Below are positions 1 to 64,000 of a stretch of DNA of 64,000 bases, in pieces. Within the stretch, counting starts at the first letter, position 1; each line of letters opens with the position of its first letter. The notes beneath the pieces were generated by a model, which saw only the letters and a list, made by a program, of their open reading frames with translations, had not been told where the DNA came from and made no database searches. A program made the position numbers and the translations under genes. The stretch comes from Roseateles oligotrophus (GTDB lineage: Bacteria > Pseudomonadota > Gammaproteobacteria > Burkholderiales > Burkholderiaceae_C), in assembly GCF_014204525.1 (NCBI RefSeq), contig NZ_JACHLP010000005.1, forward strand, positions 94,326 through 158,325. The letters are read 5' to 3'.

Positions 1-2400
1 CGTCAGGGCGGCGATGTGCTCGGAGCCCAGGGTGCGGATCTGGTTGCTGCCCAGGGTGCGCAGGTCGTCGCTTTCCAGCGTGGCGACCTGGGCCGTGCTC
101 AGCGCGGCGATCTGGGCCGTGCCCAGGGTCTTGAACTGGTCGGTGCCCAGGGCATTGAGGTCGTCGCTGGCGAGGCTGCGGACCTGGCTCGTGGTGAGCG
201 CGGCGACTTGCGTTGTCGTCAGGGCGGCGAACTGGTCGGAGCCCATGGCGCCCAGCTGGTTGCTGGAGAGGCCGGCGATCTGGGCCGTGCCCAGGGCGCG
301 CAGATCATCGGTTTGCAAGGCCACCATCTGGTCGGTCGTCAGGCCTTTGAGCTGGGCGCTGGCCAGGGCGGCGAACTGCTCGCTCTTCAAGGCCTGGATA
401 TTGTCGGTGCTGAGGGCGGCCACTTGGTCGCTGCCCAGGGCGCGGATCTGTTGGCTGGCGAGGGCGCGCACATCGTCGCTTTCCAGCGTGGCCACCTGGG
501 CGCTGCCGAGGGCAGCGATCTGGGCCGTGGACAGGGCCTTGAACTGGTCGGTGCCCAGGGCATTGAGGTCGTCGCTGGCGAGGCTGCGCAGCTGGGCCGT
601 GCTGAGGGTGGACACTTGGCTCGTCGTCAGGGCGGCGAACTGTGCCGAGCCCAGGGCGCCGAGCTGGTTGCTGGAGAGGCTATTGAGCTGGGCGCTGCCG
701 AGGGCGCGCAAATCGTCGGTATCCAGGGCCACCATCTGGTCGGTGCTCAGGCCTTTGAGCTGGGCCGTCGAGAGGGCACCGGCCTGCTCCGTGCGCAGGG
801 CCTGGATATTGTCGGTGGAGAGGGCGGCGATCTGGTCCGAACCCAGGGCGCGCAACTGGGCCGTGCTGAGGGTGCGCAGGTCGTCGCTTTCCAGCGTGGC
901 GAGCTGGGCCGTGCCGAGGGCAGCGATCTGGGCCGTGGAGAGGGCCTTGAACTGGGCCGTGCCCAGGGCGTTGAGATCCTCGCTGGCGAGGCTGCGCAGC
1001 TGGGCGGTCGTCAGCGCGGCGGCCTGCTCGGTGCGCAGGGCGGCGAATTGGTCGGAACCCATGGCGCCCAGCTGGTTGCTGGAGAGGCCGGCGACCTGGG
1101 CTGTGCCCAGGGCGCGCAGATCATCGGTCTGCAAGGCCACCATCTGGTCGGTGCTCAGGCCCTTGATCTGGGCGGTCGTGAGGGCGCCGACCTGCTCGGA
1201 GCGCAGGGCCTGGACGTTGTCGGTGCTGAGGGCGGCGATGTGGTCCGAGTTCAGCGAGCGGATCTGCAGGGTGCCCAGGGCCCGCAAGTCATCGCTTTCC
1301 AAGGTGGCAGCCTGGGCGCTCGCGAGCGCGCCGATCTGGGCCGAGTTCAAGGCCTTGAACTGGTCGGTGCCCAGGGCGTTGAGATCCTCGCTGCTGAGGC
1401 TGCGGATCTGGGCCGTGGTGAGCGCGGCGACCTGGGTGGTCGTCAGGGCGGCGAACTGGTCGGAGCCCAGCGCGCCCAGCTGATTGCTGGAGAGGCCGGC
1501 GATCTGGGCCGTGCCCAGGGCGCGCAGATCATCGGTCTGCAAGGCCACCATCTGGTCGGTCGTCAGGCCCTTGGGTTGGGCGGTGGTCAGGGCGCCCAGC
1601 TGTTCGCTGCGCAAGGCCTGGACGTTGTCGGTGCTGAGGGCGGCGATGTGCTCGGAGCCCAGTGCGCGTATCTGGGCCGTGCCCAGGGTGCGCAGATCGT
1701 CGCTTTCCAGTGTCGAAACCTGGATGGTGCTGAGCGCGCCAACCTGGGCCGTGGAGAGGGCCTTGAACTGGTCGGTTCCCAGGGCGTTGAGGTCCTCGCT
1801 GCTGAGGCTGCGAATCTGGCTGGTGCTGAGGGCGGCGACCTGGCTGGTCGTCAGGCCGGCGAATTGGTCGGAGCCCATCGCGCCGAGCTGGTTGCTGGAG
1901 AGGCTCTGGATCTGTGCGCTGCCCAGGGCGCGCACATCCTCGGTCTGCATGGCTGCCATCTGGTCGGTGGTCAAACCCCTGATCTGCGCGGTGCCGAGGG
2001 TGGCCACCTGCTCGCTGCGCAGGGCCTGGATATTGTCGGTGGAGAGCGCGGCAATCTGCTCGGAGCCCAGGGCACGCACCTGGCTGCTGGAGAGGCTGCG
2101 CAGGTCGTCGCTTTCCAAGGTGTTGACCTGGGTGCTCGTCAGGGCGGCGATCTGGGCCGTCGTGAGGGCCTTGAACTGGTCGGTGCCCAGGGCGTTGAGG
2201 TCATCGCTGGCGAGGCCGCGCACCTGGGCGGTGGTCAGGGCCGCGATCTGCTGGGTGCGCAGGCTGCCGATCTGGTCGGAGCTGAGGGCGCCGAGCTGGT
2301 CGGTGTCGAGCGCGCGCAGGGCGGTCGTGCTGAGCGCGCGCAAATCATTGGTCTCGAAGAATGAGAGTTGCTGGCTGGACAGTGAGTGAATGGCAAACGT
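1..2400 (-). repeat. 24-bp coding repeat with 408-bp higher-order unit
   Basis: The landmark tcgtcgctttcc (or a one-base variant) recurs at 65, 473, 881, 1289, 1697 and 2105, always exactly 408 bp apart. That is 17 x 24 bp, so no frame change occurs. Five complete units lie between 65 and 2104. Within a unit the 17 octapeptide positions keep their identity between units, which points to whole-unit duplication rather than independent slippage of 24-mers. Confidence 0.9.
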
Positions 2401-2547
2401 GCCCAGGCTGGCGACCTGCGAGGTGCTCAGGGCGGCAATCTGGTCCGAGTTGAATGCGGCCCAGTCCTCGGTGGTCAGCCCCGCCAGGGTGGCGGTGGAC
2501 AGCAAGGCGATTTGTTGGCTGGGCAGATTGGTGATGAGAGATGCCAT
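1..2547 (-). CDS. Giant octapeptide-repeat protein, N-terminal part (runs off left edge)
   Basis: The minus strand is open from an ATG at 2547 to the window edge, giving 849 visible residues. From about residue 8 the chain is built of octapeptides of the form L-[ST]-[ST]-x-[QD]-[ILVF]-x-[AS], about 105 of them. Typical units are LTTAQIAA, LSTDQMVA, LESDDLRA, LGTDQFKA and LSSNQLGA. The first 15 or so units are degenerate; further in they form exact 17-unit (136-residue) super-repeats. There is no N-terminal signal peptide, so any export would need a C-terminal (type I) signal outside the window. The [ST]-x-x-[QD] spacing resembles helix N-caps, so short repeated helices are possible. I do not recognise the family with certainty; similar arrays in related bacteria are often named heme-utilisation or adhesin-like, which is weak evidence. 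The divergent neighbours are glycan enzymes. Confidence 0.8.
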   Translation of the reverse strand, partial: MASLITNLPSQQIALLSTATLAGLTTEDWAAFNSDQIAALSTSQVASLGTFAIHSLSSQQLSFFETNDLRALSTTALRALDTDQLGALSSDQIGSLRTQQIAALTTAQVRGLASDDLNALGTDQFKALTTAQIAALTSTQVNTLESDDLRSLSSSQVRALGSEQIAALSTDNIQALRSEQVATLGTAQIRGLTTDQMAAMQTEDVRALGSAQIQSLSSNQLGAMGSDQFAGLTTSQVAALSTSQIRSLSSEDLNALGTDQFKALSTAQVGALSTIQVSTLESDDLRTLGTAQIRALGSEHIAALSTDNVQALRSEQLGALTTAQPKGLTTDQMVALQTDDLRALGTAQIAGLSSNQLGALGSDQFAALTTTQVAALTTAQIRSLSSEDLNALGTDQFKALNSAQIGALASAQAATLESDDLRALGTLQIRSLNSDHIAALSTDNVQALRSEQVGALTTAQIKGLSTDQMVALQTDDLRALGTAQVAGLSSNQLGAMGSDQFAALRTEQAAALTTAQLRSLASEDLNALGTAQFKALSTAQIAALGTAQLATLESDDLRTLSTAQLRALGSDQIAALSTDNIQALRTEQAGALSTAQLKGLSTDQMVALDTDDLRALGSAQLNSLSSNQLGALGSAQFAALTTSQVSTLSTAQLRSLASDDLNALGTDQFKALSTAQIAALGSAQVATLESDDVRALASQQIRALGSDQVAALSTDNIQALKSEQFAALASAQLKGLTTDQMVALQTDDLRALGTAQIAGLSSNQLGAMGSDQFAALTTTQVAALTTSQVRSLASDDLNALGTDQFKTLGTAQIAALSTAQVATLESDDLRTLGSNQIRTLGSEHIAALT

Positions 2548-2931
2548 GTTTGACTCACTGTTGGATTGCTCGGTCACTCAGGCCCAAGCCGTGGTGATGT
2601 TGGGCTTGCCTGGGCAATACGCGATGTAAGAGCGATCCCTGAGGAGCAGCTATTGCGACCGCGCGATGGGCAAGTTGCATGGAAAACGTAGTTGTCGGTT
2701 CTGTCGGGATTTCGGCCCACCAGCCCGTAACTTGAGATTGCATTGGCACAATTCCCGTGGCAGTCAGGCTGCGGGGCACAGTGCCGAAGGCAAGTTGTGG
2801 GGATGCTAGGGCGGGCCCTGTTCGGCAATCCCGGCAAAAACTTGAGTTAGTGAGGCCTATTCATCGCTTGAGCCATTGCGGCAAGCCCTCTAATCCCTTC
2901 ACGAGCCCAATCGGCAGCAGCGCCCGCACGC
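2548..2931. other. Divergent intergenic region, no gene recognised
   Basis: This 384-bp region lies between the repeat protein (minus) and the first glycosyltransferase (plus) and must hold promoters for both. I see no convincing sigma-70 or sigma-54 boxes, no terminator and no credible coding frame. The short open frames here have no recognisable content. Confidence 0.5.
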
Positions 2932-3888
2932 ATGAAAATCACCACTCTCATCCCGGCCTACAAAACCAAGTACATCGTCGAGTTGCTGGTTTCCTTGCAG
3001 CGCCAGACGCGGCCCAGCAACCGCATCGTGTTCTCGGACGACAGCCCTGACGGCGCCTACACCGCCTTGCTCGACAGCGAGGCCTTGCGCGCGGTGCGCC
3101 AGCAACTGCCCATCGAGGTTTATGCCGGCCCGCGCAAAGGGGCGTATGAGAACTTCAAACATCTGGCGCGACTGTGGGGCGGGGGCTCCGAGCTGGTCCA
3201 CCTGTTGCTGGACGACGACGTGATGTTCCCGGACTTCTACGAGCGCCATCTGCAAGCCCATGCCTCGGGCCGCTTCTCCTGCAGCATCAGCGGGCGCTGG
3301 ACGGCCAATGAACAAGGCCAGCCCATCGGCGTGCAACCCCTGCCGGCAGGTGTGGCGGCCTCGCGCGAGCGCATGCTCTCGCTCAGCGATGAGGTGCTGT
3401 TCATGAGCACCGTGCCTCTGTGTACCAACTGGCTGGGCGAGTTTTCCAATTGCGTGATGCGGGCCGAAACCCTGCCGCTTCTGTTTGAGCCCCGCTTCGC
3501 CGATGTGTCTTATGCGGGGCTGTGGGATCTGGGTTATTTCCTGGCCGCCAGCACGCAGGCGCCGGTGGCCTATATCCAAGACCGCCTGGGTTATTTCCGT
3601 ACCGGTGGCGACAATAATTCGTCTCAGTTGTTCGGCAAATTCATGAAGGCGGCGCACCTGGGTTATGTGGCCCTGGCCGTGGGCGGCGAGCGTATCGGCA
3701 AACTTAACAAGGAACAGGCGCGCCAATGCTATGCCGGCATCGCACCCGCGTTGCTGCAGCGTTATGCCAGTCAGGCCGATATGCAGCCCTTTTGTGTCAT
3801 CCTGGCGCGCATGGCCGAGGGCGACGCGCAGGCGGTGCAGGCGTTCGAGCAGGCCTGGGCCCACTACCTTCGCGAGCAGGGCTTCTGA
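2932..3888 (+). CDS. Glycosyltransferase family 2-like protein
   Basis: 318 residues, cytoplasmic, GT-A fold. The N-terminus ITTLIPAYKTKYIVELLVSL is the usual nucleotide-sugar-binding beta-alpha start. SDDSPDG (35-41) and DDD (94-96) are the expected acidic motifs, the latter the metal-binding DxD equivalent. There are no membrane segments. The substrate cannot be read from sequence. It is the first gene of a three-gene cluster (acyltransferase, then glycosyltransferase-methyltransferase), so it probably helps build a surface glycan or decorate a protein. No strong ribosome site precedes the ATG, but the frame begins naturally at the conserved N-terminus. A dispersed element begins 2 bp after the stop codon. 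Confidence 0.85.
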   Translation: MKITTLIPAYKTKYIVELLVSLQRQTRPSNRIVFSDDSPDGAYTALLDSEALRAVRQQLPIEVYAGPRKGAYENFKHLARLWGGGSELVHLLLDDDVMFPDFYERHLQAHASGRFSCSISGRWTANEQGQPIGVQPLPAGVAASRERMLSLSDEVLFMSTVPLCTNWLGEFSNCVMRAETLPLLFEPRFADVSYAGLWDLGYFLAASTQAPVAYIQDRLGYFRTGGDNNSSQLFGKFMKAAHLGYVALAVGGERIGKLNKEQARQCYAGIAPALLQRYASQADMQPFCVILARMAEGDAQAVQAFEQAWAHYLREQGF

Positions 3889-3890
3889 GA

Positions 3891-4049
3891 TGAAACTGCC
3901 CCTCGCCCAATCTCGCCCCGCTGGACGCGGGCGAGCCTGGTCGGTCCCCCGAGGGGACGGCGATGCTTGGCGGATCGACCGCCAAGCACATCGCCAGCGC
4001 GGGCCGGCTCGGGAGCGGCCCAGCGCTCGGCCCGCAATACTCAGTTTCA
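3891..4049 (+). repeat. Dispersed structured intergenic element, copy 1
   Basis: This 159-bp element is bounded by TGAAACTG and CAGTTTCA and starts 2 bp after the stop codon of the glycosyltransferase. A 156-bp copy lies inverted at 46915-47070. Arms visible inside are CTCGCCC/GGGCGAG, GTCCCC-CGA-GGGGAC (3944-3958), a central 10-bp stem TGCTTGGCGG-ATCGA-CCGCCAAGCA (3964-3988) flanked by GGCGA/TCGCC, and GGGCCG/CGGCCC. The central stem differs in sequence between copies but pairs in both. It may be a REP/MITE-like element or a structured 3' RNA. Confidence 0.8.
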
Positions 4050-4088
4050 TGCGTCGCGGGTGCCGTGAACACAGAATGGACAACTGAA

Positions 4089-4733
4089 ATGCAAAGACGT
4101 TATGAACGTTTGCTGGGCCTGATCTCACGCAGCAATCCGCTCGATCTGGACGCCTGGACCCGCATGCTGCTGGTGCAGTATTTCTTCCATGTCTCGGAGC
4201 GCCAGCGCCTGGAAATCGTCGAAGTGGCGGGTGCGCGGCGTCTGCTCAATCTGTTGACGCCCACGCATTTCAAGGGTCAGGGCCGCATCCGGGTGGCGGC
4301 CACCGCCGTGTTCGGCGTGCCGCGTTCGCCGGGCAGCTATGGGGCCAGCTATGTGGAGGCGCGCACGCCCGACTCCCTGATCGAGGTCGGCCCCGGCACG
4401 GTGTTCAACAACCGCTGTGTGCTGATCTCCGAAGGCGCCAGCATCCGCTTCGGCGCCGACTGCCTGATTGGCCCCGAGCTGCATGTGATGGACAGCAACT
4501 CGCATGACCTTGTGCTTGAGCGGCGCCGCCAGCCCGACCCGCGGCCGGCCGCGGTCGAGATCGGCAACCAGGTCTTTATCGGCTCGCGCGTCACCCTGCT
4601 CAAGGGCGTCAAGCTCGGTGCGGGCTGTGTGGTGGGGGCGGGCGCCGTGCTGCGCCCCGGTTTTGAGGCCCCGCCCAACTCGGTGGTGATGGGTAACCCC
4701 GCTGTTGTTCTTGGACAAACCCCCAATTCCTAA
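4089..4733 (+). CDS. Hexapeptide-repeat (LbH) acyltransferase
   Basis: 214 residues. The C-terminal half (about 95-205) has left-handed beta-helix hexapeptide repeats: IEVGPGTVFNN, IRFGADCLIGP, VEIGNQVFIG, VKLGAGCVVGAGAVL. It ends in the VVMGNPA motif typical of sugar O-acetyltransferases of the NodL/LacA/CysE-like class. HVMDSNSHDL resembles the catalytic-histidine loop of maltose/galactoside acetyltransferases. It probably acetylates a sugar made by the flanking glycosyltransferases. The ATG at 4089 lacks a clear ribosome site. An in-frame GTG 24 bp upstream is possible, and the frame stays open back into the dispersed element. Twelve bases separate it from the next gene. Confidence 0.8.
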   Translation: MQRRYERLLGLISRSNPLDLDAWTRMLLVQYFFHVSERQRLEIVEVAGARRLLNLLTPTHFKGQGRIRVAATAVFGVPRSPGSYGASYVEARTPDSLIEVGPGTVFNNRCVLISEGASIRFGADCLIGPELHVMDSNSHDLVLERRRQPDPRPAAVEIGNQVFIGSRVTLLKGVKLGAGCVVGAGAVLRPGFEAPPNSVVMGNPAVVLGQTPNS

Positions 4734-4745
4734 GCCAAGCCTGCC

Positions 4746-6095
4746 ATGAGCATCCACCAAATCCCTATCGTCACCGTTTCCTACAACGCGCCTGAGTTGC
4801 TGCAAGGCCTGCTCGGCTCGCTGCGGCGCTTCTATCCCAACACCGTTCATGTGGTGGACGGTTCGGACGAGCAGCATCTGCCGCGCATCCGCGAGGTCGT
4901 GGCCCAGTTCGAGCGGGTGGAGCTGCATGCCATGGGCTACAACATCCACCATGGCCCGGGCATGGCCTGGGCCATCGACCATCTGGGTCTGCAGGGCCGG
5001 GTCTTGTTCATGGACACCGACGTTGCTGTGCTGCAGGCCGGCTTCATCGAGTCGCTGGACGAGGCCTTGCGCCCCGGCGACTATGGCGCCGGCGGCGTGG
5101 CCCATGTGAACCGCGAGGGTTTTGACATCGCCTACGGCTACGGTGCCGTGCCCTATCTGCACCCGCCCTGCATGCTGTGCAATATCGAGGTCATGCAGCA
5201 ATGGCCGCGTCCCGTCAAGCATGGTGCGCCCATGGTGGCGCCCATGCTGGCCTTGCACGATGCGGGCCAATCAGGCTTGCTGCGCAAGGTGGATTGGGCC
5301 ATGAACGATGTGCTGATGGGTACGCGCAAGGTCTATATCGACCACTTCGGCAAGGGCACCAGCAGCGCCACCGGCGGCTACCACCTCGAAGAGTGGATGG
5401 CCGAGGTGCAGGCCCGCCAGGCGCAAAAGCCTCAGTCCGCGCCGGCCCAGGGCTTTAACCCCGACCTGCTGGCCTTGATCCCCGCCCAGGCCAAGACCTT
5501 GATCGAGGTGGGCTGCAGCACCGGCTCCCTGGCCCATGCCTTCAAGACGACCCGGCCCGCGGCCCACTATCTGGGGCTGGAACTGGACCCTTTGGCCGCC
5601 GAGATGGCGGCCCGCCATTGCGACGGCATGGTCAGCCTGGACATCGAGGGCGCCGATGAATCGCTCTACCGCGACTACGCCGACCGCGACTGCTGGATCT
5701 TTGGTGATGTGCTGGAGCATCTGCGCGACCCCTGGCGCGTGCTCAGCCGCATCCGCAAGATTGCACCTGCCCATGCCTGTATCGTGGCCAGCGTGCCCAA
5801 TGTGCAGCACTGGAGCATACAGGCGCGCCTGGCCGTGGGCGAGTTCCGTTATGAAGGCACGGGATTGCTGGATCGCACCCACCTGCGCTGGTTCACCCGT
5901 GTGACCTTGTTCGAGCTGTTCCAGGCCGCCGGCTGGCGCATTGAGGCCGGTGTGCCGCGCATCTTCAACGAGCCCGGCCGCGACAAGGTGCTGCCCGCCA
6001 TCCGTGCCATGGCCATGGCCCAGGGCCGCGACCCCGATGGCGCCGAGCGCGATGCCTTGCCGCTGCAGTATGTGGTGAGGGCGGTGCCGGCTTGA
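4746..6095 (+). CDS. Glycosyltransferase-methyltransferase fusion protein
   Basis: 449 residues in two domains. Residues 1-220 are GT-A-like: IPIVTVSYNAPELLQGL at the start and MDTD (89-92) as the DxD-type metal site. After a Gln/Ala/Pro linker (about 222-236), residues 237-449 are a class I SAM methyltransferase (Methyltransf_23-like) with motif I EVGCSTGS (254-261) and a GDVLEHLRDP motif. The fusion implies sequential transfer and methylation of a sugar, as in O-antigen chain capping or methylated protein glycans. It is the last gene of the cluster. Its TGA ends at 6095, immediately abutting the convergent GntR gene with no spacer. Confidence 0.85.
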   Translation: MSIHQIPIVTVSYNAPELLQGLLGSLRRFYPNTVHVVDGSDEQHLPRIREVVAQFERVELHAMGYNIHHGPGMAWAIDHLGLQGRVLFMDTDVAVLQAGFIESLDEALRPGDYGAGGVAHVNREGFDIAYGYGAVPYLHPPCMLCNIEVMQQWPRPVKHGAPMVAPMLALHDAGQSGLLRKVDWAMNDVLMGTRKVYIDHFGKGTSSATGGYHLEEWMAEVQARQAQKPQSAPAQGFNPDLLALIPAQAKTLIEVGCSTGSLAHAFKTTRPAAHYLGLELDPLAAEMAARHCDGMVSLDIEGADESLYRDYADRDCWIFGDVLEHLRDPWRVLSRIRKIAPAHACIVASVPNVQHWSIQARLAVGEFRYEGTGLLDRTHLRWFTRVTLFELFQAAGWRIEAGVPRIFNEPGRDKVLPAIRAMAMAQGRDPDGAERDALPLQYVVRAVPA

Positions 6096-6752
6096 TCATT
6101 TGCCAGGGCTTGCCGCCGCCAAGCCATTCTCGAAATGCGCCCGCATCAAACGCTCAACCTCATCGGATTGGCGCGCGCTAATGGCTTGCATCAAAGTTCG
6201 GTGCTCGCCGAGTGATTCCTGCAAACGCCCTAGCTTGAACAGCGAGTGATGGCGATTGAGTTTCATCACCCGGCGCAGATCGGTGACGATTTGCTGGCGC
6301 CAGCGATTGCCTTCGATCTCCAGCAGGCGCAGATGAAAACGTTCGTTGGCGGCAAAAAAAGCGGCGTGCTCGTCGGTTTGCGCTTCCAGATCACGGTGCA
6401 AAGCCTGCAATTCCTGTAGCTGCGCCTCGCTGGCCAAGTGGCAGACCCGGGCGGCGGCGTCGCTTTCCAGCAGGGCCAGCAGTTGATAGGCTTCGCGCAC
6501 ATCTTGCTCGGACATCTCGGTCACATAGGCACCGCGCCTGACCTTCATCGTTACCAGGCCTTCGGCGGCCAGCACCTTGAGGGCCTCGCGCAAGGGCGTG
6601 CGGCTGATGCCCAGTTCCTGGCAGATCTTTAGCTCGTCGATCCAGCTGCCCGGCTCCAGTTCGCGATTGAAGATCTGCATGCGCAGGCGTTCCGCGACTT
6701 CTTGGTAAAGCGCGCGGGGGGCGAGGCTGGCTTTGGCGGCGGGGCTGCTCAT
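6096..6752 (-). CDS. GntR-family (FCD domain) transcriptional regulator
   Basis: 218 residues. The N-terminal winged helix has the classic GntR recognition segment [20 protein letters not shown] and the wing VRRGAYV. The C-terminal all-helical FCD ligand domain contains [32 protein letters not shown] and EHRTLMQAI. The gene diverges from methylmalonyl-CoA mutase with 111 bp between starts, and a palindrome sits in that gap. Inference: it controls the propionate/methylmalonyl-CoA genes with an organic-acid or acyl-CoA effector. The frame stays open far upstream into the mutase gene; the chosen ATG at 6752 gives the family's normal length. Confidence 0.85.
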
Positions 6753-6808
6753 CGGGGTGTCGGGCGGAACGGCTTGTCCGGGGTGTGTCAGAGTGACGTC
6801 ATTATTGA

Positions 6809-6824
6809 ATTTATAATTATGAAT
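6809..6824. promoter_or_regulatory. Candidate GntR operator palindrome
   Basis: ATTTATAATTATGAAT is a 16-bp palindrome with a single mismatched pair. It is AT-rich in an otherwise GC-rich region, between the divergent GntR gene and methylmalonyl-CoA mutase. Its position suits repression of both promoters. Binding by this regulator is inferred. Confidence 0.55.
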
Positions 6825-6863
6825 GATAGCTCGGCGGTATTTGCCGGGCGACCGGAGCCTTTC

Positions 6864-9062
<2,199 letters not shown>

Positions 9063-9082
9063 AAATTCCGCCAAGTGTTACA

Positions 9083-9097
9083 GTATTTTTGTAATAC
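9083..9097. promoter_or_regulatory. Candidate antitoxin autoregulatory operator
   Basis: GTATT-N5-AATAC inverted repeat lies 18 bp upstream of the ribbon-helix-helix gene start. Antitoxins of this class usually bind such sites in their own promoter. AT-rich compared with its surroundings. Confidence 0.4.
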
Positions 9098-9114
9098 AAC
9101 CCACGGAGCGAAAA

Positions 9115-9450
9115 ATGGCTGTTTCTGTTCGCATGGATCCCTTGCTTGAAAAAGAGCTAGAGCAAGCCGCCAAGCGGCAGGGCGTGACCAAGTCGCAATT
9201 CATCATCGACGCGGTCGAACGCGCCCTGGGCCGCAAGGACGCCCACCGGCTCTACCTGGCAGTGCAGGAAAAATATGCCGATTACCCGGTGCCTACCGAG
9301 CCGCTTGGCGACTCGGCCCTGAAGGCCAGGCTGCGTGCCAAACACGAGCAAAGCACGGCCGATTGGCTGGCCGCCCAGCCCTTGGCGCCCGCCCGCCCGC
9401 CAACTGCCAAGGCCAAGCCCGGCAAAAGCATGAAAAAGGCCGGCCGCTGA
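9115..9450 (+). CDS. Ribbon-helix-helix (CopG/Arc-type) antitoxin-like protein
   Basis: 111 residues. Residues 1-42 fit a ribbon-helix-helix DNA-binding domain: a beta strand VSVRMDP, then LLEKELEQAAKRQGVTKSQF and IIDAVERALG. The C-terminal tail (about 85-111) is rich in Lys, Ala and Pro and probably disordered, which suits an antitoxin's toxin-wrapping region. ACGGAG precedes the ATG. The stop overlaps the start of a PIN-domain gene (TGATG), as usual in type II toxin-antitoxin pairs. The pair interrupts the mutase-meaB gene order. Confidence 0.7.
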   Translation: MAVSVRMDPLLEKELEQAAKRQGVTKSQFIIDAVERALGRKDAHRLYLAVQEKYADYPVPTEPLGDSALKARLRAKHEQSTADWLAAQPLAPARPPTAKAKPGKSMKKAGR

Positions 9451-9866
9451 TGCGCATTGCCCTGCTTGATGCCGGTCCGCTGATCGCCTTGTTCGATCCT
9501 CGCGAGCCCGCCCACGACCACTATTACGGGATGGTGTTTGACCCCGAGTTGGACTTGCGGCTCTACACCACCTGGCCCTGCGTGGTGGAGGCCAGCCATC
9601 TGCTGGCGGGGCGCCATCGCCTGGCCATGCTGGACTGGGTGGCCCAGGGCGCGGTGCAGGTCTACCCCTTTGATCAAGCGCATCTGCAAGACATGCTGCC
9701 CTGGATGCAACGCTATAGCGAATTGCACAAGCGTGAGATGAACCTGGCCGATGCCTCGCTGTACTGGCTGGCGCAGGAAAGCGGCGTGACGGCCGTGCTG
9801 ACGCTGGATGTCGCCGATTTCACGCGTTACCGCCTGCCCGACGGGCGAGCGTTCGAGATTCTTTGA
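9450..9866 (+). CDS. PIN-domain protein, VapC-like toxin candidate
   Basis: 138 residues. Acidic PIN-nuclease positions are visible: LLDAGPLIALF (Asp 6), VVEASHLL (Glu), MNLADASLYWLA (Asp) and LTLDVADFTRY (Asp). Family function: metal-dependent RNase, often cleaving tRNA or rRNA. It overlaps the ribbon-helix-helix gene by one base, consistent with translational coupling of an antitoxin-toxin pair. Similar PIN proteins can also be orphan nucleases, so toxicity is an inference. Confidence 0.7.
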   Translation: MRIALLDAGPLIALFDPREPAHDHYYGMVFDPELDLRLYTTWPCVVEASHLLAGRHRLAMLDWVAQGAVQVYPFDQAHLQDMLPWMQRYSELHKREMNLADASLYWLAQESGVTAVLTLDVADFTRYRLPDGRAFEIL

Positions 9867-9877
9867 GACCCGAACCC

Positions 9878-10336
9878 ATGTGGAAACTTGAGGCCGTCAT
9901 CGCGCAGGATTTTGAGCCCATGCTGGCCCTGCGCATCGCCGCCGTGCAGGAGAGCCTGGAGCGCATCGGCCGCTTCGACCCCGAGAGGGCGCGGCTGCGT
10001 TTCCAGGAGGGTTTCGAGCCCGCTTTCATGCAGCACATCGTCACCGAGCAGGACGGCAGAGTCGGCTTTTTCACCCTCAAGCCGCGTAGCGAGGGCCAGG
10101 TCTTGCGCCTGGTCCATCTCTATCTGCAGCCCGGCTCGCAGAGCCAGGGTGCCGGCAGTTGGGTGATGGATCGCATCAAGCAGCAAGCCCGCGCGAGCGG
10201 CTGCGACATCACCCTGGCTGCGCTCAAGCTCAGCCGGGCTAACGATTTTTATCAGCGCCATGGATTCAGGCTGGTGGAGCAGCGGGAGTTTGATAACGAA
10301 TACCGTTGGAGCCCCGCCATGGAGCAGCGAGCATGA
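9878..10336 (+). CDS. GNAT-family N-acetyltransferase
   Basis: 152 residues. The GNAT fold is shown by VGFFTLKPRSEGQVLRLVHLYLQP (strands 4-5), an acetyl-CoA loop region SQSQGAGSWVMDRI with weak match to the R/Q-x-x-G-x-G/A signature, and the C-terminal ANDFYQRHGFRLVEQ motif. The substrate is unknown. It sits 11 bp after the PIN gene and its stop overlaps the meaB start (ATGA), so it is probably cotranscribed with the propionate genes. An in-frame TTG at 9863 overlapping the PIN stop is an alternative start; the ATG gives the better N-terminus. Confidence 0.75.
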   Translation: MWKLEAVIAQDFEPMLALRIAAVQESLERIGRFDPERARLRFQEGFEPAFMQHIVTEQDGRVGFFTLKPRSEGQVLRLVHLYLQPGSQSQGAGSWVMDRIKQQARASGCDITLAALKLSRANDFYQRHGFRLVEQREFDNEYRWSPAMEQRA

Positions 10337-11343
10337 ATTTGTTCCTGGCGCTCCAATCGGCGGATGCCGCGCTCAAGCGCCGCGCCATGGCCAAGGCCAT
10401 CACCTTGCTGGAATCGACCCGGCCCGACCACCGCCTGGCGGCCGACGATTTGCTGACCGAGCTCCTGCCGCTGAGCGGCCGCTCCTTGCGCCTGGGCATC
10501 TCCGGTGTGCCGGGTGTGGGCAAGAGCACCTTTATCGAGGCTCTGGGCCTCTACCTGATCGCGCGCGGCCACCGCGTGGCGGTGCTGGCGGTGGACCCGT
10601 CCAGCAGCGTCTCGGGCGGCTCCATCCTGGGTGACAAGACCCGTATGGAGCAACTCTCCATGGACGAGCGCGCCTATATCCGCCCCAGCCCCAGCAGCGG
10701 CACCCTGGGTGGCGTGGCCGAGAAAACGCGCGAGGCCATGCTGGTCTGCGAGGCGGCGGGCCATGACATCGTCATCGTCGAAACCGTCGGTGTGGGCCAG
10801 AGCGAGACCGCCGTGGCCGGCATGACGGATATGTATGTGCTCTTGCAACTGCCCAATGCGGGCGACGATTTGCAGGCCATCAAAAAAGGCGTGATGGAGC
10901 TGGCCGATCTGGTCGCCATCAACAAGGCCGATCTGGATGTGAACGCTGCGACCCGGGCGCAGGCCCAGATCACGTCCAGCCTGCGGCTGCTGGGCTTTCA
11001 TGGCCATGAGGAGGCACAGGCCCAGTGGCATCCCCGCGTGCTGCAACTCAGCGCGCTGAAGGCCCAAGGCCTGGACGGTTTCTGGGCGGCGGTCAGCGAG
11101 TTCCGCGACTTGGGCCGGGCCAATGGCCGCTTTGCCGAGAAGCGCCGCCAGCAGGCCACGGCCTGGATGTGGGATCGCATACAGGCCGGGCTGAAACAGG
11201 AATTTGCCGCCGATGCGGCGGTACGGCAGGCCCTGGGCCCTACGATGGACCAGGTGCTGCAAGGCCAGCTCGCCGCCTCCACCGCGGCGCGCCGACTGCT
11301 CTCACTTTTTGCTCAAAGAAACTCTGGAGACAAGCATGCATGA
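10333..11343 (+). CDS. meaB: MeaB/ArgK-type G3E GTPase, methylmalonyl-CoA mutase chaperone
   Basis: 336 residues. Walker A is GVPGVGKST, followed by the switch regions [15 protein letters not shown] and [17 protein letters not shown], and NKAD for guanine recognition. MeaB loads and protects adenosylcobalamin in methylmalonyl-CoA mutase, matching the upstream mutase gene. GGAG lies about 9 bp before the ATG. It overlaps the GNAT gene by 4 bp and the pccB start by 8 bp, so the run GNAT-meaB-pccB is tightly coupled. Confidence 0.92.
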
Positions 11344-12877
11344 CATCCAACAACAGCTGGAAGAAAAGCGCGCCAAGGCGCGCCTGGGCGGCGGCGAGAA
11401 ACGCATCGCCGCCCAGCATGCCAAGGGCAAGCTGACGGCCCGCGAGCGCCTGGAGCTGCTGTTCGACGAGGGCACGTTTGAAGAGTGGGATATGTTTGTC
11501 GAGCACCGCTGCGTGGACTTCGGCATGGCCGACAACAAGATCCCTGGCGACGGCGTGGTGACCGGCTACGGCATGATCAACGGCCGCCTGGCCTTCAGCT
11601 TCAGCCAGGACTTCACCGTCTTCGGCGGGGCGCTCAGCGAGTCGCACGCCGAGAAGATCTGCAAGGTGATGGACCAGGCCATGAAGGTCGGCGCTCCGGT
11701 CATAGGCTTGAACGATTCGGGCGGTGCGCGCATCCAGGAGGGTGTCGCTTCGCTGGGCGGTTATGCCGACGTGTTCCAGCGCAATGTGATGGCCTCGGGC
11801 GTGATCCCGCAGATCAGCATGATCATGGGCCCCTGCGCCGGCGGCGCGGTCTACTCACCGGCCATGACGGACTTCATCTTCATGGTCAAGGACAGCAGCT
11901 ATATGTTCGTCACCGGTCCCGAGGTGGTGAAGACCGTCACCCACGAGGAGGTGACGGCCGAGGAGCTGGGCGGCGCTGCCACCCACACGGCCAAGAGCGG
12001 TGTGGCCGATCTGGCCTTTGACAACGATGTCGAAGCCATCCTGATGCTGCGCCGCTTCTTCAACTACCTGCCGCTGAACAACCGCGAGAAAGCCCCTTGC
12101 CGCCCCGGCTTCAACGGTGGCGACCCGGCCGGCCGACTGGACTATTCGCTGGACACCCTGGTGCCCGACAACGCCAACAAGCCCTACGACATGAAGGAGC
12201 TGTTGTTGAAGGTGGTGGACGACGGCGACTTCTTCGAGCTGCAGCCCGAGTACGCCAGGAACATCATCACCGGCTTTGCCCGCATGGAGGGCCAGACGGT
12301 GGGCATCGTCGCCAACCAGCCCCTGGTGCTGGCGGGCTGCCTGGACATCAAGAGCTCCATCAAGGCCGCGCGCTTTGTGCGCTTCTGCGATGCCTTCAAC
12401 ATCCCCGTTATCACCTTCGTCGACGTGCCCGGCTTCATGCCCGGCACCAGCCAGGAATACGGCGGCATCATCAAGCATGGCGCCAAGCTGCTCTACGCCT
12501 ATGCCGAGTGCACCGTGCCCAAGGTCACCGTCATCACCCGCAAGGCCTATGGCGGCGCCTACGACGTGATGAGCTCCAAGCATCTGCGCGGCGACGTCAA
12601 CTTCGCCTGGCCTAACGCCGAAATCGCCGTGATGGGGGCCAAGGGAGCGGTGGAAATCATCTTCCGCGAGGACAAGGGCGACCCGGCCAAGCTGGCCGCC
12701 AAGGAGGCCGAGTACAAAGCCCGCTTCGCCAACCCCTTTGTGGCCGGCGCTCGCGGCTTTATCGACGATGTGATCCAGCCGCACGAGACCCGCAAGCGCA
12801 TCTGCCGCAGCCTGGCCATGCTGAAGGACAAAAAGCTGGAAAACCCCTGGCGCAAACACGGCAACGTGCCGCTGTGA
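11336..12877 (+). CDS. pccB: Propionyl-CoA carboxylase beta subunit (carboxyltransferase)
   Basis: 513 residues, normal length. Carboxyltransferase domains: [20 protein letters not shown] at the N-terminus, the oxyanion loops [16 protein letters not shown] and [16 protein letters not shown], and in the second half [19 protein letters not shown] and [10 protein letters not shown]. It transfers the carboxyl group from biotin to propionyl-CoA to give methylmalonyl-CoA. GGAG precedes the ATG, which lies inside the end of meaB. The alpha subunit is encoded about 0.9 kb downstream. Acetyl-CoA or methylcrotonyl-CoA specificity is less likely given the mutase, meaB and epimerase neighbours. Confidence 0.93.
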
Positions 12878-12888
12878 GGCCTGTTTCC

Positions 12889-13572
12889 ATGCACCCCAAG
12901 TCTTGGATCAAGCCCGCGCTTGTGTTGGGTCTGAGCGCCCTGGGCGCGCTGACCCATGTGCAGGCCCGGGCGCAGCCACCGCAATTCAGCCCGGCAGCGC
13001 CCAGTCCCTCGCGGGCCAAGCCCTGTGTGGCCATCCATGCCTTGCCGCTGGAGCAGTCCCTGCTGATCGCGCCCGCCGTGCTGGGTGATGCCGCGGCGCG
13101 CCAGGCCCTGGACCAGGCGGCGCAGCAGCATGGGGTGGACGGCGGCGATCTCGAATCGGCCTTGGCCGAGGCCAGGCTGCAGATCGGCGAGGCTAGCGAC
13201 CCCGCCAAGAGCGAATGGACCGAGGCCAAAAGCCAGGCCGTGGCCGCCAAGGGCTTTGCGGCTTGCGCCCAGCGCATCTACGGCGAGGCCGCGCTGCCCC
13301 GGCTGGCGGCCTGCGAGTTCGATCTGGCGACCCTGCCTGTCGTCTTGCTCTACCGCGTAGACGGCCAAACTCGCAACGAAGCCTTGGCCGATCTGCGCCG
13401 CAATGACGGCTTGGGCGACGGCAGCGAACAAGCCCGCCGTGCGCCCTTGATGCTGGCTTTTGCCTACCAGGGCCCGGCACCCAAGACGGGCGAGAGCCGA
13501 GCCTGGATAGACAGGCGGGTGGCCGACTGGACCGAGCAATGCCTGGCCGGGCGACTGGTGTGGCCCAAGTGA
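12889..13572 (+). CDS. Hypothetical secreted protein
   Basis: 227 residues. The N-terminus MHPKSWIKPALVLGLSALGA followed by LTHVQARAQ is a Sec signal peptide, probably cut after ARA. The mature part has four cysteines (KPCV, FAACAQ, AACEF, TEQCLA) that could form two disulphides in the periplasm. I recognise no domain. It lies between pccB and pccA, so it is probably in their transcript. A GTG at 12874 overlapping the pccB stop is an alternative start, but the ATG has GAGG at a good distance and an ideal signal peptide. Confidence 0.65.
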   Translation: MHPKSWIKPALVLGLSALGALTHVQARAQPPQFSPAAPSPSRAKPCVAIHALPLEQSLLIAPAVLGDAAARQALDQAAQQHGVDGGDLESALAEARLQIGEASDPAKSEWTEAKSQAVAAKGFAACAQRIYGEAALPRLAACEFDLATLPVVLLYRVDGQTRNEALADLRRNDGLGDGSEQARRAPLMLAFAYQGPAPKTGESRAWIDRRVADWTEQCLAGRLVWPK

Positions 13573-13608
13573 ATTCAAAAATTGAAATCTTGAAGCTGGA
13601 GACAAGTC

Positions 13609-13740
13609 ATGTTTGACAAGATTCTGATCGCGAACCGGGGTGCTCGCGCCGCAGGCGCGGTCGCGCAAGCGACAAATTGCATGACGACCGGCGCAGCCGG
13701 GTGTGCAGGTGAATTCCCCGCGGAGGCTCAAAATGTTTAA
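13609..13740 (+). pseudogene. Diverged 5' fragment of a biotin carboxylase gene upstream of pccA
   Basis: A 43-codon frame starts MFDKILIANRG, nearly the same as the real gene's MFNKILIANRG 124 bp downstream, then runs into unrelated sequence and stops at 13740. Its stop overlaps the real start codon (aATGTTTAA). Of four base substitutions between the two 5' ends before the junction, three are synonymous (ATT/ATA, CTG/CTC, GCG/GCC), so this fragment probably came from a real paralogue. It has its own ribosome site (GGAGAC). After the homology lie three hairpins: CGCGCC-GCA-GGCGCG, GTCGC-GCAA-GCGAC and CCGG-CGCAG-CCGG. Confidence 0.65.
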
Positions 13741-15808
13741 CAAGATACTCATCGCCAACCGCGGGGAAATCGCCTGCCGGGTGATCAAGACAGTGCAGAA
13801 GATGGGCATCAAGACGGTGGCCGTCTACTCCGAGGCCGACCGCGATGCCCGCCATGTGGAGCTGGCCGACGAGGCCGTGCTGCTGGGCGCAGCACCGTCG
13901 CGCGAGTCCTATCTGGTGGCCGACAAAATCATTGCCGCCGCCAAGAGCACGGGCGCCCAGGCCATCCACCCCGGCTACGGCTTCCTGAGCGAGAACGAGG
14001 AGTTCGCCCGCCGGGTCGAGGCCGAGGGTCTGGTCTTCATCGGCCCCAAGGCGCACTCCATCGCGGCCATGGGCGACAAGATCGCTTCCAAGAAGCTGGC
14101 GAGCGCGGCCCAGGTCAACACCATTCCCGGTCATAACGAGCCGATTCTGTCGCCCGAGGAGGCGGTCAAGATCGCGCAGGGCATAGGCTATCCGGTGATG
14201 ATCAAGGCCAGCGCCGGCGGTGGCGGCAAGGGCTTGCGCGTGGCCTTCAATGACAAGGAATGTTTCGAGGGTTTCAGCAGCTGCCGTAACGAGGCTCGCA
14301 ACAGCTTTGGCGACGACCGCGTCTTCATGGAGAAGTTTGTCGAGGAGCCGCGCCATATCGAGATCCAGGTGCTGGGCGACTCGCAAGGCAATGTGCTCTA
14401 TCTGTGGGAGCGCGAATGCTCCATCCAGCGTCGCCACCAGAAGGTAATCGAAGAAGCGCCTTCGCCCTTCATCAGCGAGGCCACCCGCCAGGCCATGGGC
14501 GAACAGGCCGTGGCCCTGGCCAAAGCCGTCAAATACCAGAGCGCCGGCACGGTGGAGTTTGTGGTCGGCAAGGACCAGAGCTTTTACTTTCTGGAGATGA
14601 ACACCCGCCTGCAGGTGGAACACCCGGTGACGGAATGCATCACCGGCCTGGACCTGGTGGAGCAGATGATTCGCGTGGCCGCCGGCGAGCCCCTGGCCTT
14701 CCAGCAGCAAGACCTCCGGCGCGAGGGCTGGGCCATCGAGTGCCGCATCAATGCCGAGGATCCCTTCCGCAACTTCCTGCCCTCCACCGGCCGCCTGGTG
14801 CGCTACCAGCCGCCCGCGGCCGTGCTGGAGCAGGGGCGCGAGACCCTGCAGGGCGAGGCTTACGCTCACGGCCAATTCGGCGGCGTGCGGGTGGACACCG
14901 GCGTCTACGAGGGCGGCGAGATCCCGATGTTCTACGACTCCATGATCGCCAAGCTGATCGTGCATGGACGCGACCGTGCCGAGGCGATTGCCCGCATGCG
15001 CGAGGCCCTGAACGGCTTTGTGATCCGCGGCATCTCCAGCAACATCCCCTTCCAATCGGCCCTGCTGGCGCACGCGGACTTTGTGTCCGGCAACTTCAAT
15101 ACCGGCTTTATCAATCAGCATTACGCCGAGGGTTTCCGCGCCGAGGATGTGCCGCACGAGGATCCGCTCTTCCTGGTGGCGCTGTCGGTGTTTGTGCGCC
15201 GCAAGACGCGTGAGCGCGCCGCCGGCATCAGCGGCCAGATGGCGGGCCACGAGGTGCAGCTGGACAGCGATTACGTCGCCCTGGTGCAGCAGGGCAAGGG
15301 TCAGGTCTTGCGCCATGCCGTCCATGTGTCGGAATATGCCGGCCAGAGCGGTCAGGCCACCATCCGCATCGGGGCGCGGGAGTACCGCATCGAATGCACC
15401 TCGCGCCTGGCCGACATCCGCCTGAGCGGCACGGTCAATGGCAAGCCCTTCTTCGCCCAGGCCGAGCGCGGCACGGCCAAGAATCCGCTGGCCTATCGCA
15501 TCAACCACAACGGCTTGGGGCTGGAGGTCACGGTGCTCTCGCCCCGTGCCGCCGAACTGCAGGCCTTGATGCCTTACAAGGCGCCACCGGACACCAGCAA
15601 ATTCCTGCTCTCGCCCATGCCCGGCCTGCTGGTGCAGATCGCGGCCCAGCCCGGCCAGACCGTGCAGGCCGGCGAGCGCCTGGCGGTGATCGAGGCGATG
15701 AAGATGGAGAACATCCTGCTCGCCGAACGCGACGTCAAGATCGCCGAGGTGCTGGCCAAGACGGGCGAAAGCCTGTCGGTGGATCAGCCCATCCTGCGAT
15801 TTGAATAA
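13733..15808 (+). CDS. pccA: Propionyl-CoA carboxylase alpha subunit (biotin carboxylase-BCCP)
   Basis: 691 residues. Order: biotin carboxylase N-domain (MFNKILIANRGEIACRVIKT), ATP-grasp with the glycine loop KASAGGGGKGLRV, catalytic EMNTRLQVEHPVTE, biotin carboxylase C-domain, a BT linker domain (about 510-610) and a C-terminal biotinyl domain with EAMKMEN (biotin on Lys657). The enzyme carboxylates biotin with bicarbonate and ATP for PccB. The ATG at 13733 has CGGAGG 7-11 bp upstream; the frame also opens at a GTG at 13703, which I reject because homology begins at MFNK. A fragment of a similar gene start lies just upstream. Confidence 0.93.
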   Translation: MFNKILIANRGEIACRVIKTVQKMGIKTVAVYSEADRDARHVELADEAVLLGAAPSRESYLVADKIIAAAKSTGAQAIHPGYGFLSENEEFARRVEAEGLVFIGPKAHSIAAMGDKIASKKLASAAQVNTIPGHNEPILSPEEAVKIAQGIGYPVMIKASAGGGGKGLRVAFNDKECFEGFSSCRNEARNSFGDDRVFMEKFVEEPRHIEIQVLGDSQGNVLYLWERECSIQRRHQKVIEEAPSPFISEATRQAMGEQAVALAKAVKYQSAGTVEFVVGKDQSFYFLEMNTRLQVEHPVTECITGLDLVEQMIRVAAGEPLAFQQQDLRREGWAIECRINAEDPFRNFLPSTGRLVRYQPPAAVLEQGRETLQGEAYAHGQFGGVRVDTGVYEGGEIPMFYDSMIAKLIVHGRDRAEAIARMREALNGFVIRGISSNIPFQSALLAHADFVSGNFNTGFINQHYAEGFRAEDVPHEDPLFLVALSVFVRRKTRERAAGISGQMAGHEVQLDSDYVALVQQGKGQVLRHAVHVSEYAGQSGQATIRIGAREYRIECTSRLADIRLSGTVNGKPFFAQAERGTAKNPLAYRINHNGLGLEVTVLSPRAAELQALMPYKAPPDTSKFLLSPMPGLLVQIAAQPGQTVQAGERLAVIEAMKMENILLAERDVKIAEVLAKTGESLSVDQPILRFE

Positions 15809-17030
15809 GCGCATCGCGATTGTCGGTGCGGGCGTGGCGGGCTGCGCGGCGGCCCTGAGCCTGAGTCGATTGGGCTTGGACGTCGACCTGTTCGAGGCGG
15901 TGGCCGAGCCCCAGCCCATAGGCGCGGGCCTGCTTTTGCAGCCGACGGGGCAGCAGGTCTTGCAAGGCCTGGGCCTGCTGGAGCCGCTGCTGGGCCTGGG
16001 CGCGCAAGTCGACCGTTTGTTTGGCGACACCCCCAGCGGCCGCACTGTGCTGGACATGAGTTACCGCCGCTTCTCGCCCCAGGCCTATGGCCTTGGGCTG
16101 CAGCGGGGGGCTTTGATGGGCGTCTTGTGGCAGGCGGTGCGCGCCAGCGGCGTGGCTTGGCATTGCGGCGTGGCGCCCAGCCGGTTCGAGCAGCAGGCCG
16201 ACGAGGTGCGCTTGTTTGCGGACGGCCAGCCGCTGGGCAGCTATGCCGCCTTGCTGCTGGCCAATGGCAGCTTCTCCAGGCTGCGGGAGCAGCTGCAGCT
16301 CAAGCAGAGCGCCCGCGTCTTCCCCTACGGCGCCTTGTGGACGGTGCTGCCCAGGCCGGCGCAATTTCCAGAGCTGGATCTGCGCCAGCGCTTTCGCGGC
16401 GCCCGGCAGATGCTGGGTCTGATGCCCGTCGGCCGAAATTTTGGCGACGCGCCGGAGGCAGCGCCCGGCATCAATCTGTTCTGGAGCCTGCCCCTGGCCG
16501 AGGTGCAGGCTTGGCATGCGGCTGCCGGCGCGCAAGGTCTGGAGCGACTCAAGCGGGAGATGGTGGATCTGCTGCCGCTGTGCGAGCCCCTCTTGGCCGG
16601 CTTGCAGGACCCGGCCCAGCTGCGCCAGGCGCGCTACGCGGATGTGCAGATGGCCCGCTGGCATCAGGGCCGGGTGCTGGCCATCGGCGACTGCGGCCAT
16701 GGCATGAGCCCGCAACTGGGGCAGGGCGCCAATCTGGCCTTGATCGATGCCCATGTGCTGGCAAGGCTTTGTGCCAGCCAAGGGCAGGGCCGGCTCGACT
16801 GGCCTGCGCTGTTGGCCCGCTACAGCCATGAGCGCCGCGCCCATCTGCGTTTTTATTCCCAGGCCAGCCGCGGGCTGACGCCCATGTTCCAGTCCGATCA
16901 GCGCCTGGCGCCATGGCTGCGCGACCGGTTTTTTGGCTGGGGCGGGCGCCTGCCTTTTGTCCATCAGCAATCCGTCGCCACGCTCAGCGGGGTGAAGACG
17001 GGCTGGTTGTGGGGGCGCTTGAAGCTATGA
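15801..17030 (+). CDS. FAD-dependent monooxygenase (UbiH/PHBH-like fold)
   Basis: 409 residues. The Rossmann fingerprint IVGAGVAGCAAALSLSRLG is at the N-terminus, and the second FAD motif AIGDCGHGMSPQLGQGANLALIDA lies near residue 290-320, typical of the p-hydroxybenzoate hydroxylase superfamily. The substrate is unknown. The start appears to be a TTG at 15801 that overlaps pccA by 8 bp; no ATG exists near the conserved N-terminus. Its position between pccA and the epimerase suggests cotranscription but not a role in propionate metabolism. Confidence 0.8.
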   Translation: MNKRIAIVGAGVAGCAAALSLSRLGLDVDLFEAVAEPQPIGAGLLLQPTGQQVLQGLGLLEPLLGLGAQVDRLFGDTPSGRTVLDMSYRRFSPQAYGLGLQRGALMGVLWQAVRASGVAWHCGVAPSRFEQQADEVRLFADGQPLGSYAALLLANGSFSRLREQLQLKQSARVFPYGALWTVLPRPAQFPELDLRQRFRGARQMLGLMPVGRNFGDAPEAAPGINLFWSLPLAEVQAWHAAAGAQGLERLKREMVDLLPLCEPLLAGLQDPAQLRQARYADVQMARWHQGRVLAIGDCGHGMSPQLGQGANLALIDAHVLARLCASQGQGRLDWPALLARYSHERRAHLRFYSQASRGLTPMFQSDQRLAPWLRDRFFGWGGRLPFVHQQSVATLSGVKTGWLWGRLKL

Positions 17031-17065
17031 GTCGCAGCCTTGTTTTCTAATCCTTGGAGCAAACC

Positions 17066-17530
17066 ATGAGCCCAAAACCCTATCGCATCCTCGGCATCCA
17101 GCAAATCGCCATCGGCGGTCCAGACAAGACGGCCCTGCGCAAGCTCTGGGTCGATGTGCTGGGCCTGACCGTCACCGGCAACTTCGTCTCGGAGCGTGAG
17201 AACGTGGATGAGGACATCTGCACAGTAGGCCGCGGCCCGCACAAGGTCGAGGTCGACCTGATGCAGCCACTGGACCCGGAGAAGAAGCCGGCCGTGCACA
17301 GCACGCCGCTCAACCATGTGGGCCTGTGGGTGGACGATTTGCCGGCGGCGGTGGACTGGATGACGGCCCATGGCGTGCGCTTCGCGCCCGGCGGCATTCG
17401 CAAGGGGGCGGCGGGCTATGACATCTGCTTCATCCACCCCAAGAGCAGCGCCGAGTTCCCGATTGCCGGGGAGGGCGTGCTGATCGAGCTGGTGCAGGCA
17501 CCGACCGAGGTGATCGCGGCCCTGGGCTGA
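17066..17530 (+). CDS. mce: VOC-superfamily protein, probable methylmalonyl-CoA epimerase
   Basis: 154 residues. Two VOC half-modules: [20 protein letters not shown] with VEVDLMQPL, then [18 protein letters not shown] with ECVLIEL-like [12 protein letters not shown]. Candidate metal ligands are Gln/His in each module and the Glu residues in VEVDL and LIELV. In the setting of pccA, pccB, the mutase and meaB, the likely job is racemising (S)- to (R)-methylmalonyl-CoA, completing propionyl-CoA to succinyl-CoA. Glyoxalase or dioxygenase activity cannot be excluded. TTGGAG precedes the ATG; a TTG at 17054 is less likely. Confidence 0.7.
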
Positions 17531-17583
17531 GGATTCGTGAAAAGCGAATGCTTTATTTGTAAATCTCGCAGTTCCAATTAATC

Positions 17584-17604
17584 GGCGAAGGGTTATCCTT
17601 CGCC
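17584..17604 (+). promoter_or_regulatory. Hairpin directly upstream of the LysR start
   Basis: GGCGAAGG-GTTAT-CCTTCGCC is a perfect 8-bp stem ending 1 bp before the GTG start of the LysR gene. It covers the only purine-rich ribosome-site candidate (GAAGG). It could restrain translation or mark the end of the upstream transcript, but no T-tract follows. Confidence 0.5.
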
Positions 17605-17605
17605 T

Positions 17606-18532
17606 GTGCGACTCGACCTGACCACCCTCAACCTCATCCTGGCGATAGAGCAGAACCGCTCCATCACCAAGGGGGCGGCGCGCGAGCATCTGGCCCTGGC
17701 GGCAGCCAGCAAGCGGGTGTCGGATCTGGAGTCGCGCCTGGGCGTGCAACTGTTTGAGCGCCGCGCCCGCGGCGTCGAGCCCACCGAGGCCTGCCGCGCC
17801 CTGGTGCGCCACATCCGCTCCCTGCACGCCTCCTTGCATGCGCTGGAGAGCGAGGTGATGGAGTTCGCGCGCGGCATCAAGGGCCATCTGCGCATCGCCG
17901 CCAATAGCGGGGCGATTGCCGAATGCCTGCCGGCCGATCTGGCGGCCTTCTCGCAAGCCCATCCGCAAATCCGCATCAGCCTGGAAGATTTGACCAGCGC
18001 CGAGGTGCAGGCCGCCGTGGCCGAGGGCCGGGCCGATGTGGGTGTGTTCACGCCCCCCTTGCTGGACAACCGCCTGCAGCACTGGTTTTACCGCGACGCC
18101 CGCCTGGCCGTGCTGGTGCCGGCCGGCCACGAGCTGGCCGCCCGCTCGGCCGTGTCTTTCAGCGATTTGCTGGACTACGACCTGATCGGCCTGCATGCCG
18201 GCGCCTCCGCCCAGGAGTTGATGCGCGAGCAGGCCCTGGCCCGTGGCCGCACGCTGAACGCCCGCCTGCAGGTGCGCGGCTTTGACGCCATCGCCCAGTT
18301 GGTCGAGGCCGGCCTGGGCGTGGCCGTGCTGCCCGAGGGGCCGGCCGAGCGCTTCTCCCGTATTTTTGCCGTCCGCCTCTTGCGCCTGGACGAGGCCTGG
18401 GGCGCGCGCGATTACTGCCTGGGCGTGGCCCGGCAGGAACGCCTGCCCACCGTCTTGCAACGCTTTGTCGAGGCCTTGTGCCCGCAATCCAAGACCATTG
18501 AACCCACCGAAAAAGCAAGGAAGCCAGCATGA
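17606..18532 (+). CDS. LysR-family transcriptional regulator
   Basis: 308 residues. The N-terminal helix-turn-helix is [20 protein letters not shown] with [20 protein letters not shown], characteristic of LysR. The C-terminal periplasmic-binding-like effector domain (about 90-295) contains [17 protein letters not shown] and [10 protein letters not shown]. It starts with GTG. Its stop overlaps the leuC ATG (ATGA), so the regulator is translationally coupled to the leucine genes and may control them, or may be autoregulated as the first gene of their transcript. Neither target nor effector is evident. Confidence 0.85.
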
Positions 18533-19947
18533 GCGCTAGCCCACGTACCCTCTACGACAAGCTCTGGGACGAGCATATCGTCCATGTGGAAGAGGACGGC
18601 ACGACCGTGCTCTACATCGACCGCCACCTCTTGCACGAGGTCACCAGCCCACAAGCCTTCGAGGGCCTGGACCTGGCCGGCCGCAAGCTCTGGCGCATCT
18701 CCGCCAATCTGGCGGTCAGCGACCACAATGTGCCCACCACCGAGCGCAGCGGCGGTATTGCCGACCCCATCTCCAAGCTGCAGGTCGACACCCTGGATCA
18801 GAACTGCGACCGCTTCGGCCTGACCCAGTTCAAGATGAGCGACCGGCGCCAGGGCATCGTCCACGTCATCGGCCCGGAGCAGGGCGCCACCTTGCCGGGC
18901 ATGACGGTGGTCTGCGGCGACAGCCACACCTCCACCCACGGCGCTTTCGGCGCCCTGGCCCATGGCATCGGCACCTCCGAGGTCGAGCATGTGCTGGCCA
19001 CCCAGACCTTGCTGGCCAAGAAGGCCAAAAACATGCTGATCAAGGTGGAAGGCCAATGCGCCCCGGGCGTGGGCGCCAAGGACATCGTGCTGGCCATCAT
19101 CGGCAAGATAGGGACCGCAGGCGGCACGGGTTACACCATCGAGTTCGGCGGCTCGGCCATCCGCGCTCTTAGCATGGAAGGGCGCATGACGGTCTGCAAT
19201 ATGGCCATCGAGGCCGGCGCCCGCGCCGGCCTGATCGCGGTGGACGAGACCACGCTCAACTACGTCTTGGGCCGCCCCTTCACCCCCACCGGCGTGGAAC
19301 TGGCGCAGGCCATGCAGTACTGGCGCGGCCTGCATTCCGACGCAGGCGCCAAGTTTGACGCGGTGGTCGAGTTGAACGCGGCCGATATTCGCCCCCAGGT
19401 CACCTGGGGCACCTCGCCCGAGATGGTGCTGGCCATCGACGAGCGCGTGCCCGACCCCGACAAGGAAAAAGACGATGTCAAGCGCGGCGCCATCGAGCGT
19501 GCCCTGCAATACATGGCCCTGGAGCCCAATAAGGCGCTGGCCGATATCCACATCGACAAGGTCTTCATCGGGTCCTGCACCAATAGCCGCATCGAGGACA
19601 TGCGCGAGGCCGCAAGCGTGGTGCGCCGCATCGGCGGCCGCCTGGCCGCCAATGTCAAGCTGGCCCTGGTGGTGCCGGGCTCAGGTCTGGTCAAGGCGCA
19701 AGCAGAAGCCGAAGGCCTGGATCTGATCTTCAAGGGCGCGGGCTTCGAGTGGCGCGAGCCGGGTTGCTCCATGTGCCTGGCCATGAATGCCGACCGCCTG
19801 GAGCCGGGCGAGCGCTGCGCCTCCACCAGCAACCGCAATTTCGAAGGCCGTCAGGGCGCCGGCGGCCGCACCCATCTGGTCAGCCCCGCGATGGCGGCGG
19901 CGGCGGCCATGCAAGGGCATTTCGTCGACGTGCGCCGTCTCGTCTGA
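18529..19947 (+). CDS. leuC: 3-isopropylmalate dehydratase large subunit
   Basis: 472 residues. Aconitase-family enzyme isomerising 2- and 3-isopropylmalate in leucine synthesis, as a heterodimer with LeuD. Motifs: [42 protein letters not shown] with the first cluster cysteine, and GCSMCLAMN with the CxxC pair for the [4Fe-4S] cluster. AAGGA precedes the ATG, which overlaps the LysR stop. It is followed by a small lipoprotein gene and then leuD. Confidence 0.97.
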
Positions 19948-19958
19948 GGAGTCAAAGC

Positions 19959-20096
19959 ATGAAGAAAAAGCTGCTGCTGTGCGTGCTGGGCCTGGCCTTG
20001 CTGGCGCCCTTGGTGGGTTGCAATACCGTCAACGGTTTTGGTCGCGACTTGCAAAAAGTGGGCGAGAAGATCGAAGACAGCACGAAGAAGAAATGA
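19959..20096 (+). CDS. Entericidin-like small lipoprotein
   Basis: 45 residues: a Lys-rich start, a hydrophobic stretch LLLCVLGLALLAPLVG, a lipobox LVGC and a short mature part CNTVNGFGRDLQKVGEKIED with a Lys tail. This is the EcnA/EcnB (entericidin) pattern: CNTVxGxGxDxxxxGxxI. Family members are small cell-envelope lipoproteins, described in E. coli as an antidote/toxin pair, though single copies are common. GAGG (TGAGGAGTC) lies at a good distance upstream. It is tucked between leuC and leuD, so it would be expressed with leucine genes. Confidence 0.85.
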   Translation: MKKKLLLCVLGLALLAPLVGCNTVNGFGRDLQKVGEKIEDSTKKK

Positions 20097-20129
20097 CCGG
20101 GGGCGGCCCCGCCCCCCAAGGAGAATGCG

Positions 20130-20780
20130 ATGGAAAAATTTACCGTGCTCAAGGGCCTTGTCGCGCCCATGGACCGCGAGAACGTCGACACCGACGCGAT
20201 CATTCCCAAACAATTCCTGAAGTCGATCAAGCGCTCGGGCTTCGGCCCCAATCTCTTCGATGAATGGCGCTATCTGGACGCCGGCGAGCCCGGCCAGGAT
20301 CCGGCCAGCCGCCGGCCTAACCCGGATTTTGTGCTGAACCAGCCGCGCTACCAGGGCGCCTCGGTGCTGTTGGCGCGCAGCAATTTCGGCTGCGGCTCCA
20401 GCCGCGAGCACGCGCCTTGGGCGCTGGCGCAGTACGGCTTCCGTGCCCTGATCGCGCCCAGCTTTGCCGACATCTTTTTCAACAACTGCTTCAAGAACGG
20501 CATCCTGCCCATCGTCCTGCCGGAGGCCCAGGTGGCGCGTCTGTTCGACGAGGTGCATGCCTTCCCGGCTTATCAATTGACCGTGGATCTGGAGCGTCAG
20601 GTGGTTGTCAAGCCGGATGGCACCGAGCTGCCTTTTGAGGTGCAGGCCTTTCGCAAATACTGCTTGCTGGGCGGCTATGACGATATCGGCCTGACCCTGC
20701 GCTATGCCGACAAGATCCGCAGTTACGAGGCCGAGCGCATCGCCGCCAAGCCCTGGTTGAACCATCGCCTCGCCGGCTAA
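20130..20780 (+). CDS. leuD: 3-isopropylmalate dehydratase small subunit
   Basis: 216 residues, the swivelling domain partner of LeuC. Motifs: [14 protein letters not shown] at the N-terminus, [15 protein letters not shown] for substrate-phosphate-like recognition, and [30 protein letters not shown] gives a strong ribosome site before the ATG. Leucine biosynthesis, cytoplasm. Confidence 0.97.
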
Positions 20781-20797
20781 AACAAGGAAATCAAGCC

Positions 20798-21901
20798 ATG
20801 AAAATCGCAGTTCTGCCGGGTGACGGCATTGGCACCGAGATCGTCGCCGAGGCGGTCAAGGTTTTGCAGGTGCTGGACCTGCCGCTGGAGCTGGAGCAGG
20901 CGCCGGTGGGCGGCGCGGCCTACGAGGCTTCGGGCCACCCCTTGCCCGACTCGACGCTGCAGCTGGCCAAGGACGCCGACGCCATTTTGTTCGGCGCCGT
21001 GGGCGACTGGAAGTATGACAAGCTGGATCGCCCCCTGCGCCCCGAGCAAGCCATTCTGGGCTTGCGCAAGGAGCTGGGCCTGTTCGCCAACTTCCGCCCC
21101 GCCATCTGCTACCCGGAGCTGACGCACGCCTCCAGCCTCAAGCCCGAGTTGGTGGCGGGCCTGGACATTCTCATCATCCGCGAGCTCACCGGCGACATCT
21201 ACTTCGGCCAGCCGCGCGGCCGCCGCACGGCGGTGGACGGGCATTTCCCCGGAAGCGAAGAGGCTTTCGACACCATGCGCTACTCGCGCCCGGAGATAGA
21301 GCGCATCGCGCATGTCGCCTTCCAGGCCGCCCGCAAGCGCGGCGGCCGCGTCACCAGCGTGGACAAGGCCAATGTGCTGGAGACCTTCCAGTTCTGGAAG
21401 GACGTGATGATCGAGGTTCACGCCGAATACCCGGACGTGGAGCTGGACCATATGTATGTGGACAACGCCGCCATGCAACTGGTCAAGGCGCCCAAGCGCT
21501 TTGACGTGATGGTGACGGGCAATATGTTCGGCGACATTCTTTCGGATGCGGCGGCCATGCTGACCGGCTCCATCGGCATGCTGCCCTCGGCCTCGTTGGA
21601 CAAGCACAACAAAGGCCTGTACGAGCCCAGCCATGGCAGCGCACCCGATATCGCGGGCAAGGGGATCGCCAATCCTTTGGCTACAATCCTCTCCGCTGCC
21701 ATGATGCTCAAATTCTCCCTCAACCAGCCCCAAGCTGCCGCTCGTATCGAGTCGGCTGTTGCCGCTGTATTGGCCCAAGGTCTGCGCACGCCAGACATTT
21801 GGAGCGAGGGCACCCAGAAGGTGGGCACGCGCGAGATGGGTGATGCGGTGGTTTCGGTTTTGAAGGCCACCACCACCATGACCAAAACCATTAAGGGCTA
21901 G
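20798..21901 (+). CDS. leuB: 3-isopropylmalate dehydrogenase
   Basis: 367 residues. NAD-dependent oxidative decarboxylation of 3-isopropylmalate, third enzyme of the leucine branch. Motifs: [14 protein letters not shown] at the N-terminus, [10 protein letters not shown], a substrate/metal region near VDNAAMQL, and the NAD-binding signature [19 protein letters not shown] followed by [20 protein letters not shown] precedes the ATG, 17 bp after leuD. A terminator-like region follows. Confidence 0.97.
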
Positions 21902-21930
21902 TTCAGCTCCGGTTTGTCTCGCCCCTACAC

Positions 21931-21981
21931 CCCCGGCGACACAGGCCGGGGAAGAAAGAAGTCCGCAGACTTTTCTTTTTT
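21931..21981 (+). terminator. Candidate terminator after leuB
   Basis: The hairpin CCCCGGC-GACACAG-GCCGGGG is followed by a second, imperfect hairpin (GAAGTC-CGCA-GACTTT) running straight into TTCTTTTTT. This would separate the leu transcript from asd. Confidence 0.6.
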
Positions 21982-22003
21982 AGGGCGATAGAGGTAAAAA
22001 GCG

Positions 22004-23134
22004 ATGACGACACTTGTTGGATTGGTGGGCTGGCGCGGCATGGTCGGTTCGGTCCTGATGGACCGCATGACGGCGGAAAAAGACTTTGACTTGATCGAGC
22101 CGCTGTTCTTCAGCACCTCGAACGCCGGCGGCGCCGCCCCGGCCCAGGCCAAGAACGAAAGCAAGCTGCAAAGCGCGTATGACATCGAGCAGCTCAAGCG
22201 CTGCGAGATCATCATCACCGCCCAGGGCGGCGACTACACCAGCGAGGTCTTCCCCAAGCTGCGCGCCGCCGGCTGGAAGGGCCACTGGATCGACGCCGCC
22301 TCCACGCTGCGTATGGAATCCGACGCCGTCATCATCCTGGATCCGGTCAATATGCCCGTGATCAAGGATGCCTTGGCCAAGGGCGGCAAGAACTGGGTGG
22401 GCGGCAACTGCACCGTCTCCTGCATGCTGATGGGCGTGGGCGCGCTCTACAAGGCCGGCCTGGTCGAGTGGATGAGCACCCAGACCTACCAGGCCGCCAG
22501 CGGCGGCGGCGCCCAGCATATGCGTGAGCTGCTGACCCAGTACGGCACGCTGAACGCCTCGGTGCGCGGCCTGCTGGACGACCCCAAGAGCGCCATCCTC
22601 GAGATCGACCGCCAGATCGCCGCCACCCAGCGTGGCCTGAGCGCGGCCGAAACGGCCAATTTCGGCGTGCCCCTGGGCGGCTCGCTGATCCCCTGGATCG
22701 ACAAGGACCTGGGCAATGGTCAGTCCAAGGAAGAGTGGAAAGGCATGGCCGAGACCAACAAGATCCTCGGTCTGGGCGAGGGCTTTGGCTCCAGCGCTAT
22801 TCCGGTGGACGGTTTCTGCGTGCGCGTGGGCGCCATGCGCTGCCACAGCCAGGCGCTGACATTCAAGCTGAAGACGGACGTGCCCCTGGCCGATATCGAG
22901 GCCATGATCGCGGCCGACAACGAGTGGGTGCGCGTCGTGCCCAATACCCGCGAAGCCACCATCAAGGATCTGACCCCGGTGGCCGTCACCGGCACCATGG
23001 GCATCCCGGTGGGTCGCATCCGCAAGCTGGCCATGGGCCCCGAGTATGTGGGCGCCTTCACCATCGGTGACCAGTTGCTGTGGGGCGCGGCCGAACCGCT
23101 GCGCCGCATGTTGCGCGTTCTGTTGGCGAACTGA
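22004..23134 (+). CDS. asd: Aspartate-semialdehyde dehydrogenase
   Basis: 376 residues, the gram-negative long form. It reduces aspartyl phosphate to aspartate semialdehyde with NADPH, feeding lysine/diaminopimelate, threonine and methionine synthesis. Motifs: [18 protein letters not shown] (NADP loop), [16 protein letters not shown] with the catalytic cysteine, [16 protein letters not shown], and [13 protein letters not shown] with substrate-binding Arg and His. AGAGG precedes the ATG. The dap genes elsewhere in this window use its product. Confidence 0.97.
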
Positions 23135-23151
23135 TCGGCCGAAAGCCTGGG

Positions 23152-23187
23152 TGGCGCAAGACCGGGTCCTGACTCGGCCTTGCGCCA
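23152..23187 (+). terminator. Long hairpin after asd
   Basis: TGGCGCAAG and CTTGCGCCA pair perfectly (9 bp) around an inner CCGGGTC/GACTCGG stem (one G-T wobble), starting 17 bp after the asd stop. No T-tract follows, so it may be a terminator, an mRNA 3'-end stabiliser or a REP-like site. It lies in the 307-bp asd-fimV gap; I see nothing else recognisable there apart from presumed fimV promoter sequence. Confidence 0.5.
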
Positions 23188-23441
23188 TGTGCGTTTGGGT
23201 GGCCGTTGTCCAATTGCGACATCCGGGTGGGCGGTGTTCAATCTGCTTGGCGTCAAGAGTGCTTATGCGGCTTTACCTGAGCTTCGTTGCGTATATGCTT
23301 GCCGCAGTTGAGAATTTCAGCTGCACGACGAATGCAGTATGCGCACCGGGAGGGGCTTGTGAGCGCTGTTGATAACCGAGAATTGATCAATGAAACGGGC
23401 GGTAACCCTTGGGGTTCCGCTTTGTTGCTTTGGGGGACGCC

Positions 23442-26177
23442 TTGAAAAAAAGTACCAGCGCAATGCCTGAGGTGTTAGGGAATTCGGGCCCGGGCCGCTC
23501 AATTGGCTCATTGGCCGCGCCCTTGGGGCCATGTTTCGGGCGTTTCGCCCTTTCTCATATCGCCGCTGCCGCGCTGCTGCTGGCCAGCACCGGTGCTGCC
23601 GCCCTGGGTCTGGGGCGTTTGACGGTTCAGTCGGCCCTGGGTGAAACGCTCAAGGCCGAGATCGATATCACCAGCCTCACGGCCGAAGAAGCCGGCAGCC
23701 TCAAGGTTCGCGTGGCACCGCCCGATGCTTATCGGGCCACCGGTGTGGAATACAACAGCGTCTTGGCCGGCACCCAGGTGCAGGTCACCCGGCGCGATGG
23801 CAAGTCTTATCTGCGCGTCAGCAGCGACCGTGCGGTGCAAGAGCCTTTTGTCGATGTGATTCTGGAGCTGACCTGGGCCAGCGGTCGTCTGGTGCGTGAG
23901 TACACCTTGTTGTTCGATCCGCCGGCCGCCAGCCGCCCGGCCAGCCCGGCGCCCGCTACGATTGCCTCGCCCGTGTTCGCCCAGGCGCCCGCGCCCGCGC
24001 CGCTGGCGCCGGTGGCCGCGTCCAGCGAGGCTGCGTCCCGCAGCAAGGCCGAGCCCAAGCCGCGCGTTGAAACCGCGCCGAAGCCTGCCCGTCCGGCTCC
24101 GGCCGCGGCCGAAAAAGCACCGGCCGCCAGCGAATACAAGGTCAAGCCCGGAGATGTGCTTTACCGCATCGCGGTCAAGACTCAGCCCGCCGGTGTCTCC
24201 CTGGACCAGATGCTGGTCGGCCTCTATCGCAATAATCCGGACGCCTTTGTCGACGGCAATATGAATCGCCTGAAGTCCGGTGCCGTTTTGCAGGTGCCGG
24301 CTGGCGACAGCCTGGCCGGCCTGACGCCCGCCGAGGCGCGCCAGGTGATACGCGCGCAGAGCACGGATTTCAGCGCCTACCGCCAGCGCCTGGGTGCGGC
24401 CGCACCCACGCTCAAGCAAGAACACAATGAACGCCAGGCCAAGGGCCAGGTGCAGACCGCGGTGGAGGATAAAAAGCCCGCCGCCAATACCGCGCCCGAC
24501 AAGTTGACGCTCAGCAAGGCCGCCAGCGCGGCCGATGCCGCGGCGGCCAAGGTGGCCAAGGCCTCCAAGGAAACCGAGCAGAAGGACGCGGCCGCCCGGG
24601 TGGCCGAGTTGAGCCGCAATGTGGAGGAGTTGAAGAAGCTTTCCAGCGCGGCCAAGCCTGCCGCATCGGCAGTCCCTGCCACGGCAACAGCGGCCGCCAA
24701 ACCCGCCGTGGACGCCTCGCCCACGACAGCGCCCGCCCTGGCTTTGCCGGCGGCCCAAGCGCCTTCGGCCCCAGCATCGGCCGCAAGCCGTGTCGCGGCG
24801 GCCAGCGCGGCCAAACCGGCCGCTTCGGCCGCCAGCGCTGCGCTCGCCCCCCCGCCTGAAACACCGGTGGCCGAGCCCGGCCTGATCGACCAGTTGCTGG
24901 ACAACTCCTTGCTGCTGCCCCTGGGTGGTGCCTTGATTGCCGCCCTGGGCGCTCTGGGTCTTTATCGCTTGCGCGGTCGCAAGGACGCCAGCAAGCCCGA
25001 CACCGGCTTCCATGAAAGCCGTGTGCAGCCCGACTCCTTCTTCGGTGCTACCGGCGGCGCAAGAGTGGACACGCGGGAGTCGGCCGGTGTCGGCTCATCG
25101 ATGAATTACTCCCTGAGTCAGCTGGACGCCATCGGCGATGTGGATCCGGTGGCCGAGGCTGATGTCTATCTGGCCTATGGCCGCGATCTGCAGGCCGAGG
25201 AAATCCTCAAGGAAGCGCTGCGTGCCAACCCCGAGCGCCTGGCCATCCGCCTCAAGTTGCTGGAGGTCTACGCCAAGCGCCGCGACACCAAGGGCTTTGA
25301 GCAGTTGGCCATCCAGCTGTTTGCCGAAACCCAGGGCGCGGGCGAGGACTGGGCCAAGGCTCAGGAGCTGGGCCGCCAGATCGATCCGGACAATCCGCTC
25401 TACCAGCCGGGCGGTGCGCCTACGCAGCTGGATGGCAGCCATGAAGAGCGGCCCGAGCCCATGAATGCCAGCACCTTGCCCTACACGGCGAGCACCGGCA
25501 CCCATCCCACCGAGGCCTTGAGCCGTCCGGTGGCTGACACCGGCCCGGCCAGTGGCTTCGATCTGGACCTCGATCTGGATCTGGGTGCGCCCACACCGGC
25601 CCCGGCCTCGCCCCTTGCCATGCAGGCCACCCAAGCCATGGCCACCAGTGTGGAGCAAGCGCCGCTGTCCATGGACTTTGATCTGTCCGAACCCGAAGCT
25701 CCCGCGGCCCGGGTGACGCCCGACAGCTCGGGCGATCTGGAATTCGACCTGGATCTGCCCCTGGACGCGGCTGACAAGCCGGCGCCGGAGCAGGGTGGCG
25801 CCCTGGACTTTGATCTGTCCTCCATCGACCTCTCCCTGCCCGACAGCCACGGCCCCGAAACGCTGGCGCATGCGCCGGAGCCCATCCCTGCCGCCGAGTC
25901 CTCGGCCTTTGATGGCGATTTGCCGCTGGAGTTCGAGGGCATGCTGAACCAGCAGGCCGCGGCCGAGCTGCAGGCGCCGGTCGATCATCTGGCCCAGGCC
26001 CAGGATGCTCTGGCCGATGACGAGGGCGACCCGCTGATGCGTCAGCTGGAGCTGGCCGACGAATTCCGCCAGATCGGCGACACCGAAGGGGCTCGCGAGG
26101 TGCTGCAGGAGTTGATCGCCAAGTCCGGTGGCGCCCTGCGTGACAAGGCGCAAGCCATGCTGGACGAGTTGCGATAA
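23442..26177 (+). CDS. fimV: FimV-family peptidoglycan-binding hub protein
   Basis: 911 residues from a TTG preceded by GGGGGAC; an upstream TTG at 23409 and an ATG at 23463 are alternatives. After a signal-type stretch (FALSHIAAAALLLASTGAAA) comes the conserved FimV N-domain (LGLGRLTVQSALGETLKAEI), a LysM domain (YKVKPGDVLYRIA), an Ala/Pro/Lys-rich periplasmic linker, one membrane helix LLLPLGGALIAALGALGLY, and an acidic cytoplasmic region. It ends in the FimV C-terminal TPR-like motif (LELADEFRQIGDTEGAREVL). In relatives it organises polar type IV pili and signalling. Low-complexity segments DLDLDLDLG and similar are normal for the family. Confidence 0.92.
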   Translation: MKKSTSAMPEVLGNSGPGRSIGSLAAPLGPCFGRFALSHIAAAALLLASTGAAALGLGRLTVQSALGETLKAEIDITSLTAEEAGSLKVRVAPPDAYRATGVEYNSVLAGTQVQVTRRDGKSYLRVSSDRAVQEPFVDVILELTWASGRLVREYTLLFDPPAASRPASPAPATIASPVFAQAPAPAPLAPVAASSEAASRSKAEPKPRVETAPKPARPAPAAAEKAPAASEYKVKPGDVLYRIAVKTQPAGVSLDQMLVGLYRNNPDAFVDGNMNRLKSGAVLQVPAGDSLAGLTPAEARQVIRAQSTDFSAYRQRLGAAAPTLKQEHNERQAKGQVQTAVEDKKPAANTAPDKLTLSKAASAADAAAAKVAKASKETEQKDAAARVAELSRNVEELKKLSSAAKPAASAVPATATAAAKPAVDASPTTAPALALPAAQAPSAPASAASRVAAASAAKPAASAASAALAPPPETPVAEPGLIDQLLDNSLLLPLGGALIAALGALGLYRLRGRKDASKPDTGFHESRVQPDSFFGATGGARVDTRESAGVGSSMNYSLSQLDAIGDVDPVAEADVYLAYGRDLQAEEILKEALRANPERLAIRLKLLEVYAKRRDTKGFEQLAIQLFAETQGAGEDWAKAQELGRQIDPDNPLYQPGGAPTQLDGSHEERPEPMNASTLPYTASTGTHPTEALSRPVADTGPASGFDLDLDLDLGAPTPAPASPLAMQATQAMATSVEQAPLSMDFDLSEPEAPAARVTPDSSGDLEFDLDLPLDAADKPAPEQGGALDFDLSSIDLSLPDSHGPETLAHAPEPIPAAESSAFDGDLPLEFEGMLNQQAAAELQAPVDHLAQAQDALADDEGDPLMRQLELADEFRQIGDTEGAREVLQELIAKSGGALRDKAQAMLDELR

Positions 26178-26196
26178 TCGCGGCGATCAGCACTGC

Positions 26197-26227
26197 AAAA
26201 GGCGCTCGATGCACGAGCGCCTTTTTT
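26197..26227 (+). terminator. Rho-independent terminator after fimV
   Basis: AAAAGGCGCTCG-ATGCA-CGAGCGCCTTTTTT: a perfect GC-rich stem with A-tract before and T-tract after, 20 bp beyond the fimV stop. It could work in both directions. Confidence 0.92.
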
Positions 26228-26281
26228 CATTTGGGACCAGGCGACGATGAGTGACGGCAATCGCAAAGAGGAGGGCAGCGC

Positions 26282-27064
26282 ATGCGCATCGCGCTGGGAG
26301 TGAGCTACCGCGGCCAGGGCTATCACGGCTGGCAGAGCCAAACGGATGGCCGGACCGTGCAGGACGTGCTGGAGCTGGCCCTGAGCCAGTTCGCCGCCCA
26401 GCCGCTGCGCACGGTATGCGCCGGCCGCACCGACACCGGCGTGCACGGGCTCAACCAGGTGGTGCATTTCGATACCGAGATCCAGCGCGAGGCCGCCTCC
26501 TGGGTGCGCGGAACCAATCGCTATCTGCCGCCCGATGTGGCGATCCAGTGGTGCGCCTTTCCCGGCGATGAGTTCCATGCCCGCTTTTCCGCTCAGGGGC
26601 GGCGTTACACCTTTCTGGTGCTGGAGTCGGTCGTGCGCCCGGCCATCGAGGCCGGCGGCGTGGGCTGGGTGTTCCGCCCCCTGGACCTGGAGGCCATGCG
26701 GGCCGCCGCCAGTCTGCTGATCGGCGAGCATGATTTCAGCGCCTTCCGGGCCGCCCAGTGCCAGGCCAAATCGCCGATCAAGACCTTGCGTGCCATAGCG
26801 ATCACGCGCCGCGGCGCCTACTGGCGTTTCGACTTTGACGCCTCGGCTTTTCTGCACCATATGGTGCGCAACATCATGGGCTGCCTGATCGCCGTGGGCA
26901 ACGGCACGCAAACGCTGGATTGGCTGGCCGAGGTGCTGGCCGCGCGCAATCGCGCCCAGGCCGCGCCCACCTTCCCGGCGGACGGGCTTTATTTCAAAGG
27001 CCCGTATTACGAGCCCAAGTTCGCCATTCCCGAACATACCGCAGCCATGGACTGGCTGCCCTGA
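26282..27064 (+). CDS. truA: tRNA pseudouridine(38-40) synthase
   Basis: 260 residues. Isomerises uridines 38-40 of the tRNA anticodon arm. The catalytic aspartate is in CAGRTDTGVHGLNQVVHF, and other family marks are SYRGQGYHGWQSQ at the N-terminus and FLHHMVRNIMGCL. GGAGGGCAGCGC precedes the ATG. It stands between the fimV terminator and trpF, a regular Burkholderiales arrangement. Confidence 0.96.
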   Translation: MRIALGVSYRGQGYHGWQSQTDGRTVQDVLELALSQFAAQPLRTVCAGRTDTGVHGLNQVVHFDTEIQREAASWVRGTNRYLPPDVAIQWCAFPGDEFHARFSAQGRRYTFLVLESVVRPAIEAGGVGWVFRPLDLEAMRAAASLLIGEHDFSAFRAAQCQAKSPIKTLRAIAITRRGAYWRFDFDASAFLHHMVRNIMGCLIAVGNGTQTLDWLAEVLAARNRAQAAPTFPADGLYFKGPYYEPKFAIPEHTAAMDWLP

Positions 27065-27068
27065 AACC

Positions 27069-27710
27069 ATGAGTCGTACCCGCATCAAGATTTGTGGCCT
27101 GACCCGCGAGGCCGATGTGCTGGCCGCCGTGCAGGCCGGCGCCGACGCGATCGGTTTTGTCTTCTACCCCAAGAGCCCGCGCTACGTAAGCCCGGCGCGT
27201 GCCGCCGAGTTGGCGCGTTTGCTGCCGCCCTTCGTCACGCCGGTGGGTTTGTTCGTCAATGCCAGCGCGGCGGAACTGGACGCCGCCTTGCAGGCCCTGC
27301 CGAATATGCTTTTGCAATTCCATGGCGACGAGACGCCGGCCGAATGCGAGCGGGCAGGGCGGCCCTATCTGCGTGCGGCTCGCATGGGTGAGGGTTTTGA
27401 TTTGCTAAACTTCGCCGCACAGTATTCAAGTGCCCAAGCCATTCTGCTCGACGCCCATGTCGAGGGTTATGGTGGCGGCGGAAAGGTCTTCGATTGGTCA
27501 CTCATTCCAAAAAACGTGCCCTCTCCAGTCGTTTTGTCTGGTGGGTTGCATGCCGGAAATGTGCTGACCGGGATTCTTCAGGTACGGCCGACGGCCGTTG
27601 ACGTGAGTTCCGGCGTGGAAGAGGCCAAGGGCCTGAAGAGCGCCGTTCTGATTCGCCAGTTCTGTGCGGCCGTGCGCCAAGCCGATGCCCAGCCAGAACT
27701 GCCAGCCTGA
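27069..27710 (+). CDS. trpF: Phosphoribosylanthranilate isomerase
   Basis: 213 residues, TIM barrel. Third step of tryptophan synthesis. Motifs: RIKICGLTREADVLAAVQAGADAIGFVFYPKSPR with catalytic Cys, LLDAHVEGYGGGGKVFDW with catalytic Asp, and VDVSSGVEEAKGLK for phosphate binding. Four bases after truA, 18 bp before trpB; these genes probably share a transcript. Confidence 0.96.
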   Translation: MSRTRIKICGLTREADVLAAVQAGADAIGFVFYPKSPRYVSPARAAELARLLPPFVTPVGLFVNASAAELDAALQALPNMLLQFHGDETPAECERAGRPYLRAARMGEGFDLLNFAAQYSSAQAILLDAHVEGYGGGGKVFDWSLIPKNVPSPVVLSGGLHAGNVLTGILQVRPTAVDVSSGVEEAKGLKSAVLIRQFCAAVRQADAQPELPA

Positions 27711-27728
27711 AGAGAAAGAAGAGATCCC

Positions 27729-28949
27729 ATGAATCGCTACGATCAACCCGATGCCCGCGGGCATTTCGGCCCCATCAAGGGCCAGACCTATGGCGGCAGC
27801 TTTGTCGCGGAGACCCTGGTCCACGCCTTGGACGAGCTCAAAGAGGCTTATGCCCACTACAGCCAGGACCCGGACTTCATCGCCGAATACAAAAAAGAAC
27901 TGGCCCATTTCGTCGGCCGCCCCAGCCCCATCTACCACGCCGACCGCCTGAGCCGCGAGCTGGGCGGTGCGCAAATCTTCTTGAAGCGCGAGGACCTGAA
28001 TCACACCGGCGCCCACAAGGTCAACAACACCATTGGTCAGGCCTTGCTGGCCAAGCGCATGGGCAAGAAGCGGGTGATTGCCGAGACCGGCGCCGGCCAG
28101 CATGGCGTGGCCACGGCCACCATCTGCGCCCGCTACGGCATGGAGTGCGTGGTCTATATGGGCAGCGAGGACGTCAAGCGCCAGGCGCCCAATGTCTATC
28201 GCATGAATCTGCTGGGCGCCCGCGTGGTGCCGGTGGAGTCGGGCTCCAAGACCTTGAAGGATGCGCTCAACGAAGCCATGCGCGACTGGGTGACGCATGT
28301 GGAATCCACCTTTTACATCATCGGCACCGTGGCCGGCCCGCATCCCTACCCGATGATGGTGCGCGACTTCCAGCGCGTCATCGGCGATGAATGCCTGCTG
28401 CAGATGCCCGAGATGACGGGCCGCCAGCCCGATGCCGTGATCGCCTGCGTGGGCGGCGGCAGCAATGCCATCGGCATCTTCTACCCCTATATCGACCATG
28501 CCGATGTGCGCCTGATCGGCGTGGAGGCGGCTGGCCTGGGCCTGGACACCGACAAGCATTCCGCCACCCTGACCCAGGGCAGCCCCGGTGTTTTGCACGG
28601 CAACCGCACCTATCTGCTGCAGGACGAAAACGGTCAGATCATCGAGACCCATTCCATCTCCGCCGGCCTGGACTACCCCGGCGTCGGCCCCGAGCATGCC
28701 TATCTGAAGGACAGCGGCCGGGCCGAGTATGTGTCGGTGACGGACGACGAGGCCTTGAGCGCCTTCCACCGCCTGTGCCGCACCGAGGGCATCATTCCCG
28801 CCCTGGAATCCAGCCATGCCCTGGCCTATGCGATCAAGCTGGCGCCTACGCTGCGACCCGATCAGCATCTGCTGGTCAATCTCTCGGGGCGAGGGGACAA
28901 AGACATCGGCACGGTTGCCGACCTGGCCATTCCGGGAGCCGCAGCATGA
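27729..28949 (+). CDS. trpB: Tryptophan synthase beta subunit
   Basis: 406 residues. PLP enzyme condensing indole and serine. The Schiff-base lysine is in [17 protein letters not shown], the phosphate-binding loop in [15 protein letters not shown], and the monovalent-cation region near [25 protein letters not shown] precedes the ATG. Its stop overlaps the trpA start (ATGA), matching the alpha2-beta2 complex. Confidence 0.97.
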
Positions 28950-29743
28950 GCCGCATCCAAGCCACGTTTGAACGCCTGGCCGCCCAAGGCCGCAAGGCCT
29001 TGATCCCCTTCGTCCACACCGGCGATCCCTATCCCGATGTCACGGTCGAGCTGATGCTGGCCATGGCCCGGGCCGGCGCCGATGTGATCGAGTTGGGCGT
29101 GCCTTTCTCCGACCCCATGGCCGACGGCCCGGTGATACAGCGCGCCGCCGAGCGTGCCCTCAAGGCCGGCATCGGCATGCGCCAGGTCTTGGCCGATGTG
29201 CGGCGCTTCCGTGACAGCGACAACACCACGCCCGTGGTCTTGATGGGTTATGCCAATCCGATCGAGCGTTACGGCCAGGCCCGTTTTGTCGCCGATGCCA
29301 AGGCCGCCGGTGTGGACGGTGTGCTGGTGGTGGACTACCCGCCCGAGGAATGTGAGGCCTTCGCCGGCCTGCTGCATGCCCAGGACATGGATCCGATCTT
29401 CCTGCTGGCCCCTACGTCGACCGATGAGCGCATGGCGCGGGTCGGCAAGGTGGCGCGCGGCTATGTCTACTACGTCTCGCTCAAGGGTGTGACCGGGGCC
29501 GGGCATTTGAATACCGCGGCCGTGGCCGAGATGATTCCGCGCATCCGCCGCCATGTTGCCGTGCCGGTGGGTGTGGGCTTTGGCATCCGCGACGCGGCCA
29601 CCGCACGCGCCGTGGCCGACCATTCGGACGCCGTGGTGATCGGTTCACGTCTTGTTGAGCTGCTGGAGACCCAGCCGCGCGATAATGTCGCCAACACGGC
29701 TGCGCAATTCATCCGTGAGATTCGTGCCGCGCTGGATGCCTGA
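28946..29743 (+). CDS. trpA: Tryptophan synthase alpha subunit
   Basis: 265 residues, TIM barrel releasing indole from indole-3-glycerol phosphate. Motifs: [39 protein letters not shown] (catalytic Glu and Asp region), and [13 protein letters not shown] 4-bp overlap with trpB indicates translational coupling. Confidence 0.97.
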
Positions 29744-29791
29744 GCCTCCGTGTGAGCATTCAGTCAGAGACATATTGAGAGGAGTCTGCTT

Positions 29792-30664
29792 GTGAGTTGG
29801 CTTGAAAAACTACTGCCGCCCAAGATGCAGCAAACCGATCCCAACGAGCGCCGCATGGTGCCCGAGGGTTTGTGGATCAAATGCCCGTCTTGCGAGACCG
29901 TTCTTTACAAGACCGATCTGGAGCAGAACGTCAATGTCTGCCCCAAGTGCAGCCACCACCACCGCATCGGTGCGCGCGAGCGCCTGAACGCCTTCCTGGA
30001 CGGCGAAGGCCGCTACGAGATCGGCCAGGAAGTCTTGCCGGTGGACGCCTTGAAGTTCAAGGACAGCAAGAAGTACCCCGACCGTCTGAAGGAAGCCCTG
30101 GAGCACACCGGCGAGACCGATGCCCTGGTGGTCTTCGGCGGCGCGGTGATGACCGTGCCCGTGGTGGCGGCCTGCTTCGAGTTCAGCTTTATGGGCGGCT
30201 CCATGGGCTCCGTCGTGGGTGAGCGTTTTGTGCGCGGCGTGGAAACCGCCATCGAGCAGAAGACGCCCTTCATCTGCTTCACCGCCACCGGCGGCGCCCG
30301 CATGCAGGAGGGCTTGCTGAGCCTGATGCAGATGGCCAAGACCAATGCGGCCCTGACCCGCCTGGCCAAGGCCAAACTGCCTTATATCAGCGTGCTGACC
30401 GACCCCACCATGGGTGGCGTGTCGGCCAGCTTTGCCTTTGTTGGCGATGTGGTGATTGCCGAGCCCAAGGCCTTGATCGGCTTTGCCGGCCCGCGCGTGA
30501 TCGAGAACACCGTGCGTGAGAAGCTGCCCGCCGGCTTCCAGCGCGCCGAGTTCCTGATGGAGAAGGGCGCCGTCGACATGATTGTGGATCGCCGCCAACT
30601 GCGCGAGACCATCGCCCGCCAACTGGCCATGCTGCAGCGCCAAAGCTCGGACGCGGTGGCCTGA
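29792..30664 (+). CDS. accD: Acetyl-CoA carboxylase carboxyltransferase beta subunit
   Basis: 290 residues from a GTG with AGGAG upstream. Malonyl-CoA formation for fatty acid synthesis. An N-terminal zinc ribbon shows CPSC and CPKC pairs (about 27-49); the crotonase-fold domain has [35 protein letters not shown] and [12 protein letters not shown]. The accA partner is elsewhere. trpA lies 48 bp upstream. Confidence 0.96.
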
Positions 30665-30688
30665 GTCCGCTGCTAACTTATCAGTCCC

Positions 30689-30715
30689 ACGGCCAGGCCC
30701 ACAAGGTCTGGCCGT
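30689..30715 (+). terminator. Hairpin between accD and folC
   Basis: ACGGCCAG and CTGGCCGT form a perfect 8-bp stem with an 11-base loop, followed by CCTTGTTTC. A weak or attenuating terminator is likely; read-through to folC is probable. Confidence 0.5.
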
Positions 30716-30742
30716 CCTTGTTTCTGCACAACTTTTTGACCC

Positions 30743-32041
30743 ATGTCGCGCACACTTGATGATTGGCTTGCCCACTGCGAGCGCCTGCACCCCAAGACCA
30801 TAGACATGACCTTGGCCCGGGTTGTTGAACTGCGCGACCGTCTGGGTCTGAAGTTCGAGACGCCGGTGGTGATGGTGGCGGGCACCAATGGCAAGGGCTC
30901 GACCTGCGCCATGCTGGAGTCCATCGCTCTGCAGGCCGGCTACCGGGTCGGGCTTTATATCAAGCCGCATCTGGTGCATTTCCAGGAGCGCTGCCGGGTT
31001 GGCGGCGCGCCGGTGGCGGCCGAATCCCTGCTGCCTTTCTTCGAGGCCGTCGAGGCTGCGCGCGGCGAGCTGACCCTGTCTTATTTCGAGTTCACCACCC
31101 TGGCCATCATGCTGCGTCTGGCGGCCGAGCCGCTGGATCTGGTGATCCTCGAAGTGGGCCTGGGCGGCCGCCTGGATGCGGTCAACGCTATCGATGCGGA
31201 CTGCGCCGTCATCACCAGCATCGATCTTGATCACACCGAGTATCTGGGCCCGGACCGCGAGTCCGTGGGGCGTGAAAAGGCCGGCATCATGCGGGCAGGG
31301 CGGACCGTGGTCGTCAGCGACCCCGTGCCGCCGGACAGCCTGGCCGCGCGTGCGGCCGAGTTGGGCGCCGATCTGCGCCAGCTGGGTCGCGATTTCAGCT
31401 ACAGCGGCGATCGCCAGCAATGGCAGTGGACGGGTCGCAGCAAGCGTTTCAGCGGCCTGGCCTATCCGGCCCTGCGCGGCGTGAACCAGTTGCTCAATGC
31501 GGCCGGTGTGCTGGCCGTGTTCGAGGCCTTGTACGAGCGCCTGCCCATCAGCGCCCAGGCCGTACGCAGCGGCCTGGCCCTGGTGGAGTTGCCGGGTCGC
31601 TTCCAGGTGCTGGCGGGCCAGCCGGCCCTGGTGCTGGATGTGGCGCACAACCCGCATGCGGTGGCCGCGCTGGCGCAGAATCTGGACCAGATGGGTTTCT
31701 TCCCGCGCACCCATGTGGTGTTCGGCGCCATGGCCGACAAGGACCTGGCCGCCATCTTCCAGCGCATGGCGCCCTTGGTCGATGCCTGGCATTTCTGCGA
31801 TCTGCCCATCCCGCGTGCCGCGTCCGCCGAGGCTTTGCGTCAGCAGTTTGAATCGCTGCGTGAGCAGGGCCAGTTGAAGACGCCCGCGCCTTTGCTCCTG
31901 CAGACCCACGCGGACCCGCAGGCGGCCCTGGCCGCAGCGGCGGCCGCGGCAGACCCCGCTGATAGAATTCTGGTCTTCGGATCCTTCTTCACCGTGGGTG
32001 GAGTGCTCAAGAACGGTGTGCCCCGTTTGCAGGCGCATTGA
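30743..32041 (+). CDS. folC: Dihydrofolate synthase / folylpolyglutamate synthase
   Basis: 432 residues. Adds glutamate to dihydropteroate and folates. The ATP-binding loop is VAGTNGKGSTCAMLE; other Mur-ligase-like motifs are YFEFTTLAIMLR, EVGLGGRLDAVNAID, SIDLDHTEYLG and LDVAHNPHAV. Upstream of the SPOR protein and cvpA as in other Burkholderiales. Confidence 0.95.
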   Translation: MSRTLDDWLAHCERLHPKTIDMTLARVVELRDRLGLKFETPVVMVAGTNGKGSTCAMLESIALQAGYRVGLYIKPHLVHFQERCRVGGAPVAAESLLPFFEAVEAARGELTLSYFEFTTLAIMLRLAAEPLDLVILEVGLGGRLDAVNAIDADCAVITSIDLDHTEYLGPDRESVGREKAGIMRAGRTVVVSDPVPPDSLAARAAELGADLRQLGRDFSYSGDRQQWQWTGRSKRFSGLAYPALRGVNQLLNAAGVLAVFEALYERLPISAQAVRSGLALVELPGRFQVLAGQPALVLDVAHNPHAVAALAQNLDQMGFFPRTHVVFGAMADKDLAAIFQRMAPLVDAWHFCDLPIPRAASAEALRQQFESLREQGQLKTPAPLLLQTHADPQAALAAAAAAADPADRILVFGSFFTVGGVLKNGVPRLQAH

Positions 32042-32192
32042 GTTCCCGAGCAGGGCCCGAAAGCATCAATCGCAAGACCTTTTCCCGCCCCGGCCTGGCT
32101 TTGTTTTTTGAGCGAACAGCGGGCCGGAGCTGGCCTGCTTTCTACCCGGCTGACGAGGCCGAACAACGCGGCGATCACGCCTAACAACTGCC

Positions 32193-33119
32193 ATGGGTTT
32201 GCTGTCATTTTTCAAACGCCTGTCCCAGCGCTCCGCGGCACCCGCCGCCAAGCCGGTTGCGGACTCGGCCGATGCGGTGCAGCAGCTGCGCGTGCGGGCC
32301 CGCCGCCGCTTGATCGGTGCGGCCGTGCTGGTGGGCCTGGGCGTGATCGGCTTCCCGCTGGTGTTTGAGACCCAGCCTCGTCCCATCCCCATCGATCTGC
32401 CCATCGCGATTCCCAATAAAGAGGGTAGCCCGGCCTTGCGTGCCCCCGTTTCAGGGCAGCTCAGCTTCCCGGCGCCCACGGCGGTGGTGAACGAGCCTGC
32501 GTCCGAGCCCATCGTGGCCGAGGCAGCTGCGAGAGTGGCCAGCGGTTCAAGCAGCGTGGTCGCCGCCGCGGCGGCCACCACGGCGCTTGCCGCCGCCCAG
32601 GCCTTGACGCCCAAGCCCAGCGAAAAGCCGGCTGAAAGAATTGTCGAGAAAGCCGTCGAAAAGGCGGTCGAGAAACCGGCCGACAAGCCCCAGGCCAAGC
32701 CCGCCGAGAAGACGGTGGAAAAGGTGGCCGAGAAGCATGTCGAGAAGCCTGCGGACAAGTCGGCCGAGAGGGCGGCAGAAAAGGCCGCCGAAAAAGCCGC
32801 TGCCGCCAAGGCCCATGCCCAAGAGGCTGCCCGTGTGCAGGCCTTGCTGGAAGGCAAGGCCGCGGCCAAGCCGGCCGAGCCGGCGGCAGGCGGCCGGGTG
32901 ATCTTGCAGGTGGGCGCCTATGCCGACAGCAAGGCCGCTCACGAGGCTCGCCTCAAGGTGGAAAAATTGGGCCTCAAAACCTATACCCAGGAAGTCAATA
33001 CAGCGGGCGGCCCGCGTATCCGCGTCCGCGTCGGCCCCTTCGCCAGCCGCGAGGAGGCCGACAAGGCGGCCGCCAAGGTGCGGGCCACGGGTTTGTCGAC
33101 GGCGGTGCTGACGCTGTGA
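32193..33119 (+). CDS. SPOR-domain cell-division protein (DedD-like)
   Basis: 308 residues. A short cytoplasmic N-terminus is followed by one membrane helix (LIGAAVLVGLGVIGFPLVF, about 50-70), a long periplasmic linker rich in EKPA/EKAVEK/DKPAEK repeats (about 145-225, likely extended helix) and a C-terminal SPOR domain (VILQVGAYADSKAAHEARLK to the end) that binds denuded septal peptidoglycan. The position between folC and cvpA matches dedD of related genomes. Confidence 0.88.
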   Translation: MGLLSFFKRLSQRSAAPAAKPVADSADAVQQLRVRARRRLIGAAVLVGLGVIGFPLVFETQPRPIPIDLPIAIPNKEGSPALRAPVSGQLSFPAPTAVVNEPASEPIVAEAAARVASGSSSVVAAAAATTALAAAQALTPKPSEKPAERIVEKAVEKAVEKPADKPQAKPAEKTVEKVAEKHVEKPADKSAERAAEKAAEKAAAAKAHAQEAARVQALLEGKAAAKPAEPAAGGRVILQVGAYADSKAAHEARLKVEKLGLKTYTQEVNTAGGPRIRVRVGPFASREEADKAAAKVRATGLSTAVLTL

Positions 33120-33170
33120 TTTTTGCAAACCGGACGCGCGGCCCGCGGCGCCAGAGGGCGGGGGTCTGAG

Positions 33171-33659
33171 ATGGTTTGGCTGGATCTGGTCATGCTGGGC
33201 GTGCTGGCCTTGTCGGTGCTGGTCGGCTTGTGGCGCGGCCTGGTGTTTGAGGTCTTGTCGGTGCTGGGCTGGCTGGTGGCTTATTTCGCCATGCCTTATG
33301 TGGCGCCGCTGATTCAGCCTTGGCTGCCGTTGGAACGTTTGGGCGAGAGCCTGGCTCATATGCTGAGCCTGGGTCTGGCCTTCTTGCTGGTTTTGCTGGT
33401 GTGGGGATTGAGTGCCAAGCTGCTGCGCGCACTGATTCATGCCACGCCGCTGAGTTTTGTCGATCGTCTGGGCGGTGCGGGCTTTGGGCTTTTGCGCGGC
33501 TTGCTGATTTGCGTGGCGGTGGTGACCGTGCTGGGCATGACGCCTTTTGTGCAGTCACCTGCCTGGCGTCAGTCGCAGCTGGTCCCGCATGGCCAGACGG
33601 TTTTGCAATGGCTGCGCCCGGCTTTGCCGGAGCCGGTCATGAAACTGATTCCGGCTTGA
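33171..33659 (+). CDS. cvpA: CvpA family inner-membrane protein
   Basis: 162 residues with about four hydrophobic helices: VWLDLVMLGVLALSVLVGL at the start, VLSVLGWLVAYFAMPYV, LGLAFLLVLLVWGLSAKLL, and GLLRGLLICVAVVTVLG. CvpA of E. coli is needed for colicin V production and lies upstream of purF, as here. GGGGGTCTGAG precedes the ATG; an upstream TTG extension (33123) is not credible. Confidence 0.9.
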   Translation: MVWLDLVMLGVLALSVLVGLWRGLVFEVLSVLGWLVAYFAMPYVAPLIQPWLPLERLGESLAHMLSLGLAFLLVLLVWGLSAKLLRALIHATPLSFVDRLGGAGFGLLRGLLICVAVVTVLGMTPFVQSPAWRQSQLVPHGQTVLQWLRPALPEPVMKLIPA

Positions 33660-33672
33660 GCCCAGGCTCAAG
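33655..33672 (+). terminator. Palindrome over the cvpA stop codon
   Basis: CTTGAGCCCAGGCTCAAG is a perfect 18-bp palindrome containing the cvpA TGA. CCCTTC and, 30 bp later, a run of seven T follow. It may be a partial terminator before purF or an mRNA stability hairpin. Confidence 0.4.
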
Positions 33673-33803
33673 CCCTTCTCGTGTCTTCTGTGTTTTTTTA
33701 ACCTCACAGGCGTGGTGCCGGACGTCCCCGGCATCGCGTGTCTGCGCCCCACAAGGGCGGCTGCCTGGCAGCTTGGGGTGTCTGTTGAAATGAAGGAATA
33801 GCC

Positions 33804-35315
<1,512 letters not shown>

Positions 35316-35317
35316 GC

Positions 35318-36568
35318 ATGAGCGAGATGACGGATGAGCAGCGCCGCCTCGCGCGCGCCCAGTTGCCCGCCGGCCTGCGCCCCGAGACCCTGGCCGTGCG
35401 CACGGCCCTGGCACCCAGCCAGCATGGCGAGAATTCCGAGGCCTTGTTCCTGACCAGCGGCTTTGTGCAGCCCGATGCGCAGACCTCGGCCGAGCGCTTC
35501 GCCAGCTCGGAAGACTTCACCTACGCCCGCACCAGCAACCCCACGGTGCGCAGCTTCGAGGCGCGGCTGGCGGCCATGGAGGGCACGGAGGCGGCCGTTG
35601 CCACGGCCACCGGCATGAGCGCCATCCTGCTGCTGATCATGGGCTTGCTGAAGGCGGGCGACCATGTGGTCTGCTCGCGCTCGGTGTTTGGCTCCACCCT
35701 CAATCTGTTCGCCAAGGAGTTCGGCAAGTTTGGCGTCGAGACCAGCTTTGTCTCGCAGACCGATCTGGCCGAGTGGCGCGCCGCCATCAAGCCCAACACC
35801 CGGCTCTTCTTCGCCGAGACGCCGACCAATCCGCTGACCGAGATCTGCGACATCCGCGCCCTGGCCGACTTGGCCCATGGCGCCGGTGCCCTGCTGGTGG
35901 TGGACAACAGCTTTTGCTCGCCCGCCCTGCAGCGGCCGGCCGAGCTGGGCGCCGATCTGGTGATGCATTCCGGCACCAAGTACCTGGACGGCCAGGGCCG
36001 CGTGATGGCCGGCGCGCTGTGCGGGCCCGAGCGCCTGATCAAGGACGTGTTCGGCCCGGTGATACGGACGGCTGGCATGACCTTGGCACCCTTCAACGCC
36101 TGGGTGGTGTTGAAAGGCCTGGAGACACTCGCCCTGCGCATGAAAGCCCATAGCGAGAACGCCTTAGCGGTGGCGCAGTGGCTGGAGCGCCAGCCGGCGG
36201 TGGCGCGAGTTTTCTACCCCGCGCTGGCCTCCCACCCCCAGCATGAATTGGCGATGCGCCAGCAAGGCGGGCAGGGCGGTGCCGTGGTGGCCTTTGAGCT
36301 GCGCGGCGACACGCCCGAAGCGGCGCGTGCCGCCGCCTTCCATCTGATCGACAGCACCCGTGTCCTGAGCGTGGCCACCAATCTGGGCGACACCAAGTCC
36401 ATCATCACCCATCCTGCCACCACCTCGCATGGCCGCCTGAGCGAAGCCCAGCGCCAGGCCGCCGGCATCGGCCAGGGCCTGATCCGCCTGGCCGTGGGCC
36501 TGGAACATGTGGACGACATCAGCGATGACCTGCTGCGCGGCCTCTCTACCTTGAAGCATTCGAAATGA
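35318..36568 (+). CDS. metZ: O-succinylhomoserine sulfhydrylase
   Basis: 416 residues, Cys/Met-metabolism PLP family. It makes homocysteine directly from O-succinylhomoserine and sulfide. The PLP lysine is in [17 protein letters not shown]; other marks are [38 protein letters not shown] and [16 protein letters not shown]. The purF-metZ order is usual in proteobacteria. Start 2 bp after purF. Cystathionine gamma-synthase is the main alternative. Confidence 0.93.
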
Positions 36569-37962
36569 GCCAGACTAACCCTATTCGCACACGCATCGCA
36601 CCTTCGCCCACCGGCTTTTTGCATCTGGGTACGGCGCGCACGGCGCTGTTCTCCTGGGCCTATGCCCGCCACTACGGCGGCCAGTTCGTACTGCGCATCG
36701 AGGACACCGATGTGGCCCGCTCCACCCAGGACTCGGTGGACCAGATCATCGCCTCGATGAAGTGGCTGGGCCTGGACTATGACGAGGGCCCGATCTACCA
36801 GATGCAGCGCCTGGATCGCTATCAGCAGGTGGTCGATCAGATGCTGGCCGAAGGCACGGCCTACCGTTGCTACTGCTCGCCCGAGGAGCTGGACGCCATG
36901 CGCGAGGGCCAACGTGCCCGTGGTGAGAAGACCGGTTACGACGGTCGTTGGCGCCCCGAGCCGGGCAAGGTCTTGCCGCCCGTGCCTGCCGGTGTGAACC
37001 CGGTGATTCGCTTCAAGAACCCGCCCGAGGGCGATGTCACCTGGAACGATCTGGTCAAGGGCCCCATCACCATCAATAACCGTGAGATCGATGACCTCAT
37101 CATCGTCCGCCCCGATGGCGTGCCTACCTACAACTTCTGCGTGGTGGTGGACGACTGGGATATGAAGATCAGCCACGTCTTCCGCGGCGACGAGCATGTC
37201 AACAACACGCCCTGGCAGATCAATATCTTCAATGCCCTGGGCGCGCCCCTGCCGCAGTTCGGCCACTTCCCCGTCATCCTGGGCGACGATGGCCTGAAGC
37301 TGTCCAAGCGCCGCGGTGCCGTCAGCGTGACCAATTATGAAGACAAGGGCTATCTGCCCGAGGCCATGCTGAACTACCTCTCCCGTCTGGGCTGGAGCCA
37401 TGGGGACGAGGAGCTTTACTCGCGCGAGCAACTGATTGCCTGGTTCGACGGCACGCATTGCAATAAGAGCCCGGCCCAGTGGGATCCCGCCAAGCTGGAG
37501 TGGGTCAATAGCCACTATATGAAGCTGGCCGACGACGGCCGCCTGGCCGAACTGGTCAAGGTGCAGCTGGCCAAGCGCGATATTCAAGCGGATAGCGCCC
37601 GGCTCAAGCCCATGGCCGCCTTGTTCAAGGACCGTTGCTCGACCACCCAGGCCCTGGCCGATTGGCTGCTGATGTATTTTGCGGAGGTGCAGCCCAGCGC
37701 CGACGATCTGGCTGCCCATGTCACGGACAGCGTCAAGCCGGCTCTGGCGACCCTGGCCGACAAGCTGAGCGCGATCGAATGGAACAAGGCCGCCATCTCC
37801 GCCGCCATCAAGGAAACCATCGCTGCGCATGGCCTGAAGATGCCTCAGCTGGCCATGCCCGTGCGCGCTTTGGTGTGTGGCCGGGTACAAACGCCCAGCG
37901 TGGATGCGGTGCTGGAACTGTTTGATAAAGAAATTGTCATCAAACGCTTGCGCAGTATCTAA
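36565..37962 (+). CDS. gltX: Glutamyl-tRNA synthetase
   Basis: 465 residues, class I synthetase. The HIGH-type motif is [18 protein letters not shown] and the KMSKS-type is [11 protein letters not shown]. The catalytic domain and the all-helical anticodon-binding C-terminal part are complete. It overlaps the metZ stop by 4 bp. Its own substrate, tRNA-Glu, is encoded twice just downstream. Confidence 0.96.
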
Positions 37963-37977
37963 AAAACGTTGTACACT
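37948..37977 (+). promoter_or_regulatory. Candidate sigma-70 promoter for the tRNA array
   Basis: TTGCGC, an 18-bp spacer and TACACT overlap the end of gltX and point at the first tRNA about 110 bp downstream. The match is moderate, but this is the best promoter ahead of the array. Confidence 0.45.
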
Positions 37978-38089
37978 CTATGTCTTGCTTGAACAGCGCG
38001 ACGTTTGAATCGCAGCAGCAAAGCGAGGTAGAAAGGCCAGGCAGCAATGCAGGGCCCGGATACCAAGGCAAAGCTGGTGCACAAGGTTC

Positions 38090-38165
<76 letters not shown>

Positions 38166-38195
38166 AGAGTTTTAGTGGTATATAATTAAAACTCT
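38166..38195 (+). other. Spacer hairpin, Ala-Glu copy 1
   Basis: AGAGTTTTA and TAAAACTCT form a perfect 9-bp stem right after the Ala CCA. The 12-base loop contains TATAAT. The equivalent spacer in the second array copy has a different 9-bp stem. Confidence 0.7.
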
Positions 38196-38267
38196 GAATG
38201 GCGCACTGTTCAGGATATAGCGAAAATACTTGTGTATAATTGCTGTAGAATAAGAAAAGAAGGTTTA

Positions 38268-38343
38268 GTCCCCTTCGTCTAGAGGCCTAGGACACCACCC
38301 TTTCACGGTGACTACAGGGGTTCGAATCCCCTAGGGGACGCCA
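38268..38343 (+). tRNA. tRNA-Glu (TTC), copy 1
   Basis: 76 bases with encoded CCA. Acceptor GTCCCCT/AGGGGAC, D-arm TCGTCTAGAGGCCTAGGAC, anticodon loop CTTTCAC with anticodon TTC, T-loop GGTTCGAATCC. Confidence 0.97.
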
Positions 38344-38348
38344 AGTTT

Positions 38349-38390
38349 GATAAGGCTTGGTAATTATCTAAAGATAATTGCAAACTTATC
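38349..38390 (+). other. Spacer stem structure, Glu-Asp copy 1
   Basis: The outer stem GATAAG/CTTATC encloses the inner hairpin AATTATC-TAAA-GATAATT (38362-38379). The second array copy keeps the outer stem but has a different inner hairpin. Confidence 0.7.
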
Positions 38391-38424
38391 GATAATTTGA
38401 TGTTATAATGACATCTTGTTATCT

Positions 38425-38511
38425 GGAGTGGTAGTTCAGTTGGTTAGAATACCGGCCTGTCACGCCGGGGGTCGCGGGTTCGAGTCCCGTCCACTCCGCC
38501 AACAAATAGTT
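38425..38511 (+). tRNA. tRNA-Asp (GTC), copy 1
   Basis: Acceptor GGAGTGG/CCACTCC, discriminator G, encoded CCA. Anticodon loop CTGTCAC with anticodon GTC; T-loop GGTTCGAGTCC. The coordinates run from the first acceptor base to the CCA end. Confidence 0.96.
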
Positions 38512-38629
38512 TTGTGCAGCAATAAAATGCTGTATAATACAAAGATAGTTTAAATTGAAGCTTAATAACTTCGGTTTGAATTAATGAAATTTGACTTGAA
38601 CGGCGCGGTTCCGCGGTCAGCAATGATTC

Positions 38630-38705
<76 letters not shown>

Positions 38706-38707
38706 AG

Positions 38708-38734
38708 ATTTCAGCCGGCCGGGCTGGTTGAAAT
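38708..38734 (+). other. Spacer hairpin, Ala-Glu copy 2
   Basis: ATTTCAGCC and GGTTGAAAT pair over 9 bp (one wobble) immediately after tRNA-Ala, in the position of the different 9-bp stem of copy 1. Confidence 0.65.
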
Positions 38735-38771
38735 TGAGTGTGGCGCGCGGTTCAGGGAATAAGAAGGTTTA

Positions 38772-38847
38772 GTCCCCTTCGTCTAGAGGCCTAGGACACC
38801 ACCCTTTCACGGTGACTACAGGGGTTCGAATCCCCTAGGGGACGCCA
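38772..38847 (+). tRNA. tRNA-Glu (TTC), copy 2
   Basis: Same 76-base sequence as copy 1, anticodon TTC, encoded CCA. Confidence 0.97.
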
Positions 38848-38852
38848 AGTTT

Positions 38853-38894
38853 GATAAGGCTTGGCAGCTGCGCGAGTAGCTGCAATAACTTATC
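38853..38894 (+). other. Spacer stem structure, Glu-Asp copy 2
   Basis: The outer GATAAG/CTTATC stem is kept. The inner hairpin is GCAGCT (38864-38869) with AGCTGC (38878-38883), unlike the AT-rich inner hairpin of copy 1. Confidence 0.7.
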
Positions 38895-38922
38895 GATGTT
38901 GTGAGCTTAGGCTTGCGCATCT

Positions 38923-38999
38923 GGAGTGGTAGTTCAGTTGGTTAGAATACCGGCCTGTCACGCCGGGGGTCGCGGGTTCGAGTCCCGTCCACTCCGCCA
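38923..38999 (+). tRNA. tRNA-Asp (GTC), copy 2
   Basis: 77 bases, same as copy 1, anticodon GTC, encoded CCA. It is the last gene of the array; a terminator follows 7 bp later. Confidence 0.97.
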
Positions 39000-39006
39000 G
39001 CATTTG

Positions 39007-39040
39007 AAAGCCTCGATAGCGAAAGTTGTCGAGGCTTTTT
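39007..39040 (+). terminator. Terminator of the tRNA array
   Basis: AAAGCCTCGA and TCGAGGCTTTTT form a stem over a 12-base loop with a T-tract, just after the last tRNA-Asp. Confidence 0.9.
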
Positions 39041-39341
39041 CTTTGCTTGTTTGAATCTATGTTCAGAATCTATTCTGGAGTCTGCTGCTTGAATTAACCC
39101 ATTCTGGCGCGAGCTCTTTGTCTTGGGCATACTCAATTCAGCATTGACTGGGGCGCTCCGATACCTGGTTATCGCACCAGCTGGATTCTCGGGTTGCAAG
39201 TGAATGCGCCGCGCGCCATCGGTTTCGGCGAGTATCTCGGAGTTGTTTAGCCTGCGATCCCGAACAATATTTATGGGTATTGGCCTGTGTTCGGATTGCG
39301 CCCGCTACCGTGCCTCGGCATTGACCGGCTTGAGCCGAAAG
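39041..39341. other. Intergenic region without recognised gene
   Basis: About 300 bp between the tRNA terminator and the lexA terminator. Base composition is less GC-rich than the surrounding genes and the small open frames show no recognisable protein. I see no tRNA remnant or integrase site. Confidence 0.5.
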
Positions 39342-39376
39342 AAAGCCCCCGGCCATTGCTGGTACGGGGGCTTTTT
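39342..39376 (-). terminator. Bidirectional terminator downstream of lexA
   Basis: AAAGCCCCCG and CGGGGGCTTTTT pair over a 13-base loop, 14 bp beyond the lexA stop. T-rich flanks exist on both strands. Confidence 0.85.
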
Positions 39377-39390
39377 CAATTTTTCCAGGC

Positions 39391-40128
39391 TCAGCTGAAC
39401 ATTTGTTTGCGGATCAAGCCGACCGCCAGACCTTCAATCGCAAAGCTCTCGTCGCCATTGCGGACCTGAATGACCTCGAAATCCGAGTTTTCCGGGATCA
39501 GTTCGATGCCCAGTCGCCCTCGTTTAAAGCGCTTGACCGTCACTTCATCGCCCAGGCGGGCCACCACGATCTGCCCGTTCTTGGCCTCGGTGGTTTTTTG
39601 CACGGCCAAAAGGTCGCCGTCCATGATGCCCACATCTTTCATGCTCATGCCGCTGACTTTCAAAAGGAAGTCGGGCTTGCGAGCAAAAAAGCTGGGGTCC
39701 ACCGTATAACTTTGCTCGATATGCTCTTGAGCCAGAATCGGGTGGCCCGCGGCTACACGTCCCACCAGGGGCAGGCTTAGCTGCGCCAAACTGGCCAGGG
39801 GCAGGGAAAATTGCTCGGCGCTGCTTTGCGTCTTGCGTCCGCGGGCTGAATTTTGCATCTCTTGCGCATCACGGGCCTCGCGCGCTTCGTGGAGCGCACG
39901 CAATGTGCCAGACTTCAGGCGGATGCCGCGCGAAGTGCCTCCCACCAATTCGATGGCGCCCTTGCGGGCCAGGGCCTGAAGATGTTCCTCGGCGGCATTG
40001 GCGGAGCGGAAACCAAGTTCGGCGGCGATTTCTGCCCGGGTGGGTGGAGCGCCGGTGCGCTCGATGGCCTTGCGCACCAGATCGAGAATCTGTTGCTGGC
40101 GGGGGGTGAGTTTGGGGCTGTCGTCCAC
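39391..40128 (-). CDS. lexA: SOS repressor LexA
   Basis: 245 residues from a GTG with GAGGAAG upstream. The N-terminal winged helix is [20 protein letters not shown] with [21 protein letters not shown]. The self-cleavage site is Ala127-Gly128 in VAAGHPI, the catalytic Ser162 is in GMSMKD and Lys199 in VTVKRF. It is longer than the E. coli protein (about 202) because of a linker of roughly 45 residues (72-118, including [13 protein letters not shown]) between the domains. Two SOS boxes lie upstream, so it represses itself and possibly the divergent asparaginase gene. Confidence 0.96.
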
Positions 40129-40149
40129 GGGCTTCCTCTGCAGGGTTGC

Positions 40150-40165
40150 CTGAATATATATCCAG
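40150..40165. promoter_or_regulatory. LexA box 1
   Basis: CTGAATATATATCCAG fits CTG-N10-CAG with the typical alternating AT core, 22 bp from the lexA start. Good match to the proteobacterial SOS box. Confidence 0.85.
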
Positions 40166-40168
40166 TAG

Positions 40169-40184
40169 CTGTATTTTCATCCAG
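40169..40184. promoter_or_regulatory. LexA box 2
   Basis: CTGTATTTTCATCCAG fits CTG-N10-CAG. It lies 3 bp from box 1, so centres are 19 bp apart, near two helical turns, allowing side-by-side dimers on one face. Confidence 0.75.
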
Positions 40185-40208
40185 CTGAACAAAAATTGCA
40201 AAACTCTT

Positions 40209-41198
40209 ATGAAATTAGAAAGAAGTTCTGTGGACATACATGATGCGAAAGCCAAGCGGGTGGTGATTTTGGGCACGGGTGGCACGATTGCAGGCACCGC
40301 GGCCGACCCGGGCGATAACGTCGGCTACCAAGCCGCCCAGCTTGGGGTGGCGCAGCTGGTGGCTGCGGTGCCGGCATTGGCGGCCGTTGCCCTCGAGTGC
40401 GAGCAGGTCGCCCAGTTGGACAGCAAGGACATGGATTTCGCCACCTGGAAGCTGTTGGCGCAGCGTGTGGCGGCTCAGTTGGCGCGTGAGGACGTGGCCG
40501 GCCTCGTGATCACGCATGGCACGGATACTTTGGAAGAGACGGCCTATTTTTTGCAGCGTGTGCTCGCGCCCAAAAAGCCCGTGGTCTTGACCGCCGCGAT
40601 GCGCCCGGCAACCGCCTTGCAGACCGATGGACCGCAGAATTTGCTGGACGCGGTGGCGGTCGCGCAAGACGCCCAGGCCACGGGTGTCTTGCTGGTGTTT
40701 GCCGGCGTGATTCATGCGGCCGAGCAGGTACGCAAGGCGCATAGCTACCGGGTGGATGCTTTTGTCTCCAGCGACGGCGCTCGATTGGGTCTGGTCGAGG
40801 AGGGCTTGCTGCGCTGGGTGGCGGGCTTGGGTCCGGCTCGGCCCGGCCTGGGTTTGGAGATTCTGGCGCAGGCGGTGGAGGATTGGCCGCGCGTCGAGAT
40901 TTTGTTCAACCATGTGGCCGCTGATGGCCGCCTGGTGCGGGCCCTGCTGGCCCAGGCGGGCGGCGATAGGCCGGCCGGCTTGGTCGTGGCGGGCACCGGC
41001 AATGGCAGCCTCTCGCAGAAGCTGGAAGCGGCCTTGCGGGAGGCGCAGGCTCAGGGGGTGCGCGTCTTGCGCAGCACCCGCTGCGATGCCGGCCCGGTCA
41101 CGGCTTCGGGCGAGGCCTTGCCCAGCGCCGGCGCGCTGAGCCCAGTGAAGGCGCGCGTTGAACTGATCTTGCAGCTCTTGAGCGAGGCCAGGGCCTGA
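40209..41198 (+). CDS. Asparaginase family protein
   Basis: About 329 residues. Motifs of bacterial L-asparaginases: VVILGTGGTIAGTA with the first catalytic Thr, and GLVITHGTDTLEETAYFL with the second Thr and Asp. Later come LTAAMRPATALQTDGPQNL and ARVELIL. It hydrolyses asparagine to aspartate and ammonia. There is no signal peptide, so a cytoplasmic enzyme. The start is uncertain: this ATG has no ribosome site, while a GTG at 40230 has AGAAAGAAG upstream. Both lie next to the SOS boxes shared with lexA. Confidence 0.85.
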   Translation: MKLERSSVDIHDAKAKRVVILGTGGTIAGTAADPGDNVGYQAAQLGVAQLVAAVPALAAVALECEQVAQLDSKDMDFATWKLLAQRVAAQLAREDVAGLVITHGTDTLEETAYFLQRVLAPKKPVVLTAAMRPATALQTDGPQNLLDAVAVAQDAQATGVLLVFAGVIHAAEQVRKAHSYRVDAFVSSDGARLGLVEEGLLRWVAGLGPARPGLGLEILAQAVEDWPRVEILFNHVAADGRLVRALLAQAGGDRPAGLVVAGTGNGSLSQKLEAALREAQAQGVRVLRSTRCDAGPVTASGEALPSAGALSPVKARVELILQLLSEARA

Positions 41199-41216
41199 GG
41201 CCCGGGCTTGTTCCGA

Positions 41217-42707
41217 TCAGCGGCCTGGCTGTTGGCGGCCGTGTGCGCCCAGGCCGATCAATAGGGCGAGACCGGCCAGCATCAGGGCATGGCTGCTGGG
41301 TTCCGGCACGCTGGCGGCGATGGCTTGCGGCACAAAATCGCTGCCCTCGTAGCTGAAGACGTAGAACTGGTTGTTGTACTGGCTGGCGGTGCCGCCACCG
41401 GCGGGCGTAATGGCGCCCAGGAAGTCGTTGTCATTGGCCAGGTACAAGGTGTGCTTGAGCACGCCGTTCACCATCACATCGGCGCCGAAAGCGATGCCTT
41501 CGAGCTTGGCGGGGATGTTGGCATCGCTGATTCCGGCCGCATTGAGCATGGCGCGGATGTCCAGAAACTGCGTGGTCTTCAGCGCCACGCCGCTTTGCTT
41601 GCGCAGATCGGCAATGCCCGACACCTCGGTGGCGCCGTTCAGGTCGACCAGGCGCAGCTGCTTGGTGGCGGCGCTGTTGTCGGCACCCAAGCCCTTGCCA
41701 TCACGTTCCAGAACCAGGAACTGGTGCTCGTTCAGGGCGAGGATTTCGCTGCTATTGAAGTTCTTGCCGCCGATCTGGTTGTCGTAGGCGTACTGGCTGG
41801 TGGCGCCGCTGGCGATATCGATCTTGACGATGCGGTTGTAGCGGCCGCCGTCGCCGCCGTCCTGGGCCAGGGGGCTTTGCATAAAGCCGACCAGGGTCTT
41901 GCCGTCGGGCGTGATGGCCAGGCCTTCCATGCCCTTGTTGGTGATGCGGCCGCTGCCTGCATTACTGGCAATTTCAACGGTGCCTTGTGCGCTCAGATGA
42001 TTGATGGCGAAGCTGGCGGGCAGCTCGAATACCCTTGTACGCTGGCCGCTGGCGCGGTCGAATTGATAGATGTAGGGGCCGTATTCATCGCTGATGAAGA
42101 CGCTTTTGCCGTCGTTGGAGACGCGGATGGCCTCCGGGTCCAGGCGTGCGTTGAGTGCGTTGCTGGAGCTGCCCGGTGCAAAGTTGTCCGAACGGCCGCT
42201 GAAGTAGAACTTGTCCGCGGTGTTGACGATGGGTGCGCCATTGCCCAGGCTGTAGCTCTTGCCGGCCACGGTGCCGGTGCCCAGGGCGCCGCTGCCGTAG
42301 TTCAGCGCCGTGCTGTTGTAGAGCAGGGTGCTGGACTGCAAGGTGGGCGTCAGCACAAAGGGCAGGCCGGCGCCGGCGCTATTGGCCTTCAGCTCCATCG
42401 TCACCGTGTGAAAGCGGGGAATATAGGAGCTGGTGTCGTCGACCAGGGGATTGAAGGCGAGGGCATTGGGGCCGCGGTCGGGCAAGGCCAGAAAGGTGTT
42501 GCCGCCGGCCCAGGCCAGGCCCGAACCCATGCCGCCCAGCAGATTGGCGGCCGTGCCGTTTTCAAGCTGATAGCCGAGGCCGGATTTATCGGTGGCAGCG
42601 CCGGACAGCGAACCCATGGCAATCAACTCCACGGCCGCAAAAGCCTGGGGCATTGCGGAAGCGAAAACGGTGGCGATCAGAGTCGGCAGGAGACGGGGAC
42701 GCAGCAT
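41217..42707 (-). CDS. PEP-CTERM-anchored phytase-like/esterase-like protein
   Basis: 496 residues. A signal peptide (LLPTLIATVFASAMPQAFA) is followed by a beta-propeller-like domain of the 'esterase-like activity of phytase' type: GLAWAGGNTFLALPDRGPNA, PEAIRVSNDGKSVFISDEYGPYIYQFD, GMEGLAITPDGKTLVGFMQS and FLVLERDGKGLGADN. The C-terminus VPEPSSHALMLAGLALLIGL plus basic tail is a PEP-CTERM sorting signal (VPEP, hydrophobic helix, Arg), implying exosortase processing and surface or matrix location. CTGGAG precedes the ATG; a 30-residue upstream extension is not signal-like and is rejected. Substrate unknown. Confidence 0.85.
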   Translation of the reverse strand: MLRPRLLPTLIATVFASAMPQAFAAVELIAMGSLSGAATDKSGLGYQLENGTAANLLGGMGSGLAWAGGNTFLALPDRGPNALAFNPLVDDTSSYIPRFHTVTMELKANSAGAGLPFVLTPTLQSSTLLYNSTALNYGSGALGTGTVAGKSYSLGNGAPIVNTADKFYFSGRSDNFAPGSSSNALNARLDPEAIRVSNDGKSVFISDEYGPYIYQFDRASGQRTRVFELPASFAINHLSAQGTVEIASNAGSGRITNKGMEGLAITPDGKTLVGFMQSPLAQDGGDGGRYNRIVKIDIASGATSQYAYDNQIGGKNFNSSEILALNEHQFLVLERDGKGLGADNSAATKQLRLVDLNGATEVSGIADLRKQSGVALKTTQFLDIRAMLNAAGISDANIPAKLEGIAFGADVMVNGVLKHTLYLANDNDFLGAITPAGGGTASQYNNQFYVFSYEGSDFVPQAIAASVPEPSSHALMLAGLALLIGLGAHGRQQPGR

Positions 42708-42783
42708 GGGAAAAAAGCTCCAGGTTCGGCCATGCTTCGGGATGAAGGCAGGGCAAAAACCGGAGCTTCCTTTTTCCGCATGA

Positions 42784-42804
42784 CCGCGCCGTGACATGGC
42801 GCGG
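42784..42804. other. GC-rich hairpin between ohr and the PEP-CTERM gene
   Basis: CCGCGCC-GTGACAT-GGCGCGG, a perfect 7-bp stem downstream of ohr on the minus strand. No T-tract, so its terminator role is uncertain. Confidence 0.4.
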
Positions 42805-42840
42805 CCTCCCCCATATTCAAGGGGTGAGCGTTCTCTTCGA

Positions 42841-43266
42841 TCAGACCAGCGTCAGGCTGACATCGATATTGCCGCGCGTGGCATTCGAGTAGGGGCAGAC
42901 CTGATGGGCTGCGGCGATCAAGGCCTCGGCGGCGGCGCGCTCCATGCCGGGCAGGCTGATGCGCATGGCCACCTGGATGCCGAAGCCGCCGGTGATGGGG
43001 CCAATGCCCACGTCCGAGCTGATGGATACATCGGCCGGCAGGCTCAGCTTCTGGCCGGCGGCCACGGCCTTCATGGCGCCAATGAAACAGGCGGAGTAGC
43101 CGGCCGCGAACAGCTGTTCCGGGTTGGTGCCGGGGCCGCCCGCGCCGCCCAGCTCGCGCGGGGTGCTCAGCTCGATCTTGAGGGCGCCGTCGCTGGATGA
43201 GGCCGTGCCTTGGCGGCCGCCGGTGGCGGTTGCGGTGGCGGTGTAGAGAACTTTGTCGAGTGCCAT
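42841..43266 (-). CDS. ohr: Organic hydroperoxide resistance protein
   Basis: 141 residues, OsmC/Ohr family peroxidase. The two redox cysteines are Cys60 in [12 protein letters not shown] and Cys124 in [16 protein letters not shown]. It reduces organic hydroperoxides using lipoylated protein reductants. AAGGAC precedes the ATG at 43266; the open frame extends a little upstream without conservation. Just upstream lies a GCAATC-N3-GATTGC palindrome and then the MarR-type regulator gene. Confidence 0.95.
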
Positions 43267-43295
43267 GGTGGATCGTCCTTTCGGCTGGCGTGTAT

Positions 43296-43310
43296 GCAAT
43301 CTGGGATTGC
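43296..43310. promoter_or_regulatory. Candidate OhrR operator at ohr
   Basis: GCAATC-TGG-GATTGC, a perfect 15-bp palindrome between ohrR and ohr. It shares the GCAAT half-site with the palindrome in front of ohrR. Confidence 0.6.
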
Positions 43311-43327
43311 GGGGGAGGGAAGGGAAA

Positions 43328-43825
43328 TCAGCGGCCGGTATCGCTGGCCTGCAACTCGCTCCGCAGACGGTGCAGGCGCTGGGTCAGCTCGCTCAATTCC
43401 TGCAGCGAGCAGGCGCTGGCACAGGCCAGCTGAGCGGGAATGGGTTTGGCGCGGCGTTTCAGGCTGCGGCCCTCGGGCTGTAGAAAAATTTCGACGCGGC
43501 GCTCGTCTTCGCTGGAGCGGCGGCGCTGGATCAGGCCGTTGCTCTCCAGCCGTTTGAGCAAGGGCGTCAAGGTGCCGGAGTCCAGTTGCAAGCGCTGGCC
43601 CAGGGTCGAGACGCTGGCGCCATCGCACTCCCACAGCGCCAGCATCACCAGATACTGGGGATAGGTCAGGCCCAGGGGCGCCAGCAGCGGTTTGTAGCGC
43701 TTGGTCATGGCCAGTGAGCTGGCGTAGAGTGCAAAACACAGCTGCTGGTCCAGCAGAAGCCAGTCCTGCTCAGGGCTGGGCCGGGCTTGGTCTTTCGATC
43801 TGGTTTGGCGGCTTGGCATGGACAT
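43328..43825 (-). CDS. ohrR: MarR-family organic peroxide sensor OhrR
   Basis: 165 residues. [24 protein letters not shown] carries the conserved peroxide-sensing cysteine (Cys30), [14 protein letters not shown] the dimer/helix region, [33 protein letters not shown] the winged helix. In relatives, oxidised OhrR releases ohr. Two adjacent start codons (ATG-TCC-ATG) are possible, 43825 or 43819, neither with a good ribosome site. Overlapping palindromes occur directly upstream. Confidence 0.92.
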
Positions 43826-43836
43826 AAATATAGATC

Positions 43837-43857
43837 GCAATTCAATTGCGCACAATT
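43837..43857. promoter_or_regulatory. Candidate OhrR operator at ohrR
   Basis: Two overlapping palindromes: GCAATT-C-AATTGC (43837-43849) and AATTG-CGCA-CAATT (43844-43857), 12 bp upstream of the ohrR start. Such AT-rich dyads fit autoregulation. Confidence 0.65.
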
Positions 43858-43902
43858 TAAATGGGTATTGCTCGATACGCGCTGGCGCCACCTGCCGGCA
43901 AA

Positions 43903-43937
43903 GAAAAAGAGGCCTGCATGGAGCAGGCCTCTTTTTC
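43903..43937 (-). terminator. Bidirectional terminator downstream of the ABC-F gene
   Basis: GAAAAAGAGGCCTGC and its perfect complement surround a 5-base loop (ATGGA), with T-tracts on both strands. Confidence 0.93.
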
Positions 43938-43975
43938 GTCTTGGCGGCCGAGTGGCGGCCCCTTGCGGGTTCGGT

Positions 43976-45976
43976 TCAGCCGGCCGCGTAGATCGCGTCC
44001 ACCTCGGCGCTCAGTTCCAGCCAGCGCAGTTCGGCGGCCTCCAGCTCATCGTGAATGCCTTTCAGGCGCTTGCCCAGATCGGCGATCTGGGTCGGCGAGG
44101 CCTTGCCCGAAGCCAGCTCGGCCTCGATGTTGCTGCGCTCATCGGCCAGCTTGTTCAGCTTGGCGTCAATGCCCTCCATCTCGCGGCGCAGCGGCTTGGT
44201 CTGCTCCGCCAGCTTCTGGCGTGCCTGGCCGCTGAGCTTGCGGTCCTCGCGCACGGCGGGCTTGGCGGCCGGGGCCGCGGCGGCAACAGGGGCTGGCGTT
44301 GTGCTGGCCATGGCCGCGCCGGCCTTGCCGCCATTCTTGGCCGCTTGCTTGGCGGCGTCTTTGGCCGCCTTGGCCGCCTCTTTGGACTGATCCAGCAACC
44401 AGCGCTGGTAGTCGTCCAGGTCGCCGTCGAAGGGTGCGACCTCACCCTTGCTGACCAGCCAGAACTCGTCGCAGACCTCGCGCAATAACGCCCGGTCATG
44501 GCTGACCAGCATCACCGTGCCTTCAAACTCGTTCAGCGCCATCGACAGCGCCTCGCGGGTGTTCAGGTCCAGGTGGTTGGTGGGTTCGTCCAGCAGCAAG
44601 AGGTTGGGGCGCTGCCAGACCAGCATGGCCAGCACCAGGCGAGCCTTTTCTCCGCCCGAGAGACTGCCGACCTGCTGGTTGACCATATCGCCGACAAAGC
44701 GGAACTGGCCCAGGAAGTCGCGCAACTCCTGCTCGCGCGCATTCGGGCTGCATTCCTTGGCCAGGCGCACCATATGCGAGAGCGGGCCTTCGTCGGGCCG
44801 CAAGACATCCATTTCCTGCTGGGCGAAATAGCCGATGGTCAGGCCCTTGCCCTCGGTGATCTTGCCGCCCAGGGCGCGGTGCATGCGTGCCACCGTCTTG
44901 ACCACGGTGGACTTGCCCTGGCCGTTGGCGCCCAGGATGCCGATGCGCTGGCCCGCCAGCACCGAGCGGTTGATGCCGCGCACGATGATGTTCTCCACCC
45001 CATCGACTTCGTAGCCGCAGGCCACCTCGTCGAACATCAGCATGGGGTTGGGCAGATTGAGCGGCTCGCGGAACTCGAAATTGAAATCCGCGCTGGCCAG
45101 CACGGGCGCCAGCTTTTCCATGCGCTCCAGCGCCTTGACCCGGCTTTGTGCCTGCTTGGCCTTGCTGGCCTTGGCCTTGAAGCGGTCGATGAATTTCTGC
45201 AGATGGGCGATGCGTTCCTGCTGCTTGCCAAAGGCCGCCTGCTGCTGCTCCATGCGCTCGGCGCGCATGGCTTCAAACGCCGTGTAGTTGCCGCCGTAGC
45301 GATGCAGCTTGGCTTCGTCCAGGTGTAGCGTTACCTTGGTGATGGCGTCGAGGAATTCGCGGTCGTGGCTGATGATGATCAGCGTGCCGTCGTAGCGCTG
45401 CAGCCAGGCCTCCAGCCAGACCAGGGCGTCCAGGTCCAGGTGGTTGGTGGGCTCGTCCAGCAGCATCAGCTCGGCCGGGCACATCAGCGCGCGGGCCAGT
45501 TGCAAGCGCATGCGCCAGCCGCCGGAGAAGCTGTTGACCGGCGCCTCGACCTGCTCGCCCTTGAAGCCCAGGCCCATCAGCAGGGCTTGGGCGCGCGGCT
45601 TGGCGTCGAAGGCGCCGGCGTCCATCAGCAGCGCGTGGGCATCGGCCATGGCGTGGCCGTCCTCAAGGACCTCGGCGTCTTCCAAGGCCTTGCGCGCGGC
45701 CATCAGGCGCACATCGCCCGCCAGCACGAAGTCGGTGGCGGATTCTGCAGTCTCGGGCATGTTCTGCGCGACCTCGCCCACCGCCCATTGGCGCGGGATG
45801 TCGACCTCGCCCTTATCGCTCTGCAGCCTGTCGGTCAGCAGGGCGAAGAGGCTGGACTTGCCGGCGCCGTTGCGTCCCACCAGGCCGATTTTCTCGCCCG
45901 GCTGCAGGGTGACGGAGGCATCGTCCAGAACGATCTTGGCGCCGCGGCGCAGCGTGATATTGCGCAGCGTGATCAT
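43976..45976 (-). CDS. ABC-F family ATPase (YheS/Uup-type)
   Basis: 666 residues, two ABC domains and no membrane segments. Walker A sequences are GLVGRNGAGKSS and GILGANGQGKST; signatures are SFSGGWRMRLQLARAL and SLSGGEKARLVLAML; Walker B with LLLDEPTNHLDL occurs twice. The inter-domain PtIM-like linker (about 235-290) has AAFGKQQERIAHLQKFIDRF. An Ala/Lys-rich segment (about 530-580) and a C-terminal coiled coil (about 590-655) resemble YheS/Uup. ABC-F proteins act on ribosomes. The start overlaps the prmB stop by 4 bp. Confidence 0.9.
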   Translation of the reverse strand: MITLRNITLRRGAKIVLDDASVTLQPGEKIGLVGRNGAGKSSLFALLTDRLQSDKGEVDIPRQWAVGEVAQNMPETAESATDFVLAGDVRLMAARKALEDAEVLEDGHAMADAHALLMDAGAFDAKPRAQALLMGLGFKGEQVEAPVNSFSGGWRMRLQLARALMCPAELMLLDEPTNHLDLDALVWLEAWLQRYDGTLIIISHDREFLDAITKVTLHLDEAKLHRYGGNYTAFEAMRAERMEQQQAAFGKQQERIAHLQKFIDRFKAKASKAKQAQSRVKALERMEKLAPVLASADFNFEFREPLNLPNPMLMFDEVACGYEVDGVENIIVRGINRSVLAGQRIGILGANGQGKSTVVKTVARMHRALGGKITEGKGLTIGYFAQQEMDVLRPDEGPLSHMVRLAKECSPNAREQELRDFLGQFRFVGDMVNQQVGSLSGGEKARLVLAMLVWQRPNLLLLDEPTNHLDLNTREALSMALNEFEGTVMLVSHDRALLREVCDEFWLVSKGEVAPFDGDLDDYQRWLLDQSKEAAKAAKDAAKQAAKNGGKAGAAMASTTPAPVAAAAPAAKPAVREDRKLSGQARQKLAEQTKPLRREMEGIDAKLNKLADERSNIEAELASGKASPTQIADLGKRLKGIHDELEAAELRWLELSAEVDAIYAAG

Positions 45977-46875
45977 TGATCCTGCGCCTTCGTGGTGTTC
46001 TTCAAAGCGTCTTTCAACAAGGCTTCACGGGTGACAAGCAATACGACATCCTCGCCGGCCGAGGTCTCCATCCAGGCCACTTCCAGCTGCGGGAATGCCG
46101 CTTCAAAAAATTCGCGTTCGTTGCCGATTTCCAGCACCAGCACGCCATGCTCCGTCAGGTGCTCGGGCGCTTGTTCGAGCAGATGGCGGACGAAGTCCAT
46201 GCCGTCGTGGCCACCGGCCAGGGCCAGCGCGGGCTCGGCCCGGTACTCGGCCGGCAGGGCGGCCATGGACTGGCTGTTGACGTAAGGCGGGTTGCACAGA
46301 ATCAGGTCGTAGACCCGGCCCACGGCGGGCGCCAGGCCGTCACCCTGCAGCAGGGTGATGCGGTCGGGCAGGCCATGGGTGTCCACATTGATGCGGGCGA
46401 CGGCCAGGGCGTCGGCGCTGAGGTCGATGGCGTCCACCGTCACCTCGGGCCAGGCCAGGGCGGCCAGCACGGCCAGGCTGCCGTTGCCGGTGCACAGGTC
46501 CAGCACGTCTTGCGTCTCGTCGCTGAGCCAGGCGTCGATGCTGGCATCGGCGATCAGCTCGGCGATGAAGCTGCGCGGCACGATGACGCGCTCGTCCACG
46601 TAGAAGGGCACGCCTTGCAGCCAGGCCTCCTGGGTCAGATAGGCGGCGGGCTTGCGGGTGGCGATGCGCTCTTCGATCAGGGCGGCGACGTCGGCCAGGG
46701 TCTCGGCGTCCAGCTCCTCCTCGGCGTTCTCGTCCAGGCTGTCCAGCGGCAGCTCACAGCGCCACAACACCAGCCAGGCGGCTTCGTCGAAGGCATTGGT
46801 CGTGCCATGCCCAAAAGAAACGCCCGCCTCGGTCAGGCGGGCGGCGTGCATCTCGATGCAGGAGATCAGTTTCAT
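45973..46875 (-). CDS. prmB: Ribosomal protein L3 glutamine methyltransferase
   Basis: 300 residues. N5-glutamine methyltransferase of the HemK/PrmB type: VLDLCTGNGSLAVLAAL is the SAM loop and DLILCNPPYVN the NPPY active site; VPRSFIAEL is the PrmB-type motif. It modifies ribosomal protein L3 during 50S assembly. The frame is open upstream through the dispersed element, but conservation begins at the ATG at 46875. A genuine ribosome partner function sits next to an ABC-F gene, with 4-bp overlap. Confidence 0.93.
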   Translation of the reverse strand: MKLISCIEMHAARLTEAGVSFGHGTTNAFDEAAWLVLWRCELPLDSLDENAEEELDAETLADVAALIEERIATRKPAAYLTQEAWLQGVPFYVDERVIVPRSFIAELIADASIDAWLSDETQDVLDLCTGNGSLAVLAALAWPEVTVDAIDLSADALAVARINVDTHGLPDRITLLQGDGLAPAVGRVYDLILCNPPYVNSQSMAALPAEYRAEPALALAGGHDGMDFVRHLLEQAPEHLTEHGVLVLEIGNEREFFEAAFPQLEVAWMETSAGEDVVLLVTREALLKDALKNTTKAQDQ

Positions 46876-46914
46876 ATCAAATGTCCATGGTGCTAACTCG
46901 TCACTCACGAGGCA

Positions 46915-47070
46915 TGAAACGGCAGTGTTCGGGCCGAGCGCCGGGCCGTTCCCAAGCCGGCCCGTCGGAGGCCGCTTGCGGCTCAATGCCGCATGTGGCC
47001 TCGTCCCCACGGGGGACCGACCAGGCTCGCCTGCGTTCAGCGGGGCGAGATTGGGCGAGGGGCAGTTTCA
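46915..47070 (-). repeat. Dispersed structured intergenic element, copy 2
   Basis: 156 bp, inverted relative to copy 1 (3891-4049). Read on the minus strand it begins TGAAACTGCCCC, whose TGA is the dapE stop codon itself, and ends CGTTTCA. Conserved parts: CTCGCC/GGCGAG, GTCCCC-CGT-GGGGAC and GGGCCG/CGGCCC. The central hairpin is TGCGGC-ATTGA-GCCGCA within GAGGCC/GGCCTC: different bases from copy 1 but fully paired, with nearly the same 5-base loop. Confidence 0.8.
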
Positions 47071-48219
47071 CTTCAGCAGGTTCTCCAGCGTGCGTCGGTA
47101 GATATTCTTCAGGGGTTCGAGGCTGTCCACGGGCAGGTACTCGTCGATCTTGTGGATGCTGGCATTGATGGGGCCCAGCTCCACGACCTGGGGGCAGATC
47201 TTGGCGATGAAGCGGCCGTCCGAGGTACCGCCCGTGGTCGAGAGCTGGGTCTGCAGGCCGGTCTCGGCCAGGATGGCGGCGCCAACCGCCTCGCTCAAGC
47301 TGCCGATCGGGGTCAGAAAGGGCTCGCCGCCCAGGGTCCAGTCCAGCGCGTATTCCAGGCCATGGCGGGCCAGCAAGGCCTGTACCTTGGCCTTCAGGCC
47401 CTCGGGCGTGGACTCGGTGCAGAAGCGGAAATTGAAGTCCAGCAGCATCTCGCCGGGGATGACGTTGGTGGCGCCGGTGCCGGCGTTGATATTGGAGATC
47501 TGGAAGGTGGTGGCCGGGAAATAGGCGTTGCCATCGTCCCAGTGCGTGGCCACCAACTCGGCGATGGCGGCGGCCGCCTGGTGCACCGGGTTGCGGGCCA
47601 GCTGCGGGTAGGCCACATGGCCTTGCACGCCCTTGACGCGCAGCTTGCCGCTGAGCGTGCCACGGCGGCCGTTCTTGACCATATCGCCGACCTTCTCCAC
47701 CGAGGTGGGCTCGCCGACGATGCAGAAGTCCAGGCGCTGGCCCTCGGCCTTGAGGATCTCGCAGCAGACCTTGCTGCCGTCGACCGAGGGGCCTTCCTCG
47801 TCGCTGGTCAGCAGGAAGGCGATGCTGCCGGCATGGTCCGGGTGGGCCTGCACAAACTCCTCCACCGCCACCACCATGGCGGCCAGCGAACCCTTCATAT
47901 CGGCGGCACCGCGGCCGTAGATGCGGCCCTCGCGGTAGCTGGGCACAAAGGGGTCGGAGGTCCAGGCGTCCAGGCGGCCGGGCGGCACCACATCGGTGTG
48001 GCCGGCGAACAGCAACACGGGGCTGTCGGTGCCCAGGCTGCCGGGCTTGATGGCCCAGAGGTTCTGCACCCGAAAAGAGTCGGGGCCGCTGTCCATGGCG
48101 CGCAGCTCAAAGCCGAGGGCGGCCAGGCGCTCGCCGATCAGGGCCTGGCAGCCGGCGTCCAGCGGGGTGACGGAGGGGCGCGCGATCAGCGCTTCCAGCA
48201 GGGCAAGGGTTTGGCTCAT
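47068..48219 (-). CDS. dapE: Succinyl-diaminopimelate desuccinylase
   Basis: 383 residues, M20 metallopeptidase fold with two zinc ions. Motifs: [48 protein letters not shown] (catalytic and metal Glu pair), and [12 protein letters not shown]. It removes succinate to yield LL-diaminopimelate in lysine and peptidoglycan synthesis. dapC and dapD lie upstream on the same strand with a pilus ATPase gene between. Its stop codon coincides with the first bases of the dispersed element. Confidence 0.95.
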
Positions 48220-48226
48220 GGCTCGC

Positions 48227-49393
48227 TCAGTCGTGGCGCACGTCCAGCGTGATCTCGGTGAAGCTGGCCTCGTCGCTGGCCGCTTCTTCTTTCTTGCTGC
48301 TTGGGCTGGCGCCGCTGCGGCCTTGGGCGGGGCCGTCGTTCTGCAAGCGCCACAGGAGATTGGTGGGCGAATCGGCGAAGGCCAGGCCTTCTTCGCGGGT
48401 GATGGTGCCGTCCTTGATCAGGCGGGCGAAATGTTCTTCATAGGTCTGCGAGCCTTCGGCGATGGACTTCTCCATCGCCTCCTTGACCGAGGCGAAATCG
48501 CCTTGCTCGATGAACTCGGCAATCAGCTTGGTGTTGAGCAGGATCTCGATCACCGGGATGCGGCCGCCCGCCGTCGCCTTGACCAGGCGTTGCGAGACGA
48601 TGGACTTGAGCCCGGCGGCCAGGTCGTTCAGCAGCGCCGGGCGGGACTCCGGCGTGTAGAAGGACAGGATGCGGTTCAGCGCGTGATAACTGTTATTGCC
48701 ATGCAAGGTGGCTAGCACCAGATGGCCGGACAGCGCGTAGGAAATCGCCGCCGTCATGGTTTCGCGGTCGCGGATCTCGCCGATCAGGATGCAGTCGGGC
48801 GACTGACGCAGCGCGTTCTTCAGCGCCACCTGCAGCGAGGCGGTGTCGCGCCCGACCTCGCGTTGGTTGACCACCGAGCGCTTGTTGGAGAACAGGTATT
48901 CCAGCGGGTCTTCGATGGTCAGGATATGGCCCGCCATATTCAGATTGCGCTCCTCCAGCATGGCGGCCAGAGTAGTGCTCTTGCCGGTGCCGGTGGCGCC
49001 CACCATCAGGACCAGGCCGCGCTTTTCCTTCACCAGCCGGCCCAGCACCGGCGGCAGATTGAGCTGCTCCAGCGAGGGGATCACATGCGGGATGTGGCGG
49101 AACACGCCGGCAATCGTGCCGCGCTGGCGAAAGCCCGAGAGCCGGAAGCTGCCCACCTTGCTGATGGACACGGCCATATTCAGTTCGCCGGTCTGTTCCA
49201 GCTCGGCCATATGCTCGGCGGACAACACCTCGGCAATCAACTGACGAGGTTGCGAGGGCTGCAAGAGCTGGTCGGACAGCTGCACGATCTGCCCGTTCAG
49301 GCGGATCAGCACCGGCATATTGGCCGACAGATAAACGTCGGACGCGCCCTTGTCCGCCATCAGGCGCAGGATGCGCTCCATGTTTCCGCTCAT
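48227..49393 (-). CDS. pilU: Type IV pilus retraction ATPase, PilU-like
   Basis: 388 residues. PilT/PilU secretion-type ATPase: Walker [17 protein letters not shown], the Asp-box [12 protein letters not shown], Walker [15 protein letters not shown] and the His-box [18 protein letters not shown]. The length and the acidic C-terminal extension ([17 protein letters not shown]-like) fit PilU rather than PilT. It powers pilus retraction as an accessory motor at the inner membrane. Its position between dapD and dapE is unexpected functionally; FimV, another pilus-linked protein, is in this window too. Confidence 0.85.
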
Positions 49394-49446
49394 GCTTGCT
49401 CCTCGCGCATATTTTTATTTGCCCGCCGCTGCCGCTGAAAACCGCC

Positions 49447-50268
49447 TCAGGCGCGCAGCAGCTCGTTGATGCTGGTCTTGGCGCGGGTTTGTGCGTCCAC
49501 GCGCTTGACGATGACCGCGCAGTACAGGCTGTACTTGCCGTCGGCGCTGGGCAGATTGCCGCTCACCACCACCGAGCCCGAGGGGATGCGGCCATACGTC
49601 ACCTCGCCGGTGGCGCGGTCGTAGATCTTGGTGCTCTGGCCGATGTAGACGCCCATGGAGATGACCGAGTTCTCCTCCACGATCACGCCCTCCACCACCT
49701 CAGAGCGGGCGCCGATGAAGCAGTTGTCCTCGATGATGGTGGGGTTGGCCTGCAGCGGCTCCAGCACGCCGCCAATGCCGACGCCGCCGCTCAGGTGCAC
49801 GTTCTTGCCGATCTGGGCGCAGGAGCCGACGGTGGCCCAGGTGTCCACCATCGCGCCTTCGTCCACATAGGCGCCGATGTTCACGTAGGAGGGCATCAGG
49901 ATCACGTTCTTGGCCTGGAAGCTGCCGCGGCGCGCCACGGCCGGCGGCACCACGCGCACGCCCATGGCGCGGATGGCCTCTTCGCTCAAGTTGCCGTACT
50001 TGGTCGGCACCTTGTCGAAGAAGCTCAGATCGCCTTCGCCCATCAGCTTGTTGTCATTCAGGCGGAAGGACAGCAGCACGGCCTTCTTGACCCACTGGTG
50101 CACGGTCCACTGGCCCACGGCCTGGCGCTCGGCGACGCGCAGGCGGCCGGCGTCCAGCTCATTGATCACATGCTCCACGGCCTCGCGCACTTCGGGCGAA
50201 TTGCCGGCGTTGATGGCGGCGCGGTTCTCCCAAGCCAGGTCGATGATGGATTGCAGTTGTTGGGTCAT
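49447..50268 (-). CDS. dapD: Tetrahydrodipicolinate N-succinyltransferase
   Basis: 273 residues. N-terminal helical domain, then left-handed beta-helix repeats: [46 protein letters not shown], and [18 protein letters not shown] near the C-terminus. It succinylates tetrahydrodipicolinate in diaminopimelate synthesis. Sixteen bases separate it from dapC. Confidence 0.96.
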
Positions 50269-50284
50269 GGTGTGGGATTCAGGG

Positions 50285-51496
50285 TCAGAGGGATTGGGTG
50301 TAGGCGGCGATGCGTTCGGCCGCCTCCAGGCATTCGGCCGTTTCGGCCACCAGGGCCAGGCGGATGCGGCCGGCGCCCGGGTTGACTCCATGGGCCTCGC
50401 GCGCCAGCAGGCTACCGGGCAGGACGGCGACATTGTATTGAGCCAGCAGGCCCTGGGCGAAGGCGATGTCCTCGCCTCCGGGCACGGCGGCCCAGAGGTA
50501 GAAGCCGGCGTCCGGCAGGGCCAGGCCCAAGTGCGGGCTCAGCAGTGGCGTGACCTGGGCAAACTTGGTGCGGTACTGCTCGCGGTTGGCGATCACATGG
50601 GCCTCGTCGTTCCAGGCCGCGATGCTGGCCGCCTGCACCATCGGGTTCATGGCGCTGCCGTGGTAGGTGCGATAGAGCAGGAAGTTCTTCAGGATGGCCG
50701 CATCGCCGGCCACAAAGCCCGAGCGCAGGCCCGGCACATTGCTGCGCTTGGACAGGCTGGTGAAGGCGATCAGATTGCGGAAGTCGCTGCGGCCCAGGCG
50801 CGCGGCGGCCTCCAGCCCGCCCAGCGGTGCCTGCTCGCGGAAATAGATTTCCGAATAGCACTCGTCCGAGGCGATCACAAAGCCGTATTTGTCGCTCAGC
50901 GCGAACAAGGTTTGCCATTCCTCCAGCGGCATCACCGCGCCGGTGGGATTGCCGGGCGAGCAGACGTAGAGCAACTGGGTGCGGGCCCAGGTGGCGGCGG
51001 CTATCTGCGACCAGTCGGCCGCAAAGTTGCGGGCCGGATCGCTATTGGCAAAAGCCGTCTCGGCGCCGGCCAGCAGGGCCGCACCTTCGTAGATTTGGTA
51101 GAAGGGATTGGGGCAGACCACGGTGGCACCCGGCCGCGTCGGGTCGATCAGCGTCTGCGCCAGGGCAAACAAGGCCTCGCGCGAGCCATTGACCGGCAGC
51201 ACCTGGGTGGCGGCGTCCAGTTGCAAGCCGTAGCGGCGGGCAATCCAGGCGCAGATGGCTTCGCGCAGCGCGGGCTCACCGGCGGTGGCCGGGTAGGCCG
51301 ACAGGCCGCGCAAATTGGCCAGCAGCGCGTCTTCGATCAACTTCGGCGCCGGATGCTTGGGCTCGCCTATCCCCAGGCTGATGGGGCGCAAGGCCGGATT
51401 GGGCACGATGCCTTTGTTGAGTGCGCGCAGGCGCTCAAAAGGGTAGGGCTGGAGCCGGGCAAGCAGGGGGTTGCTGGGGGTGGACACCGTGGTCAT
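50285..51496 (-). CDS. dapC: N-succinyldiaminopimelate aminotransferase
   Basis: 403 residues, class I PLP aminotransferase. The PLP lysine lies in [23 protein letters not shown] and [12 protein letters not shown] are the cofactor-binding and phosphate regions; [12 protein letters not shown] near the N-terminus is typical of DapC. First gene of the dapC-dapD-pilU-dapE run. A closely similar role (ArgD-type) is a minor alternative. Confidence 0.93.
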
Positions 51497-51561
51497 GGAT
51501 GGAGCTGGGATAGGAACAAGCGGCCCCGATTCAGGGGCCGCAGGGGCGAGGTCGAATCAAA

Positions 51562-52125
51562 TCAGCGCAGCAGGCCAGACTCGAAGCTGTGGCTGGGCAG
51601 GTCCACGCGGGGCGCCGGCTTCCAGCCCTTTTTCTGGTGCTCGACCACCACATTGGTGTAGATGCCGCCGCGCACATACCACTTGGCAGTGATGCGGATG
51701 AAGCGTGGTTGGGTGACCTTGACGATGTCCTCCAGAATCGTGTTGGTGACCTTCTCGTGGAAGGCGCCTTCGTCGCGGTAGCTCCAGAAATACATCTTCA
51801 GGCTCTTCAGCTCGACGCAATGCTTGTCGGCAATCATGTCGATGGTGAAGTGGGCGAAGTCGGGCTGGCCGGTCAGCGGGCAGTGGCAGGTGAACTCGGG
51901 CACCTGGAACTGGATCACGTAGTCGCGCTCGGGTGCGGGGTTAGGGAAGACGTGCAGCTCCTTGCTGGGGCGCGAGGGCGGGTTGGGCGGCATCTCGCGC
52001 ATCTTGGGCGTGGCGGCGGTCTTCTTGCTGGGCTTGCTCGCCGCTGCCTTGGCCGTGGTCTTGCCGGTTTGGGGGGCTGAGAAGGAGTTTGCCGGCTTGC
52101 TGCCGCTGCTGTTTTTCGTGGCCAT
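51562..52125 (-). CDS. queF: NADPH-dependent preQ0 reductase (7-cyano-7-deazaguanine reductase)
   Basis: 187 residues. QueF unimodular type: [18 protein letters not shown] with the active-site cysteine, the QueF motif [21 protein letters not shown], and [16 protein letters not shown]. It reduces preQ0 to preQ1 for queuosine tRNA modification. The first 41 residues are a Lys/Ala/Ser/Pro-rich, probably disordered extension; starting at a later ATG (52002) would give a typical 146-residue enzyme. No preQ1 riboswitch is visible upstream. Confidence 0.92.
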
Positions 52126-52309
52126 GAGTCGCTGCGTCGCGCAGCGGCCCGCAAGAGCCGCTGCAAAAAATGAAGAGAGAGGCCCCGATGGTATCATCCA
52201 GCCCCGACAAAATGCCCCGAAAAGGCGTATTTGTTTCGGTAAATCAAGGGCTTAGCATGCGCTAGCCACCTCTTTTTGTCGTCAGCAGGATCACCAAGAA
52301 CCCGCGCCC

Positions 52310-55300
52310 ATGCGTCTGAACTCGATCAAGCTCTCGGGCTTCAAGTCCTTTGCCGATCCGACGGTGTTTCAGCTCCCGGGCCAGTTGGTCGGCGTGGTCG
52401 GGCCGAACGGCTGCGGCAAATCCAACATCATGGACGCCGTGCGTTGGGTGCTGGGGGAGAGCAAGGCCTCGGAGCTGCGCGGCGAGTCCATGCAGGACGT
52501 GATCTTCAACGGCTCGGGCAATCGCAAGCCGGCCAGCCGCTCCAGCGTGGAGCTGGTGTTTGCCAATGAGGACGGCCGCGCCGGCGGCCAGTGGAACCAG
52601 TTCACCGAGATCGCCGTCAAGCGGGTGCTGACCCGCGACGGCACCAGCAGCTACTTCATCAACAACCAGCCGGTGCGCCGCCGCGATGTGCAGGACGTGT
52701 TTCTGGGCACCGGTCTGGGGCCGCGCGCCTACGCCATCATTGGCCAGGGCACCATCAGCCGCATCATCGAGTCCAAGCCGGAGGAGATGCGCATGTTTCT
52801 GGAGGAGGCAGCCGGCGTCTCCAAATACAAGGAACGCCGCCGCGAGACCGAGAACCGGCTCAAGGACACGCGCGAGAACCTGACCCGGGTCGACGACATC
52901 CTGCGCGAGCTGAACAACAACCTCGACAAGCTGGAAAAGCAGGCCGAGGTCGCGGCCAGCTACCGGGGCCTGCAGGACAGCGGCACGCTCAAGCTGCATC
53001 AGCTCTGGTTCCTCAAGCACCGCGACGCCACCTCGGAGCAGGGCCGGGTCAAGAGCGAGCATCTGGAAGCCGTCAACGCTCTGGAGGCGCGGGTGGCCGA
53101 GCTGCGCCATGTCGAGGCCGAGCTGGAAACGGTGCGCCAGGCCCATTACGCGGCCGGCGACGAGCTGCACGCTTCACAAGGCCGTTATGCCGAGGCCCAG
53201 CTGGAGGTCAGCCGGCTGGAGGAGCGCATCCGCTATGTGGTCGAAGGCCGCCAGCGGGTGGAAGCCCGCCTGATCGAGCTGCAGTTGCAGACGAATCAAT
53301 GGCTGGAGCGCTCCCAGCAGGCCCAGGACGAGCTGGAGACCATTGCCGAACAGATCGCCACGGCCGAGGAGCAAAGCGAGATCCTGGCCGCCCAGGCCGA
53401 GGAGCAGCAGGCCAATCTGCCCAATAGCGAAGACGCGCTGCGCGCCGCCCAGGCCAAGGCCAATGAGCAGCGCACGGCCGTGGTGCAGGTGCAGCAGCAG
53501 ATCCAGGTGCTGGCGGCTGAGAGCCGCAATATCGAGGAACAGTCGCGCCAGCTGCGCGGCCGGCGCGAACGCCTGGCGACCGAGAGGCAGGGCCTGGCCG
53601 CGCCCGATGCGGAGCGTCTGGCCGAACTCAGGCGCCAGAGCGAGGCGGCGGACGAGGCCCGCGATACGGCCGATGCCCGCCTGCATGAGCTGCAGGAACT
53701 GGTGCCGGCCCTGGACGAGACGCGCCGCAGCGCCCAGCAAGACGCCAATCAGCAGCAAGGCCGGCAGAGCGAATTGGTGGCCCGGCTGGACGCCTTGCGC
53801 GCCCTGCAGGAAAAGGTGCAGACCGAGGGCAAGCTCAAGCCCTGGCTGGCCAAGCATGGCCTGGACGGGCTGGCCGGCCTGTGGACCCAACTGCATATCC
53901 AAGCGGGCTGGGAAAACGCCCTGGAAGCGGCCCTGCGCGAGCGCATGGGCGCGTTGCAAGTGGGGCGGCTGGAGACGGTGCGCGCCTTCGCGCAGGACGC
54001 GCCGCCGGCCCGCCTGGCGTTTTACTCGCCACCCACGGCCGCCATCAGCAACACCCACCAGACCCTGCCCAGGCTGAGCGAGCTGCTGCGCCTGGACGAT
54101 GCCGGTCTGAAGGCCTTGTTGAATGACTGGCTGGAAGGCATTTACACCGCGGCCAGCCTGGACGAGGCCTTGGCCCAGCGCGACAAACTGGCGCATGGCG
54201 AGCTGATCATGACGGCGGCCGGCCATGCGGTCGGCCAGTTCGCCGTCAGCTTTTATGCGCCGGACTCCGAGCAGGCCGGCATGCTGGCGCGGGCGCAGGA
54301 GATCGAGCACCTGGTGCTGGAGCTGCGTGCCCAGGTGCTGATCGCCGAAGAGGCCAAGAGCGCCCTGGTGCGGGCCGAAGCCGCTTACACCGAAGGTTCG
54401 CAACGCTTGCTGATCCTGCGCCGCGAGGCGGGTGAGGCGCAGAACCGTGCCCATCAGCTGCATGTGGAGCTGCTGCGCCTCTCGCAACAGGCCGAGGCCG
54501 CCAGTTCGCGGCGCATGCAGCTGGAGGACGAGCTGTTCGAGATCGACGCCCAGATGGAGGAGCTGCAGGAGCGGCGCGTCACCGGCGAGGCCCGCTTCGA
54601 AGAGCTGGACATGCAATTGGCCACGACGCAGGAGCGCCATGCCGAGCTGGACGACGGCGTGATCACCGCCGAGCGCAAGCTGGCCGAGGCCCGCGAGCAG
54701 CTGCGCGCGCTGGAGCGCCGGGCCCAGGAGGCGCAGTTCAGCGCCCGCTCCCTGGCCTCGCGGCGCGGCGAGTTGCAGCGCTCGATCGAAACCGCGGTGG
54801 AGCAGCAAAAGACCAATGCGGCCTCGGCCGAGAGTCTGCAGCGCGAGCTGGGCACGCTCAACGATGCGGCCGCCCAGGCCGGCCTGCAGGACGCGCTGGC
54901 CCTGAAGATGGAGCGCGAGCAGGCCTTGGCGGCCGTGCGCAGCGGCTATGACGATCTGAGCCTGCGCCTGCGCCAGCATGATGAGCAGCGCCTGAGCTTC
55001 GAGCGCAGCCTGGACCCGCTGCGCGAGCGCATCACCAAGCTGCAGCTGGAGGAGCAGGCGGCTCAGCTGGGCGGCGCGCAGTATATGGAGCAGCTGGTGG
55101 CGGCCGCCGTCGATCTGGAGCATTTGGCCCAGACGGTGGAAGCGGGCCAGGTCAAGCTCTACGGCCTGCAGGGCGAGATCGACCGCATCAACCGCGAGAT
55201 CGCGGCCCTGGGCGCCGTCAATCTGGCCGCCCTGGACGAGCTGACGGCGGCGCGTGAGCGCAAGACCTTTCTGGACTCGCAGTGCGCCGACCTGATGAGC

Positions 55301-55825
55301 GCGATGAAGACGCTGGAGGATGCGATCCACAAGATCGACCTGGAAACCCGCGATCTGCTCAGCGCCACTTTTGATCAGGTCAACCACCACTTCGGCCGCA
55401 TGTTCCCGACCCTGTTCGGCGGCGGCCAGGCCCGGCTGGTGATGACGGGGGACGAGATCCTGGACGCCGGGGTGCAGGTGATGGCCCAGCCGCCGGGCAA
55501 GAAGAACAGCACCATCCACCTGCTCTCGGGCGGTGAAAAGGCGCTGACCGCGATTGCGCTGGTGTTTGCCATCTTCCAGCTCAACCCCGCGCCTTTCTGC
55601 CTGCTGGACGAGGTGGACGCGCCCTTGGATGACGCCAATACCGAGCGTTATGCCAAGCTGGTGGCCGAGATGAGCAGTGGCACGCAATTCCTCTTCATCT
55701 CGCACAACAAGATCGCAATGGAAATGGCTGAACAACTGATTGGGGTGACCATGCAGGAGCAGGGCGTGTCGCGCATCGTGGCGGTGGACATGGAAAAGGC
55801 CTTGGCGATGGCGGAGGCGGTATGA
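52310..55825 (+). CDS. smc: Chromosome segregation protein SMC
   Basis: 1171 residues. N-terminal ATPase half: IKLSGFKSFADPT and Walker A VGPNGCGKSNIMDAVRWVLG. Long coiled coils (about 170-500 and 660-1000) flank a hinge (about 515-650). The C-terminal half has signature LLSGGEKALTAIAL and Walker B FCLLDEVDAPLDDANTERY. It condenses and segregates chromosomes with ScpA/ScpB. The stop overlaps the zipA start (ATGA). Confidence 0.96.
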   Translation: MRLNSIKLSGFKSFADPTVFQLPGQLVGVVGPNGCGKSNIMDAVRWVLGESKASELRGESMQDVIFNGSGNRKPASRSSVELVFANEDGRAGGQWNQFTEIAVKRVLTRDGTSSYFINNQPVRRRDVQDVFLGTGLGPRAYAIIGQGTISRIIESKPEEMRMFLEEAAGVSKYKERRRETENRLKDTRENLTRVDDILRELNNNLDKLEKQAEVAASYRGLQDSGTLKLHQLWFLKHRDATSEQGRVKSEHLEAVNALEARVAELRHVEAELETVRQAHYAAGDELHASQGRYAEAQLEVSRLEERIRYVVEGRQRVEARLIELQLQTNQWLERSQQAQDELETIAEQIATAEEQSEILAAQAEEQQANLPNSEDALRAAQAKANEQRTAVVQVQQQIQVLAAESRNIEEQSRQLRGRRERLATERQGLAAPDAERLAELRRQSEAADEARDTADARLHELQELVPALDETRRSAQQDANQQQGRQSELVARLDALRALQEKVQTEGKLKPWLAKHGLDGLAGLWTQLHIQAGWENALEAALRERMGALQVGRLETVRAFAQDAPPARLAFYSPPTAAISNTHQTLPRLSELLRLDDAGLKALLNDWLEGIYTAASLDEALAQRDKLAHGELIMTAAGHAVGQFAVSFYAPDSEQAGMLARAQEIEHLVLELRAQVLIAEEAKSALVRAEAAYTEGSQRLLILRREAGEAQNRAHQLHVELLRLSQQAEAASSRRMQLEDELFEIDAQMEELQERRVTGEARFEELDMQLATTQERHAELDDGVITAERKLAEAREQLRALERRAQEAQFSARSLASRRGELQRSIETAVEQQKTNAASAESLQRELGTLNDAAAQAGLQDALALKMEREQALAAVRSGYDDLSLRLRQHDEQRLSFERSLDPLRERITKLQLEEQAAQLGGAQYMEQLVAAAVDLEHLAQTVEAGQVKLYGLQGEIDRINREIAALGAVNLAALDELTAARERKTFLDSQCADLMSAMKTLEDAIHKIDLETRDLLSATFDQVNHHFGRMFPTLFGGGQARLVMTGDEILDAGVQVMAQPPGKKNSTIHLLSGGEKALTAIALVFAIFQLNPAPFCLLDEVDAPLDDANTERYAKLVAEMSSGTQFLFISHNKIAMEMAEQLIGVTMQEQGVSRIVAVDMEKALAMAEAV

Positions 55826-56904
55826 CGATGAATCTGACCACCTTGCTGGCCATACTCGGCGGCCTGGTGCTGGTGGCCGTCGTGGCCCATGGCGCCTGGA
55901 CCGCCCGCAAGGCCGGCCCGCGCCGGGCCGAGCAGCTGGAACCCTTGATGGACGGGCAGCCAAGGCAGGAGCCCGGCCTGCATCCGGCCGCCGAGCGCGC
56001 CGGCCTGGACAGCGGCCTGGGCGACCCGGCCGCCGGCCACGACGAGACGGTGCCGGTGATCGCGCGGCCCATGCGCAAGCCCTCGGCCCGCATCGACGCC
56101 TTGATCGACGCCATCGCCACGCTGACGCTGGAGGCGCCGATCAGCGGCGAGATGGCGCTCTCTCACCTGCCGGGCAGCCGCCGCGCCGGTACCAAGCCCT
56201 TCCATATCGAAGGCCTGAATGCCAGCACCGGCGAGTGGGAGCTGCCCATGGCCGGCCAGCGCTACGGCGAGTTCCAGTCGGGCGTGCAGATGGCCAACCG
56301 CAGCGGCGCGATGAACGAGATCGAGTACTCGGAATTTGTGCAGAAGCTGCAGGCCTTTGCCGAGGGCATAGGCGCCTTTGTGCAGTTCCCCGACATGCTG
56401 GACGTGGTGGCGCGGGCCCGTGAGCTGGACCATTTCGCCGGCGACCACGATGCCCAACTGGCCGTGGTGCTGCGTGCGCGCAATGCGGCCTGGACCCTGG
56501 GTTATGTGCAGCAGATGGCCTTGCGCCACGGCTTTGTGCCGGGAGCCATGCCGGGTCGGCTGGTGATGGCCTCGGCCGAGGAGGGCGCGCCGCCCATCCT
56601 GACGCTGGGCTTCGAGGCCCAGGCCGCCCTGGCCGAGAACCCGCAGCAATCGTCTCTGCGTGAACTGGCCTTGTCGCTGGATGTGCCGCAAACGCCCGAG
56701 GCGCTGGAGCCCTTTGCCTCCTGGCAGGAGGCCGCGCGCGGCCTGGCGCGCGATATCGACGCCGACGTCTGCGACGACCGGGGTCAGGTCTTGCCCTTGC
56801 AGGCCTTTGCTTCGATCGGGCAGGAGCTGGGCACCTTGTACCGGGCCCTGGCCTCGCGGGATCTGGCGGCGGGGTCGCTGGCGGCGCGGCGCTTGTTCAG
56901 CTGA
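55822..56904 (+). CDS. zipA: Cell division protein ZipA
   Basis: 360 residues. An N-terminal membrane helix (LTTLLAILGGLVLVAVVAHG), a Pro/Glu-rich linker, then a C-terminal FtsZ-binding domain: HIEGLNASTGEWELP, YGEFQSGVQMANRSGAMNEIEYSEFV and PDMLDVVARARELDHFA. It tethers FtsZ to the membrane. It overlaps smc by 4 bp, an arrangement kept in betaproteobacteria, where ligA normally follows. Confidence 0.9.
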   Translation: MTMNLTTLLAILGGLVLVAVVAHGAWTARKAGPRRAEQLEPLMDGQPRQEPGLHPAAERAGLDSGLGDPAAGHDETVPVIARPMRKPSARIDALIDAIATLTLEAPISGEMALSHLPGSRRAGTKPFHIEGLNASTGEWELPMAGQRYGEFQSGVQMANRSGAMNEIEYSEFVQKLQAFAEGIGAFVQFPDMLDVVARARELDHFAGDHDAQLAVVLRARNAAWTLGYVQQMALRHGFVPGAMPGRLVMASAEEGAPPILTLGFEAQAALAENPQQSSLRELALSLDVPQTPEALEPFASWQEAARGLARDIDADVCDDRGQVLPLQAFASIGQELGTLYRALASRDLAAGSLAARRLFS

Positions 56905-56930
56905 GCGGGCCCGCCCCTACACTTGGGGGC

Positions 56931-58241
56931 ATGACTTCCAGCCTTGTTCTGATTGCCCTGCTGATTGCGGGCAGCGCGTTTTTCTCCATGGCCGAGCTGT
57001 CGGTGGCGGCTTCGCGCCGCCTCAAGCTCAGGCAGATGGCCGATGAAGGCGATGGCCGAGCCGAGCGCGTGCTGGAGGTCCAGGAACAGCCCGGCCATTA
57101 CTTCACCGTGGTGCAGATCGGTGTCAACACCGTGGCCATCCTGGGCGGCATTGTGGGTGAGGGCGCTTTGACGCCCCATTTCTCGGCGGCTCTGTCCTAT
57201 TTCCTGGGCCCCGAGCAGTCACAGAGCCTGGGTTTTGCCCTGTCCTTCGTCAGCATCACGGCGCTCTTCATCGTGCTGGCCGACCTGGTGCCCAAGCGCC
57301 TGTCTATGAACGAGCCCGAGCGGGTGGCCCTGGCCTTGATCGGCCCCATGCTTTTGCTGTGTGCCTTGCTCAAACCCCTGTCCTGGACGTTCAGCAAGAT
57401 CAGCGAGGCCTTGATCCGTCTGCTGGGCCTGCCCGCCACGCGCGACAACAGCATCACCCATGCCGACATCCTGGCCCTGGCCGAGGCCGGCAATCTGGCT
57501 GGTGTGGTGGCCGATGCCGAGCAGCAGATGATTGAAAACGTGTTCGAACTGGACACCCGCCGGGTGGAGAGCGCGATGACCACGCGGGAGCGCATCGTGT
57601 TCTTCTCGCTGGACGATGACGATGCCTTGATCCGCAACCGCATCGCCGAGGATCCCCATTCCACCTATCTGGTCTGCGATGGTGAGATCGATCAGGTGGT
57701 CGGTTATGTGGACTCCACCGATCTGTTCCAGCGCGTCTTGCGTGAGGAGACCATCAATCTGCGCAGCAGCCAGTCGGCCGGCCTGCTGAAGAAGGTCTTG
57801 ATCGTGCCGGACCGGCTGACCCTGTCCGAGGTGCTGGGCCAGTTCCGCCAGGCGCACGAGGACTTTGCCGTCATCGTCAACGAGTACAGCCTGGTGGTGG
57901 GCATCATCACCCTCAACGATGTGATGAGCACGGTGATGGGCAGCCTGGTGGCCTCGCACGACGAGGAGCAGATCGTGCGGCGTGAGGATGGCTCCTTCCT
58001 GGCCGACGGCATCACGCCCATCCCCGATGTGCAGCGGGCGCTGGAGCTGGAGGCCTGGCCGCATGCCGGTCAGTACGACACCCTGGCCGGCTTCCTGATG
58101 GTGATGTTGCGCCGCATCCCCAGGCGCACCGATCAGGTGTTGTGGGAGGGTTGGCGCTTCGAGGTGGTGGACGTGGACAGCCACCGTGTCGACCAGGTGA
58201 TGATCACCCGCGTGGGTTCGGCGGTCACAGCGAATTTGTGA
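56931..58241 (+). CDS. CNNM/HlyC-CorC family membrane protein
   Basis: 436 residues. The DUF21 (CNNM) domain with about four helices comes first (SSLVLIALLIAGSAFFSMAE, VVQIGVNTVAILGGI, SFVSITALFIVLADLVPKRL, VALALIGPMLLLCALL). Two CBS domains follow (about 200-330, including MTTRERIVFFSLDDDD and FAVIVNEYSLVVGIITLNDVM), and a CorC_HlyC domain ends it (DGITPIPDVQRAL onward). Family members act in ion or polyamine efflux; this organisation resembles YtfL/PaeA. The ATG at 56931 lies just after a GGGGGC stretch. Confidence 0.88.
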   Translation: MTSSLVLIALLIAGSAFFSMAELSVAASRRLKLRQMADEGDGRAERVLEVQEQPGHYFTVVQIGVNTVAILGGIVGEGALTPHFSAALSYFLGPEQSQSLGFALSFVSITALFIVLADLVPKRLSMNEPERVALALIGPMLLLCALLKPLSWTFSKISEALIRLLGLPATRDNSITHADILALAEAGNLAGVVADAEQQMIENVFELDTRRVESAMTTRERIVFFSLDDDDALIRNRIAEDPHSTYLVCDGEIDQVVGYVDSTDLFQRVLREETINLRSSQSAGLLKKVLIVPDRLTLSEVLGQFRQAHEDFAVIVNEYSLVVGIITLNDVMSTVMGSLVASHDEEQIVRREDGSFLADGITPIPDVQRALELEAWPHAGQYDTLAGFLMVMLRRIPRRTDQVLWEGWRFEVVDVDSHRVDQVMITRVGSAVTANL

Positions 58242-58292
58242 ATACTGCCTGGGTCCTGCGGTGGGCCATATTGCGGTGCAGCATCTTGCTAG

Positions 58293-58311
58293 AATGCAAA
58301 TGCGTCTCAAT
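58293..58311. promoter_or_regulatory. Candidate Fur box
   Basis: AATGCAAATGCGTCTCAAT resembles 19-bp Fur boxes of betaproteobacteria (related to a TGAGAAT-type half-site read on the other strand), 152 bp upstream of the TonB receptor start. The match is imperfect. Confidence 0.5.
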
Positions 58312-58462
58312 AACCGATTACTTGATCGGACTTTCGCCGACTCGGCGACTTGAGACCCCACTCCACACCCAGCATCCCCAGTCGTCCTGAACCCGGCGTC
58401 TGCGCCAGGTCATTTCGCGAAGCAATCGCATCCGGCCACCATGGCCGCCAAGGGACGAACCC

Positions 58463-60667
58463 ATGCAAGAAACCAAGCGCCGCCAGTTGCTGCGTTCCAT
58501 CAATCTGAGCGCGCTGAGCGCCTGCGCGGCCGGCCTGCCCCTGCTGGCCACGGTCCAGGTGTCGGCCAGCGCTGCCAATGCCGGCAGCAACAATCTGGAA
58601 CGGGTGATGGTGACGGGCACGGCCACCTCGGTCCGCAGCTTTCAGGTCGACCAGGCGCGCAGCGCCACCAAGACCGACACCGCCTTGCTGGACACGCCTC
58701 AGGCCATCGCCGTGGTGCCGCGCTCGGTGCTGGAGGACCAGGCGGCCGGCGACCTGTTTGAGGCCGCCCGCAATGTCTCCGGCGTCAGCCGGCAAAGTAG
58801 CTACTGGGGGCAGAACGGTGGCACTTTCCGGGTGCGCGGCTTTGATCTGGACGAGGGCACGGGCTATCTGCGCGATGGCTTCCGCTACAACGCCCGCGGC
58901 CGATTGATGATGAGCAATGTGCAGAGCGTTGAGGTGCTCAAGGGCCCGGCCTCGGTGCTGTATGGCCGTGCCGAACCGGGCGGCCTGGCCAATATCGTCA
59001 GCATGGAGCCGGGCCGTGAGCGCCAGCAGCAGCTCAAGCTCAAGCTGGGTTCCTACCAGACTTATGACCTGGACCTGATGGCGGGCGGTGCGCTGGATGA
59101 GGCCGCGCGCTTTCGCTATCGCGTTGATGTGGAGTTGGAAGACAACAAGAGCTTCCGCCAGCATGTCTATAGCAAGGCCCAGGCCGTGGCGCCGCAACTG
59201 CTCTGGCTGCCGGACGACAAGACCCGCATCAAGGCCTATTTCGAGTGGCAGCGTCAGAACGTGCTGGCGGACTACGGCATTCCCAGTTGGCAGGGCCGGC
59301 CGGCCGAGGTGCCACATGATCGCTACTACGGGGAGCTGGGCAATCAGCAGCGCAGCCAACAGGACCGGGCCAGTCTGAGCCTGGAGCGCAAACTGGCCCA
59401 AGACTGGACCTTGCGCCTGGGCGCCACGCAGTCGCGCTTCCGTTATGCGGACGGGTATAGCGAGGTTTATGGCAGCAATGTCGGCCCGGCCGAGGCCGGC
59501 AACGCCATGGACGCAGGCCTGGCACCGGGCACGCCACGCCTGACGCGCTACCAGGGCATTTCACCGGAGCGCAAACGCCAACGCAGCCTGCAGGCCGAGC
59601 TGACGGGCAAGGTCGAAGCCTTTGGCCGCCAGCACACCTTGCTGTTCGGGTTGGAGCGTTCGCGCGTCAATGCGCAGACCGACCCCTCTTACTGGGGGGC
59701 TTATCCGTCCATCGCCATCTTCGCGCCGGTGCTGAGCGGGCGGCCGGTGCTGCCGCAGGGCCTGGACATCAGCCACAGTCGCACGCAGGACGATATCAGC
59801 GCCGGTTTTGTGCAGCTGGAGGCCGAGTTGAGCGAGCCTTTGCGCCTGCTGCTGGGCCTGCGCCACGACCGCTATCAGCAGGACTATTTTTACCAGTCGG
59901 GGCAGGACAAGCCGGTCAGCACAGTCACCCATGATGCCGCCAATTCGCCGCGCCTGGGCCTGCTGTGGAAGCTGAGCAGCGATTGGTCGGCCTATCTGAG
60001 TGCCTCGCGTTCCTTTGCCCCGGCCGGCGCCTATCAGTCGGCAAGCCAGAACAAGAAGTTCAAGCCGCTGATCGGCGAGCAGCGCGAGTTGGGCTTCAAA
60101 TGGGAGCGGGCGGACGGGCGCCTCACCGCCTCGGGCTCGGTGTTCGATCTGCGCAAGCGCAATGTGGTCACCAAGGATCCCAATGACGAGCGCCAGTCGA
60201 TCCAGATCGGCATGGAGCGCAGCACAGGCTTGGAGCTGGACCTGGCGGCCGAACCGCTGCGCGGCTTGCAGCTGATCGCCAGCTATGCCCGCCTGCATGC
60301 GCGGGTGGCGGATTCCACCGACTACAAGCCCGGCCTGCTGCTGCCCTTCACGCCGCGCGACAGTGGCTCCCTTTGGCTGAGCTGGCGCCCGGGCAGCCAG
60401 GCCCTGGGCCTGCGCAACTGGATGTTGGGCAGCGGCTTGTTCGCCAGCGGCCAGCGCCAGGCTGACCTGGAGAACACCGTCAAGGCACCAGGTTATCTGC
60501 GCTGGGACGCCAGCCTGGCGGCCGATTGGGCCGACTGGCGCCTGCAACTCAATCTGGACAATCTCGGTGACACCCGCTACATCGACAGCGGCCCGGGTGG
60601 CGTGGCCGTGCTCAATCCGGGCAAGCCACGCAGCCTGAGCCTGAGCTTGAACCGGACCTTCCAATGA
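58463..60667 (+). CDS. TonB-dependent siderophore receptor
   Basis: 734 residues. N-terminal signal region (RRQLLRSINLSALSACAAGL), a TonB-box-like VMVTGTATS, then the plug domain: DTPQAIAVVPRSVLEDQAAGD, GTFRVRGFDLDEGTGYLRDG and VQSVEVLKGPASVLYGRAEPGGLANIV. A 22-strand-type outer-membrane barrel follows, ending LSLSLNRTFQ. There is no N-terminal STN signalling domain. The plug style fits ferric-siderophore receptors. The Fur-box-like site upstream supports iron control. Its stop overlaps the next gene (ATGA). Confidence 0.9.
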   Translation: MQETKRRQLLRSINLSALSACAAGLPLLATVQVSASAANAGSNNLERVMVTGTATSVRSFQVDQARSATKTDTALLDTPQAIAVVPRSVLEDQAAGDLFEAARNVSGVSRQSSYWGQNGGTFRVRGFDLDEGTGYLRDGFRYNARGRLMMSNVQSVEVLKGPASVLYGRAEPGGLANIVSMEPGRERQQQLKLKLGSYQTYDLDLMAGGALDEAARFRYRVDVELEDNKSFRQHVYSKAQAVAPQLLWLPDDKTRIKAYFEWQRQNVLADYGIPSWQGRPAEVPHDRYYGELGNQQRSQQDRASLSLERKLAQDWTLRLGATQSRFRYADGYSEVYGSNVGPAEAGNAMDAGLAPGTPRLTRYQGISPERKRQRSLQAELTGKVEAFGRQHTLLFGLERSRVNAQTDPSYWGAYPSIAIFAPVLSGRPVLPQGLDISHSRTQDDISAGFVQLEAELSEPLRLLLGLRHDRYQQDYFYQSGQDKPVSTVTHDAANSPRLGLLWKLSSDWSAYLSASRSFAPAGAYQSASQNKKFKPLIGEQRELGFKWERADGRLTASGSVFDLRKRNVVTKDPNDERQSIQIGMERSTGLELDLAAEPLRGLQLIASYARLHARVADSTDYKPGLLLPFTPRDSGSLWLSWRPGSQALGLRNWMLGSGLFASGQRQADLENTVKAPGYLRWDASLAADWADWRLQLNLDNLGDTRYIDSGPGGVAVLNPGKPRSLSLSLNRTFQ

Positions 60668-62826
60668 AGTTTCTGTTAGCAGTCGTTTTCTTGTTGGCCA
60701 TGGCGCAGCCGGCCCAGGCCTTGTTGCTGCCGCGCTTGCAGGCGGCCGCGGCGGAGGCCGCCGGCTGGCCGCACGAGGCGTTTGCGCGCGAGGCCTTGTT
60801 GCTGAAGGACTTCCGCCTGGAGGGGGGCGCGGCGGCGCCAGTGCGCCGCAGCGAGCTGCGCCTGGCCTTGCAGGGTCAGGTCTTGCTGGCCGAGTTCCGC
60901 GCCTGGCACGCGCCGGACGAGCCGCCGGTGGCTCGGCAGATGCGGCGCGATGTCGAGGCCTTGCTGCAGGATGACCATATCGCCCTGGTGATCGATGTGG
61001 AGGGGCGGGCCCGCAACGGCCATGTCTTTGTGCTCAACTCCGCCGGTACGCAGTTCGACGCGCTGATCGTGGACGGGGTGCAGATGCGTCGCGATTGGGA
61101 TGGCCTCTGGCAGGCCAGTGTCGAGCCTGGCTCCGAGGGCTGGACGGCGCGTTTCCTCATTCCTCTGGCCACTCTGGGGCACTCTCCCGCCGCCACCTCT
61201 GCACAGTGGCGCTTCAATGCCCAGCGTTGGAGCCAGGGTGGCCTGGAGCGCCAGCGCCTGGCCGGCTGGCAGGGCGGCAAGGAGCTGAGCTCGCTGGGCG
61301 ATACCTTGCTGCTGCAACTGCCCGCGCTGGACGGGCAGGCGCAGGCGCAGGCCGAGGGCCTGGGCCTGCGCCTCAAGCCCTCGCTGCGCTGGACGGCGGC
61401 CTCGGCCAGGCCCGAAGGCCAGGTAAGGCAGCGCCTGGAGCCGGGTCTTGAACTCTTCCACCAGGCCGATAGCGGCCTGCGCAGCACTCTGGCCCTGAAC
61501 CTCGATTTCGGCGAGGCCGAGGCCGATGAGCGTGAGCTGACGCTGGACCGGTTCGAGCTGCTGCGCGAGGAGAAGCGCGAGTTCTTTTTGCAGGATGCCG
61601 GCTTCTTCAGCTTCGGCGGCCTGCAGGACATGTCGCCCATGCCTTATTACTCGCGCCGGGTGGGCCTGGACGCCGAGGGGCGGGCGCGCAGCCTGCGTGC
61701 CGGGCTCAAGTTCAGCGGCACGGTGGTGGGGCTGGACTTTGGCGTGTTGGCGGCCGAGGTGGATGCGGGCGAGTCGCAGGGCGCCGGGCCGCGTGTCGGG
61801 GTGATGCGCGTGGCGCGGGCGCTGGGCCCGCTGCACCGCATCGGCCTGATCGCCACGCAAGGCCATCCGGCGGGCAAGGCGGGCAGCGCGCTGAGCGGGC
61901 TGGACTACCGTTTCCGCGACACCGCGCTGGCGGGCGACAAAACCCTGGAGTTCAACCTCTGGCAGCAGCGCTCCAGCAACGCCGGGCTGGGCGCGGGCGA
62001 GGCCACGGGCGGCAGCCTGGCCTATCCCAATCTGGGCCTGGGTGGCGAGATCAGCGTGCAGCGGGTGAGCGAGCATTTCGAGCCGGCCCTGGGTTATCTG
62101 GCGGAGGCGGGGGTCTGGCATAGCGAGGGCGCGCTGGCCTGGTGGCACCGCAACGCGGCGGGTGATGATTGGGTGCCCGGCGTGGACTGGAATCTGCGCC
62201 GCAAGCTGGACGGCAGCGAGGCCACCGTGAGCTGGAACCCCGAGCTGCGCTGGAGTCCGGCCTCCGGCGATATGTTGATGCTGGAGTGGTTTCTGGTGCG
62301 CGACCGCCTGGCTCACAGCTACGAACCCCTGCCCGGCGTGGCTCTGCGGCCCGGTCAGCACGACTACCAATATCTGAAGCTGATGGCGGAAAGCTCGCGG
62401 GCCCGCGTCTGGGGCGGCGGGGCGGAGTTGCGGGTGGGCCCGTATTTCGATGGCCGGCGCCAGGATATGGATCTGCACCTGTTCTGGCAACCCAGCACCA
62501 CTTGGGCCTGGCAGGGCAGGGTGGGCGCCAAGCGTCTGCAGATGCCCGCGGCGGCCGGCCGCGCCTACACCGCCAGCCTGCGCCTGGACCATGCGCCCAG
62601 CATGGCCTGGGCGAACAGCTTGCTGGTGCAGTGGGACAGCGTGTCCGAGCAGTTAGGCCTGAGCGCGCGCCTGCGCTGGCGCATCCAGCCCGGCCGCGAG
62701 CTGCTGTTCAGCTTCGACCATCTGCAGGGCGGCCAGGCTATGTTTGCCCGCGAGTCGGGTGGGCCGGGTGGGGTCACGTCGCAGCAGGGGGCCCAGCTCA
62801 AACTGGTGTGGGGTCTGCAGCTTTGA
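60664..62826 (+). CDS. DUF5916-like outer-membrane-type protein with CBM9-like N-domain
   Basis: 720 residues. Signal peptide (FLLAVVFLLAMAQPAQA). Residues about 60-210 resemble a CBM9-like sugar-binding domain (QDDHIALVIDVEGRARNGHVFVLN). The C-terminal two-thirds look like DUF5916: LNLDFGEAEADERELTLDRF with LLREEKREFFLQDAGFFSFGG, then alternating strands probably forming a barrel. Function unknown. Its 4-bp overlap with the TonB receptor gene suggests a joint transport or surface role. Confidence 0.75.
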   Translation: MKFLLAVVFLLAMAQPAQALLLPRLQAAAAEAAGWPHEAFAREALLLKDFRLEGGAAAPVRRSELRLALQGQVLLAEFRAWHAPDEPPVARQMRRDVEALLQDDHIALVIDVEGRARNGHVFVLNSAGTQFDALIVDGVQMRRDWDGLWQASVEPGSEGWTARFLIPLATLGHSPAATSAQWRFNAQRWSQGGLERQRLAGWQGGKELSSLGDTLLLQLPALDGQAQAQAEGLGLRLKPSLRWTAASARPEGQVRQRLEPGLELFHQADSGLRSTLALNLDFGEAEADERELTLDRFELLREEKREFFLQDAGFFSFGGLQDMSPMPYYSRRVGLDAEGRARSLRAGLKFSGTVVGLDFGVLAAEVDAGESQGAGPRVGVMRVARALGPLHRIGLIATQGHPAGKAGSALSGLDYRFRDTALAGDKTLEFNLWQQRSSNAGLGAGEATGGSLAYPNLGLGGEISVQRVSEHFEPALGYLAEAGVWHSEGALAWWHRNAAGDDWVPGVDWNLRRKLDGSEATVSWNPELRWSPASGDMLMLEWFLVRDRLAHSYEPLPGVALRPGQHDYQYLKLMAESSRARVWGGGAELRVGPYFDGRRQDMDLHLFWQPSTTWAWQGRVGAKRLQMPAAAGRAYTASLRLDHAPSMAWANSLLVQWDSVSEQLGLSARLRWRIQPGRELLFSFDHLQGGQAMFARESGGPGGVTSQQGAQLKLVWGLQL

Positions 62827-64000
<1,174 letters not shown>

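Follow-up and report, generated by a model that had tools for sequence, protein, structure and literature searches.

Several short intergenic repeats of bacteria are folded, as is the element described here. Among them, ERIC, NEMIS/Correia and BOX have other sequences and belong to other taxa. BOX is also modular, a property shared by this element. To our knowledge, there is no case of ERIC, NEMIS/Correia or BOX being inserted into a stop/start overlap. Such repeats are themselves already known; new here are the structure, the wide signature, the lineage's optional P3 form, and the junction rule.

In Betaproteobacteria, the Beta-proteobacterial repeat element (BRE; Hot et al. 2011, PMC3110155) is described as a GC-rich repeat of 75–91 bp, mostly intergenic, with some copies in coding sequence. 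According to the same account, BREs are in tandem at some loci, their copy number differs among strains, and mobility is suggested by the authors; the passages devoted to BRE give no fold, insertion site, or mechanism (PMC3110155). Measured against this description, the element is alike in its short form (76–82 nt), its tandem spacing (89–90 nt), its divergent forms (80–91 nt), its high GC content, and its taxa. The tandem habit of BRE, with few bases between copies, is matched by the element in relatives but not in the window, where the copies (134–137 nt) exceed the length of BRE and carry an extra stem and a tail. The element is probably of the same family as BRE, as judged from the published description. 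One BRE locus lies beside lexA and, as described, is common to only three Bordetella species (PMC3110155); accordingly, the absence of the element from all 11 lexA loci found in other genomes is uninformative on BRE identity elsewhere. The Bor-1 stem-loop family of Bordetella (PMC2267715), likewise compared by its description, resembles the element in being intergenic, structured, and present in many copies, with a length of 93–117 bp.

Two copies of the element in the window

The window, which is the whole stretch of 64,000 nt analyzed (G000:C5:94326-158325), comes from a Burkholderiales genome of Paucibacter/Roseateles type, 5.34 Mb in 30 contigs, and holds two copies of the element, copy 1 at 3891-4049 on the plus strand and copy 2 at 46915-47070 on the minus strand (Table 1). 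Both copies, their central stems, and their P3 loops (ATCGA in copy 1 and ATTGA in copy 2) are present in the sequence as the first-pass annotation gave them. Copy 1 is positioned between the stop of gene 2932-3888 and a start codon at 4089. Copy 2 is positioned between dapE (47068-48219) and prmB (45973-46875), gene names being read from translations. The likeness of the two copies extends rightward well beyond GTTTCA, up to the start codons at 4089 and 46875, and copy 2 shares 96% identity with a copy at C4:70220 across 203 nt. An Rfam search over the window at the gathering score returns tRNAs only and nothing on the element; at 3600-4400, with matches up to E 10, two chance-level matches appear, neither over the element.

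Elsewhere in the window, positions 1-2547 of the minus strand hold a gene of 24-nt repeats, leucine-rich-repeat-like by eye, with 29 overlapping 300-nt registers at ≥60%. At 38087-39002, three tRNA genes form a block present as a tandem duplicate, with 99–100% identity between the copies.

Table 1 Features of the two element copies in window coordinates
Feature	Position	Strand	Remarks
Left head TGAAACTG of copy 1	3891..3898	+	Two bases past the stop codon of gene 2932-3888
Copy 1 core, P1-P2-P3-P4	3898..4034	+	Model match G000:C5:98223-98359
P1 stem, copy 1	3904..3943	+	Fold and covariation
P2 hairpin GTCCCC-CGA-GGGGAC, copy 1	3944..3958	+	Fold and covariation
P3 central stem, optional module with interchangeable base pairs	3959..3995	+	Covariation; missing in short forms
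P4 hairpin, inner signature CT(T/C)GGG-N1-2-CGGCCC(G/A)GCG	4000..4034	+	Copy 1 has the C and A variants
Lineage-specific tail of copy 1, ATGGACAACTGAA at its end before start codon 4089	4035..4088	+	
Right TGAAACTG of copy 2, within prmB start	46867..46874	-	
Copy 2 tail	46876..46929	-	
Copy 2 core, P3 = GAGGCCACATGCGGC-ATTGA-GCCGCAAGCGGCCTC	46930..47063	-	Model match G000:C5:141255-141388
Left TGAAACTG of copy 2	47063..47070	-	Overlaps the dapE stop codon

Anatomy and covariation of the fold

On the strand used by the first-pass annotation (hereafter the reading strand), the element consists of GCCCCTCG, stem P1, hairpin P2 (CCCC-CGA-GGGG), stem P3, and hairpin P4. None of 200 dinucleotide shuffles folds as well as either 201–202 nt copy stretch (z = −4.1 for copy 1 and −3.4 for copy 2), and the complement of copy 1 likewise surpasses all 200 (z = −3.5). 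The proposed terminal stem TGAAAC/GTTTCA is not borne out: in 19 copies, the mean pairing run of the left and right ends is 5.89 within a copy and 5.73 when ends of different copies are re-paired, and 268 of 1000 re-pairings do equally well.

The element occurs in a window form of ~135 nt and a short form (63 rows), in which P3 is missing and P1 is shorter; 38 of the 63 rows are 79 nt long. P3 is found as exchangeable blocks among copies. Thus the central stem does vary in bases while keeping its pairing, as had been noted from the two copies, but the point that P3 is an optional module had been missed. Copies from other genera and families have a wholly recoded outer P4 stem with pairing kept (AAGTCGTTC/GAACGACTT, GATCCGCC/GGCGGATC), and the inner signature is unchanged. 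With regard to the terminal inverted repeats of MITE-like elements, ends like GACAGCCC/GGGGTGTC are seen in fewer than 10 of the 63 short rows, as judged by eye. Tandem arrays are present in relatives, with periods of 122, 89–90, 80–91, 57–60, and 111 nt, and are absent from the window.

Several variants were observed in passing. At window positions 4010-4023 (copy 1), L015, and L082, a T and a G of the P4 inner signature are jointly replaced by C and A, so that the strand on which this pair is a wobble switches between the two states. Extra hairpin blocks, such as GCTGCGGCCAAGGCCGCAGC and GGCCATTGGCCTCTGGCCAATGG, lie inside copies L017, L024, and L025 of the own genome and may belong to a second family of hairpin repeats. 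In G127 (L090-L099), the arrays give way to a distinct conserved tail longer than 100 nt (GAGGCCCGATGTGGAGTCGAGCCGTACTCGGCGAGCGACT...).

Across the short and long units, pairing of P1, P2, and, where present, P3 is preserved via double changes. The alignment of short units (A7, 47 of the 63) has 97.8% of cells paired, nine pairs with double changes, and a score of 0.138, a value reached by none of 500 shuffles (mean 0.058) and well above slid versions of the structure (maximum 0.045). The alignment of 34 long units (A5), which was fitted to the model, has 95.3% of cells paired, 23 pairs with double changes, and a score of 0.165, compared with 0.059 for shuffles and 0.042 for slid controls. The near-invariance of P4 in A7 is partly due to sampling, 38 of the 47 units having been retrieved with the P4 pattern. 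Because related sequences may beat shuffles without any structure, the slid control and the recoded P4 stems carry most weight. The covariation that the first-pass annotation anticipated is therefore strong in short and long units alike, and a constraint on the fold is supported.

Copies in the genome and in relatives

BLAST searches of the own genome return 43 pieces at E ≤ 10, 30 of them below 1e-4. A covariance model (R1) made from 21 of 25 extracted segments gives 32 matches at E ≤ 1 and 29 at E ≤ 3.4e-4. Two pairs among the 29 are halves of a single copy, leaving ~27 copies in the genome. At E ≤ 0.01, 43 of 150 genomes of the family, the own included, match the covariance model. Hence the pair in the window belongs to a large set, contrary to the possibility, left open earlier, that only two copies exist.

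Across the whole order, at least 5 of 399 genomes (own included) match a second model (R2), for which the best 11 candidates per genome were scored. The 16-base signature CTTGGGN{1,2}CGGCCCGGCG is found in 46 of the 399 (own included): three or more times in 31, twice in four, and once in 11, with a maximum of 144 in G319. The reversed control pattern matches once in each of 14 genomes and never more than once, so single signature matches can be due to chance. In a pattern scan yielding at least 120 stretches, the genera among the matches listed are Roseateles, Pelomonas, Paucibacter, Aquabacterium, Rhizobacter, Methylibium, Leptothrix, Sphaerotilus, Ideonella, Piscinibacter, Rivibacter, and Rubrivivax, along with a MAG labelled Methylotenera and other MAGs. 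Plasmid records give no match to a window copy, and a divergent form of the element matches plasmid records of Acidovorax, Rhodoferax, Azoarcus, and Variovorax. IMG/VR contains 84 viral-contig stretches with the P4 signature, which represent either host DNA in provirus contigs or real carriage. When nine signature strings were compared with the published literature, one occurred, in two unrelated papers.

Filled and empty sites

The copy between dapE and prmB has TGAAACTG on both sides, and empty sites have it once, in identical or near form. The left TGAAACTG of copy 2 is identical to the sequence at the prmB start. The empty site of G144 reads CTGCTGCTGTGAAACTGATC, and the filled site reads CTGCTGAAG-TGAAACTG-element-TGAAACTG-ATC. 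In addition, the three bases left of TGAAACTG are altered from CTG to AAG, so pure duplication does not account for the left junction. A search with copy 2 matched at least one flank in each of the 17 further genomes of this genus, and in none of them is an element match found beside the dapE/prmB flanks (E ≤ 1e-5). The two flanks are adjacent in 11 of the 17 genomes (the matches overlap by 8–9 nt in seven and end 20 nt apart in four), lie 0.2–2 kb apart in three (G153, G157, and G158), and are represented by one flank in three (G159, G162, and G164).

Fourteen other loci of the own genome were queried in four relatives. For eight of the 14, one or more of the three genomes aligned have an empty site (14 comparisons, without G160), and L005, L010, L013, and L015 are filled in G144, as judged from match positions. 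Direct repeats vary in quality within this genus: TGAAACTG is exact at dapE-prmB, and L001, L006, and L008 have only imperfect CTGAnRTG repeats. At L013, the element is flanked by the same two genes in the own genome and G144, with opposite orientations and different P3 bases; the orientation difference reflects two landings or an inversion. In twelve reverse comparisons, one or more of three genomes have an empty site at 8 of 14 G144 loci; one of these copies directly follows CTGAAGTGA, and another has GATGAG on both sides. Among eight genomes of genus g91, the three filled sites have TCAT or TCATG on both sides and the five empty sites have one TCATG. As TCATG lies left of most short-form units, recombination between shared TCATG motifs and target duplication are indistinguishable here. 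Copies between nuoA and nuoB (as read) were also seen in two genomes (L079 and L029), decayed in the window's genome and full in the other.

The first-pass annotation had read the copies as a selected fold. The constrained fold stands, given the many copies and the covariation, but that reading does not cover the spread of the element: it is dispersed and moving, it is present at some orthologous sites and absent from others, and direct repeats flank it.

Placement at stop/start junctions

Gene contexts were determined with a home-made gene finder tried on the window, six of 79 long-group contexts (inside or far) being left out. Long-form copies follow a gene end on the reading strand in 69 of 73 contexts; in 21 of these, the genes converge, so that the element has a gene end on either side. 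For the short form, contexts were taken from two short-form groups by a crude proxy (left gene ≤75 nt from the motif), under which the complement is transcribed in 30 of 45 contexts, genes are convergent in eight, and the reading strand is transcribed in seven. Over all groups, placement between divergent genes is found in only 4 of 179 contexts.

In 33 co-directional short-form contexts with both genes near, the stop beside the element is always TGA. The adjoining stop is ATGA in 18 of the 33 (55%, compared with 18% of 455 in the background), and the adjoining start is ATGA in 21 (64%, compared with 42%). The start codon is 55–57 nt from the P4 motif in 24 of the 33, i.e., 3–4 nt from the core edge with GAGGGG. 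CAT is found no more than 8 nt to the left of the core in 40 of the 63 short rows, and at 3–4 nt in 39. These junction statistics fit insertion into overlapping ATGA. One copy lies inside a cutA frame, as read (L373). The neighboring genes that were read are of unrelated kinds.

Strand asymmetry of mismatches

On the reading strand, 247 distinct units (of 264 matches) have 159 A.C and 89 G.U mismatches, a count in which copies are not independent and which includes a few weak matches and opposite-strand matches inside arrays. The A.C/G.U numbers are 20/4 in the own genome, 97/57 in other long units, 23/18 in G127, and 19/10 in short units. P4 by itself runs counter to the trend, with 24 A.C and 28 G.U. 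An A.C pair on the reading strand is a G.U or G.T wobble on the complement, hinting that the complement is the folding strand. The orientation relative to transcription is opposite in the two lineages and the wobble-tolerant strand is the same; the tolerant strand is thus independent of transcription. The A.C excess could be of mutational origin. The pattern, suggestive only, points more to a folded strand of DNA or an opposite-strand transcript, and suggests that a folded DNA strand fits at least as well as mRNA.

Discussion

The element has many dispersed copies, folds with compensatory changes, and filled and empty orthologous sites; direct repeats flank it at the best-resolved sites, and it is placed beside stop/start codons. 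We read it, with moderate confidence, as a small non-autonomous mobile element of Betaproteobacteria spread by a putative enzyme. The mobilizing machinery would recognize the hairpins, probably in the form of a single folded strand of DNA, and copies would exchange stem modules. If the element enters an overlapping stop/start (ATGA or GTGA) and duplicates a short target, both genes would stay intact, and surviving copies would sit there because both genes are spared. In short-form lineages, the downstream start would then have GAGGGG, from the element's complement, at Shine-Dalgarno distance; in the lineage of the window, that role may fall to the tail. On the best reading, the fold serves the element's own spread and the element is tolerated at gene junctions, with putative effects on translation being likely. 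A more ambitious version, which we put forward tentatively, would have class-wide tiny mobile elements that specifically target stop/start junctions, carry signals maintaining translation of the downstream gene, and travel as a single folded strand of DNA by means of an undescribed enzyme recognizing the P2 and inner-P4 signatures.

Alternatively, the fold might be kept for a function in mRNA, either as intercistronic or 3' hairpins that protect, process, or uncouple cistrons, or as a leader on the complement in which the GAGGGG Shine-Dalgarno sequence is switched by CCCCUCG of P2. The position of the element, nearly always beside a gene end and rarely between divergent genes, and the start codon 3–4 nt from the core edge with GAGGGG in most co-directional short-form contexts are in its favor. 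However, transcription runs in opposite senses through the element in the two lineages and the wobble-tolerant strand does not change, the neighboring genes read have no kind in common, and the alternative helix CCCCTCG/CGAGGGG lacks covariation, by eye, at its variable pair (columns 6 and 38); we consider an mRNA function possible but doubtful. Matching changes could also arise from DNA mechanics with no selection, through correction of imperfect palindromes by template switching and exchange of hairpin blocks among copies. The P3 blocks, interchangeable as wholes, and the extra hairpins of L017, L024, and L025 speak for such a process, but P1, P2, and outer P4 vary pair by pair across genera, the loops and inner P4 signature are almost fixed, and the A.C/G.U asymmetry is strand-specific, making this account unlikely.

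A REP-type element moved by a resident single-copy Y1 (RAYT-like) transposase is very improbable. There is one Y1 gene in the own genome and one to three in 11 of 13 other genomes searched, and the hint of a folded strand would suit such an enzyme, but none of the 22 Y1 loci (in 12 of 14 genomes) has the element at E ≤ 0.01 (best 0.10), and the Y1 genes examined have other conserved ends. With no copy flanking any of these loci at that threshold, we rejected identity with REP/RAYT. Separately, a Y1 transposase gene neighbors a gltB-like gene in several genera (L350-L353) and has conserved ends of its own close to ATGGGGTCAGAGT/GACTCTGACCCCAT.

A report of 2011 dealt with intergenic repeats abundant in betaproteobacteria, in passages that give no fold, boundary, or route of spread (PMC3110155). 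What is probably the same family now has a covariation-supported structure, an order-wide signature, pairs of filled and empty sites, and a landing rule. The search for the mobilizing enzyme and tests of operon expression are thereby made direct. The element also shows a route by which insertions can part overlapping genes with neither broken.
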